Shown here in pieces: positions 1 to 44,797 of a stretch of 44,797 nucleotides of DNA. Position numbers and translations under genes: made by a program. The notes under the pieces were generated by a model. That model had not been told where the DNA came from, made no database searches, and saw only the letters and a program-made list of their open reading frames with translations. The stretch's first letter is position 1. Each line of letters opens with the position of its first letter. The stretch lies in contig JAKACV010000021.1 of NCBI GenBank assembly GCA_021821085.1, positions 1 to 44,797 of the forward strand, written 5' to 3'. The DNA is from Bacillota bacterium. GTDB lineage: Bacteria > Bacillota > Bacilli > Alicyclobacillales > SLC66.

Positions 1-1
1 C

Positions 2-946
2 GATGCACTGCTCGAAGCGGGTGTTGCCGAAGCTGTTGCAGACGCCATCTTGACGCACGCCAGCGACCGCAAGAGCATCGTGTTTACTGCTTCTGTGGAA
101 CAGGCCCGGTTGACCTCCGAAGCCCTCCAGAGGCGGGATGTGGCGGCAACGTGGCTGTCAGGAGATACTCCACCGGATGAGCGTTCGGACATCTTACGCC
201 GTCTGAAAACAGGCGACTTGCAAGCCGTCGCAAACTGCAGTGTGCTCACGGAAGGGTTTGACGAAACGAGTGTTGATTGCATCGTCATGGCGAGGCCGAC
301 TCGCAGTAAGACGCTATACCTCCAGTGCATTGGACGCGGGTTGCGTAGACATCCCGGCAAAACGGATTGCCTGGTGCTTGACGTGGTTGGAGCGACCCGC
401 GCGCATTCGCTGATCCAGGCTCCCCTGCTTTTTGGCGTCGAACCCAAGGAAGCGGAAGGACGCCCACTGACAGAGGCAGTAGCAGAAGCTGTCAATCGCC
501 GGTCCGTCGCCGAACGTATCCTGGAAGCTGCAGAGCGGGTGCCTGACCTCAAGATTGCGCTTCGCTGGCTCGAAGCAGACGCCGGATTATACGCGCTGTC
601 CGCCGGTCCTGCTGGCACGGTACTCCTGATCGAGCGCGCTGATGGTTGGCATGTGAGAGTGACACGTCAGAACGAGGCATCATTGAAGCTCACCGGAAAG
701 GGTGCATCGCTCGAATTGGCACAAGGGCTGGCGGAAGATTACGTCAGGCGCGCGGATGTCACCGGAATCGTGAAGGCGAACGCCTTCTGGCGCAACCGCC
801 CTGCCACCGAGAAGCAGTTGCGAGCGCTGGAACAGTGGCATGCAGACGCTCCAGAACACGTGACCGCCGGACAAGCGGCGGATCTTCTCACGATCACCGT
901 AGCACGTGCTAAGGCTTCGAAATTCCGATGCGGGAAAGAGGTGTGA
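2..946 (+). CDS. DEAD/DEAH-type (SF2) helicase, C-terminal part, phage-like
   Basis: The frame is open to the left edge of the window, so only the C-terminal portion is seen. It begins inside the second RecA-like domain: KSIVFTAS is typical of motif IV, VANCSVLTEGFD of motif V, and QCIGRGLRRHPGKTD is a clear motif VI with arginine fingers. After the helicase core comes about 150 residues without a motif I recognise. Proteins of this shape are common in phage replication modules, where they act on DNA during replication or recombination. The stop overlaps the start region of the next gene, suggesting one transcript. The Walker A and B motifs must lie upstream of the window. The helicase call is firm; the exact family is not. 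Confidence 0.82.
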   Translation, partial: DALLEAGVAEAVADAILTHASDRKSIVFTASVEQARLTSEALQRRDVAATWLSGDTPPDERSDILRRLKTGDLQAVANCSVLTEGFDETSVDCIVMARPTRSKTLYLQCIGRGLRRHPGKTDCLVLDVVGATRAHSLIQAPLLFGVEPKEAEGRPLTEAVAEAVNRRSVAERILEAAERVPDLKIALRWLEADAGLYALSAGPAGTVLLIERADGWHVRVTRQNEASLKLTGKGASLELAQGLAEDYVRRADVTGIVKANAFWRNRPATEKQLRALEQWHADAPEHVTAGQAADLLTITVARAKASKFRCGKEV

Positions 947-948
947 GC

Positions 949-1320
949 ATGATCATCTCCGCGGACTTCGACGGCATCATTGCTCGCTCCTGCTGGCCAG
1001 CGATTGGCGAACCTGTACCTGGCGCACTGGAGACTTTGCAACAATGGCACACGGATGGTCACAAGGTGGTCATCTGGACATGCAGAGCCGGACGCGAACT
1101 TGCAGCGTGCAAACAGTGGCTGGACGCTCACAACGTGCCCTATGACACCATAGACGCCAATCTGCCGGAGCGCATCGAAATCTACGGTGGATCGGACACG
1201 CGCAAGGTGTCAGCTGATCTGTATGTCAATGATCGCGCGGCAGGCGCTCCCTCCGATCCGGTGAAACTGTGGGCACTGGCTCGGGAGCGGGTTTCGCAGT
1301 TGACTCGGAAGGAGGCTTGA
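949..1320 (+). CDS. HAD-like hydrolase, phage-type small phosphatase
   Basis: A 123-residue protein beginning MIISADFDGII, which matches motif I of the haloacid dehalogenase superfamily (DxDG), with two aspartates that would be nucleophile and acid. The usual Thr after DxDG is Ile here. VIWTCRAG fits motif II (the Thr/Ser motif), and DLYVNDRAAG near residue 90 fits the acidic metal-binding motif. Small stand-alone HAD proteins of this type occur in phages and may act on nucleotides or sugar phosphates; the substrate is unknown. I chose the ATG at 949, two bases after the helicase stop, because GAAAGAGGTG lies just upstream as a ribosome binding site; an in-frame ATG at 928 lies inside the helicase gene. 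The two genes are probably co-transcribed. Confidence 0.7.
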   Translation: MIISADFDGIIARSCWPAIGEPVPGALETLQQWHTDGHKVVIWTCRAGRELAACKQWLDAHNVPYDTIDANLPERIEIYGGSDTRKVSADLYVNDRAAGAPSDPVKLWALARERVSQLTRKEA

Positions 1321-1323
1321 CCG

Positions 1324-1416
1324 ATGCGACTCCACACGAGAGAACCGCCACATCGCTTGACGCACAACCGGACCGCGCCAGGACGCTGTAGGGCGCGTCT
1401 GTGGAGCTTAAGCTAG
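1324..1416 (+). CDS. Possible 30-residue basic small protein
   Basis: An ATG four bases after the stop of the HAD-like gene is preceded at 8-9 bases by a strong ribosome binding site, GGAAGGAGG. It opens a 30-codon frame rich in Arg, His and Pro that ends in TAG. The spacing and ribosome binding site argue for translation coupled to the preceding gene. No family is recognised. It could equally be the truncated start of a gene lost from the element. Confidence 0.3.
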   Translation: MRLHTREPPHRLTHNRTAPGRCRARLWSLS

Positions 1417-1599
1417 GATCCATGCCGTAATGGTGCTCGACACGTCTACGAGGCGACCAGACACCTCAAACGGAAAGGGGGCGTAATATGGGCAAAAGTC
1501 AACGCATTTGAAACCATATATGGCCTCCCAAGCATTGCAGACAAGCTATGCGCCGGATAAAGGATGGCAACACACACCAAACGAGAGAAGGAATAAAGG

Positions 1600-2106
1600 A
1601 TGGGCAGACCGACGAAACTCACGCCTGAAGTGCAAGCTAGGATTGTAGAGGCCATAGCTGGCGGTAACTACCTAGCAACGGCATGCGCCTATGCAGGGCT
1701 ATCCTATGAGACTTTCCGGCTCTGGATGGAACGAGGTCGCAAGGAAAGCACTGGACGCTACCATGTGTTTGTTGTTGCAGTTACGCGCGCGGAACTCGAA
1801 GCCGAGGCGACGATGTTGGAAATGTGGCGCAAACATATGCCACAAGACTACCGTGCAATCCGAGATTTTTTAGAGCGTAGACACCCCGACCGCTGGCGAG
1901 CGAATCGAAAGCCTGGAGAAGATTCCGCGGCAATGGCTACCCTCGCTCTGGAAGAAGCTCGCCTGCGCGTCGAGAAACTAAAAGCAGAAATCGCCAAGCT
2001 CACCGGAACACAAGATGACCCGCAAGAAGATGATGGGTTCCTAGACGCGCTGAACGCGTCCGCTAGCAGAGTGTGGGGAAATAACGACAGCCAAGATGAG
2101 GTGTAA
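1600..2106 (+). CDS. Terminase small subunit-like helix-turn-helix protein
   Basis: A 168-residue protein starting MGRPTKLTPEVQ. Residues 5-45 (LTPEVQARIVEAI ... ATACAYAGLSYETFRLWMERG) form a helix-turn-helix of the kind found in phage terminase small subunits and related DNA-packaging recognition proteins. The stretch RAIRDFLERRHPDRW that follows is also common in this group. The C-terminal third is a charged, probable coiled-coil helix (LALEEARLRVEKLKAEIAKL) with an acidic tail. In a complete phage this protein would select the packaging site for the large terminase, but no large subunit follows here, so this is a remnant or has another DNA-binding job. An AGAGAAGG ribosome binding site precedes the ATG. 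Confidence 0.65.
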   Translation: MGRPTKLTPEVQARIVEAIAGGNYLATACAYAGLSYETFRLWMERGRKESTGRYHVFVVAVTRAELEAEATMLEMWRKHMPQDYRAIRDFLERRHPDRWRANRKPGEDSAAMATLALEEARLRVEKLKAEIAKLTGTQDDPQEDDGFLDALNASASRVWGNNDSQDEV

Positions 2107-2326
2107 TCGACCATGCGGGGGCAACGGAGCGAAGACCATAAATAAGCACTAGCCCTCGCCGCAGTACCCGGAGTGACACTAGGTGTAATGGCTGACCCTC
2201 TGATGTGACAACCGCCATTGAGTAAAGAACCCAGCTTGACCAGAGCCTTTTTCACTGCTCGTCGGTACTCGTGCTCGATCCTGCGCCGGCTGGCCCAGAG
2301 GTCACCGCGCATGGCTAATCACCCCC

Positions 2327-2355
2327 AACAAAAAAACGGGACCGATTGGCCCCGT
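2327..2355 (-). terminator. Rho-independent terminator after the small acidic protein
   Basis: On the minus strand ACGGG(G) and CCCGT form a short GC-rich stem with a roughly 10-base loop, followed by a run of seven T. It lies about 18 bases beyond the stop of the gene at 2373-2582, in the right orientation to end the two-gene minus-strand unit. Confidence 0.6.
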
Positions 2356-2372
2356 CGCAACTGCATATTTGT

Positions 2373-2582
2373 CTACTCAGGCCAGTCGTCCACTTCGGCT
2401 GGATCAAACCCGAGCATCCGAATTATGCTGGGATCCGTAGGGTCGTCTTCATGGGCCTCGTCATCGTCGTCCCAGTCCTCAATGCCGTGTACTGGGTGGT
2501 CACGCATCTCTTTAGCATAGTCGCGATTCTCCTCGACCACTCCGTAATGTACGTCGGGTAACTCATACTTAAACTTAGACAC
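2373..2582 (-). CDS. Small acidic protein of unknown function
   Basis: A 69-residue protein with a GTG start, beginning MSKFKYELPDVHYG and very rich in Asp and Glu in the second half (DWDDDDEAHEDD). A good ribosome binding site, GGGAGG, lies about 9 bases upstream of the GTG, and the start overlaps the last codons of the topoisomerase-like gene. This suggests translational coupling within one minus-strand unit that ends at the terminator near 2340. No family is recognised. Strong acidity in a small element-encoded protein is compatible with DNA mimicry or with partner binding, but nothing in the sequence shows this. Confidence 0.55.
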   Translation of the reverse strand: MSKFKYELPDVHYGVVEENRDYAKEMRDHPVHGIEDWDDDDEAHEDDPTDPSIIRMLGFDPAEVDDWPE

Positions 2583-3174
2583 CTAAACCCGCCTCCCATT
2601 TTGCAAAGACATCGGGACTGATGTAGCTTTGGAGTGCTACAGTAGGTGTGTTGCCAAGTTTCTTGGACACAGCAACCCCGACCTTTTTCACGGCTTTATC
2701 AAACTCTGCCTTGGTTGCAGGCGGGGGAATTGACTCCACTGCCTCGTACGCCGTTCGCGTGGCTAGTAATGTCCTAAAATCTTTGGGCTTGATGTCCTCG
2801 GCCCCTACCTCGTGCGTGTACGTACGCAATATGCGTGCGTTTGTGGCAGGGAACAGTTTGCCGTCCGTGCCCGCCTTTTGAGCACATTCCTTAAGCATCG
2901 CGGCCACCTTGGGGTTTTCGACAGGGATGTCGAGCGATACGCCTTTTTTCCCAACGAATTGCAATCGGACTGCGCCGTCTCTCTCTATTTTAACATGTTT
3001 GCCCTCTAAAGTGGTGGCTCCGTAGGCCTTTATTTTGGCTTTTGTGTCGGTGTCACTCCCTGGGCGAATAGCCGTAGCCATGATTAGAGACAGGCACTTC
3101 GCACTATCTCTAATGCGCGGATTATCGACGCCATGTATCAAAGTGAATCCGCAAATTTCAGGCTTGCGAACCAT
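2575..3174 (-). CDS. DNA topoisomerase IB C-terminal catalytic domain, probably N-terminally truncated
   Basis: The 199 residues match the catalytic half of eukaryote/poxvirus-type topoisomerase IB as found in bacteria. IRPGSD fits the RxG motif with the first catalytic Arg, YGATTLEGKHVKI and QFVGKKGV fit the beta-sheet with the catalytic Lys, KDFRT carries the second catalytic Arg, and LGNTPTVALQSYISP carries the active-site Tyr. Such enzymes nick one strand through a 3'-phosphotyrosine link and relax supercoils. Family members have an N-terminal DNA-clamping domain that is absent here. The frame is open only to about 3207, and I see no ribosome binding site before the Met at 3174. It is therefore either a minimal element-borne enzyme with an unclear start, or the surviving end of a broken gene. 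Confidence 0.65.
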   Translation of the reverse strand: MVRKPEICGFTLIHGVDNPRIRDSAKCLSLIMATAIRPGSDTDTKAKIKAYGATTLEGKHVKIERDGAVRLQFVGKKGVSLDIPVENPKVAAMLKECAQKAGTDGKLFPATNARILRTYTHEVGAEDIKPKDFRTLLATRTAYEAVESIPPPATKAEFDKAVKKVGVAVSKKLGNTPTVALQSYISPDVFAKWEAGLGV

Positions 3175-3423
3175 GTACGTTTTGGCGATGGTGGAAAACA
3201 GGAACCCCTATCCCACTTGGTTAAGACTGAGAAGGCAACCCCCCCTTGACCGCTCACAAAACGAAGTGGGCGAAACGAAGCGAAACGGATGACTAAAAAA
3301 GCGGTCAATCAAACCAATCAATCAGAGACACTAAAAAGGGAATTTCTTAACGCAGTAAAAAAGGCCAACCGTGCCCCCGTACCGACGCAGAACGCACACC
3401 TAAAAAGGAGGCACACACACCCT

Positions 3424-3789
3424 ATGACCGCACGCGAACTCCTCGCAACACTTCCGAAGATTCGCAGCGTACCTATGCAGACCCTGACGACTCACCCTGA
3501 CAATGGCAAGCCCCGTAAGTCCTCTCACCGCTTGTACAACTTTCGTACAGGCGGCCAAAATGTCACCGTGGCTTATAGCGTACTGCACGGCTTCCTGACG
3601 AGTTTAGGCGACCGAAGTATACAAATGACTATCATCGACAAACAGGCTCTTTATATCGCAACCTCGCAAGCCTGTTTGATTCTGTACGACCTCGAAACCT
3701 CGCATGATGAAAGAGGGTATGAGGATGCAGACAAATGGGTCATATCGCTTGCCAAAACACAGGGGCCGTTCGCTATACGTGCCCCCTAA
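3424..3789 (+). CDS. Hypothetical protein of the accessory element
   Basis: A 121-residue frame starting MTARELLATLPKIRSV. I chose the ATG at 3424 because AAAGGAGG lies 12 bases upstream. The same frame is open from an ATG at 3289, which would add 45 basic residues but has no clear ribosome binding site. The protein contains RLYNFRTGGQNVTVAYSVLHGFL and a plausible beta-rich middle; no family is recognised. It is transcribed away from the topoisomerase-like gene, with no gene beside it on its own strand. It may be a small element-specific gene. The existence call rests only on the ribosome binding site and an uninterrupted frame. Confidence 0.4.
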   Translation: MTARELLATLPKIRSVPMQTLTTHPDNGKPRKSSHRLYNFRTGGQNVTVAYSVLHGFLTSLGDRSIQMTIIDKQALYIATSQACLILYDLETSHDERGYEDADKWVISLAKTQGPFAIRAP

Positions 3790-4066
3790 CTCTCATTTTA
3801 ATTGAGGACACATTCGGCAACTTGTGGCGCGACGCAAGCGAATAGTCACACCAAACGTTTTCACAAAACCACTCAAACCAATATGTTCCATTAGCAAACC
3901 GTTGCCACTAGGCGAACCAAACGAACCGATTGGCAGAACCTAAAAAGCAGCTAGGATGATAGAGCGTATTACATACACGACGTTGACCCGTCGATTAGGA
4001 AGAGCCGAATAGTTTTACTGTGTTGCGTCATTACGAGAACCTCATAGAAGAGCTTTAAGCGGAGTT
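3790..4066. other. Gene-free gap with short repeats
   Basis: No convincing frame is seen. The gap holds several copies of a CGAACCAAACGAACC-like motif and a 10-base direct repeat AGTTTTACTG at 4011-4020 and 4063-4072, the second of which overlaps the end of the specificity-subunit gene. No clear terminator for that gene was found. Confidence 0.4.
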
Positions 4067-5371
4067 TTACTGAGCATATATAGATACATCCCCCATGATT
4101 GCTTTTTCAATCTCTCGTTTAGTCTTCTCGATCGTGTCCTTCGCCAACCTAATTCTCATTAATGCTATCTTTCGAACTTCTGCAACTGACCTCTGCTCTT
4201 CGTCGGAGATAACAGGAATCGGGATTTGTAATAAATTTTCTACATAAAGCCTTTGTTTTACAGCACCTACTCTATGGAATTGAATCAAACTGATGAAAAA
4301 AGGAGTCGTAATTAGCGCAGCAACGTACTCTGGCGTTAATCCCTGCTTAATTCTCCACACCTGGTACTCAGGGCTTGTGATAGCGTCCTCCATTACATCC
4401 TCTGGAACCATCCCTAATGAACCAACTGATGACCTAGTTGGATTATGGAAAAACCATTCCTTTCTAATAATTTTATAGGAAGCGTTGAAGTCCTTGCCCT
4501 TCTGATAATGACTAAAGAAGACACCATTAATGTTGTTTACCCCGTAAACAGGCCACTCTTTGTCAGGACTTTCCCATGGTTTCACCATCTCCGTCGCTTC
4601 TTCCACGAACTCTCCCATCGGGCGGAATGCAGGATTATTGTTGCGGAAAATTGTCGCCCTCGCAGTCTTTAAGTCCCATCTCGTAAGATCAGTTAGTTTC
4701 AGCGCAAAAGAATGACGTTTTAGGATTTCGTGGTTCTCAGCATGACTGCCTTGAGAATCGCGAAGAATCTTGTTAAGTTCCTTTGAGACATTTGCTAACG
4801 TTAACAGAGCAGAATGCAACTCCCCCTGCGCATCCTCCCACTTCTGTACAATGGCCCGCTGGATATCGAGTGGAGGGAGTGGAATTTCTATAGACTCAAA
4901 GAAATCTAGTTTAACCTCCTTCCTTCCCTCTGCGCCAACCTTGTTACGATTCAGGTAAGCCTTGAAAAAGTTCACCTGAACAATGATACAAAGATACTCT
5001 GGAACAATCGACGTTTCATCAGGCTCATAAACAGCAAAGTGGTTTGTAACTGCCACATTGCACCAATCGTCTGGAATTACACTAACGGCACCATTTTTCA
5101 AATCAATCTTAGCGACAACAATGTCACGTGGACGCGCCCAGTACATATCCATCGTATATTGACGCGAAGATTCGATTTTCCTTTCGGAAACTGATCCATC
5201 AAAATGTATCGTAATAGGACGTAATGCCGAAAACGGCATTACTTTTGGATCAACCTTTTCCTTGCGTAATCGTAGAACAGAGCCGATACTTGCCATGACT
5301 GATTCGGGCCAGTTCCATGCAATACCCTCATAACTTGCCGGGTCCCATCGAGACATCCGTGAAAATTGCAC
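4067..5371 (-). CDS. Restriction-modification specificity subunit (HsdS-like)
   Basis: A 434-residue protein with the two-repeat design of type I S subunits. A first target-recognition region covers about residues 1-180 and ends in PLPPLDIQRAIVQKW, followed by a helical spacer. A second region covers about 220-400 and ends in IPIPVISDEEQRSVAEVR with a C-terminal helix. The conserved PLPPLxxQ-type turn marks the junction of each recognition domain with its helix. S subunits read a bipartite DNA site and direct the partner methylase or nuclease to it. I take the GTG at 5371 as start; AGAGGGG lies upstream. It begins about 40 bases after the stop of the methylase gene, so the two are an operon. 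No restriction motor subunit follows. Confidence 0.88.
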   Translation of the reverse strand: MQFSRMSRWDPASYEGIAWNWPESVMASIGSVLRLRKEKVDPKVMPFSALRPITIHFDGSVSERKIESSRQYTMDMYWARPRDIVVAKIDLKNGAVSVIPDDWCNVAVTNHFAVYEPDETSIVPEYLCIIVQVNFFKAYLNRNKVGAEGRKEVKLDFFESIEIPLPPLDIQRAIVQKWEDAQGELHSALLTLANVSKELNKILRDSQGSHAENHEILKRHSFALKLTDLTRWDLKTARATIFRNNNPAFRPMGEFVEEATEMVKPWESPDKEWPVYGVNNINGVFFSHYQKGKDFNASYKIIRKEWFFHNPTRSSVGSLGMVPEDVMEDAITSPEYQVWRIKQGLTPEYVAALITTPFFISLIQFHRVGAVKQRLYVENLLQIPIPVISDEEQRSVAEVRKIALMRIRLAKDTIEKTKREIEKAIMGDVSIYAQ

Positions 5372-5409
5372 TGCAAAGCCCCTCTTGGCGTGTAACTCAC
5401 CCGAGGGGC

Positions 5410-7614
5410 CTAGACGAAAAAAGGTGTGGGGTCTATCTCAAACTCACGGTATAGCTCCAATGCCGTCGTATCTACTTCAGCAGGTACGCGCGGATTAGGA
5501 TACAATTCGTTATCATCTGCCTCAGCCGTAGCCGTGATGCCGACTTTCTCCGCTTCATACATGAAGACAGGATAATCAAACCCTCGTTTAAGCAACCCTC
5601 TGGCTTCCGCGCGAATTCGCTCACCCATTTGTTTCTCATAGGATGTCAGTTCCTTTTGTGCAGCCTTTCTGCCTTCTGTATCGCGGCCCATCTTCGCATT
5701 AGCAATGACCGACTCCAAACGTTCGCGTTCAGCCGCCATTTCGTTAGCATACATTGCTTCCGCCTCTGCTTGTGCGCTCACTTTCTTGGTGTCAAAATCC
5801 GTCCGCTCCTGATCATCAAACTTGCGCAGGAATAGAAGAGACGCCTTCACAGATGCCCCGCTGGACATGAACGTTTCTTGCGGCAGACTAACAACGGCAA
5901 GGATCTTAGCCCGATCCTCCGCGAACTCGCGCACATAGGCCAAGGACGGGTTATTGAATATGCCCTCCGGCAATACAATCCCGAGACGACCGCCGGGTTT
6001 TAGTAGATCAAGGCAACGCTCAATAAATAAAATTTCTGTCTTAACCTTGGAGATGGTCTTCCCCTTCTCCTTCTTCGGCAACTGAAACAGGGACGCAATA
6101 GGTTGCCCCTTAGCCGCATTCACTCTTGCACGTGCGTCTTTGTACTGCTCACCATAGCGCTCCTCGTACAGTCGTTCAACATCGGACGACATGCTTAGTT
6201 CCGATTCTAGAATTACGTCTGATGGCTCCACGTTGGAACCAAATGGCGGATTCGTTAGGATGATGTCGAATCGACCTTCAAAGATCCCATTCACGTTGAG
6301 AAAACCATTGTGATGATGGACACCGCCATGCCCGTCTCCGTGCATAATCATATTCATCTTAGACGTGCGCGCCATGCGATCATTCGCATCTGTTCCGTAG
6401 ATGCACCGATTCGATAAAGCCCACATCCGAGAACCTTCTATGGATGGGTCAAGGGTCTTTTGAATCTCCTCAAACTTCTCAGAGAGTAAACGCGCGCGGT
6501 CTGCGTCCGACAGACTACCATCCGCCTCGAATCGTATCTTGTGGGCCTGATACTCTTGGTCTGCATCCGCCATAATCTGCTGGCGAACCAGTTCAAATAA
6601 CCGAATGAGAAAACCGCCTGAACCACTGGCCGGATCACAGACGATTTCGCCTTCCTTGGGATTCACCATGCGCACCATGAATTCCACGATGGGACGCGGC
6701 GTGAAAAACTGACCAATTTCCCCCCGGAACGTCCGACCTAAGAAACGTTCAAACGCGATACCCTTGATATCCTCCGATGTGTCAGACAAATTGTAACGCT
6801 CAAGTTCCTTCACAATGGCGATCACGGTTGCGTATTTCAGATTAATTTTTTCATCACTCTGGAAGATAAGATCCGCTCGATAATCCATTTTTGTTTCCCT
6901 GAACAGAGTATCAACCGGATCATTGTACAGTGCCTTTTGCTCCTCAACAAACTCTGTAGTGAACAGGTTCTTTCGAATGTTACCTAGACGCAAGCGCCGC
7001 TCCATTCCGGTTTTCACGAACAGAATCTTAGCAATTTCATCGAAGGCAGCCGCCGGGTCTAGGTGTTCCCGATTGCGGATGATGTCATGACACCGCCCCA
7101 GCAAATCCGCAAACTCATCCTCTTTGAATATCTTCAGGCGAGCCATGAGCGCCTCAATTTTCTTTTCACTTGCGCCTGCATGTGGGATGTTTTCTATCTC
7201 ATCATAATTGGGAGCCATGCGTTCATGATCCACTTTGAAATACTTGGTCTCTCGATTGTTATGAGTGACGAAGAAGGGCGCACCCGTGTACTGTGCATAG
7301 TTCGAACCCTGCGTGTATGTATTCTGGTCAATTGTTACATTATCGGCCTTGCACTCGACCACGATCAACGGTTTTAATCTGTTTGTCCGATCCTGCACAG
7401 TCCGCCATATGAGGAAATCCGCTCTTGCGTTGCTAGATCCACGCTCCGCGACCGCTTTTTCCTCTGCAATCTGCTCTAGCGCGTACCCGTACTCATTGAC
7501 CAGAACGCACAAATGCTCTTGCCTAACACGCTCCTCCGGCGTCTCATGTAACCACATCTTTCGAACCTGACTCCAGATTCGACCTTTGCCGTCGCGCTTC
7601 AGTTCTATAGTCAT
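5410..7614 (-). CDS. Fused restriction nuclease-adenine methylase subunit (HSDR_N domain plus HsdM-like)
   Basis: A 734-residue two-domain protein. Residues 20-130 resemble the N-terminal nuclease domain of type I R subunits: D66 in ARADFLIW, E87-C-K89 in VVECKAD, and Q102-G-S-N-Y106 fit the D-ExK plus QxxxY signature of an active PD-(D/E)XK nuclease. Residues 180-620 are an N6-adenine methylase of the HsdM type: GQFFTPR (301-307), the AdoMet loop DPASGSGG (327-334) and the catalytic NPPF (455-458). No SF2 translocase domain is present. With the HsdS-like partner this resembles type IIB/IIG enzymes such as BcgI, where one chain both cuts and methylates. It may instead act like a type I enzyme using a motor encoded elsewhere. 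The ATG at 7614 is the first start in the frame. Confidence 0.85.
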   Translation of the reverse strand: MTIELKRDGKGRIWSQVRKMWLHETPEERVRQEHLCVLVNEYGYALEQIAEEKAVAERGSSNARADFLIWRTVQDRTNRLKPLIVVECKADNVTIDQNTYTQGSNYAQYTGAPFFVTHNNRETKYFKVDHERMAPNYDEIENIPHAGASEKKIEALMARLKIFKEDEFADLLGRCHDIIRNREHLDPAAAFDEIAKILFVKTGMERRLRLGNIRKNLFTTEFVEEQKALYNDPVDTLFRETKMDYRADLIFQSDEKINLKYATVIAIVKELERYNLSDTSEDIKGIAFERFLGRTFRGEIGQFFTPRPIVEFMVRMVNPKEGEIVCDPASGSGGFLIRLFELVRQQIMADADQEYQAHKIRFEADGSLSDADRARLLSEKFEEIQKTLDPSIEGSRMWALSNRCIYGTDANDRMARTSKMNMIMHGDGHGGVHHHNGFLNVNGIFEGRFDIILTNPPFGSNVEPSDVILESELSMSSDVERLYEERYGEQYKDARARVNAAKGQPIASLFQLPKKEKGKTISKVKTEILFIERCLDLLKPGGRLGIVLPEGIFNNPSLAYVREFAEDRAKILAVVSLPQETFMSSGASVKASLLFLRKFDDQERTDFDTKKVSAQAEAEAMYANEMAAERERLESVIANAKMGRDTEGRKAAQKELTSYEKQMGERIRAEARGLLKRGFDYPVFMYEAEKVGITATAEADDNELYPNPRVPAEVDTTALELYREFEIDPTPFFV

Positions 7615-7952
7615 TGAAAGTATCCCACCCGACGAATTCTATTGAGCCTAAGGAGGCTACAAGAATACTAACATAGATTAGGGTTCGAAACTCGCCTATA
7701 GGCGCATTCGGAACACCGTGTTTCTCAAACGAATCAAAGTGGACAAAAGTGAGTCGAATCACCACGCTAAAAAGAGAGTTCCCCGACGCAGTATAAAAGG
7801 CCACGCGGTACATACATCCATCTGACCGAAAGAGCACACATTACGTTGCCCTATGAGGTCAGGAAAGCCCTTTGTCACCGCATTACTACTGCTTTACGTA
7901 CAGGCTCTGCCTGGTGCGCTCGCTTTCCCTGTCCAAGCCATACCCCCCCACC

Positions 7953-7986
7953 CTCCCCGATATTCCGTGTCTGAAATATCGGGGAG
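7953..7986. repeat. 12-bp perfect inverted repeat
   Basis: CTCCCCGATATT at 7953-7964 is matched by its exact reverse complement at 7975-7986, with a 10-base loop between. There is no T-run on either side, so it is not a standard terminator. It could be an operator or a replication structure. Confidence 0.7.
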
Positions 7987-8020
7987 ATCATCATCAGAGC
8001 ACAGCGTCGGTGCAGAGAAG

Positions 8021-8142
8021 TGGCACTTGTGGCACCTCGTGGCACTTCACTTCCCCCACTTGCATGAGTGCCCCTTAAAGCCGCGCCAGGCAACGGTTTT
8101 TCGAGAAGTGGCACTGCTGGCACTGCTGGCACCTATAGAGTC
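8021..8142. repeat. Two clusters of a 9-base tandem repeat (TGGCAC core)
   Basis: TGGCAC occurs three times at 9-base steps near 8022-8046 and three times at 9-base steps near 8116-8140, always on the plus strand, separated by about 70 bases of unrelated sequence. In protein terms a 9-base unit would encode a three-residue repeat, so this may be the remnant of a repetitive coding linker, or iteron-like binding sites. Confidence 0.5.
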
Positions 8143-8439
8143 TGTCTGGCGCGCATCCGCAATGGAGTTATTTCTCGCACTACAGGCAGAACGGAACCGC
8201 AGTCCGCTACTCGTCAGTAACTGTCGGTACTCGTGTCAGTGTATTTATCGTATAGCCACCGTACTGCGCGGGACGTGGGTTAAACACTTCTTGTCAATGC
8301 TTGTCATAACTGTCAGTAGGAATGAGCGTAGGAAACTCAGACTTTGCCACTGTTAGTCGTAGTATTGTGCGACTACCTCCTGCTTATACAGCAGAGGGGC
8401 ATGCATTTAGCCTTGATATATCAACGTTTTTAAGTATAT

Positions 8440-8458
8440 GGTCTAGTCTTGGTCTAGT
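8440..8458 (+). repeat. Putative integrase arm sites, left pair
   Basis: Two direct copies of GGTCTAGT lie at 8440-8447 and 8451-8458, an 11-base step that puts them on the same face of the helix. They sit just before the integrase gene and match, in inverted orientation, the repeats just after it. Confidence 0.6.
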
Positions 8459-8524
8459 ATTTATGCTACTATGACCACAGAAGACGACGTTACGTGTAAC
8501 CACACACAAAGGAGTGACCTGCTC

Positions 8525-9673
8525 ATGGCGACCATCGCGCACCGGGGGACAGACAGCGACGGCAAGGAAATCTGGCGAATCCGTGTCTTTGTCGACGGCA
8601 AGCAAAAGAGCATTACCTACCACGGCAGTGAGCGCGGCGCACAGCGAACGGCGGCAGCTGCAGAGAACCGGCGAGAACAAGGGGAAACGGTCACGCCTAC
8701 AAAGATGAAGGTGGGCGACTACCTGAGCGAGTGGCTGGAGACGTATCAGAAACATGAAGTGGCCAAGATCACCTATGCGGAAGACACGGGGCGACTGCGC
8801 AGGCACATCCTGCCGGAGATCGGAGAAAAACGCATGGCAACGCTCACAACGATGGATTGCCAGCGCACCGTGAACCGTCTGACCCAGCAAGGCAAGGCGC
8901 GCTCCGCCGTGATGGTGTTTAACTTGCTCAAGAAGTCATTACGCAAAGCGGTCGAACTCGGATACTTGGTCAAGAATCCGATGGATGCGGTAACGAAACC
9001 GAAAGATCGCGCACAAGAACGTCCAGCGCTCACCGACGAACAGGCGACCGCGTTCCTGGAGGCAGCCAAAGAGGACACGCTGTACTCATTCTTTGCATTT
9101 CTACTGCATACAGGTGCACGCCCAGAAGAAGCGCAAGGGCTGCGCTGGATCGACGTAGACTTTGAAAAGCGTGTGATTTGTTTTCGCAGGGCTATGAAAC
9201 GTCTGCCTGGCGGTGGGTGGGAATTCGCGGAGATGAAAACGACCTCAAGCGTCAACGACTTCCCGATGAACGAAGAACTCATAGGCATCTTGAGAGCGCA
9301 CAAGAAAGAGCAGGCCCGTTTACGTCTGGCAATGGGGACGGACTGGGCAGACAACGGACTGGCATTCACCAATCAGGCAGGCAATCCGGTGGATGTCAGC
9401 AAGGCACGCAAACATTTGAAAGCCATTTTGACATCCTCGAGACTTCCCACGATCCGGCTGTATGATCTGCGACATACGTTTGGTTCGACCACACTGCAAG
9501 ATGGGACGGACATTAAGACGGTCAGCCGGTTGATGCGCCATGCGAGTATCACAACGACGGCCCGTTACATGCACGGCAACGCAGAGACAGACCGTGCAGC
9601 CGTGGAGCGTCGTGGCAAAAGGCTGAAGCGGGACGGTGACGCGAGAAATGATCACAATGCGACAGGTGAATAG
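8525..9673 (+). CDS. Tyrosine recombinase (phage-type integrase)
   Basis: A 382-residue site-specific recombinase. The N-terminal about 55 residues (WRIRVFVDGKQKSITYHGS) look like the arm-site-binding domain of Tn916/phage integrases. Next comes a SAM-like core-binding domain (about 60-150), then the catalytic domain. Catalytic residues are visible: Arg in TGARPEEAQGLRW, YDLRHTF (the box II HxxR motif, with Tyr in place of the first His), His in LMRHASITTTARYMH, and the nucleophilic Tyr in that last motif. I chose the ATG at 8525 because AAAGGAG lies 10 bases upstream; the frame is open from 8471. The gene lies between paired GGTCTAGT repeats and ends 125 bases from the 3' end of tRNA-Ala, its likely target. 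It would catalyse integration and excision of the left-hand element. Confidence 0.93.
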   Translation: MATIAHRGTDSDGKEIWRIRVFVDGKQKSITYHGSERGAQRTAAAAENRREQGETVTPTKMKVGDYLSEWLETYQKHEVAKITYAEDTGRLRRHILPEIGEKRMATLTTMDCQRTVNRLTQQGKARSAVMVFNLLKKSLRKAVELGYLVKNPMDAVTKPKDRAQERPALTDEQATAFLEAAKEDTLYSFFAFLLHTGARPEEAQGLRWIDVDFEKRVICFRRAMKRLPGGGWEFAEMKTTSSVNDFPMNEELIGILRAHKKEQARLRLAMGTDWADNGLAFTNQAGNPVDVSKARKHLKAILTSSRLPTIRLYDLRHTFGSTTLQDGTDIKTVSRLMRHASITTTARYMHGNAETDRAAVERRGKRLKRDGDARNDHNATGE

Positions 9674-9688
9674 CGGCTCAGGTGTTCA

Positions 9689-9727
9689 GTAGACCGGGAT
9701 GGGATAGACTAGACCGAAAACTAGACC
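9689..9727 (-). repeat. Putative integrase arm sites, right set
   Basis: ACTAGACC lies at 9708-9715 and 9720-9727, with a one-mismatch copy AGTAGACC at 9689-9696. These are the reverse complement of the GGTCTAGT pair on the other side of the integrase gene, so the two sets face each other across it. Confidence 0.6.
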
Positions 9728-9734
9728 ACAACGC

Positions 9735-9773
9735 AAATCGGATGGCAGCCATTTACAGGCGACCATCCGATTT
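9735..9773. repeat. 11-bp perfect inverted repeat after the integrase
   Basis: AAATCGGATGG at 9735-9745 and its exact reverse complement at 9763-9773 can form a stem with a 17-base loop. It follows the integrase and precedes tRNA-Ala, so it may act as a bidirectional terminator, although the T-run is only three bases. Confidence 0.6.
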
Positions 9774-9797
9774 CCCTTGCTGCATAAGGCTTTTTCA

Positions 9798-9873
9798 TGG
9801 TGGAGATATGCGGATTCGAACCGCAGACCCCCTGCGTGCAAGGCAGGTGCTCTACCAGCTGAGCTATATCCCC
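9798..9873 (-). tRNA. tRNA-Ala (anticodon TGC)
   Basis: Read on the minus strand, GGGGATA pairs with TATCTCC as the acceptor stem. The D arm has AGCTCAGCTGGTAGAGC, the anticodon arm is CCTGC-CTTGCAC-GCAGG with anticodon TGC, the T loop is GTTCGAATC, and CCA is encoded at 9798-9800. The 3' end faces the integrase gene and is the likely attachment site of the element. Confidence 0.97.
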
Positions 9874-9913
9874 ATGTAGTGACGTAGCACCAAAGTCAAT
9901 CACTGCTAGACTC

Positions 9914-9990
9914 TGGTGGGCCTAAGTGGACTTGAACCACTGACCTCACGATTATCAGTCGTGCGCTCTAACCAGCTGAGCTATAGGCCC
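9914..9990 (-). tRNA. tRNA-Ile (anticodon GAT)
   Basis: Read on the minus strand, GGGCCTA pairs with TAGGCCC. The D arm is AGCTCAGCTGGTTAGAGC, the anticodon arm is CACGA-CTGATAA-TCGTG with anticodon GAT, the T arm contains GGTTCAAGTCC, and CCA is encoded. It lies 40 bases before tRNA-Ala on the same strand, so both are probably one transcript. Confidence 0.97.
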
Positions 9991-10066
9991 TAAGCTTCGA
10001 ACTCCGAAGTAAATCCGCCAACAACATGAAATAATATAGCATAAATCCACCAAGTTAGTCAACCAT

Positions 10067-10279
10067 CTAGCGCATTTCTGATAACACAACCGAATTTTCC
10101 TCCGGAATCCCTACCCCTGTTTCAGGTGCCCATGCAACTAAACTACCATCTTCATCAACGTGGTAAATTTTCACCTCGTCACCTACGAGCGCGAACTCCA
10201 TAAAGCAATTCCAACAATAAAATTGATTATTCCCGATCTTCCCAATGTCTTTGCAATTACAATGTGGACATCGTTCCAT
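10067..10279 (-). CDS. Small zinc-ribbon protein
   Basis: A 70-residue protein beginning MERCPHCNCKDIGKIGNNQFYCWNC. Two CxxC knuckles (CPHC at 4-7 and CWNC near 22-25) would hold one zinc ion in a ribbon fold. The rest, EFALVGDEVKIYHVDEDGSLV, is a short beta-rich tail. No catalytic motif is seen; such proteins often bind nucleic acid or another protein. It lies about 80 bases downstream of the cysteine desulfurase on the same strand and upstream of the two tRNA genes. A GGGGGTG-like ribosome binding site precedes the ATG. Function is unknown. Confidence 0.7.
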   Translation of the reverse strand: MERCPHCNCKDIGKIGNNQFYCWNCFMEFALVGDEVKIYHVDEDGSLVAWAPETGVGIPEENSVVLSEMR

Positions 10280-10357
10280 TTTTCACACCCCCACAATTCA
10301 TGATGCCTTCTATGATATCCAAGTTAAGCCAAATATAATCGAATACGCATGTTTCTT

Positions 10358-11539
10358 TTAAAAACTCATTCTATCTAAAGTGCGCAGTCTGCACACGTGT
10401 GCAGCTATCTGATCGACCGCTCGGTCGACTTCGTCCAATGTATTAAATGACGAGAAACTCACTCGTATCGACGAAAGTACTTGATCACGCGCTATCCCCA
10501 TCGCCAAAAGAACATGAGATGGCTCAACCGATCCTGCATTACAAGCTGAACCAGTCGACACAGCGATCCCATCTAAGTCAAGTGCCATTAACAATGCATC
10601 AGCAGGAACCTCCACAAAAGAAATATTACAAATTCCCGGAGCGGCCATCTCCACAACGTTCAATCGCCAATGTGATACTTTTTCCTGCATTTTGGCTACA
10701 AAGCGCTCACGCAACATAAAAAGATGCTGTAGTCTCTCATCCCATTCTGTACGAAGAAGTTGAACGGATACTCCGAATCCAACGATTGCAGCCACATTTT
10801 CCGTTCCAGCACGCCTGTCCCGCTCCTGGTGCCCACCCCGAAAAATAGGTGAAAATGGCGTCCCCTCACGGAGATAAAGAGCTCCAATCCCCTTAGGCCC
10901 ATAGATTTTATGCCCGCTAAAAGTTAATATTGACACAGGTAGGCGCTTCACGTCAATAGGTATCCAAGAAAGCGCCTGCACTGCATCAGAATGAAATAAA
11001 ACTCCGCGTTCATGAAGTTTTTCCGACAAAAGTTCGATCGGCTGAATAGCTCCTGTTTCATTATTTACCCACATCACACTGACTAGACCTGTATCCGGGC
11101 GAACAGCCTGCAGAATGTCATCTACCAACACATGACCACCAGCACTCGGTTTGACATAACTCACTTCATATCCGAGTTCCTCAAGCCATGCACAAGTGTG
11201 TAAAATGGCATGATGCTCAATCTGAGTTGTCACCAGATGACGCTTACCAGAAGCGCGCAAGACCCCGACTAAAGCAAGAAAATCGGCCTCTGTTCCCCCG
11301 CTCGTAAATACAATTTCCTTTGATTGTGCACCGATTCCCCGCGCGACGCGCGTACGCGCCTGGTCAATTGCACGTCGCGCCTGCTGCCCAACGCGATGAA
11401 TACTTGATGGATTCCCGAACACTTCAGTGAGAAATGGGTGCATGGCGTCACTGACAACAGGATGAATAGGTGTCGTTGCCGCATTATCCAAATACACCGA
11501 TGTAGGCAAACTTGTCGCTCCTTCAAACCATTTTTTCAC
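10358..11539 (-). CDS. Cysteine desulfurase (IscS/NifS family, YrvO-like by context)
   Basis: A 393-residue PLP enzyme that takes sulfur from cysteine and passes it on as a persulfide. Visible motifs: LDNAATTPIHP near the N-terminus, SGGTEAD (residues 80-86) and IEHHAIL around the cofactor site, the PLP lysine K211 in SGHKIYGPKG, and the catalytic C333 in STGSACNAGS on the mobile loop. Length is normal. In Bacillus the equivalent gene next to rarA (yrvO) supplies sulfur to the tRNA thiolase MnmA, whose gene follows it; here mnmA does not follow, and a zinc-ribbon gene and two tRNA genes come instead. The start is taken as GTG at 11539, 12 bases after the rarA stop. It is probably the last large gene of the hisS operon. 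Confidence 0.92.
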   Translation of the reverse strand: MKKWFEGATSLPTSVYLDNAATTPIHPVVSDAMHPFLTEVFGNPSSIHRVGQQARRAIDQARTRVARGIGAQSKEIVFTSGGTEADFLALVGVLRASGKRHLVTTQIEHHAILHTCAWLEELGYEVSYVKPSAGGHVLVDDILQAVRPDTGLVSVMWVNNETGAIQPIELLSEKLHERGVLFHSDAVQALSWIPIDVKRLPVSILTFSGHKIYGPKGIGALYLREGTPFSPIFRGGHQERDRRAGTENVAAIVGFGVSVQLLRTEWDERLQHLFMLRERFVAKMQEKVSHWRLNVVEMAAPGICNISFVEVPADALLMALDLDGIAVSTGSACNAGSVEPSHVLLAMGIARDQVLSSIRVSFSSFNTLDEVDRAVDQIAAHVCRLRTLDRMSF

Positions 11540-11551
11540 ATCTTATCGCGT

Positions 11552-12835
11552 TTATTTTACTTGATTCCACTTTCTTGGATGAATTTTTGCTTCTGTGCCT
11601 TCCTGGTTCGGCCTATAAAAAATCTCATTTTCCAGTTCCTGTGGCAGATATCGTTGTTCTACATAGTGTTTGGGATAATCATGTGGATACAAATAAGGCT
11701 GATCGTCATTTCCCTCTCGATAAAAATGACGGTCGCGTAGCCATGTAGGAACCTGTGCATGAGGATACTGAACGATTGCCTCCTCCACTCTCGCCAAAGC
11801 CGTCACTACACTATTTGATTTTGGCGCTTCACAGACGAAAATGATCGCTTGCGCGATCGGAATACGCGCCTCAGGTAACCCAACTTGGAGAAGTGCATCT
11901 AGCGCCGCAGTAGCCTGTACAAGTGCATGCGGACTTGCTAAGCCTACATCTTCACTTGCATGTACGATGAGACGTCGTACAGGAATGCGCGGATCGACTC
12001 CAGCCGCAACCATTCGCATAAACCAGTAAAGAGCCGCATCACTGTCACTGCCACGCAGTGATTTCCCAAATGCGCTCAACATATCGTATAAGATTGATTC
12101 ATCAAAAGCGGCGATTGCGTCTTGTACTGCTTCTCGCACATCCGCCATCTCAACAACCGCTGTGCCATCTTGCGTTGACGCATACTGCACGGAGGCCTCG
12201 AGAATTTGCAGGGCCTTGCGCAAATCTCCCCCTGACATGTTTATAATGAGACGAATAGCGTCAGTTCTGACTGCCATCGAAAATGAACCGAGTCCACGCT
12301 CTTCATCTCGTAAAGCTCGCTTTAGAGCGCTGGCAATTTCTTCATCTTCTAGGCCCTTTAGTTCAAATACTTGTACCCGACTGAGCAGCGCCCGCGTGAG
12401 ACAAATACGCGGGTTTTCAGTCGTACTGCCAAGAACGCAAACTGTACCACGCTCTACGGCTGGAAGCAATAAGTCTTGTTGCGCTTTACTATAGCGATGA
12501 ATCTCATCAATAAACAGGACGGTCTGCATCCCGTACATCCGCTTCTCCTGCTCTGCTGCTGTAAAAACCTCACGCAATTCCTTTGCACCAGATGCAACAG
12601 CCGATAACTCCACAAAGCGTGCATCAGAGGCCATCGCGTAAATTTTGGCCAGTGTAGTTTTACCAGTACCTGGAGGTCCCCAGAACACAGCCGACATCAG
12701 GCGCCCCGCATCGACTGCGCGACGCAATACTTTACCAGAACCCACCAGCTGCTGTTGGCCTACAAATTCCGACAACTGCCGCGGTCGCATGCGTTCCGCT
12801 AACGGGATCTGAACATCCAGTTCCACAGTGGTCAC
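11552..12835 (-). CDS. rarA: Replication-associated recombination protein A (MgsA/RarA AAA+ ATPase)
   Basis: A 427-residue clamp-loader-like ATPase that acts at stalled replication forks. LAERMRPRQLSEFVGQ is the family start; Walker A is GPPGTGKT at 53-60, Walker B is VLFIDEIHR around 107-114, and sensor-1 is GSTTENP. The C-terminal tetramerisation domain includes YWFMRMVAAGVDPRIPVRRLIVHASEDVG and the conserved LPQELENEIFYRPN end. Length is usual. The GTG start overlaps the stop of the threonine aldolase gene by four bases, suggesting translational coupling. The order aspS, then rarA, then cysteine desulfurase is conserved with Bacillus. Confidence 0.96.
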   Translation of the reverse strand: MTTVELDVQIPLAERMRPRQLSEFVGQQQLVGSGKVLRRAVDAGRLMSAVFWGPPGTGKTTLAKIYAMASDARFVELSAVASGAKELREVFTAAEQEKRMYGMQTVLFIDEIHRYSKAQQDLLLPAVERGTVCVLGSTTENPRICLTRALLSRVQVFELKGLEDEEIASALKRALRDEERGLGSFSMAVRTDAIRLIINMSGGDLRKALQILEASVQYASTQDGTAVVEMADVREAVQDAIAAFDESILYDMLSAFGKSLRGSDSDAALYWFMRMVAAGVDPRIPVRRLIVHASEDVGLASPHALVQATAALDALLQVGLPEARIPIAQAIIFVCEAPKSNSVVTALARVEEAIVQYPHAQVPTWLRDRHFYREGNDDQPYLYPHDYPKHYVEQRYLPQELENEIFYRPNQEGTEAKIHPRKWNQVK

Positions 12836-13863
12836 CTCATTCGCGTCGTAAATGCGGCCGCCGCAATCGCATCGTCAATATGATCATCTGTCACATCTAC
12901 ATGTGTCACAAAGCGCATAAGCGTACCGCCAAAGCTCGTCGCGAGCACCCCACACTGCTGAAGTGTAGTCAGAAATTCCTCTGGTGGCATCCCACTATCA
13001 CGGACGTCGACAAGCACAATGTTCGTCTCAACCCGATCAACATCCACTGTAAGCCCGCGAATGTTTGCTAATCCTTCTGCTAACCGTTTGGCACGTGCAT
13101 GATCTTCTGCCAAACGCTCCACCATCTGTGTCAATGCGATGATTCCAGGTGCCGCAATCACGCCCGCTTGCCTCATCCCACCGCCAAGCATCTTACGCCA
13201 CTTGCGGGCGCGCTCAATAAATGCGGAACTACCTACAAGGATCGATCCGACAGGCGCGCCCAGTCCCTTTGAAAGACAGAATTGTACCGAGTCAACCGTC
13301 GCCGCATAATCCGCCGCCGATTCACCAGAAGCAACAACCGCATTAAACAGACGCGCCCCATCTAAATGCACAGGGACATGATAACGCGTTGCTAACGTGT
13401 GAACCGCTGCCATATAAGAGAGTGGTAAGACGGTCCCCCCCGCGCGATTATGCGTGTTTTCAAGACAAATGAGCCCCGTTTCCGGAAAATGAATATTGTC
13501 TGGTCGGATGGCCGCCTCAATTGCTGCAATATCCATCATCCCGCGCTCACCCGCAAGCGGGCGCGTCTGCAATCCACCAAGCGCAGCCATTGCGCCCACC
13601 TCATAATAAAATACATGCGCGTCCGCATCGACAATAACCTCTTGCCCGTGCCGAGTATGGGTTAAAATGGCAACCTGATTCCCTTGCGTGCCGCTTGTGA
13701 CAAATAAACCCGCTTCCTTGCCTAGCATTTGTGCAGCCGTCTCTTCAAGTTGTCTAACTGTTTTATCCTCACCGTATACATCATCGCCAACTTCAGCTTG
13801 CGCCATCGCTTGACGCATGGCAAAGCTCGGTTTTGTGACTGTATCACTTCGCAAATCGATCAT
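12832..13863 (-). CDS. ltaE: Low-specificity L-threonine aldolase
   Basis: A 343-residue fold-type I PLP enzyme that cleaves L-threonine or allo-threonine to glycine and acetaldehyde. Diagnostic parts are the N-terminal MIDLRSDTVTKP, GDDVYGEDKTV, the substrate and cofactor region LENTHNRAGGTV, HLDGARLFNA with the Asp that contacts the PLP ring, and the PLP lysine in FCLSKGLGAPVGS. The length matches the family. It is inserted between aspS (21 bases upstream) and rarA (four-base overlap), a place held by other genes in Bacillus, and probably shares the hisS T-box transcript. Confidence 0.95.
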   Translation of the reverse strand: MIDLRSDTVTKPSFAMRQAMAQAEVGDDVYGEDKTVRQLEETAAQMLGKEAGLFVTSGTQGNQVAILTHTRHGQEVIVDADAHVFYYEVGAMAALGGLQTRPLAGERGMMDIAAIEAAIRPDNIHFPETGLICLENTHNRAGGTVLPLSYMAAVHTLATRYHVPVHLDGARLFNAVVASGESAADYAATVDSVQFCLSKGLGAPVGSILVGSSAFIERARKWRKMLGGGMRQAGVIAAPGIIALTQMVERLAEDHARAKRLAEGLANIRGLTVDVDRVETNIVLVDVRDSGMPPEEFLTTLQQCGVLATSFGGTLMRFVTHVDVTDDHIDDAIAAAAFTTRMR

Positions 13864-13884
13864 TTGTTTCCTCTCCCGTCTCTC

Positions 13885-15654
13885 TTATTTCTCGATCTCT
13901 TTTGTGTGCAAATGCAACACATCAAGCTGCTCTGCTGCAACTGGAGATGGTGCACCCATCAACAAATCAGTACCGCTCGCGGTCTTTGGAAAAGCAATCA
14001 CATCGCGCAGTGAACTCTGACCTGTCATAACCATTAACAAGCGATCCATTCCAAAGGCAATTCCTCCGTGCGGAGGTGTCCCATAATCAAATGCATTGAG
14101 AAGAAATCCGAACTTCTCCTGAGCCGACTCATCTGACAAACCCAGGCTTGCAAACATTCGTTCTTGAACAGCACGCTGATAGATTCGCATAGAGCCACCA
14201 CCAATTTCAAACCCATTTAACACGACGTCATACGCCTCGGCGCGAACGGATCCCGGATCAGATTCAAGGCGATCAAGATCTTCTGCCTTTGGCATTGTGA
14301 ATGGATGATGCACCGCCACATAGCGTTTCTCGTCTTCGTCATACTCAAGAAGTGGAAATTCAGTTACCCATGCAAATTTGAACATTGACTCATCAATTAA
14401 GCCGATTCGCTTACCCAAATGAAGGCGAAGTGCACCAAGTGCGTCAGCAACCACTTTTTTCTTATCCGCCACAAACAAAATGAGATCACCCGGTTGAGCT
14501 TTCGTTGTACCGACGATCGTTTCTAACTCTCCATCTGTGAAAAACTTGGTTAAAGGCGATCTGATCCCTTGATCTTCAACGATCATCCACGCTAGCCCTT
14601 TCGCCCGATATCGTGCCGCGAATTTCGTCAAATCGTCCAATTCTTTCCGGCTATACGTTCCACATCCCGGTGCGACCAACGCCTTGACTTGTCCACCCTT
14701 TTGCAGTACATCTTGAAACACCTTAAACCCACACCGAGCCAACACCTCTGACAAATCAGTGAGTTCCATGCCAAAACGCAGATCAGGCTTATCTGATCCA
14801 TAACGCGCCATCGCCTCTTGGTACGTCAAACGCATAAACGGTCGAGGAATCTCTACTTGGAGAATTGTTGCGAAAATCTCTGCAATCATTTCCTCCATCA
14901 TATCCTGCAACTGATCCGCTGGGAGAAAAGACGTTTCAATATCCAACTGAGTAAATTCTGGTTGTCTATCGGCACGCAGATCTTCATCACGAAAACAGCG
15001 TACAATCTGGAAGTAACGTTCAAACCCTGATACCATTAAAAGTTGCTTAAACAACTGCGGGGATTGTGGGAGTGCATAAAATTCCCCAACGTGAATACGC
15101 GATGGAACAAGGTAGTCACGTGCTCCTTCTGGCGTACTTTTAGTCAGCATTGGAGTTTCCACTTCTAGAAAACCGTGTTGATCCAAAAAAGCACGAATGA
15201 CCTGATACACGCGATGCCGCATCATAAAAGTATGAAACATAGAGTTCCGACGTAGATCTAAGTATCGATATCGCAGGCGCAAAGACTCATCGACGTCCAC
15301 ATCCTCTTCGATTTGAAACGGAGGATTTTTCGCCGCATTAAGAATTGTGAGTTTGACCACTTCGACTTCAATCTCTCCTGTTGCGATTTTGGGATTGATC
15401 GCATCAGCATCCCGTTCAACAACTTTTCCCTCTACTCGAATTACGAATTCATTACGCAATCGATCTGCTACTTGCAAAGCATCCGCATCGATATCAGTGC
15501 GAAATACCAGTTGCACAATGCCACTACGATCGCGAAGATCGACGAAAATAACCCCGCCGAGATCTCTTCGACGCTGTACCCAACCTGCTAATACCACTTG
15601 CTTTTCTGCGTAATCTTTCCGGAGTTCATCCGCAAAGTGTGTACGAAAGTCCAT
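13885..15654 (-). CDS. aspS: Aspartate-tRNA ligase
   Basis: A 589-residue class II synthetase of the bacterial type. An N-terminal OB-fold anticodon-binding domain ([27 protein letters not shown]) is followed by class II motif 2 ([20 protein letters not shown]), the bacterial GAD insertion domain (about 290-420), and motif 3 ([15 protein letters not shown]). It charges tRNA-Asp; whether it also charges tRNA-Asn cannot be judged without checking for asnS and gatCAB elsewhere. I take ATG 15654 as start, with AAGGG upstream; a GTG at 15663 is possible. It lies directly after hisS and is read from the same T-box-controlled promoter. Confidence 0.97.
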
Positions 15655-15673
15655 GATATCCACCCTTCTACAC

Positions 15674-16948
15674 TCAGCTCAAATTTGTAAGTCGAACATG
15701 AAGATAATCAACGAGGTTGGCTTGCTCCATTAACTCCTGTTCGCGTGTATCCAAATTGCGTACAGATACCTGGTGTGCACTTACCTCATCTTCACCAAGT
15801 AGAACCACATAGCGCGCATGTAGCCGATCAGCCAGTTTGAACTGCGCCTTTAGACTGTGCGCTGAATAATCCGCATCCGCAGAAATCCCTGATTTGCGCA
15901 ATTCATGAAGTATTTGGACGGATGTTTTTATGGCTTGATCCCCCATCGCGACGACAAGAACGTCAATTTGATCCGGCTCTTGCTTTGTAACACCTTGCGC
16001 AGATCGCGCCAAAAGCAATCGCTCGACACCTCCAGCGAATCCAATTCCAGGTAAATCTGGACCGCCCAGCATTTCAATCAGCCCATTGTATCTTCCTCCT
16101 CCAAGAATCGTACTCACAGCCCCGATACTGCCCTCAACAAACTCAAACGCCGTTTGCGTGTAGTAATCCAAGCCGCGCACCATCGTTTTGTCAATCTGAT
16201 AAGAAATCCCCATGAGATCCAAGTATGCTTTCACTTCATTAAATTGGTGGGCGCAATCTGCGCACAGCGCATCAGTGATGGCGGGAGCGGATGCCACAAC
16301 CGGATGATTGTGATCGATCTTACAATCGAGAATGCGTAAAGTGTTTTTTCCAAAACGAGATTGGCAATCCTTGCATAGCTGATCGCGAACAGGTTCTAGA
16401 TGTTTAATCAATTGTTGTTTGTGACTTGCACGACAGATAGGACACCCGACCGAATTGAGATGCAACTCAAATGACTCAATGCCCATCTGGCGTAAAAAAT
16501 GATCCGCTAAACCAATGACCTCAGCATCTACCCTGGGATCATTGGATCCCATCACCTCGACCCCATATTGATAAAACTGACGAAACCGCCCTGCTTGCGG
16601 TTTTTCATAGCGAAACATAGGGCCAAAATAAAAATACTTTTGCGTATTTGTATTGCCATATTGTTTTTCCTCTACGTAAGCACGAACCACACCCGCAGTC
16701 CCCTCCGGACGCAAGGTTAACGATCGATCCCCGCGATCCATGAAGGTGTACATCTCCTTTTGCACGATGTCGGTCGTATCGCCAACGCCACGTTGAAAAA
16801 CTTCCGTGTGTTCAAAAATAGGTGTACGGATTTCCCGATAGTGATATGTTGCGAATAGACGCCTCGCCTCATCTTCAATCGCACGCCACTCCAACACCTG
16901 ATCAGGAAGAATATCCGCTGTTCCACGAGGTTTTGCAAACTGTGCCAT
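15674..16948 (-). CDS. hisS: Histidine-tRNA ligase
   Basis: A 424-residue class II synthetase. Motif 1 is in ...[20 protein letters not shown], motif 2 is [28 protein letters not shown], the histidine-A motif is [15 protein letters not shown], and motif 3 is [14 protein letters not shown]. The C-terminal anticodon domain starts near 330 ([12 protein letters not shown]). A four-cysteine pattern (CPICRASH ... CKDC, CADC) is visible in the insertion domain and may bind zinc. The true start is the ATG at 16948 ([10 protein letters not shown]), preceded by a GGGGGG ribosome binding site; upstream in-frame codons run into the leader terminator. First gene of the hisS-aspS operon. Confidence 0.97.
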
Positions 16949-16969
16949 TCGAGACCCCCCTTTATCAAC

Positions 16970-17245
16970 ACAAAAAAGCACCCTTCGTCCAAAGGGACGA
17001 ACGATGCATAGACCGTCCGCGGTGCCACCCCTCTTCCATCAGTTGTACTGTTCACTCTTCTCATGCAAAGAAAACCTGTACAAACCAATGCGCTTAAGAT
17101 TTGGATAACGGGAACATCGGGCCCGGTCGCTACTTTAGCATAGGACGTCTCAAAGGTGTCCTTCTCCCCAGAACGGTTAAAGCGATTTTCAGCCAAGATC
17201 GCTTCTCTCTATAACAGAAACAAGGGATACTCTCCTTCTCATCGA
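16970..17245 (-). promoter_or_regulatory. T-box leader of hisS-aspS with GACAC specifier
   Basis: The minus strand carries the T-box core TGGCACCGCGG (17018-17028), which pairs with the tRNA acceptor end. It is followed by a terminator hairpin with stem TTCGTCC/GGACGAA (16984-17001) and a T-run (16973-16979). Upstream lies a Stem I with a GAGAGTA loop-E-like element and a specifier region reading GAGAAG-GACAC-CTTTGAG. GACAC (17156-17160) contains GAC (Asp) and, shifted by two bases, CAC (His), the codons of the two downstream genes. Uncharged tRNA would stabilise the antiterminator and turn on synthesis. T-box control of these genes is well known; response to both tRNAs is inference. Confidence 0.93.
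16973..17001 (-). terminator. Leader terminator of the hisS T-box
   Basis: The minus strand has TTCGTCC-CTTT-GGACGAA followed by GGGTGC and six T. The 5' arm side competes with the T-box antiterminator, as expected for T-box leaders. Confidence 0.85.
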
Positions 17246-17266
17246 CTCAGATCAAATTGTCATTTT

Positions 17267-17295
17267 ATTATACTAAATATCACGAAAAATGTCCA
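17267..17295 (-). promoter_or_regulatory. SigA-type promoter of the hisS T-box transcript
   Basis: On the minus strand TGGACA, a 17-base spacer and TATAAT are seen. The -35 box lies inside the 3' end of hemZ, and the -10 box is just beyond its stop. Confidence 0.7.
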
Positions 17296-18866
17296 AATGT
17301 CGTGATCGCCGATAATACACGTCGCAACGCCTGTTCCTTTTTGAGCAGCGTCTGTTCAATATGCGCGATATACGCGCTAGGTTCCCGCGCATTTTGATGA
17401 TGAGTAATCGTGCCGTCAGGCATCACCCACTTACTCGCAGCGCCGCCTCCAATGCCAATGATCGTTTGCATTTCTTCGATGATACAGATATTATAAATTC
17501 CTTCCTTACCCGGAAGGGAATATCCTACATTTTCTAAATTAGCGAGTATATCCTTTTGGCGATATAGATAATAAGGAGCATATCCTGCTCCCTTCACTTG
17601 CTTTGCCACATCATTCATCATATCTGATACTTCCCTATCCTCTGCAATCGCATACGCATCGCGGTGATCAGTTACTTCAGAAGCTCGTTTAAAAGAGAGA
17701 GTATGCACAGTAATCGCATCTGGTTCTAATTGTAAGGTTCGCTCAAGTGAATACTCGACATCGCTCTTTTGCTCTCCCGGCAATCCCAAAATAAGATCCA
17801 TATTAATATTAGTAAAACCAGCTTCGCGAAATAGATTGAAACGCTTATCAATAATATCTGGCGAATGTCCCCGCCCAATCAACTTTAACGTTTCCGCCTT
17901 AAATGACTGCGGATTTACGCTCACCCGATCGACGCCGCATGTTTTCAACACCGCGACACGATCCTTCGTGATCGTATCAGCCCGCCCAGCTTCTACGCAA
18001 AACTCACGCCATGTCCCATGTCCGGGAATTTGCGCGACCACACTCTCAAGAAGTTCACCTAGCTCCTTTGCTTTTAAACTCGTTGGAGTACCGCCACCGA
18101 TATACACCGTTGTTACCGGAACGCCATATTCGCGCAAAAGGGATCCTACCCCCTGAATCTCACGCAACATGGCATCTAGAAACCCTTCCGCATAACGAGC
18201 CTTGTCGACCATTGAATACGCCGGAAATGTACAATACGCGCAATGAGTGGGGCAAAAGGGGATGCCAATGTAGATACTCACTTCACGTTGTCGTAGAGTA
18301 TAAAGATCCGGAACAACTTCTAGTTCTCGATAGGCAATCTCCGTCAGTAAGCGCGATCGCACATTATCCATCCGATAATTGGCCTGCAGTTCTTGTGTGA
18401 TTTCAGCAGCGGTAGATACCCCTGAAGTTCGTGCAAGAAGATGGTGCGCCAGTTTCCCAGGTCGAACGCCGGTTAGAATCCCCCACGGCTGACGTTGTCC
18501 TGTATATGCAGCGAGTGTTTCATGCAACGCATATAACATGGCCCGCTTTGCTGCTCGCCTAATTTGAACTGCTGTCGCATTCATCGCAAGCGGAAGCATT
18601 CGACTACGCGATTGATAAGAGGATGATCGGAGTGCACTGAACGATTCTCCTTGCGACGCCAAAGCTATGCTCACCACCGCACAAATGTCGTTCTCTTTTT
18701 TATTCACATCCACCGTGATAACAAAGCGAGTCACCGACCCGACCTGTTTATCCACATCTTGTTGCTCGACTCGAATGTCGGAATGCGGATAAAACAGACT
18801 AATCATCCGCATCGCTTCCTGTTCATACGATAATCCTACAAAGCATAGCTCAATGATCTCCTTCAT
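17280..18866 (-). CDS. hemZ: Coproporphyrinogen dehydrogenase-like radical SAM protein HemZ
   Basis: A 528-residue radical SAM protein of the HemN/HemZ group. The 4Fe-4S cluster motif is C205-PTH-C209-AY-C212 (IPFCPTHCAYCTFPAY), followed by IGGGTPTSL and GLPGEQKSDVEYSL for SAM and substrate binding. The N-terminal about 190 residues and the C-terminal LYRQKDILANLENVGYS and IGIGGGAASKWV are typical of HemZ rather than HemN or HemW. The family is linked to oxygen-independent coproporphyrinogen III oxidation, but biochemical proof for HemZ is limited. The ATG overlaps the selA stop by four bases (ATGA) and has AGGAG upstream, so it is translationally coupled to selA. hemL lies divergently just beyond selA. 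Confidence 0.9.
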   Translation of the reverse strand: MKEIIELCFVGLSYEQEAMRMISLFYPHSDIRVEQQDVDKQVGSVTRFVITVDVNKKENDICAVVSIALASQGESFSALRSSSYQSRSRMLPLAMNATAVQIRRAAKRAMLYALHETLAAYTGQRQPWGILTGVRPGKLAHHLLARTSGVSTAAEITQELQANYRMDNVRSRLLTEIAYRELEVVPDLYTLRQREVSIYIGIPFCPTHCAYCTFPAYSMVDKARYAEGFLDAMLREIQGVGSLLREYGVPVTTVYIGGGTPTSLKAKELGELLESVVAQIPGHGTWREFCVEAGRADTITKDRVAVLKTCGVDRVSVNPQSFKAETLKLIGRGHSPDIIDKRFNLFREAGFTNINMDLILGLPGEQKSDVEYSLERTLQLEPDAITVHTLSFKRASEVTDHRDAYAIAEDREVSDMMNDVAKQVKGAGYAPYYLYRQKDILANLENVGYSLPGKEGIYNICIIEEMQTIIGIGGGAASKWVMPDGTITHHQNAREPSAYIAHIEQTLLKKEQALRRVLSAITTFGHFS

Positions 18867-20293
18867 TTCTGCTCCTGTCCGCCAACATCCTCACTGGCCG
18901 TCGCATCTGCAGCATTGCGAATCCCCTGCACAAGTTCTTCGAAATCCCATTCAAATACAGTGCGCACATCAAGAATAACCTCATCTTTGGCAATACGGGC
19001 AACAATCGACGGAGATTGTTCACGCAACGCAGTCAATAAGCGCACTGCAGTGCTAGAAATCGGATATAACGCGAGGGCATACGTTGCAATATCTTCAGTT
19101 GGCAATGCGCCCCCACCGACTTTCGAAACGGTCTCAAGCACACGGCAACGTGCATGACCACCTATACAAAGCGTGACCTCGCGCGCCAATTGTTCAGCTA
19201 CTGTATGCAACTGCCCTGCATCCGCAGTGAGCAAGCGCAATGTAGGAATCTTCAACCAAGCATTTGCCTCATCACGGTAGAGACGAAGTGTCGCCTCAAG
19301 TGCAGCTAATGTTAACTTATCAACCCGCAGCGCACGCAACAGTTGGTTGCGCTTCAAGCGATCGATCCACTCGCGTTTACCACAAATAATCCCGGCCTGA
19401 GTCGCTCCAAGTAATTTATCCCCCGAAAATGTAACTACATCTACTCCCGCCTGAATACTAGCTCTTACACTCGGTTCATCGCCAAGCCCCTTCATGCGCA
19501 AATCAAGTAAACTTCCACTGCCAAGATCCTCAATAACAGGCACACTACGAGCATGTGCAAGAGCAACTAATGCAGCGAGCGACGGCTGATAGGTAAATCC
19601 AACGATACGAAAATTAGATGTGTGAACCCGCATGACAAGGTCCACCCCGTCGTCTAATACACGTTCATAATCCGCTTCATGCGTCTTATTTGTCGTCCCC
19701 ACTTCCACAAGCGTAGCACCACTCGCGCGCATCACCTCAGAGACCCGAAAAGACCCTCCGATTTCAACTAATTCTCCACGCGAGACAGCCACACGTTTAT
19801 CTTTTGCAAGTTCATGTAACACGAGCCACACGGCCGCCGCATTATTATTGACAACGAGTGCTGCCTCAGCTCCAGTCAACTCGCACAATAAGGGCTCTAC
19901 ATGATCGTAGCGATGACCTCGCTCTCCAGTCATTTGATCAAATTCGAGATTGCTATATCCCTTTGCAACTTCTATAAGGGCAGCAAGCGCTTCTGGTGCA
20001 AGCGGCGCTCGACCCAAATTGGTGTGCAAAACCGTACCTGTAGCATTAATCACACGTTGCAAGTGCATCTTCGTACGCGTTGCCAATACTTCACGCGCGA
20101 TGTCCAAAATCGCCTGTTCCGAAATGTCCACCTGAACCTCATCTTGTCCGAGTTGCTGGCGAACACGATCGATTGCTACTTGAAGTGCGCCAAGCACATC
20201 CGATCGCGCTTCACGCTGTAACCATTCTGCAACCATAGGATGTGCAAGCAAACGATGCACTGCAGGTAATTCGCGATAGCGCTCTGAATCCAT
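18863..20293 (-). CDS. selA: L-seryl-tRNA(Sec) selenium transferase
   Basis: A 476-residue PLP enzyme that converts Ser-tRNA(Sec) to Sec-tRNA(Sec) with selenophosphate. Family signatures are [74 protein letters not shown], and the PLP lysine in [14 protein letters not shown]. The C-terminal region matches in length. I take the ATG at 20293 (MDSERYREL), with GGATGTGG upstream; a TTG at 20311 is an alternative. It forms a unit with hemZ; selB and selD are not in the window. The tRNA-Sec gene at 43,588 confirms that the pathway is meaningful here. Confidence 0.95.
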
Positions 20294-20350
20294 GGGTCTA
20301 TCCACATCCAATCTCTTCTAAACAGAATTTTTTGCACCATGCATTTTTAC

Positions 20351-20356
20351 ATTATA
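20351..20356 (-). promoter_or_regulatory. Possible -10 box for selA-hemZ
   Basis: A perfect TATAAT on the minus strand lies about 58 bases upstream of the selA start. No good -35 box is seen at 16-18 bases, so this is a weak call. Confidence 0.35.
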
Positions 20357-20431
20357 ACAAAAGGAAAGCAAATCACAGCTGAACGCCTTGAATACTATGC
20401 TATGATCAACTACGAGGAGGGAATCATTGCA

Positions 20432-21727
20432 ATGAACTTTCAACAATCAAAGCTTTGGCATGAACGAGCCAAAGATGTCATCATCGGAGGCGTAAACAGT
20501 CCATCACGCTCCTTTAAGGCTGTTGGGGGCGGAAGCCCTGTTACAATGAATCGAGCTGAAGGTGCATACTTATATGACGTTGACGGCAATCGCTATATTG
20601 ACTACTTAGCTGCTTATGGCCCCATTATCGCTGGGCACGCCCAACCGCATATTGTCGAACAAGTCCACAAAGCGATGGCAGATGGTAGCCTACTTGGAAC
20701 ACCAACACCATTTGAGACGATTTTCGCGGAACGTTTACAGATGGCAATTCCAGAACTTGAACGCATCCGCTTTGTCAACTCTGGAACAGAAGCGATGATG
20801 TCTGTAATTCGCGTCGCCAGAGCTTACACTGGACGCTCAAAAATCTTAAAGTTTGCTGGCTGCTACCACGGACACGCCGACCTTGTCCTTGTCGCCGCTG
20901 GTTCAGGTCCTTCATCGCTTGGCGTGCCAGACAGTGCAGGGGTTCCCGCATCCATTGCAGATGAAGTCGTAACTATTCCTTACAATGACATTTCTGCGCT
21001 CGAAGCTGCATTCGCCATGCGGCCACAAGAGTTTGCATGCATTCTCATCGAACCTGTCGTCGGCAACTTTGGCATCGTAACCCCCGAACCAGGTTTTCTA
21101 GAAGCCGTTCGTCGCATAGCAACGACGTATGAGACGCTCCTTGTCTATGATGAAGTCATTACTGCATTTCGTTTCCGTTTTGGCGCTGTAAAGTGCAATG
21201 CGGTTCAACCTGATCTGATGGCGCTTGGGAAAATAATTGGAGGAGGACTTCCCATTGGCGCCTATGGTGGTAAACGAGCAATTATGGAGCAAGTGTCGCC
21301 ACTTGGTCCAGCTTATCAGGCGGGCACGCTTGCAGGTAACCCTGCCTCAATTCATGCGGGCATGGCTTGCCTTGATATACTAGAAGAACCCGGTACATAT
21401 GAAAAATTGGAACACCAAGCAAAAATGCTGGAAAATGGAATACATGCAAGTGCAACAGAATTTAGTATTCCTCATACGATAAACCGTTATGGCGGGGCGT
21501 TTACGCTCTTTTTTGGCGATCAGCCCGTTCGTTCCTATCAAGATGCAGTGAATACAGATGGAAATCTATTTGCAGCCTTTTTCCACAACATGTTACAACG
21601 ACACGTTTGCCTTGCTCCATCAAAATATGAGGCTTGGTTCACCACAATCGCACATAGTGATGAGGACATCGCAAATACACTATCTGCAGTGCGCGAAAGC
21701 ATGCGTGAATTACATCGTCTCATCTAA
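20432..21727 (+). CDS. hemL: Glutamate-1-semialdehyde 2,1-aminomutase
   Basis: A 431-residue class III aminotransferase of the C5 haem pathway, which turns glutamate-1-semialdehyde into 5-aminolevulinate. [10 protein letters not shown] is the characteristic N-terminus; [11 protein letters not shown] (113-123) and [10 protein letters not shown] bind cofactor, [12 protein letters not shown] precedes the lysine, and K267 in [19 protein letters not shown] is the PLP lysine. The ATG at 20432 has GAGGAGG 11 bases upstream; the frame is open from 20339 but that part looks untranslated. It is divergent from selA-hemZ and ends at a strong hairpin. No other hem genes adjoin, so it may be a second hemL copy rather than the operon copy; only genome context can show that. 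Confidence 0.96.
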
Positions 21728-21729
21728 GT

Positions 21730-21757
21730 AAAGAGGCCCACAGATGTGGGCCTCTTT
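21730..21757. terminator. Bidirectional terminator between hemL and trxA
   Basis: A 13-bp perfect stem, AAAGAGGCCCACA and its reverse complement, begins two bases after the hemL stop. A/T-rich ends on both sides let it serve hemL on the plus strand and trxA, which ends at 21788, on the minus strand. Confidence 0.85.
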
Positions 21758-21787
21758 ACTTATTACGTATATACAAAGTTGCTCACT

Positions 21788-22108
21788 TTAATTAAGAAGA
21801 TCAGCAATCCGTGCTTGCAATTGGGCTTTAGGCATATAGCCTACAATCTGACGAACTGCCTGTCCATTCTTAAATACAAGTAGCGTCGGAATACTCATAA
21901 TACCAAATTTGCTCGCCGTTTGTGGATTTTCGTCCACGTTCAATTTCCCAACTTTTAGCTTCCCTTGCAAATCACGTCCTAATTCATCGACAATCGGTGA
22001 TAATAACTTACAAGGACCACACCACGCAGCCCAAAAGTCGATCATTACAGGAGTATCCCCTTGTATAAATGAGGCGAAATTCTGATCTGTTACATCTTGC
22101 ACCGCCAT
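21788..22108 (-). CDS. trxA: Thioredoxin
   Basis: A 106-residue thioredoxin with the WCGPCK redox motif in VMIDFWAAWCGPCKLLSPIVDEL, the cis-Pro loop IMSIPTLLVFKNG, and normal length. It reduces protein disulfides in the cytoplasm with electrons from thioredoxin reductase. I take the ATG at 22108 (MAVQDVTDQ), with GGGGGTG upstream; a TTG two codons earlier is an alternative. It lies just after the NifU-like gene on the same strand, so it may share its transcript, and ends at the bidirectional hairpin shared with hemL. Confidence 0.96.
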   Translation of the reverse strand: MAVQDVTDQNFASFIQGDTPVMIDFWAAWCGPCKLLSPIVDELGRDLQGKLKVGKLNVDENPQTASKFGIMSIPTLLVFKNGQAVRQIVGYMPKAQLQARIADLLN

Positions 22109-22131
22109 ACTCAAACACCCCCAACTGTAAA

Positions 22132-22350
22132 TTATACTGCTATCACTTCAATAACTTCTGGAATCGACTGTTTAAGGGCACGTTCAATCCCCATTTTCAA
22201 TGTCATCGTGGACATTGGACATCCACTACACGCTCCTGTGAGATGTAGCGTGACAATCCCTTCCTCGAAGCTAACCAGTTCAACATCACCGCCATCCGAT
22301 TGCAGAGCCGGGCGGAGACTCTCTATCACGCCTTGAACTTGCTCCATCAT
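22132..22350 (-). CDS. NifU-like C-terminal domain iron-sulfur scaffold protein
   Basis: A 72-residue single-domain Nfu protein: [52 protein letters not shown]. The CxxC (ACSGCPMS) binds a bridging 4Fe-4S cluster between two subunits. The protein carries or assembles clusters for delivery to apoenzymes. The ATG at 22350 is preceded by GGAGGGGG. It is followed after 23 bases by trxA on the same strand; the two may be co-transcribed. Confidence 0.93.
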
Positions 22351-22397
22351 CCGCGTAACCCCCTCCACATGGAACCATCACCAGTATACCAAACGCG

Positions 22398-23378
22398 TCA
22401 AATAGGATCATTCATTTCATCTTGTGCAACCAAGCGATCCATTATAAGTTCGTAGTCTTCCTCTGACTCTAAAAATACGATCACATATTCAGAACGATCT
22501 GGCACAACGCGTGCCGCCGGTACAACAAGAATCATCCCTTCCACCCCGCGCACAAGAAACTCGCGCGCCTGCGTTAAGCCGACTAAAGCTGCGGTTTCAC
22601 TCGCCAATACAGCCAAGGAGCATAGTTGTTGAGTGACCTCCTCATCATACGGTTGATCACTTCCAACTACAATCCCTGAAACCAATACGCACATCCAACC
22701 TAAAATGCGTGGATGAGCAAGTCGTGCAGCTAACAGATCGCAAAACACTTCCGTTTCATCTAATAGTCCCGCATCTTCAACCTCATTTGTAAATCCTTCA
22801 TATGCCGAAAGTCGCAGGATCTTATCTTCATCGAGATTATCGAGCGCCGACTCCATCTCCTGTTGTTCAAGCACAACAGGCGCTTGGGCGATGCCATCTT
22901 CGATCAATGTATGTATTCCTGCACTCGATCTTTTCTCATTTATTGTAACCTGCTCTTCAGGTGCAGGCACTGGATTTAAAGCCATAGACTGCATGAGAGT
23001 CTTTGGTTTATGCACACGCGTCACAATCCGCCCAAAAGGAACCTTTCGCTCACTTAGCATCCCCTCTTGATTGGCTGACGTTGGTCGTGCAAACGGCTTC
23101 GTCTGCTCCGTTTCTTGCACGGCCTCTGCACTGTGCGCCATGGTCCTCGCCTCGTAATCCTGACGGCGCTGCGTCCATAACTCGTCGTCTTCCTCATCTT
23201 TTGCATCGGCAGCATCCGTCTGAGTGTTATTTTTTGAACGCTGTGGTTTCGGGGCTCGCTTGTTTTGAACCTGTAGATTCTGTCTCGTTAATTGATTGAC
23301 GTTCCACACCACCAACAGAATGATGACAACGAGCGCGAGGATTCCCGCACCGATCCAAAAAGTGATATTCGATCCCAT
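22398..23378 (-). CDS. Membrane-anchored protein of unknown function
   Basis: A 326-residue protein. Residues 7-27 (FWIGAGILALVVIILLVVW) are one hydrophobic helix at the N-terminus. A charged, low-complexity linker rich in Lys, Asp and Glu (about 35-150) follows, then a folded C-terminal half with KILRLSAYEGFTNEVEDAGLLDETEVFCDLLAARLAHPRILGWMCVLVSGIVVGSD. No catalytic motif or known family is recognised. The architecture is a single-span membrane anchor with a cytoplasmic or external domain. It lies upstream of the NifU-like gene with a roughly 30-base gap and may belong to the same unit. Confidence 0.8.
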   Translation of the reverse strand: MGSNITFWIGAGILALVVIILLVVWNVNQLTRQNLQVQNKRAPKPQRSKNNTQTDAADAKDEEDDELWTQRRQDYEARTMAHSAEAVQETEQTKPFARPTSANQEGMLSERKVPFGRIVTRVHKPKTLMQSMALNPVPAPEEQVTINEKRSSAGIHTLIEDGIAQAPVVLEQQEMESALDNLDEDKILRLSAYEGFTNEVEDAGLLDETEVFCDLLAARLAHPRILGWMCVLVSGIVVGSDQPYDEEVTQQLCSLAVLASETAALVGLTQAREFLVRGVEGMILVVPAARVVPDRSEYVIVFLESEEDYELIMDRLVAQDEMNDPI

Positions 23379-23495
23379 TCTCTCTGCATCCTTCGCATCG
23401 AATTTTAAACGTTTTCTCTTAAATATTCATTTCACCATACCATAGCCATGTATGCAAATAAAAGCCCTCACCACATAAAATTTCCGAGCACTGTA

Positions 23496-24416
23496 TCAAC
23501 GCAACAACCATTTGATTACGCGTTTTTTAAGTACAATCCATCCACCTGGTCGCAATCGCCAAATACTTGTAACTAGCAAGATTACACTCCCAAATCCATA
23601 AACGACTAGAAAAAACAGCCATGAGATAGAACTAGACAAATCATGTGTGGTAACTATGGAAAACACGGAGGCTACTGCCGGTTGATGGAATGCAGGTGTA
23701 ATAAATCCTAACGTCGCTTCAAGACTTGCCTGCATATAGATGGGATTCATACTATAACAAAGTCCTGACACCCATGTGATGATCCCTTGATCTGGACTAT
23801 GGTTTGCAAGATCATCTAAAAAATACCCGAGGATCGCCGATCCTAAAAACACCATTGCCACAGTCGCGTACGATAGCACTGTACTCCAGCCCGTTTTTCT
23901 AAGCCAAGTCGACCAAAAGACACTCACACTGGCAATGGTTCCAAGCGTTAAGCTTTGCAGGCCAAACACCGCAAGAACTTGAGACGGAACTACGCCCCCA
24001 AAAAGAAAGACTATACTATACAACGGCAATGTCATGACAATGAGCAAAAGCAAAAATGAAATAGATGAAATAAACTTTGCAACAATAATCGACGCAGGTG
24101 AAAGCGGTGTCGTCAATAGCACAGCCAAGGTTTGTCGTTCTCTTTCGCCACTAATCGCGCCTGCAGCGATTCCTGGCGTGACAAAAGATATCATCGCCAG
24201 TTGTAAGTACGATAAAAACATGAACAGTTCTGCAGTTCGCGTCGGTTGCAGCAGTAAAGTCTGTCCTTGAACATTGACGTACATGAAAACAAACGCAACT
24301 GTACCAATCACAAATAGATAAAGGGACATAGCGAGCACCGTTCGGCCAGAACGCATTCGCTGTCGAAGTTCCTTACGCCATAACGGGTTACCGAACCAAC
24401 TTTCGATAAAGTGCAC
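23496..24416 (-). CDS. ABC-2 type transporter permease
   Basis: A 306-residue integral membrane protein with about six hydrophobic spans. The start (WFGNPLWRKELRQRMRSGR) is typical for ABC-2 export permeases, and GIAAGAISGERERQTLAVLLTTPLSPASIIVAKFISS is the conserved cytoplasmic loop after the second span that touches the ATPase. It would form the channel of an exporter with the ATPase encoded 14 bases upstream. The GTG start at 24416 has AAAGGTGG before it. Substrate is unknown. Confidence 0.9.
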   Translation of the reverse strand: MHFIESWFGNPLWRKELRQRMRSGRTVLAMSLYLFVIGTVAFVFMYVNVQGQTLLLQPTRTAELFMFLSYLQLAMISFVTPGIAAGAISGERERQTLAVLLTTPLSPASIIVAKFISSISFLLLLIVMTLPLYSIVFLFGGVVPSQVLAVFGLQSLTLGTIASVSVFWSTWLRKTGWSTVLSYATVAMVFLGSAILGYFLDDLANHSPDQGIITWVSGLCYSMNPIYMQASLEATLGFITPAFHQPAVASVFSIVTTHDLSSSISWLFFLVVYGFGSVILLVTSIWRLRPGGWIVLKKRVIKWLLR

Positions 24417-24429
24417 GCTTATACCACCT

Positions 24430-25395
24430 TTAGATCTTCTGCTTCGCTGCAGCAGTCTCCTGATCGAGTCGATGCTCTTCCTTGGTCAGATGCAAAAAAA
24501 GTTCCTCCAAACTACCACCCACTTCATGAAATGACGTGAGTAGATAGCCTTCGTGTAACAATTGACGAATAAAATCGGCTTGATCCAAATCGTCTCCAGC
24601 AAACAAAAGTTCAACCTTTTGTTCATTACTAGCGACAATGTCGGTTACTAATGGATGCCGATTCACCCACTCCGCTAAACTATCACCATTTTCTAACACT
24701 TCGAGACACATTTGACGTTGTCCATTCGCACGAGCAGTTACAACCTCTACAGAGGCACAGGCGACAAGTTCCCCCCGTTTGATAATACCGATTTCGTCAC
24801 ACATATCAGCAAGTTCAGGAAGAATATGTGAACTAATAAGGATCGTCTTTCCTTGTCCTCGCAATCCTTTAATAATCTCACGCATCTCTATTCGCGAACG
24901 CGGATCGAGACCAGACGCAGGTTCATCAAGAATGAGTACTGGTGGATCATGCATAAGACAACGAGCTAGTCCCAACCTCTGCTGCATCCCACGCGACAGT
25001 GCGTTCACATACGCATCTGCCCGTTCGTCCAAATTCACCATTTGAAGTAACTCTTGTATTCGAGCCTCCATAACTGTACTCGGCACCTCGTAGGCCGTTC
25101 CATAGAACCCCAAATATTCACGTACAGTCAGATCGTCATATACGCCAAAAACATCCGGCATGTAGCCAATCAATCTTCGTACGGTAGCAGGTTCTGACGT
25201 CACTTCCGCAGAACCAATGAATGCTCTCCCGGACGTCGGTAGCATAAGAGTCGCAAGAATAGAGAGTGTCGTCGTTTTTCCAGCACCATTCTCCCCAATA
25301 AATCCGAATACGGTTCCAGGGCGCACATCTAAATTCAAATCATGTACTGCCTCGAATTTCCCATAACGCTTACATAAGTTCTCTGTTCGAATCAC
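24430..25395 (-). CDS. ABC transporter ATP-binding protein
   Basis: A 321-residue ATPase. Walker A is GENGAGKTTT (near 36), the Q-loop is in IGYMPDVFGVYDDLTVREYL, the signature is LSRGMQQRLGLA, Walker B is VLILDEPASGLDPR, and the switch His is in ILISSHILPELADMCDE. The C-terminal about 90 residues form a regulatory tail common in ABC-2 export ATPases. It is encoded between the permease and the large signal-peptide protein, and the three form one operon. It probably powers export of an unknown lipid, peptide or drug. Confidence 0.94.
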   Translation of the reverse strand: MIRTENLCKRYGKFEAVHDLNLDVRPGTVFGFIGENGAGKTTTLSILATLMLPTSGRAFIGSAEVTSEPATVRRLIGYMPDVFGVYDDLTVREYLGFYGTAYEVPSTVMEARIQELLQMVNLDERADAYVNALSRGMQQRLGLARCLMHDPPVLILDEPASGLDPRSRIEMREIIKGLRGQGKTILISSHILPELADMCDEIGIIKRGELVACASVEVVTARANGQRQMCLEVLENGDSLAEWVNRHPLVTDIVASNEQKVELLFAGDDLDQADFIRQLLHEGYLLTSFHEVGGSLEELFLHLTKEEHRLDQETAAAKQKI

Positions 25396-25405
25396 AATGT
25401 ATCCC

Positions 25406-27376
25406 TCATTCCACTACGGGTGTGACGGGAAGCACTTGCCTTATAATCCACTGCGGTACAGCCGGAAGTGTACTACCTATAGGATGAAACATATTCGGTT
25501 CATGATGCGTCCACCCTATAAAAAGCACATCACCTTGGGGTGCTTGTGCCGCTACAAAGGACTCCACCTCATTAAACAGAGCATGTCCTACGCCATGCGA
25601 TGCACTTTGCAGCGCTGTCGCAAGTGCAGCAAGCACATCATGCGTTTTTTTGTTCGTATGAAGCAACGTATCGACTTCAACTACCTTCCCGCGTTTCATA
25701 GATCCAAGATCAATTACTTGTCCATTTTCAATTAATGCAGCATCAGAGAAGTTGACGCTCGTGTCATTCACCACATTCCCCGCAATGCTATTCCCAGAGA
25801 CATACAAATCAGAAGTCATTTGACCAAAATGATGTGCTTCATGGATTGAATAGACAAATCGTCCACCCCATGCGCGCACGTGATGAAATGCAGTCACATT
25901 GTTCGCTGCTGAAAAACGAACACTCCCATCATTTGCGTAGCCTGTTGCTTCTTCCGCTAACGCGACACTCCATGTCGCTGGTGGCGTTACGATGCGATAC
26001 GATCGCGTTTGCGGGGACATAAGCGCCTCAACTCCCACCGCCTGCGCCAACTGCTGATCCACAATATCAACAACCCCCACGTTTTGCGTCAAAATGCCAT
26101 TGGGGCGTTGTACCACTCCAAACTCATAGATGCCGCCGGCCACAACAAGCGAGATGAGGGGTAAAACAAACCAAGCCCATTCATTTTTCCTGCGACGTCG
26201 CAACACGATATAAAGTAATGGTCCGCATAAAAACGTGTAGACACCGAACGTGATTTCCCAGATCCAAAGTGGCGGCGAGTGCAATTGGGGAAATTGTTCA
26301 GCCGCACCCATAAGAGACAGCATCCCATTTGCGCCAAACAAATCAGGTTTCGCCGACAAGATCGCGCTATGCAGCGAGTGAGCAATTCCATCCCAGAGCA
26401 GCGCATTGCCAGACCATGATACGAGTGCAGGTGAAGCCGCATCAAACCCTACATAAACGACTTCTCCCCGATCCAATTCATTCACCGCAATTAAGGCTTG
26501 ATTTACATTCCCCACGAGTACAGTGGCAGTCTTTTTTGCAACGCCATAGAGTAGCGGAAGAGTTGTATGCAATGGCGCGGACCCCGCAAAGGCAGCTAAC
26601 TGTCCTCCCGATCTGTCTAACACAATCGAACCATTGACTGGACTGATATGTGAAAAAAAGCCAATCTGTCCCGCGTTTGGCTCAACCCCACCTAAGATTA
26701 AAATCCCACCAGAGCGCACCCATGCATCGATCGCTGTTACCTGTTTTGAGTTCAACTCTGCAGCAGCAGACCCATCTACGTAAAGATAGCGCAATGTCTG
26801 CAAAAGTTGTGCGGACGATGGAAGTGCTTGCGGTTTTATGTAAGCTGTCACTAATTCGGAAGTTCCATTAGTCGAAGAGACTCCCGCAAGAAATTGTACA
26901 GATTGCGGGTGATTACTCACCACGCCAGCGACGTCCGAACCTTCAACAGAAATGCCGATCAGACGTGTACTTGCATAGAGTTCACCATGAATGAATAATT
27001 TTAAATTGCCGCCATGACGCAACAAATTTCCCGGCACGCCAACTGTATACACGTTTGGTTGACCCTTCGTTATACTCACAGGCCATTCAAGAGTACCTTC
27101 AAATGGATACTTGCGCCCTACGCTATAGACGAGATCCCCTTGAAGTTTCTGTTTCCCAAAGTATGAAATAGCAACACGTACGGGCACCCAAACGCTCGAA
27201 TCAAAATAGCTTTGAAATCCGACCCCTACACTCATAGTCACTGTACCTGTCGCGGCAAGACTAACTCCACCCAAAGCAAGCCATGCCAGTACGATGACGC
27301 TGACAAGGAATATACCCATGCCAAAACTGCGCCGACTAGTCATTCCGTCAGTCCTATCTCTTGCCTTCATAGCCAT
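25406..27376 (-). CDS. Large secreted or membrane protein of the ABC operon
   Basis: A 656-residue protein with an N-terminal hydrophobic segment that looks like a signal peptide or anchor (MGIFLVSVIVLAWLALGGVSLAATG, residues about 19-43). A long extracytoplasmic beta-rich part follows, with a possible glutamine-amidotransferase-like region in VRSGGILILGGV. Two adjacent hydrophobic spans lie near 380-430 (WIWEITFGVYTFLCGPLLYIVL, then WFVLPLISLVVAGGIYEFGVV), and a C-terminal extracellular domain completes it. This layout resembles accessory proteins encoded beside ABC-2 exporters in Bacillota. It is the first gene of the operon with the ATPase and permease. Function is unknown; a role in assembling or regulating the exporter is inference. 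Confidence 0.8.
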   Translation of the reverse strand: MAMKARDRTDGMTSRRSFGMGIFLVSVIVLAWLALGGVSLAATGTVTMSVGVGFQSYFDSSVWVPVRVAISYFGKQKLQGDLVYSVGRKYPFEGTLEWPVSITKGQPNVYTVGVPGNLLRHGGNLKLFIHGELYASTRLIGISVEGSDVAGVVSNHPQSVQFLAGVSSTNGTSELVTAYIKPQALPSSAQLLQTLRYLYVDGSAAAELNSKQVTAIDAWVRSGGILILGGVEPNAGQIGFFSHISPVNGSIVLDRSGGQLAAFAGSAPLHTTLPLLYGVAKKTATVLVGNVNQALIAVNELDRGEVVYVGFDAASPALVSWSGNALLWDGIAHSLHSAILSAKPDLFGANGMLSLMGAAEQFPQLHSPPLWIWEITFGVYTFLCGPLLYIVLRRRRKNEWAWFVLPLISLVVAGGIYEFGVVQRPNGILTQNVGVVDIVDQQLAQAVGVEALMSPQTRSYRIVTPPATWSVALAEEATGYANDGSVRFSAANNVTAFHHVRAWGGRFVYSIHEAHHFGQMTSDLYVSGNSIAGNVVNDTSVNFSDAALIENGQVIDLGSMKRGKVVEVDTLLHTNKKTHDVLAALATALQSASHGVGHALFNEVESFVAAQAPQGDVLFIGWTHHEPNMFHPIGSTLPAVPQWIIRQVLPVTPVVE

Positions 27377-27416
27377 ATTGTATCATGCAGCAAAAGTCCT
27401 CGCGACTGTTTCTAAA

Positions 27417-27456
27417 GGATACATCGGGGGGCGCATCAGCGCCCCCCGATGTATCC
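27417..27456 (-). terminator. 18-bp perfect hairpin overlapping the yheC-like stop codon
   Basis: GGATACATCGGGGGGCGC at 27417-27434 and its exact reverse complement at 27439-27456 form an 18-bp stem with a four-base loop. The last six codons (GYIGGR) and the stop of the ATP-grasp gene lie in the 3' half. On the minus strand it is followed by TTTAGAAAC, a weak U-tract, so it probably acts as a terminator or as an mRNA 3' end protector. Confidence 0.8.
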
Positions 27457-28521
27457 GCGTTGTTCTGTCAAATACAGCCCAAAATCGACAACCAGTTCGG
27501 ACGCTTTACGCTGCATTTCGGGAAAGAGCAACCGTCTTGCTGGTTTTGGATTCAATTCAATGAACCACGGTTCACCCTGTTCATCCAGACCAAGATCATA
27601 TCCAATGACTCCAAGCGTCGGATATTTCCTTGTCAACATCTGTCCCACAGCAATGGCACTCCGTTCTAACGCTTTTTCTTCAATCCCTATCCCTTGTTGT
27701 TGTAGCGCCCCCTGCAATATATGAAAGCGTATCCGACTTCCCCCCGCAACCAAGTTTGTCACAACGCCACTTGGCGCTGCGATTTTAGGTACGACCCCAA
27801 CAAGCTCCCATGCGCCTCTGCGATTTCGTTGGATGACTACCCGAAAGTCGACTTGACCTCCGCGATACTTGATTAACGGGATGCGTTCCTGCGCAATATG
27901 GGGAACACGCAACAGATGTCGACGAACAAATCGCTGAAAATCAGATTTTGACAGCGATAAGCGCAAAGGTCCACGGTCGTAAAAGCGATCACAGTGCACT
28001 AAAAACGTTCCGCCCTCTTGCCTCACGCGAAAAACTCCCCGACCCCCATAACCGCCAGAGGGTTTTACGTAAATCACGCCAAATTGTCGCAACATGTCAT
28101 CTAACGTTTCAACTGTTCGCACCCTGCGCGTAACAGGAATATGCAAACCACATGTCGAACAGTCAGCAAGCCACTGTGAAACGGCTGCTTTCCCCCCAAT
28201 CAGTGGATTGAATATAGGTATGCCAAAAGCCGCAGCTTGTTTGCGCAAAGATCGAACCATTCCCTGCATAACCAAGTGTACAAATACGTTTTCATAAATC
28301 ACATCAGGCAATGGTAAATCCGATTTTCCCCATCCCTGATCGCTAACTCCATTCCATTGATAGCCATATCCTCGACTCTGATCAAAGTGCAGTTGATCTG
28401 GATGAAACAAAACAAGGCGTGCGTCATTTGCGGCCGCACGCCTCGCCATTTGTACAAAAAAACCTTCCCTGCGCGGAATAACCGTTGTCGTGACACCAAT
28501 GATCGGTTGCTTCAAAACCAT
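27436..28521 (-). CDS. YheC/YheD-family ATP-grasp protein (spore coat-associated)
   Basis: A 361-residue ATP-grasp protein. The N-terminal part PIIGVTTTVIPRREGFFVQMARRAAAN and the middle ATP-grasp signatures VIYVKPSGGYGGRGVFRV, DFRVVIQRN, VTNLVAGGS and GYDLGLDEQGEPWFIELNPKPAR match the YheC/YheD family. Acidic residues for Mg binding are in WFIELNPKP. In Bacillus these proteins are associated with the spore coat; the ligation they catalyse is not established. I take the ATG at 28521 (MVLKQPIIGV), as GGGGAG lies nine bases upstream; the frame is open further. It reads toward the ABC operon but is separated by the 18-bp hairpin. Confidence 0.9.
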   Translation of the reverse strand: MVLKQPIIGVTTTVIPRREGFFVQMARRAAANDARLVLFHPDQLHFDQSRGYGYQWNGVSDQGWGKSDLPLPDVIYENVFVHLVMQGMVRSLRKQAAAFGIPIFNPLIGGKAAVSQWLADCSTCGLHIPVTRRVRTVETLDDMLRQFGVIYVKPSGGYGGRGVFRVRQEGGTFLVHCDRFYDRGPLRLSLSKSDFQRFVRRHLLRVPHIAQERIPLIKYRGGQVDFRVVIQRNRRGAWELVGVVPKIAAPSGVVTNLVAGGSRIRFHILQGALQQQGIGIEEKALERSAIAVGQMLTRKYPTLGVIGYDLGLDEQGEPWFIELNPKPARRLLFPEMQRKASELVVDFGLYLTEQRGYIGGR

Positions 28522-28646
28522 ACCATGCATCTCCCCGTTGCTCGCTCGCGCTTCGCAAAACTGGCTCACGCAATCTATCTCATGGCATATGTATGTTGCA
28601 ACAATTCAATTGGTCCTTCACAACCTCGCTCCTCAGAGCCTAAACT

Positions 28647-29006
28647 CTATGAGTTTGCTTCATATTCCACTTTGACAGTGGTAGAAATACCACCCCGAAC
28701 ATTAAATTTACCTATTACCTCCAGATATCGTGGTTGTGCATAATGGATAAAATCATCTGCAATCCGATTGGTGACTTCTTCATGAAAATGACCTTCATCT
28801 CGGTAGTTCCAGAGATACAGTTTCAAAGATTTTAATTCAATAATATAAGGTCCTGGACGATAGCGAAAAGTGATTGTTCCAAAGTCGGGCTGACCCGTTT
28901 TCGGACATAAAGTTGTGAATTCTGGCGCCTCAATATATATTTCATAATCGCGTTCTGAATACGGGTTGGGGATCGGATCAAGCGATGTGCCTGGTTTTGT
29001 TGACAC
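28647..29006 (-). CDS. queF: NADPH-dependent 7-cyano-7-deazaguanine reductase (preQ0 reductase)
   Basis: A 119-residue short-type QueF of the tunnelling-fold family. The catalytic Cys is in FTTLCPKTGQPDFG, the conserved ELKSLKLYLWNYRD is the QueF motif for NADPH, and GHFHEEVTNRIADD holds the substrate-binding Glu and His. It reduces preQ0 to preQ1 for queuosine in tRNA-Asp, -Asn, -His and -Tyr. Length is shorter than Bacillus QueF (about 165) but fits the compact form. queC, queD and queE are not adjacent. A SigA promoter is seen 50-75 bases upstream; no preQ1 riboswitch could be recognised. Confidence 0.95.
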   Translation of the reverse strand: MSTKPGTSLDPIPNPYSERDYEIYIEAPEFTTLCPKTGQPDFGTITFRYRPGPYIIELKSLKLYLWNYRDEGHFHEEVTNRIADDFIHYAQPRYLEVIGKFNVRGGISTTVKVEYEANS

Positions 29007-29054
29007 GTTACAGCGCTCCTTTAATCAACACATGATATTTCGGTAATCTTTCTA

Positions 29055-29083
29055 AAAATAGCAGGGTGCTATGTCCTTGTCAA
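29055..29083 (-). promoter_or_regulatory. SigA promoter of queF
   Basis: Minus strand TTGACA (29078-29083), a 17-base spacer and TATTTT (29055-29060). The spacer contains the inverted repeat ATAGCA-CCC-TGCTAT, which overlaps the -10 region. Confidence 0.7.
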
Positions 29084-29206
29084 TTAGTCACAACTCTCGT
29101 CAGAAGCAACTATCACGATATAGGGAATCCATGACACTTGCCTATCTTACAGCTCGCCCCTATACTATGCGTGAACACTGATTGTGGTGACCGGAGGCTG
29201 TCAGAA

Positions 29207-30718
29207 GTGAACCTACCTGAGGCATTTATAACGATGTTTCGCGAGTCATTTGGCGATGCAGCGTGTACCGCATTGCAAGCAAGCATGAACACTTTTCCTA
29301 CGCGAGCTATTCGCCTAAACCCCAAACGACCTGTAAACGCCAATCTAAAATCGGTATTGCTTCATCCTGTACCGTGGACAAACGACGCCTATTTTATCGA
29401 TCATGACGCAAAAATCGGCTCTGACCCCTTACATGTCGGCGGTGAATTTTACATTCAGGAGCCCTCCGCAATGGCACCTGTCACTGCCCTTCAACCCAGT
29501 AGAGGAGAACGGATTCTTGACTTGTGCGCGGCGCCAGGTGGAAAAACGACACAAATTGCAGCTGCAATGCAAGATACGGGTGTACTTGTCGCAAATGAAA
29601 TTCATCGCGATCGTTGTTTGACACTCGCAGAAAACACAGAACGTATGGGCCTTACACAGACATGTGTGACAAACCTTGAGCCAAACGTTTTAGTAAAACA
29701 CTTCAAGGAGTTCTTTGACGCGATTCTTGTCGACGCGCCGTGCAGTGGCGAGGGCATGTTCCGAAAAGATCACACCGCCATTGAAGAATGGCATGAACAC
29801 CTTCCATTACGCAATGCGATTCGGCAACTCGATATTCTCGAATCTGCCTACCGCATGACAAAACCAGGAGGACGTCTCGTCTACTCCACGTGTACATTTA
29901 ATCCATTTGAAAACGAAATCGTACTCGCGCAATTTTTAATGAATCACGCAGATTTGAGAATTGTTCCAATCAATCTACCGCAAGCCCAACCAGGGCTTAC
30001 ACTTGAAAAGCTACGTTCGCTTCGCAGGCTGGATGTATTTGCCGAGGGGGAATTTGCAGATCGACTGAAAACAGTCGAGGATGATCAGATCAAAACGGAG
30101 CATGCGGCACGTTATTTTCCCTATTCTTCACCATGTGAAGGCCACTTCATTGCACGAATCGAAAAAAATATTCAACCGATACAATTCACTCAACTAGACA
30201 CACACCACCGCAAAGCAAAAAGGAAGCAAAATGAACGAAACATGTGTCAAACGAGAGGGTTTCCTTCCTTCTATACTTTTATGTCGACTGCTCTTCAACC
30301 ACACTATATCGATCAATTACTCACCACCCACGATCTACAAGTGGAAGGGGAGATCTTATATGCAATACCAAAGCTTCTCGCTCTTGTAAAAACGCCTACA
30401 CGCGGTATCCTGCGCAAGGGGCTTCCTTTAGGTACATTTCGCGGTCAACGCTTCTTACCCACGCACACATTTGCACTAGCACTCAATGTCGACGATGTAC
30501 TATGTGAATGGCGCCTCCATTACGGTGATGAACGAATCATCACGTACTTACATGGAGAGACCATTGCGGTCAGTGCGAGCGACGGCTTTCTTTTAGTGAC
30601 AATCGAAGGTGTACCACTTGGATGGGGCAAAGTTGTACAAGGAACACTTAAAAATCACTTTCCAAAAGGATTGCGAAAAAAATATACCTTTGCATTAAGC
30701 AAGACAGAAAAGACATAA
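29207..30718 (+). CDS. RsmF/NOL1-NOP2-sun family rRNA m5C methyltransferase
   Basis: A 503-residue SAM-dependent RNA cytosine-C5 methyltransferase. AdoMet loop ILDLCAAPGGKTTQIAAAM, the Cys of DAPCSGEGMFRKD (catalytic or release), and the second Cys in RLVYSTCTFNPFENE are the family marks. The C-terminal about 200 residues after the catalytic core (FPSFYTFMSTALQ ... LPLGTFRGQRFLP) form the RsmF-type RNA-binding tail, with WGKVVQGTLKNHFPKGLR at the end. It probably modifies 16S rRNA. I take the GTG at 29207 (MNLPEAFITMFRES) with GGAGG nine bases upstream; the frame is open from 29138. Confidence 0.92.
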   Translation: MNLPEAFITMFRESFGDAACTALQASMNTFPTRAIRLNPKRPVNANLKSVLLHPVPWTNDAYFIDHDAKIGSDPLHVGGEFYIQEPSAMAPVTALQPSRGERILDLCAAPGGKTTQIAAAMQDTGVLVANEIHRDRCLTLAENTERMGLTQTCVTNLEPNVLVKHFKEFFDAILVDAPCSGEGMFRKDHTAIEEWHEHLPLRNAIRQLDILESAYRMTKPGGRLVYSTCTFNPFENEIVLAQFLMNHADLRIVPINLPQAQPGLTLEKLRSLRRLDVFAEGEFADRLKTVEDDQIKTEHAARYFPYSSPCEGHFIARIEKNIQPIQFTQLDTHHRKAKRKQNERNMCQTRGFPSFYTFMSTALQPHYIDQLLTTHDLQVEGEILYAIPKLLALVKTPTRGILRKGLPLGTFRGQRFLPTHTFALALNVDDVLCEWRLHYGDERIITYLHGETIAVSASDGFLLVTIEGVPLGWGKVVQGTLKNHFPKGLRKKYTFALSKTEKT

Positions 30719-30811
30719 GTTAAAACCAGCGATATAACTATGATGAACCTGCGTTGGGTGACTTGCATAGGCTATAGGAACATATCAGCACAGCAAGGAG
30801 CGTGATCCTGT

Positions 30812-31246
30812 ATGGCACCAAAAGTGTCCTTGCCCACCGTATTTTTACCCATGGCACCAAAGCGCGCCAAGGTAGAAAAAACGGCACCCCATTCCATCGC
30901 GTGGGATCTATCACCAGAGTCTCCCGACACACAGCAGAGGATGTGGATCGATCGCCCGCCCGCCGCTTGGGAGACTGATCATACGACACGAACCATCAAA
31001 CGTCCACGTGCGCAAGTTAAAACAACTGACAAGTCCATTCTTGCTGCACGCCTGGCACAATCCACGATTAGCACCTATTTGCATGAACATTTCTCCAAGC
31101 GCCCTGTCTGTATTCTGACCCGAGCTGGCCGTTTTTCGGGAACGATCATCGAAGTAGATGATCGCAAACTAACCCTCGCGACGGAATCCGGTGAACCACT
31201 CACCCTGGCGATTGATGCTTTACTGAGCATCGGTGAAGTCACGTAG
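30812..31246 (+). CDS. Hypothetical protein with Sm-like C-terminal domain
   Basis: A 144-residue protein. The N-terminal about 85 residues are basic, Pro-rich and probably disordered. Residues 88-144 (YLHEHFSKRPVCILTRAGRFSGTIIEVDDRKLTLATESGEPLTLAIDALLSI) have the pattern of an Sm/Lsm/Hfq-like beta-barrel: a helix, then strand, turn RAGRFSGTI, strand EVDDRKLTL and a final strand. This is a fold guess from pattern, not a named family. AAGGAG precedes the ATG. It stands between the methyltransferase and the LysR gene. If correct it might bind RNA, but a spore protein of the DUF2642 kind is equally possible. Confidence 0.6.
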   Translation: MAPKVSLPTVFLPMAPKRAKVEKTAPHSIAWDLSPESPDTQQRMWIDRPPAAWETDHTTRTIKRPRAQVKTTDKSILAARLAQSTISTYLHEHFSKRPVCILTRAGRFSGTIIEVDDRKLTLATESGEPLTLAIDALLSIGEVT

Positions 31247-31267
31247 CAAAAAGTTGACCCCATAGGA

Positions 31268-32191
31268 TCACGTTTCCAGGCTCTGACTCACTTCGGCAAA
31301 TACGTCAAGAAAAGCTTCTGCCGTAAGCGAAAGGTAGCGATCATTTCGAAAAGCAAAGACCAGCGTGCGCGTCGGCTGTGTGTCGAGCATAAGATACCTC
31401 GGTCTTGGCGTGCCAATGCGACGTACCATCGCTGGAACGATGGTCACGCCAAGACCGCATGCGACAAGTGACTGTGCAGTCTCAATGCTGCTTGTTTCGT
31501 ACGCAACATATGGCTGAAAGCCAGCCTCGGCGCATAAAGAGAGTACCGTTTCGCGAAACCCATACCCGTGTTTCAACAAGATAAAGGGACTTGACGCATA
31601 ATCAGATAGTGCAATAGACTTCATTGTACTCACCTGTTCAGAACAAGCATCTGCGTGTAACGCACACGACGAACTCGCTTCTGGCACAGCAAGATACAAT
31701 GACTCTGTATAGACTCGACGCACAGCCAGTCGTTCATCGCGCAGCGGCAACGAGAGGAGCGTAAGATCTGTTGCGCCACTCACAGCCAACTCCTCTAATG
31801 CCTCTGTAGTTTCCTCGACAAAACGCACACGCACATCATGAAAACGCGAGGTAAATGCTTGCAACACAGGCGGTAACACATGTCCACCTGTGATGGCAGG
31901 CGCCCCAATCACGAGATCCTTTCCCATACCTTGCCCACGTTCTTGCATTTCCCGAGCCAGGTCATCTCGCAAACGCAAAATATTCTCTGCATATTCAATG
32001 AAGCGCCAGCCTGCTTCCGTCGGCGTCGCTGCCGAATGTCCACGTTCAAAAAGTGTGACTCCAAGTTCACGCTCTAGTTTCGCGACTTGTTGGCTTAACG
32101 AAGGTTGGGCTACCGACAACTGCACTGCGGCACGTGTAAAACTTCTCTTTCGATAAACCTCTAGCGCGTATTCAATCCATCTCATTTCCAT
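31268..32191 (-). CDS. LysR-family transcriptional regulator
   Basis: A 307-residue LysR regulator. The N-terminal winged helix-turn-helix is MEMRWIEYALEVYRKRSFTRAAVQLSVAQPSLSQQVAKLERELGVTLFER, followed by the linker helix and the effector-binding domain (about 90-300; GKDLVIGAPAITGGHVLPPVL ... YASSPFILLKHGYGFRETVLSLC). I take the ATG at 32191, with GAGGGG upstream. It is divergent from leuCD with 136 bases between the starts, so it may control those genes from a shared operator; this is inference from orientation. The effector is unknown. Confidence 0.93.
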   Translation of the reverse strand: MEMRWIEYALEVYRKRSFTRAAVQLSVAQPSLSQQVAKLERELGVTLFERGHSAATPTEAGWRFIEYAENILRLRDDLAREMQERGQGMGKDLVIGAPAITGGHVLPPVLQAFTSRFHDVRVRFVEETTEALEELAVSGATDLTLLSLPLRDERLAVRRVYTESLYLAVPEASSSCALHADACSEQVSTMKSIALSDYASSPFILLKHGYGFRETVLSLCAEAGFQPYVAYETSSIETAQSLVACGLGVTIVPAMVRRIGTPRPRYLMLDTQPTRTLVFAFRNDRYLSLTAEAFLDVFAEVSQSLET

Positions 32192-32327
32192 ATTGAGCCC
32201 CTCAGATCTTTTTTGTTTCATAGGAAAAAACGATACGATTCATAGATTATAGATGATCGACGTATAGAAGAGAATCCTGTATGATAATCGCAATTCCTAA
32301 TTATGAAAAAATAACAGGAGGTAGCTT
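32192..32327. promoter_or_regulatory. Divergent promoter region between lysR-type gene and leuC
   Basis: The region holds the back-to-back promoters. T-N11-A type sites are possible within it, but I could not single out one operator. A ribosome binding site AACAGGAGG precedes leuC. Confidence 0.4.
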
Positions 32328-33770
32328 ATGAAATCAACCCATGTACCCAAAACGTTATTTGATAAAATCTGGGATACCCATATTGTGCACGAACAGGTTG
32401 GAGAACCATCTTTGCTTTATATTGATTTGCACTTAGTGCACGAGGTAACCTCTCCCCAAGCATTTGAAGGCTTACGACTAGCTGGACGCAGCGTAAGACG
32501 TCCTGATCTGACCTATGCTACCATTGACCACAATGTTCCCACCACTGCACGACATGTACCGATTGAAGATCCGGTTGCAAGAGAACAAATTGAAACGCTT
32601 CGCACAAATTGTGCAGAGTTTTCAGTTCCACTCGCAGATATTACGAGTCCCGATCAAGGGATTGTACACGTGATTGGCCCTGAACTCGGACTCACATTAC
32701 CTGGTAAAACAATCGTCTGTGGAGACAGCCATACCGCTACACATGGTGCATTTGGCGCTCTTGCATTTGGAATTGGCACGAGCGAGGTAGAGCATGTACT
32801 TGCCACACAATGTTTGCCACAAGCACGTCCGCGCACGATGGAAGTGTATGTAGAAGGGATCATTCCTCCTGGTGTGGAGGCAAAGGATCTTATCCTCGGA
32901 CTCATCTCTACCTATGGGACTGCATTTGGTACAGGCTATGTGATTGAATATCGCGGCCCTGCAATCACTGCACTTTCTATGGAAGAACGCATGACCGTTT
33001 GCAATATGTCGATCGAAGCTGGAGCTCGCGCCGGACTCATCGCTCCTGATGAAACGACATTTGCCTATTTAAAAGGAAAGCGTTACGCACCAAAAGGCGA
33101 TGAGTGGAACCAGGCTGAAGCAATCTGGCGCTTCTTTCACACAGACGAAGAAGCTACATTCGATGCACGAATCGAATTTGATGTAGCTACGCTCGTCCCA
33201 CAAGTCACGTGGGGCACCAATCCTGGATTGGGGCTTGACGTAACAGCAAGCGTTCCACATCCAGACGATTTCGCTGATCCGGCCATGCAGCGAGCCGTCT
33301 CCTTGGCCCTAGACTATATGGGTCTTACACCGGGGACGCCGATATCTGACATTGCAATCGATCGAGTCTTTATCGGTTCTTGCACAAATGGGAGAATTGA
33401 AGATCTGCGCGCAGCAGCAAAAATCGTACAAGGACGTAAAGTTGCACAGCATGTCAATGCAATGGTTGTTCCTGGGTCCTATCACGTCAAAGCGCAGGCT
33501 GAAGCGGAGGGGTTACACAATATTTTTGTAGATGCGGGCTTCGAATGGCGAGAACCTGGATGCAGTATGTGTCTTGCCATGAATCCTGACGTTCTAGCCC
33601 CAGGCGAACGCTGTGCTTCGACATCGAATCGGAACTTTGAAGGACGCCAAGGGCGCGGTGGCCGTACTCATCTTGTAAGCGCAGCAATGGCGGCGGCAGC
33701 AGCGATTACAGGACATTTTGTAGATGTTCGCACAATGCTTTCTAAGCTAAATCCAGAGGAGGTTTTATAG
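32328..33770 (+). CDS. leuC: 3-isopropylmalate dehydratase large subunit
   Basis: A 480-residue aconitase-family protein for leucine synthesis. It isomerises 2- to 3-isopropylmalate with the small subunit. The three cluster cysteines are visible in [18 protein letters not shown] and [58 protein letters not shown] and [24 protein letters not shown] are the conserved core. AACAGGAGG lies before the ATG. leuD begins one base after its stop. leuA, leuB and ilv genes are absent, so the leucine pathway is split in this genome. Confidence 0.97.
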
Positions 33771-33771
33771 T

Positions 33772-34377
33772 ATGCAACCATTTACCCAACACATCGGGAT
33801 AGTCTTGCCACTACAACGTGCCAATATTGACACAGACGCAATTATTCCTAAGCAATTTCTGAAACGCATTGCTCGAACTGGTTTCGGTCAATTTTTATTC
33901 TACGATTGGCGTTTTGATGAAACGGGTTCCACAAAACCTGATTTTATTCTCAACCGTGCTCCCTATGATCGCGCCACAGTTCTACTTGCAGGTCCGAATT
34001 TCGGATGTGGATCCTCTCGCGAACATGCACCATGGTCACTTCAGGATTTTGGTTTTCAGGTCATTATCGCCTCCTCATTTGCTGATATTTTCTATAATAA
34101 CTGTTTCAAAAATGGGATTCTCCCCATTGTCTTACCACTTACTGTAACAGAGCAACTAATACAAGCGGCGACAAATGAACCCGGTTTTACACTCGATATT
34201 GATCTGCCTGCGCAGGAAGTACGGACTATGAGCGGCGACATTTTTCACTTTGATCTAGATCCTTATCGCAAAATGTGTCTAACGCAAGGGTTGGATGACA
34301 TTGCCATCACATTGCTTCACGCGAATGAGATCGCCAGTTACGAAAAAACAGCTCCGTTCGCCACTCCGATTAACTGA
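33772..34377 (+). CDS. leuD: 3-isopropylmalate dehydratase small subunit
   Basis: A 201-residue swivelling-domain subunit. NIDTDAIIPKQFLKRI, LAGPNFGCGSSREHAPWSLQDFGFQVIIASSFADIFYNNCFKNGILPI are the signature sequences. It completes the LeuCD active site with its conserved SSREHA loop. It starts one base after leuC, with AGGAGG inside the leuC end, so the two are coupled. Its stop is directly adjacent to the stop of the convergent DUF2515 gene, with no terminator between. Confidence 0.97.
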   Translation: MQPFTQHIGIVLPLQRANIDTDAIIPKQFLKRIARTGFGQFLFYDWRFDETGSTKPDFILNRAPYDRATVLLAGPNFGCGSSREHAPWSLQDFGFQVIIASSFADIFYNNCFKNGILPIVLPLTVTEQLIQAATNEPGFTLDIDLPAQEVRTMSGDIFHFDLDPYRKMCLTQGLDDIAITLLHANEIASYEKTAPFATPIN

Positions 34378-35580
34378 TTATGAAAAGGGGTCCATCTGCG
34401 CAAGCAAGGAGATATCACTTAGTTTGCGCAGATACGCCTCCGTAATATCCCCTGCTTTTTGCGGCAGCACTTGCATGAGAGTAAGATCAGAAACCACTTC
34501 GCTGTTAAAACACCAGTCCTTGGGGGAAATGGGTGGATAAGATGAATTGCGCCATACCTTTTGTAACTCTGGGCTAAAAAACCTCCCACCATGATCAGAT
34601 CGCTTGGAAAATAACATTGGAAGATAATCAGCACGTGACCCAGTATGGGGTACAGTGTGAGCAAATCGTACTAGCTCCTCTCTCGGACTAGATTTTGAAC
34701 CCTGAAATAAAATCATATAAAGTGCTTTTCCAGCACGAATACGCTGCTGTAACGATAAGAAATCATCCATAAAAAAACCGAAATATCGATCAATTGCACC
34801 ATCTTGTGCGAGCGCCGGAAAAATGATGCTCGTCAGATGAAATAGCTCTTGTAAATGGAAAAACAAAGTGGGAAACATGGTGTTCTGCAAGTTGTCATTT
34901 TGAATGACTCGTTTTTCGATATAGGATTGTTCATTAACAATCAGTGCAATTGTAAGTAATGATGAAGTGCCAAATTCCAAGAACGTGTCCCAAACAGCCT
35001 CCATAAAAACAGACACATGAAATAACCTTAATAGCCCAATCCATGATTTCCCGTGTTTTTTTCCGAGTTGATAGAGACGAATTTGTGGATAGGCGTTCTG
35101 AAAAGTTAAGGAGTTGCATTGTTCAAGAAAGCCAAATAACACATCTTGCTCGTGAAATCCGAGTGTCATCTGTCCAAATTGTCCACGCAAATCGGTCATG
35201 TTGTAACCGCTATTCCGAGAAACGAGATGAGCTAATAGAGCCCAATGCAATTCTTTAGACTCCTCGTAGATTTTTAGGTAGGCCGAGGTACGCAGAATAT
35301 TATTCCGATTATAATATGTGGTTTCTTTTCTAATTTGTTCGTATAATTGATTAAAAACTTTCTCTTCAAGCACAGTTTGTACATCAATAGAATTGCGTTC
35401 TGCGAGCTTTTTTTCGAGTATAACTTCAAGATACGATTGTGCGCGATGCCAGTCTTGCCTTACGGAAATACTATTTCTTCCATTTCGGTCTCCTGCTAGT
35501 TTGCTGACTTCAGATATTTCCGTTAACCATTCGCGCACTGCTGTAAGTAGCCTTCGCAGTCTAGTTGATCTGGCATCCAC
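34378..35580 (-). CDS. DUF2515 (YppC-like) family protein
   Basis: A 400-residue protein. NRNNILRTSAYLKIYEESKELHWALLAHLVSRNSGYNMTDLRG is the highly conserved block of the DUF2515 family, as in Bacillus YppC. It is mostly helical and contains no catalytic motif I recognise. Function is unknown. The gene starts 104 bases from the divergent hydrolase gene and converges with leuD so tightly that the two stop codons touch. Transcripts of the two genes must overlap. Confidence 0.85.
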   Translation of the reverse strand: MDARSTRLRRLLTAVREWLTEISEVSKLAGDRNGRNSISVRQDWHRAQSYLEVILEKKLAERNSIDVQTVLEEKVFNQLYEQIRKETTYYNRNNILRTSAYLKIYEESKELHWALLAHLVSRNSGYNMTDLRGQFGQMTLGFHEQDVLFGFLEQCNSLTFQNAYPQIRLYQLGKKHGKSWIGLLRLFHVSVFMEAVWDTFLEFGTSSLLTIALIVNEQSYIEKRVIQNDNLQNTMFPTLFFHLQELFHLTSIIFPALAQDGAIDRYFGFFMDDFLSLQQRIRAGKALYMILFQGSKSSPREELVRFAHTVPHTGSRADYLPMLFSKRSDHGGRFFSPELQKVWRNSSYPPISPKDWCFNSEVVSDLTLMQVLPQKAGDITEAYLRKLSDISLLAQMDPFS

Positions 35581-35683
35581 TTCACTGCCCCCTACCTTAT
35601 TGGACGAAAACTTACTATCATCATTTTAAAGATCATTTCGCAAAATTCAAGATCATGCGATTGTCCTTCAGAGGAGTGAATAC

Positions 35684-36505
35684 ATGAGTAAATCACTGTA
35701 TAATTTTACATTTAACGATGTCGAACATCCAATCTGCATCGTCACGTTGATTCACGGCGCAGGCGAACACAGCGGGCGGTACGATTATCTACGTGATCGT
35801 CTCGCAGAACATCGTATGGTCACAGTGATGGGGGATTTGCCCGGACATGGACATTCACCAGGTCAGCGTGGACATATTGACTCTTTTGATGAGTATGTAA
35901 ACGCAGCACTTACTTTTCTAGAGACAGCGCGCAAACGCTATGGAGTTGACATTCCACATGTTTTATTCGGCCATTCAATGGGCGGACTCATCGCTACACT
36001 TGCTGTCGCTCGAACGAATGCACAACCAGATCTTCTTATACTATCATCCCCCGCTTTTGGATTGCGCATGAAAATTTCCCCACTGCGTAAATGGGTGGGT
36101 CGCGCGCTACTTCCCATCGCCCCGCGACTCACTCAACAAAATGGTATTCGCCCCGAAGATGTCACGCGCAACCGTTCAATTGCCAAAGCTTATGGCACAG
36201 ACCATTTAGTTACTCATACCGTAACATTGCGCTGGTATTTCGAGTTTTTATCGGCAATGGAAAAGAGTTTCACCGAGTGTGTACACATTCATATTCCTAT
36301 TTCTATTTGGCAAGGCGGAGCGGACCGCCTGGTCGATCCAGAGGTGGTCCGCCAGTTTGTGCAATCATGTGAAGCCCAATCAATCAGTTACAAAGAGTTC
36401 CCCGAATTGTATCATGAAATCCTAAATGAGCCAGAACGTGACGCCGTGATTGCGGAGATTGTCACTTGGATCAAAGCGCACTTGCCTCAGTGTAATTCGT
36501 TATAA
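35684..36505 (+). CDS. Alpha/beta hydrolase, monoacylglycerol lipase/lysophospholipase-like
   Basis: A 273-residue Serine hydrolase. The oxyanion region is TLIHGAGEHSGRY, the nucleophile is S98 in FGHSMGG, the acid is in WQGGADRLVDPE, and the catalytic His is in YHEILNEPERD. The DLPGHGHSPGQRG segment is typical for the monoacylglycerol lipase/lysophospholipase group. There is no signal peptide, so it acts in the cytoplasm, possibly on monoglycerides in lipid turnover. AGAGGAG lies before the ATG. The substrate is inference from the family. Confidence 0.9.
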   Translation: MSKSLYNFTFNDVEHPICIVTLIHGAGEHSGRYDYLRDRLAEHRMVTVMGDLPGHGHSPGQRGHIDSFDEYVNAALTFLETARKRYGVDIPHVLFGHSMGGLIATLAVARTNAQPDLLILSSPAFGLRMKISPLRKWVGRALLPIAPRLTQQNGIRPEDVTRNRSIAKAYGTDHLVTHTVTLRWYFEFLSAMEKSFTECVHIHIPISIWQGGADRLVDPEVVRQFVQSCEAQSISYKEFPELYHEILNEPERDAVIAEIVTWIKAHLPQCNSL

Positions 36506-36510
36506 CCTGA

Positions 36511-37203
36511 CTAGGTGATCTTTTTTGTCGATGTTTTTGGTGTGTTTTGCATCAATTGACCCATACGTGTCTGTAAGTAGGTCAGGAATTTCCGTTCACT
36601 AAATCCAGAAAAAAATGCAAATAAAAGGGGAACTACGCCCTGCGCATGGAAATCGCCCGTTGCACTATATGCAGTAACTTGCAATAGAAATCCTGATAAG
36701 AGGCCCAGGACACCTCCTGTGAGCGGCTTTACCGCAAGCCATGCATCCATATTTTGTGACAGAGTGTTATGCAGGCGACTATAGTACAACGTGTGCAAAG
36801 CAGACAGAGTTGCCCCTACTGCTCCCCACCAGGCACACATGAGATAGAGTGACAAAGTACTCGTTCCCTGTGCAAAATGAGCAGTCAACGGCGCCAATTC
36901 AAAACAAAGCCCCATTGCCAATAGAACCCCTAACATGAAAATCTGCCAAGAGAACCATATCCAAAAGCGTTTTTGCGCCCATTGCGCACGCATCTGGAAT
37001 TGCCCAAATTCCTCTTTAATTACCAAAAATCCATAATAGGCCCCGATCAAATCTGGTGCGGCCGTTTCGATTGTTTTACGCAGATCTTCAAGTTTGTTTA
37101 TCATGAGATTGCCTGACCCTGATTGTTCTTTTCCAAAATATTGTTCAATCTGACTTGCCAATTCATCAAGTAAGTTTTGCACTGTCTGCGTCTGTAATTG
37201 CAC
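36511..37203 (-). CDS. Four-span membrane protein of unknown function
   Basis: A 230-residue protein. The N-terminal about 80 residues are helical and soluble, followed by about four hydrophobic spans (FWIWFSWQIFMLGVLLAMGLCFELA, LYLMCAWWGAVGATLSALHTLYYS, LTGGVLGLLSGFLLQVTAYSATG, VVPLLFAFFSGFSERKFL). No family is recognised. I take the GTG at 37203 because AAGGGGG lies about eight bases upstream; the frame is open from 37239. It converges with the hydrolase gene, ending five bases from its stop. Confidence 0.75.
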   Translation of the reverse strand: MQLQTQTVQNLLDELASQIEQYFGKEQSGSGNLMINKLEDLRKTIETAAPDLIGAYYGFLVIKEEFGQFQMRAQWAQKRFWIWFSWQIFMLGVLLAMGLCFELAPLTAHFAQGTSTLSLYLMCAWWGAVGATLSALHTLYYSRLHNTLSQNMDAWLAVKPLTGGVLGLLSGFLLQVTAYSATGDFHAQGVVPLLFAFFSGFSERKFLTYLQTRMGQLMQNTPKTSTKKIT

Positions 37204-37334
37204 GTTGCTCACCCCCTTTCTAAGTAAAATAGTGCTCAACCGCTCCCCGCCGTGCGACAGCGCATAAAAATACCGTCCTAATCCATACTATTACCGAAGC
37301 GATCCATTTGGCACGACACGTGGAGGTGGTTCCG

Positions 37335-37571
37335 ATGCAACAGGATATGGACGACTTCGCCCGCTCAGGTCGCAAGGCCATTCGAGACACATCCGAAAGA
37401 ATCGGAGATACTTTTGAAACCGTAGCACGTACAACAGGTAGTGTTGTAAATGGCGTTGCACAAACTGCAAAGCATGTCGTCTCTGCCGTTACTGACGGTG
37501 TTCAGAAAACGACAAACGACACGCTCCATAATTTGCATGTAGCACCAAAAAACAACACGGATCACAGCTAA
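37335..37571 (+). CDS. Small amphipathic-helix protein
   Basis: A 78-residue protein, MQQDMDDFARSGRKAIRDTSERIGDTFE, then VARTTGSVVNGVAQTAKHVVSAVTDGVQKTT. The middle part is a series of 11- to 13-residue amphipathic helices with Val and Thr, as in small stress or lipid-surface proteins. I chose the ATG at 37335 because GGAGGTGG lies upstream; a start at 37308 would lack this. A strong terminator follows at 37599. Function is unknown; membrane or lipid binding is a guess from helix pattern. Confidence 0.7.
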   Translation: MQQDMDDFARSGRKAIRDTSERIGDTFETVARTTGSVVNGVAQTAKHVVSAVTDGVQKTTNDTLHNLHVAPKNNTDHS

Positions 37572-37598
37572 ACCAAAACATCGTTCTATGATCGCTTC

Positions 37599-37625
37599 CT
37601 GCGACGCAATGCGTCGCAGTTTTTT
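37599..37625 (+). terminator. Rho-independent terminator after the small helical protein
   Basis: CTGCGACGC and its reverse complement GCGTCGCAG form a 9-bp stem with a three-base loop, followed by six T. Confidence 0.9.
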
Positions 37626-37677
37626 CATTAGAAACACCAAATTCATGATTACTCGGCCATCTTTTTGGAACAAAAAT

Positions 37678-37738
37678 CCCCCCTTGGGCATAAGTCGTGA
37701 GTAGTCGCATGATATGCGAACAACTCGACAAGGAGGGG
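37678..37738 (+). promoter_or_regulatory. Structured leader that can mask the ribosome binding site of the NiaP-like gene
   Basis: CCCCCCTT at 37678-37685 can pair with AAGGAGGGG (37730-37738), the ribosome binding site of the next gene, with one bulged A. The segment between folds into a smaller hairpin with TCGCAT-GAT-ATGCGA at 37705-37719 and flanking GAGT/ACTC pairs. The inner palindrome could also be a repressor site. Confidence 0.5.
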
Positions 37739-37743
37739 CACTC

Positions 37744-38961
37744 ATGAAACCGAAAGATTTAAGTAAAAAATTACTATTTGCAAGTGGCATTGGCATGTTA
37801 TTTGACGCCATGGATGTCGGCTTGCTTGGTTTTGTCATTGCTGCCCTCATTCTGGTTTGGCACATTTCTGCGCAATCTGCCGGATTACTTGGCAGCATCA
37901 CACTTGTCGGAATGGCCATTGGATCAGCTGTCGCTGGATTATTTGCAGATCGAGTAGGACGCAAAACGACCTTTTTACTTACGCTATTGATTTACTCGAT
38001 TGCAAGCGGAGTCAGTGCATTTGCCACATCCCTTAGTTTTTTACTTGTCATGCGTGCGATCACAGGGTTTGGACTGGGCGGAGAATTGCCTGTTGCCACT
38101 ACGTTTGTCCTCGAATCTTCTCCACCCGAGATTCGCGGTAGACGCACCGCATTACTTGAAACCTATTGGGCCTTTGGCAGTATTGTTGCAGCGCTTATTG
38201 GATTTCTTGTGATCCCTATCTTCACTTGGCGTGCAGCATTTGCGATTACTGTTTTACCTGCATTCTATGCGCTCTATTTACGTCGTTCGTTGCCTGAAAC
38301 TCCCGTATTTCGCAACATGAAAGAGAAACTACACTTTACGCAAAACATGACTCGCTTATGGGGGCAAGAATTGCGTAAAAAGACCATTCTGCTTTGGGTG
38401 CTTTGGTTCACAGCAAATTTTGCGTATTATGGCATGTTCTTTTGGTTACCAAGCGTCCTTGTGTTAAAAGGTTTTTCACTCATTCACAGTTTCGGTTATG
38501 TACTTATCATGGCCATCGCACAAGTACCAGGCTATCTTGCATCCGCTTGGCTCGTTGAAAAATTGGGTAGAAAGTGGACACTTGTCCTCTTTTCCGTCAT
38601 TTCAGCCATATCAGCGCTGCTTTTTGGCTTATCAAATAGCTTTGGTTTATTGATGCTATTCGGGATTCTTTTAAACTTTAGTAACCTCGGGGCTTGGGGT
38701 GCCACTTATGTCTTTTCCGTAGAACAATATCCGCCCGCGACTCGGGCCACAGGACTCGGATGGGCGATGGGAATCGGAAAACTGGGGGGAGTTATTGCAC
38801 CCTATCTAGTTGGAACTCTCGTTGCCGCAAATACTCCATTCGGCAATATATTTGGCCTCTTTTTCGTCGTTACTTTAATTGGTGTCATTGTTTTATTAGC
38901 CTTAGGCAAAGACGAGCGAAAAGACAAGCCAGAAACAGAATTTCTCGAGATGCAACAATAG
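37744..38961 (+). CDS. MFS transporter, NiaP (YceI)-like, putative niacin uptake
   Basis: A 405-residue major facilitator with 12 expected spans. GMLFDAMDVGLLGFVIAAL at the first span, the loop-2 motif GLFADRVGRKTT, FGLGGELPVATTFVLES, YYGMFFWLPSVLVLKGFSLIHSFGYVL and FSNLGAWGATYVFSVEQYPPATRATGLG match the niacin/nicotinate transporter NiaP of Bacillus and its relatives among sugar and aromatic-acid symporters. I take the ATG at 37744 with AAGGAGGGG upstream. It carries its own structured leader and a terminator. The family is firm; niacin as substrate is inference from similarity that I judge by eye. Confidence 0.85.
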   Translation: MKPKDLSKKLLFASGIGMLFDAMDVGLLGFVIAALILVWHISAQSAGLLGSITLVGMAIGSAVAGLFADRVGRKTTFLLTLLIYSIASGVSAFATSLSFLLVMRAITGFGLGGELPVATTFVLESSPPEIRGRRTALLETYWAFGSIVAALIGFLVIPIFTWRAAFAITVLPAFYALYLRRSLPETPVFRNMKEKLHFTQNMTRLWGQELRKKTILLWVLWFTANFAYYGMFFWLPSVLVLKGFSLIHSFGYVLIMAIAQVPGYLASAWLVEKLGRKWTLVLFSVISAISALLFGLSNSFGLLMLFGILLNFSNLGAWGATYVFSVEQYPPATRATGLGWAMGIGKLGGVIAPYLVGTLVAANTPFGNIFGLFFVVTLIGVIVLLALGKDERKDKPETEFLEMQQ

Positions 38962-38977
38962 TAATGGTACCGCACGA

Positions 38978-39020
38978 GCCACTCTCTCAATCACTTGTGA
39001 TGAAGAGAGTGGCTTTCTTC
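38978..39020 (+). terminator. Terminator of the NiaP-like gene
   Basis: GCCACTCTCT at 38978-38987 pairs with AGAGAGTGGC at 39004-39013, a 10-bp stem followed by TTTCTTC. No U-run exists on the minus strand, so the convergent ECF gene is not clearly terminated by it. Confidence 0.7.
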
Positions 39021-39055
39021 ATCCTCTTCTATCATGCGCACCTTAAGCCGCTTTC

Positions 39056-41506
39056 TCATACGGCGAATAGCAGTGCGATCGCAGTTACAAAAAGTACGAT
39101 CAAAAATAAATAATCCCAAACATGTACACGAACATCTCGATAATACGTGCGTGCTTTAGGGTTTATCGCCACATCTCCCTGAAATCCTCGCGCTTCCATC
39201 GCGATGGCTACTCGCTCACTCATGCGAATGGCTTGCGACAGAAGTGGTAAAGCATATGTCACCGGATTGATGAAGGCCCATTTTGCTTCCTTCCCACGTA
39301 GTTGCCTCGCCTGTTTTAACTTCGTCCACTCCGTCTGAAATAGAGGCACCACGCGAATTCCTGAAAGCATTCCATACGCGAATTTCGGTTGAACAGAAAA
39401 ATTTTTACTCAATGCTACGATTAGATCTGTAAGATCAATAGAGGATATAAAGAAAATACCAAAACCAACTGCCGCTAACATGCGTAATGCAAGTACAATT
39501 CCTTCATAAAATCCAATCCAACTTAAACGATACCACAAAAAATGAAATGTTGGAGTATGGGGTCCAACAGCTGCAAACGCCGTAAGCGACCATACGTAGA
39601 AGAGATAGAAACCAACAAAAGGGAAGAATCGTTGTGCAATTTTCAGTGGACTCAGTTTCGCTAAAGTCATCATGAGGATAACTGGCATAACAAACATTGC
39701 AAATCCCTGCGCCATGGTATGAGCGAAAACTGCGAAAACTGTCACAAGTAACGTAGATAGCAGGAACCAGGCTGGATTCAACTTGGAAGCAAATGTTCTT
39801 TTTTGTAATGCTCGCACATCATCACGTCCATGGTTGTTGACGCAAGGACCTTCTTCAAATGCAATGTCTGCATTACCGACAATAGCTTCCAAATCGTCAA
39901 GCAGGTGCGCACGTTGCATCAATGCGCGGTCAGCAAACAACCCATCAGAATCGCCATGATAGAGTACCTTCCCCTCTGCAACCACCAGAACATCTGTGGC
40001 AAAACGACTGACAAGATCCATGTCGTGCGTAGTCAAAACAATGGTTCTTCCCTGCGCGTGTAATTGCACGAGACGATCCATAATTGCCTGTTGCGTTTTT
40101 GCATCTTGTCCAAATGTAGGCTCATCAAGTAAATACAGTTCATGTTCGGCTTTTACCATCGCAGCAACACTCAATCGACGCTTTTGTCCTTGACTCAAAG
40201 CAAATGGACTATGCTTTGCATGATCAGCTAATCCAAATTGATCTAACAACTGCATTACATCTTCTGGAACATCGTCACCCACGAGACGATCCGCTAATTC
40301 GTCTCCGACTCGCTCATAAATAAATTGATATTCAGGATTTTGAAAGCAATACGCAACCGTCTGCGCAAGTTTCTTCTTATTCCATTTTTCAATTGGATGA
40401 CCTAAAAGCCGAATCTCACCTGTTTGCACATGCGTAAGTCCACGCATCACCTGAAGTAACGATGATTTGCCAGCGCCATTTGGTCCAACAATCGCTGTGA
40501 ACGATCCCTTTTCAATGCAGAGTGACAAATCACTCCAAACCATTTGCTCGCCATAGCGAACCGATGCATTGTACAATGTCACAACTGCATCCTGTTCTGT
40601 GACAGTAGAAACTCTTCTCTGAACTGAAGTTGACACCCGCTTCATTTCTTCCTGATGTTTCCCAAACGGATCAAGTCGCGCTTTCCACGGTGGCACTATC
40701 CCAACCCGTACTAACCAATCCCACTCCTCACGGATAACGTCCCATGTATCGCCAATTCGATATATCTGACCCTGTTGATCAAAGAGGACCACGCGATCCA
40801 TGTAAGGAAGAACTAGATCAAACTTGTGTTCTATGACAATCATTGACTTTTTCGCTCGATGCAATGCACCCATTCGTTCAAATACGAGGCGTGACGAAGC
40901 TGGGTCCAGATTGGCAGTGGGTTCATCAAAAACAAGCAGTTTCGCATCCATTGCAAGAGCTGACGCAATCGCTAGTTTCTGCTTCATGCCGCCAGAAAAT
41001 GCAGTATGAGTGTCAGCAAGAACGACATCGAGATTCGCTTCGTGGAGTGAATGGAGGATACGCTGAGTCATCCATGAAGAGTCAATTTGCAAATTTTCTA
41101 AACCAAATGCGACCTCATCCCCCACTTTTAACATGCAAAACTGAGCGTCTGCATCTTGAAACACATAACCGATCGCACCCGGTACTGTTAACGCATGAGC
41201 CCATGTAACCGTCCCGGTCACATGAGCTTCAACGGCTCTCGGAATCACATTTGCACACAGCATAGCAAGCGTGCTCTTCCCACACCCACTCGGACCGAGA
41301 AAGAGAACAGATTCACCTTCATATAACTCCAAGTTCATATTCGTTAATACTGGCACATCCGTTTGTTCATAGGCAATCGACACATCTTGTACCAAAAGCC
41401 ACTGTGTTCGCTCTTCTCGTTCTTCAGTCACAGCGGTTACAGTCGATGCGCGTGCGGCTTCCATTATTCGGTTTTTTTCCAAGTGCGCATCCTCCAACCG
41501 TGCCAT
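39056..41506 (-). CDS. ECF transporter: two ATPases and EcfT fused in one chain (YkoD-YkoC type)
   Basis: An 816-residue energy-coupling module. The first ATPase (about 35-265) has GPSGCGKST, a Q-loop VFQDADAQFC, the signature FSGGMKQKLA and LLVFDEPTANLDP. The second (about 300-530) has GPNGAGKSS, ALSQGQKRRLSV and LYLLDEPTFGQD. The C-terminal about 240 residues are the EcfT membrane subunit with several spans and the coupling motif VAIAMEARGFQG, preceded by QARQLRG. In Bacillus, YkoD holds the two ATPases and YkoC is separate; here all three are one chain. The S component YkoE is just upstream and a TPP riboswitch controls both. The start is uncertain: I take ATG 41506, but a TTG at 41575 overlapping ykoE and an ATG at 41464 are possible. 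Confidence 0.93.
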   Translation of the reverse strand: MARLEDAHLEKNRIMEAARASTVTAVTEEREERTQWLLVQDVSIAYEQTDVPVLTNMNLELYEGESVLFLGPSGCGKSTLAMLCANVIPRAVEAHVTGTVTWAHALTVPGAIGYVFQDADAQFCMLKVGDEVAFGLENLQIDSSWMTQRILHSLHEANLDVVLADTHTAFSGGMKQKLAIASALAMDAKLLVFDEPTANLDPASSRLVFERMGALHRAKKSMIVIEHKFDLVLPYMDRVVLFDQQGQIYRIGDTWDVIREEWDWLVRVGIVPPWKARLDPFGKHQEEMKRVSTSVQRRVSTVTEQDAVVTLYNASVRYGEQMVWSDLSLCIEKGSFTAIVGPNGAGKSSLLQVMRGLTHVQTGEIRLLGHPIEKWNKKKLAQTVAYCFQNPEYQFIYERVGDELADRLVGDDVPEDVMQLLDQFGLADHAKHSPFALSQGQKRRLSVAAMVKAEHELYLLDEPTFGQDAKTQQAIMDRLVQLHAQGRTIVLTTHDMDLVSRFATDVLVVAEGKVLYHGDSDGLFADRALMQRAHLLDDLEAIVGNADIAFEEGPCVNNHGRDDVRALQKRTFASKLNPAWFLLSTLLVTVFAVFAHTMAQGFAMFVMPVILMMTLAKLSPLKIAQRFFPFVGFYLFYVWSLTAFAAVGPHTPTFHFLWYRLSWIGFYEGIVLALRMLAAVGFGIFFISSIDLTDLIVALSKNFSVQPKFAYGMLSGIRVVPLFQTEWTKLKQARQLRGKEAKWAFINPVTYALPLLSQAIRMSERVAIAMEARGFQGDVAINPKARTYYRDVRVHVWDYLFLIVLFVTAIALLFAV

Positions 41507-41549
41507 GTTCTCGCTTTGCGATGTGCCAGTGGTAACACTGCTGTGCAAA

Positions 41550-42110
41550 TTACCGTTGTTGTTTGGCAATCGCAAAGTTTCTCAATGTTCCCGTGCGCAA
41601 TAGTGCATCGCCAATCAATTTTGGCAAAACTCCTGCAAGCAATGCTCCGCTTAGCATCGTTACGACTGTATAGCCGATAATCACGGGTACGGAGTATTGG
41701 TATCCCTGATATTCAAAATACCACTGAATACTGTTCCCCACTCCCCCGAGAGAGCCTGCAACAAGCATGGGTCCCCAATCGTAACGCCGCCATCGCCAAA
41801 GAGCAAATCCGGCTTCTGATCCCGCCCCTTGCACAAGTCCAGAAATGACAGCGCCAATACTATAGGGGCTGCCAAAAAGAAATTCAACACATGCACTGAC
41901 TACTTCAGAAAAAAATGCCGCGCCCGGGCGGCGAATAATGTATGGGACAAGTCCTGCAGCAATCCACCACAGACCATTAACAAGCGCACCCACAATGGGA
42001 CTCATAGCACCCGCAAACAAAGGGTTTGTGATCCAATCCCACCCCATGTAAATAGCTCCACACACAACAGATAAAATAGCTGCAACGACGATGTCACGCA
42101 GTTTCCACAT
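41550..42110 (-). CDS. ykoE: ECF transporter S component YkoE (thiamine or HMP uptake)
   Basis: A 186-residue membrane protein with about five to six spans. WKLRDIVVAAILSVVCGAIYMGWDW, AFFSEVVSACVEFLFGSPYSIGAVISGLVQGAGSEAGFAL and the closing segment match the YkoE family. The S component binds the vitamin with high affinity and docks onto EcfT. The TPP riboswitch upstream implies thiamine or its pyrimidine moiety as substrate. The ATG at 42110 is preceded by AAAGGGGGGAATT as a ribosome binding site. Its end overlaps or lies 44 bases from the energy-coupling gene, depending on that gene's start. Confidence 0.92.
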   Translation of the reverse strand: MWKLRDIVVAAILSVVCGAIYMGWDWITNPLFAGAMSPIVGALVNGLWWIAAGLVPYIIRRPGAAFFSEVVSACVEFLFGSPYSIGAVISGLVQGAGSEAGFALWRWRRYDWGPMLVAGSLGGVGNSIQWYFEYQGYQYSVPVIIGYTVVTMLSGALLAGVLPKLIGDALLRTGTLRNFAIAKQQR

Positions 42111-42210
42111 GATGAATTCCCCCCTTTTACCATCTATTTGTCATCCCATTCACCTTGCAGAAAAATGGCCATCCGCTCTATGTGCAGCGTCTGTCTCGCT
42201 TCTTGAAGAT

Positions 42211-42270
42211 GAACAAAAAGCCCCCCCTTTCCAGAACTGACGGCTCGTCAGCATCGCGAAAGGGGGGGCT
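42211..42270 (-). terminator. Expression-platform terminator of the TPP riboswitch
   Basis: AGCCCCCCCTTTC (42219-42231) and its reverse complement (42258-42270) form a 13-bp perfect stem followed on the minus strand by five T. It lies between the TPP aptamer and ykoE, as expected for transcription-attenuating riboswitches. Confidence 0.9.
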
Positions 42271-42299
42271 CAGTCTCACAGTTATACATTAAGAATGGC

Positions 42300-42395
42300 C
42301 AAGGCACTTCCTCCCGCTGGTATGATCCAGATCGAGTCCACAAAGGGTTGGCAACATCGCCTCTCAGCCATCAGCATGGCACCCCTAGCGCCAAA
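42300..42395 (-). promoter_or_regulatory. TPP riboswitch (THI element)
   Basis: The minus strand reads GCGCTAGGGGTGCC, then GGCTGAGAGG, then CAACCCTTTG, GATCTGGATCATACCAGCGG and GGAAGTGCC, the standard conserved blocks of the thiamine pyrophosphate aptamer in order. Binding of TPP would favour the terminator at 42211-42270 and stop transcription of ykoE and the ECF gene. Confidence 0.97.
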
Positions 42396-42414
42396 CAATA
42401 TTATTTTCACCTAC

Positions 42415-42443
42415 ACTATACCACAAGTGAGACGGTATGTAAA
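42415..42443 (-). promoter_or_regulatory. SigA promoter of the TPP riboswitch transcript
   Basis: TTTACA, a 17-base spacer and TATAGT on the minus strand, ending about 20 bases before the aptamer. Confidence 0.8.
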
Positions 42444-42469
42444 CGACCATTTCAGAATAGCTGCGCCAT

Positions 42470-43321
42470 TTAAGCGAGCCCAAACGTTACTTGATCAGGA
42501 TCATAATCAAAACTTCTGTGATTCTGATTTAACGCAGTAATTTGTGCAATTTCATCAGTAGTTAAATGAAAATCAAACACCTGCGCATTTTCACGAATAC
42601 GGTTGGCATGAACTGACTTCGGAATTGTGACAACCTCTTGATCCAAATCCCAGCGCAATACAATCTGTGCAACAGATTTATTGTACTTTGTAGCGAGTTG
42701 CTGCAACAACGGATGACCCAGCATCTCGCCACCACGCATAAGAGGTGACCACGCCTCTAATTGAATCCCTTGCTCACGACAAAAAGTATATAATTCACGC
42801 TGTGTCAAGAAGGGATGAAATTCCACTTGATTCACCACTGGTTTTACTTCAAAATGATTCATTACATCCTGTAAATGATGAGGTTGAAAGTTACTCACAC
42901 CAATCGCGCGTACATATCCATCTTTGTATAACTTTTCAAATGCGCGCCATGTCTCTAAGTACTTCCCTGCGATGGCCCAATGAATCAAATACAGATCAAC
43001 ATAATCTACGCCAAGTTTCTTACGACTCTCCTCAAACGCCTGCAGAGTCGACTCATACCCTTGACGCGCATTCCATAGTTTCGTAGTGATAAATAACTCT
43101 TCACGCGCCACCCCAGAATCCCCAATAGCTTGACCCACGCCCGCTTCATTGCCATAAATCGCCGCTGTATCAATATGCCTATACCCATGTTCAATCGCGC
43201 TTCGAACAGCGTCCTCTACTTCGCCACCCTCCTTGGACTCCCATACTCCAAGTCCAAGCCAAGGCATCTTCACTCCGTTGTTCAATGTGGTACTCTTCGT
43301 CAAAGCTACCTCGTGACTCAT
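42470..43321 (-). CDS. Aldo/keto reductase (YvgN/2,5-diketogluconate reductase group)
   Basis: A 283-residue NADPH-dependent reductase with a TIM-barrel fold. The catalytic tetrad is visible: Asp and Tyr in GYRHIDTAAIYGNEAGVG, Lys in ELFITTKLWN, and His in LYLIHWA. The cofactor phosphate site is in TIPKSVHANRIRENAQVFDF. Length is normal. It reduces aldehydes such as methylglyoxal in related species; the in vivo substrate here is unknown. A GGGGGGAA ribosome binding site precedes the ATG at 43321, and a Fur-box-like site lies 32 bases upstream. It ends 27 bases from the promoter of the TPP riboswitch, into which it reads. Confidence 0.94.
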   Translation of the reverse strand: MSHEVALTKSTTLNNGVKMPWLGLGVWESKEGGEVEDAVRSAIEHGYRHIDTAAIYGNEAGVGQAIGDSGVAREELFITTKLWNARQGYESTLQAFEESRKKLGVDYVDLYLIHWAIAGKYLETWRAFEKLYKDGYVRAIGVSNFQPHHLQDVMNHFEVKPVVNQVEFHPFLTQRELYTFCREQGIQLEAWSPLMRGGEMLGHPLLQQLATKYNKSVAQIVLRWDLDQEVVTIPKSVHANRIRENAQVFDFHLTTDEIAQITALNQNHRSFDYDPDQVTFGLA

Positions 43322-43352
43322 TCCATTTCCCCCCTTGCATCCTTTGAAGTTT

Positions 43353-43367
43353 TGATTATCATTCTCA
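43353..43367 (-). promoter_or_regulatory. Fur-box-like site upstream of the aldo/keto reductase
   Basis: On the minus strand TGAGAATGATAATCA matches the Bacillus 7-1-7 Fur/PerR-type box TGATAATNATTATCA at 12 of 14 defined positions. It sits between a possible -10 box (TAGAAT, about 10 bases upstream) and the gene start, where repressor binding would block transcription. Confidence 0.55.
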
Positions 43368-43492
43368 TACTACATTATTCTACACGATAAACCATTCATT
43401 TTGCAATTTTACACCGAACCATTTTACGCAATTTTCACACGACTATCACGTTCTATCTCCATCCCATTTTCGCACCTTACATTCCTCCAAGG

Positions 43493-43522
43493 TTGCAATG
43501 CGAAACCTCTTTTTGTTATGCT
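43493..43522 (+). promoter_or_regulatory. Possible promoter of tRNA-Sec
   Basis: TTGCAA, an 18-base spacer and TATGCT, about 65 bases upstream of the tRNA. A weak match on its own; position and orientation fit. Confidence 0.4.
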
Positions 43523-43587
43523 ACATTAAGCTTACACATACACCCTAAACAATACTGGAATGTTCAGTAAATCACAGACCTCCTCAT

Positions 43588-43684
43588 GGGAGCGGATGGG
43601 GTACTGGTGTCCTTCCCGGTCTTCAAAACCGAGTGTCCGGCATGGTGTGTCGGAGGTGGGTTCGATTCCCACACGCTCCCGCCA
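43588..43684 (+). tRNA. selC: tRNA-Sec (selenocysteine, anticodon TCA)
   Basis: A 97-base tRNA. The acceptor GGGAGCG pairs with CGCTCCC and is followed by the discriminator G and an encoded CCA. The anticodon loop is CTTCAAA with anticodon TCA (reads UGA). A long variable arm, TCCGGCA pairing with TGTCGGA, and the T arm GTGGG-TTCGATT-CCCAC complete the selenocysteine tRNA plan. The eighth acceptor pair is a G-A mismatch by my fold. With selA in the same window this supports a working selenocysteine pathway. Confidence 0.95.
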
Positions 43685-43689
43685 AGGGT

Positions 43690-44141
43690 TTTTGCGACTA
43701 CCCAGTCGCTATTAGAAGTTCGGTGTAACATATTGTGTAACATGTGTTGCACCGAATCAACCTTATTTTCCGCGTAAGGCTAGGTGCTGGGTTGCGTCGT
43801 CTCAATTACTTCGCAGAAATTTGTTACAAAGAAAAGTACGAGGAGCTTTTGACCGCCGAATAATTTTTCCCCAAATAAACACATACGCGACACGTAATGA
43901 TATGGTCATTGGAGCTATTTGCGTTGTCCGGGAAGCCTTGTCAGACAAGGGCTCGGAGTGAAGGGGAAAATAACTTTCCCCCAAAATAATACGAGAAATC
44001 AAGGGAAAAAGGGCCGAGATCGAGTGGTGAGGGAGAAATCCACCCCAACTGCGTGGGATGGAAGAGAAAAGCAAACAGGTCAACGGTTCTCTGGTAAAAT
44101 AGGTGTTGTCCAACAACAATTTTACGAGGAGGTTGACCTGT
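43690..44141. other. Spacer between tRNA-Sec and the insertion sequence
   Basis: No credible gene is seen. It holds an imperfect hairpin at 43719-43756 (TTCGGTGTAACA with TGTTGCACCGAA), an imperfect inverted repeat near 43932-43953 (AGCCTTGTC with GACAAGGGCT), and at 44076-44140 a large hairpin before the transposase. The left end of the insertion sequence is probably between 43,900 and 44,080, but its terminal repeat cannot be set without the right end. Confidence 0.45.
44076..44140 (+). promoter_or_regulatory. Long hairpin around the transposase ribosome binding site
   Basis: CAGGTCAAC (44076-44084) pairs with GTTGACCTG (44132-44140), and GTAAAAT (44094-44100) pairs with ATTTTAC (44119-44125), nested. 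The ribosome binding site GAGGAGG (44126-44132) lies in the internal loop between the two stems, immediately before the transposase ATG. It may limit transposase translation from read-through transcripts. Confidence 0.6.
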
Positions 44142-44797
44142 ATGGCCATTTTATCACAACTGAAACTGTTTGACTGGCATGACATGCAACCGCTTGGCGA
44201 TTTGGAGCGCCTGCGCCTGGTGCTCGAGTATATGCCGGACGAAGAACTGATGAGGGTGCTCCATCGCCTCCGCGCCAAGGGTCGCAACGACTACCCGGTG
44301 CGCGCGATGTGGAACTCCGTGCTGGCAGGCATTGTCTTTCAACATGACAATGTTGAAAAGCTTCGCCGGGAACTCATGCGCAATGGTCAACTGCGCGAGA
44401 TGTGCGGATTTGATGGATTCGTACCACCGCCGTGGGCCTACACGCGATTTCTGCTAAACTTGTTCAAGCAGGCACCGCTGATTGAGGCGATATTCGACAA
44501 ACTGGTGCAGCAACTGCGAGAAGCGCTGCCGGGTTTTGGCGAACATCTCGCGATGGACAGCAAGGCGATCGCGTCGTTTGCCAAACACAAAAACAAGAAC
44601 GATACAGAGGACGGACGACGCGACATGGATGCCGATTATGGAAGAAAAGAGTACCGCGGCGTACATAAAGACGGCAGGGCATGGGAGAAAATCGTCCAAT
44701 GGTTCGGCTATAAGCTGCATCTGATCGTCGACGCGACGGTTGAACTGCCGATTCTCTTTACGGTGACGAAGGCGTCGGAACCCGATATCAACGAAGC
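44142..44797 (+). CDS. Insertion-sequence transposase (IS5/IS1182-like DDE), partial
   Basis: The frame opens at ATG 44142, with GAGGAGG ten bases upstream, and is still open at the window edge (about 218 codons seen). YPVRAMWNSVLAGIVFQH matches the N-terminal DUF772-type region of IS5/IS1182-like transposases, and HLAMDSKAIASFAKHK carries the first catalytic Asp of the DDE fold. GYKLHLIVDATVELPILFTVTKASEPDINEA is the usual second block with the next Asp. It would cut and join the ends of its own element. The remaining catalytic residues lie beyond the window. Confidence 0.88.
   Translation, partial: MAILSQLKLFDWHDMQPLGDLERLRLVLEYMPDEELMRVLHRLRAKGRNDYPVRAMWNSVLAGIVFQHDNVEKLRRELMRNGQLREMCGFDGFVPPPWAYTRFLLNLFKQAPLIEAIFDKLVQQLREALPGFGEHLAMDSKAIASFAKHKNKNDTEDGRRDMDADYGRKEYRGVHKDGRAWEKIVQWFGYKLHLIVDATVELPILFTVTKASEPDINE

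Follow-up and report, generated by a model that had tools for sequence, protein, structure and literature searches.

Gene content of the locus

We analysed a window of 44,797 nt (the whole stretch of DNA considered here) in which two adjacent minus-strand genes encode a fusion of nuclease and methylase, hereafter the restriction-modification (RM) chain, and a separate specificity (S) subunit (Table 1). The RM chain occupies an open reading frame that an earlier note on this DNA had placed at the same position, and the S gene, which begins with a GTG start, follows it after 38 nt. Pfam matches to HSDR_N_2 at residues 26-144 (1.1e-23) and to N6_Mtase (3.7e-33) in the RM chain, and to Methylase_S in the second product, agree with that note's description of a two-gene RM module with the nuclease fused to the methylase. 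The family of the RM chain is already represented in PADLOC, where model PDLC03018 (749 positions) matched residues 10-706 at 745 bits; its label, type I methyltransferase, omits the fused nuclease. The gene after S in the window is convergent and had no family match in the Pfam and PADLOC scan.

Table 1. Features of the RM-S locus and the neighbouring integrase site, in window coordinates.
Feature	Position	Strand	Description
S subunit, 434 aa	4067..5371	-	two target-recognition domains (TRDs), conserved region (CR) after each
S second half, TRD2-CR2, residues 215-434	4070..4729	-	44-65% identical in about 20 relatives, 13-20% in the rest
S first half, TRD1-CR1, residues 1-214	4730..5371	-	49-61% identical in seven relatives, 14-35% in the rest
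RM chain, 734 aa	5410..7614	-	nuclease, helical connector, N6-adenine methylase, helical hairpin, C-terminal segment (N to C)
Antiparallel helical hairpin, RM residues 601-678	5581..5814	-	from model secondary structure; site of the BsaXI 'knob'
Catalytic motif IV, NPPF (455-458)	6241..6252	-	methylase motif
AdoMet-binding motif I, DPASGSGG (327-334)	6613..6636	-	methylase motif
PD-(D/E)XK nuclease domain, RM residues 24-145	7180..7545	-	modelled alone; structural match to BsaXI
Q102xxxY106 motif	7297..7311	-	Q kept in 80/80 relatives, Y in 79/80
E87-x-K89, predicted catalytic motif	7348..7356	-	BsaXI E105/K107; each kept in 80/80 relatives
D66, predicted catalytic	7417..7419	-	BsaXI D90; kept in 80/80 relatives
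E52, predicted catalytic	7459..7461	-	BsaXI E73; kept in 79/80 relatives
Tyrosine integrase	8471..9673	+	Pfam Phage_integrase; abuts the tRNA-Ala 3' end
tRNA-Ala	9798..9873	-	probable attachment site of the element

Genomic context

The integrase protein has a 96% identical counterpart next to a tRNA-Pro gene of another genus, and the integrase region (8225-9866) shares 93% DNA identity across genera with locus L123, where the adjoining gene is tRNA-Pro instead of tRNA-Ala. A congeneric genome has the same order of tRNA-Ala, tRNA-Ile and desulfurase genes; to the left of these it carries different genes and lacks an integrase. In G008 and G013 the RM pair lies beside tRNA-Thr. Carriage of the pair by a mobile element, as proposed in the earlier note, is likely given the integrase at tRNA-Ala and the integrase-free congeneric site, although the left end of the element lies off the contig and no second att copy turned up in searches.

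Several other features were recorded in the window. The stretch that separates phage-like genes from the RM pair holds a 199-aa open reading frame (2575-3174, minus strand) that is apparently N-terminally incomplete and matched the catalytic core of eukaryotic-type topoisomerase IB (1.7e-19). A 40-nt direct repeat (80%, E 5e-6) is present on both sides of the RM-S pair (3328-3367 and 7764-7803), its left copy inside an open reading frame at 3289-3789, and is too short to call. A tRNA-Sec gene lies at 43588-43684.

Distribution of relatives

When 84,980 species genomes were scanned with a pattern, 407 relatives of the RM chain came up; the 80 that we fetched and compared were 46-82% identical to the window chain, in almost all cases over close to its full length. 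Relatives occur in Bacillota, Chloroflexota, Desulfobacterota, Acidobacteriota, Nitrospirota, Planctomycetota, Verrucomicrobiota, Bacteroidota, Campylobacterota and other phyla, while within the phylum of the window 4 of 299 sampled genomes carry one, the window's own included; the family is spread widely but thinly. In 66 of the 80, S is the gene directly 3' of RM, and more distant RM chains were found on plasmids, adjoining S and with no HsdR close by. In about 17 relatives, mostly from Desulfobacterota-like MAGs, the gene directly 5' of RM resembles RadC as read from its sequence (e.g., L015:2115-2897).

Nuclease domain

The D, ExK and QxxxY motifs described earlier for residues 66-106 were recovered as D66, E87-x-K89 and Q102xxxY106. 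In BsaXI, four of fourteen tested alanine mutants of the nuclease domain are inactive (E73A, D90A, E105A and K107A; PMC11997821), and a HMMER alignment with RM.BsaXI placed E52, D66, E87 and K89, respectively, opposite these essential residues, so that the nuclease residues of the window chain occupy PD-(D/E)XK positions. As judged from the alignment of 80 relatives, conservation of the nuclease motifs is far beyond chance. At none of the ten dispensable BsaXI positions is the BsaXI residue invariant in these relatives, and the split between essential and dispensable positions followed conservation (Fisher p about 0.001).

We also modelled the nuclease domain alone (pLDDT 94.4). Its best structural match was the BsaXI nuclease domain (Z 12.0, 144 residues, 3.1 Å), the next neighbours being the type IIG enzymes BpuSI (Z 9.8) and DrdV (8.8) and the HsdR of EcoR124I (7.6); by sequence, a profile of the domain matched BsaXI alone in the PDB, and weakly (E 0.023). 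The predicted fold is nearer BsaXI, BpuSI and DrdV than HsdR, which makes it type IIB/IIG-like and not type I-like, the Pfam name HSDR_N_2 notwithstanding. The alternative raised in the earlier note, a new variant with a type I-like nuclease domain, is therefore not favoured.

A rival reading of the RM chain, whose activity is predicted, is an orphan methylase that carries a dead nuclease domain. The four catalytic residues are nevertheless near-invariant across phyla, and in three close relatives, and between the window and two relatives at 82% identity, the nuclease was as constrained as the methylase (dN 0.04-0.09 in each); saturation of synonymous sites makes ratios of the dN/dS type unusable in the nuclease region. 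Because nuclease dN equals methylase dN, the nuclease domain does not appear to be decaying, and we regard the orphan reading as highly improbable.

Methylase domain and comparison with BsaXI

The FFTPR (at residue 303), DPASGSGG and NPPF motifs are all intact, in line with the N6-adenine methylase reported earlier, and the domain is complete and of the gamma class. In an AlphaFold2 model of the full RM chain (mean pLDDT 81.5), the methylase part matched many type I and orphan methylases, and of the PDB entries RM.BsaXI alone was seen to align along nuclease and methylase alike. The three BsaXI entries ranked first in Foldseek (E 1.6e-23), profile comparison with RM.BsaXI gave 146 bits, and VIA-align superposed residues 1-727 on BsaXI (Z 25.3, 598 residues) with an rmsd of 21.5 Å, which is large because the domains are differently placed.

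The type IIB system BsaXI (RM.BsaXI and S.BsaXI; PDB 8w0p, 8w2p and 8w2q) and the window pair have in common the RM fusion with a separate two-TRD S, the order of nuclease, helical connector, methylase and beta8 segment (DYPIF..EAE..VG), and the four nuclease residues essential for cleavage. The chains differ in that they are about 20-26% identical, that QxxxY is conserved in the window family and not in the same register in BsaXI, and that the 734-residue chain has neither the C-terminal paddle nor the knob of the BsaXI subgroup when its model is set against the published topology (PMC11997821). In place of the five-helix knob, the model has a two-helix hairpin, the only fast-evolving part of the chain (dN 0.20-0.32, compared with the values given above for nuclease and methylase). 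BsaXI also needs D816/E823 in its paddle (PMC11997821), which, like the 20-26% identity, speaks against a BsaXI-like enzyme.

Specificity subunit

Methylase_S and PADLOC Specificity_I matched each half of S, and the N half resembles the C half (E 6e-7), which bears out the two-domain HsdS of the earlier note. Identities to the first and second halves were 61/16% in L043, 31/65% in L040 and 56/56% in L029, and in L004 an RM chain 82% identical to that of the window accompanies an S of just 24/18%. By these values the two halves of S are swapped independently on a conserved RM chain, the pattern of a swappable specificity subunit.

One relative (L042:7992-10886) is a natural fusion of 964 aa, in which a single TRD, 54% identical to TRD2 of the window, is joined to the RM chain. 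This arrangement is like half of a bipartite enzyme and, together with BpuSI and DrdV as structural neighbours of the nuclease, would be compatible with a motor-less enzyme of type IIG-like geometry that makes a one-sided cut, or cuts only once two bound complexes meet. Type IIG enzymes have the recognition domain in the same chain, whereas in the window S has its own gene; the two TRDs of S and the BsaXI match over nuclease and methylase favour a symmetric (RM)2S complex, and we consider one-sided cutting unlikely.

Motor subunit

Neither an HsdR nor a helicase adjoins the RM-S pair, and the window encodes no HsdR. The source genome encodes a single HsdR, on contig C92, where it forms a separate hsdM-hsdS-hsdR set; this accords with the absence of a motor subunit proposed in the earlier note, for an element whose left end is off the contig. 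With this HsdR as the query, phmmer found no match in the loci of the 80 relatives, a search that other HsdR families could escape, and a motif scan saw no linked helicase near them. Two genomes, G258 (a one-contig chromosome, 99% complete) and G316 (98% complete), had no HsdR by PF04313, TIGR00348 or PF18766, profiles with which control genomes were positive, and both carry RM and S with intact nuclease residues. These two HsdR-free genomes are the decisive support for motor independence of the RM+S pair.

The presence of one HsdR in the genome and the PADLOC label would be expected if the RM chain were a type I methyltransferase that borrows the C92 HsdR. The C92 set is, however, complete by itself, its HsdM is 24% identical to the window chain over 203 residues, and relatives occur in genomes free of HsdR; we therefore rejected this reading as very unlikely.

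Third gene and resemblance to MADS

In 24 of the 80 relatives (e.g., L006:8946-10535), a conserved third gene of about 520 aa lies directly 3' of S, and the L042 fusion is directly followed by a gene of this kind; the window has none. The N-terminal part of its product is DndB/DpdB-like, with an RRIDGNHR motif, and its C-terminal part resembles TIR or nucleoside-deoxyribosyltransferase domains. Related RM+S pairs, MAD2 and MAD5, provide the multi-gene MADS system with its methylation module. Like the window pair, they combine a protein with an HSDR_N-type domain and an N6 methylase with an S subunit (NF047738 and NF047740). RM residues 22-609 matched the NCBIfam MAD2 model with 291 bits against a cut-off of 720, S matched MAD5 with 40 bits against 400, and no other MADS protein was matched among the neighbours scanned. 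With both matches far below the curated cut-offs, we did not assign the pair to MADS.

The MAD2 match and the third gene would also suit a module for methylation and self/non-self sensing, in which another gene is the effector and the nuclease domain is auxiliary. We find this quite unlikely: the MAD2 score falls short of its cut-off, the window and most relatives have no third gene, and the catalytic nuclease residues are invariant in relatives with or without it. Because of the resemblance to MAD2 and MAD5 and the third gene in these relatives, the pair may nevertheless act with partners in some hosts. More speculatively, the window could be the bare two-gene form of a phylum-spanning clade of motor-less RM+S systems, filed as type I methylases, in which roughly one locus in three has gained a DndB/DpdB-like protein with a fused TIR-like domain and the RM pair gives self/non-self discrimination to a second, abortive-type effector, a reading that we hold to be possible though doubtful.

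Discussion

The pair is probably a motor-independent type IIB enzyme of the BsaXI/BcgI kind that most likely cuts on both sides of its target. As in type IIB systems, nuclease and methylase share one chain and a two-TRD S is separate, the PD-(D/E)XK nuclease is intact by its residues and predicted fold, and no ATP-dependent motor subunit was found in the loci of the 80 relatives, in the two HsdR-free genomes or in the window, where the element is cut on the left. Together with the BsaXI match over both domains, this supports the BcgI-like reading of the earlier note. BcgI, CspCI and BaeI are type IIB enzymes with a 2RM:1S design (PMC3874165), and the window pair is likened to them by this design with a separate two-TRD S, not by sequence. 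Type I systems (EcoKI and EcoR124I HsdM/HsdS) resemble it in methylase fold and S organisation, but they have an HsdR with their M and S genes, whereas the window nuclease is fused to M and the locus has no HsdR motor.

On this type IIB reading, two RM chains would assemble on one S subunit as (RM)2S, an assembly that we infer because of the homology to BsaXI, and each of the two TRDs of S would recognise one half of an interrupted target. At hemimethylated host sites, the methylase domains would complete N6-adenine methylation, with an adenine in each half-site as the substrate and m6A as the predicted product. At unmodified, incoming sites, the N-terminal PD-(D/E)XK domains would cut at fixed distances outside the putative target, most likely on both sides and without ATP-driven translocation. 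The pair would thus be a compact two-gene set resembling BsaXI, presumably serving in defence against phages.

Three points are of wider interest: how large the clade is, that it is filed under type I methylases, and that some relatives have a third gene. Fusion of an HsdR nuclease domain to HsdM by Bower et al. gave methylation and no cutting (PMC6158711); judged by its sequences, the RM+S family looks like a natural, working answer to that engineering problem, and its natural TRD swaps could be parts for new specificities. With 407 relatives returned and the 80 fetched ones spread over many phyla, labels may greatly understate how common motor-less RM+S systems are.
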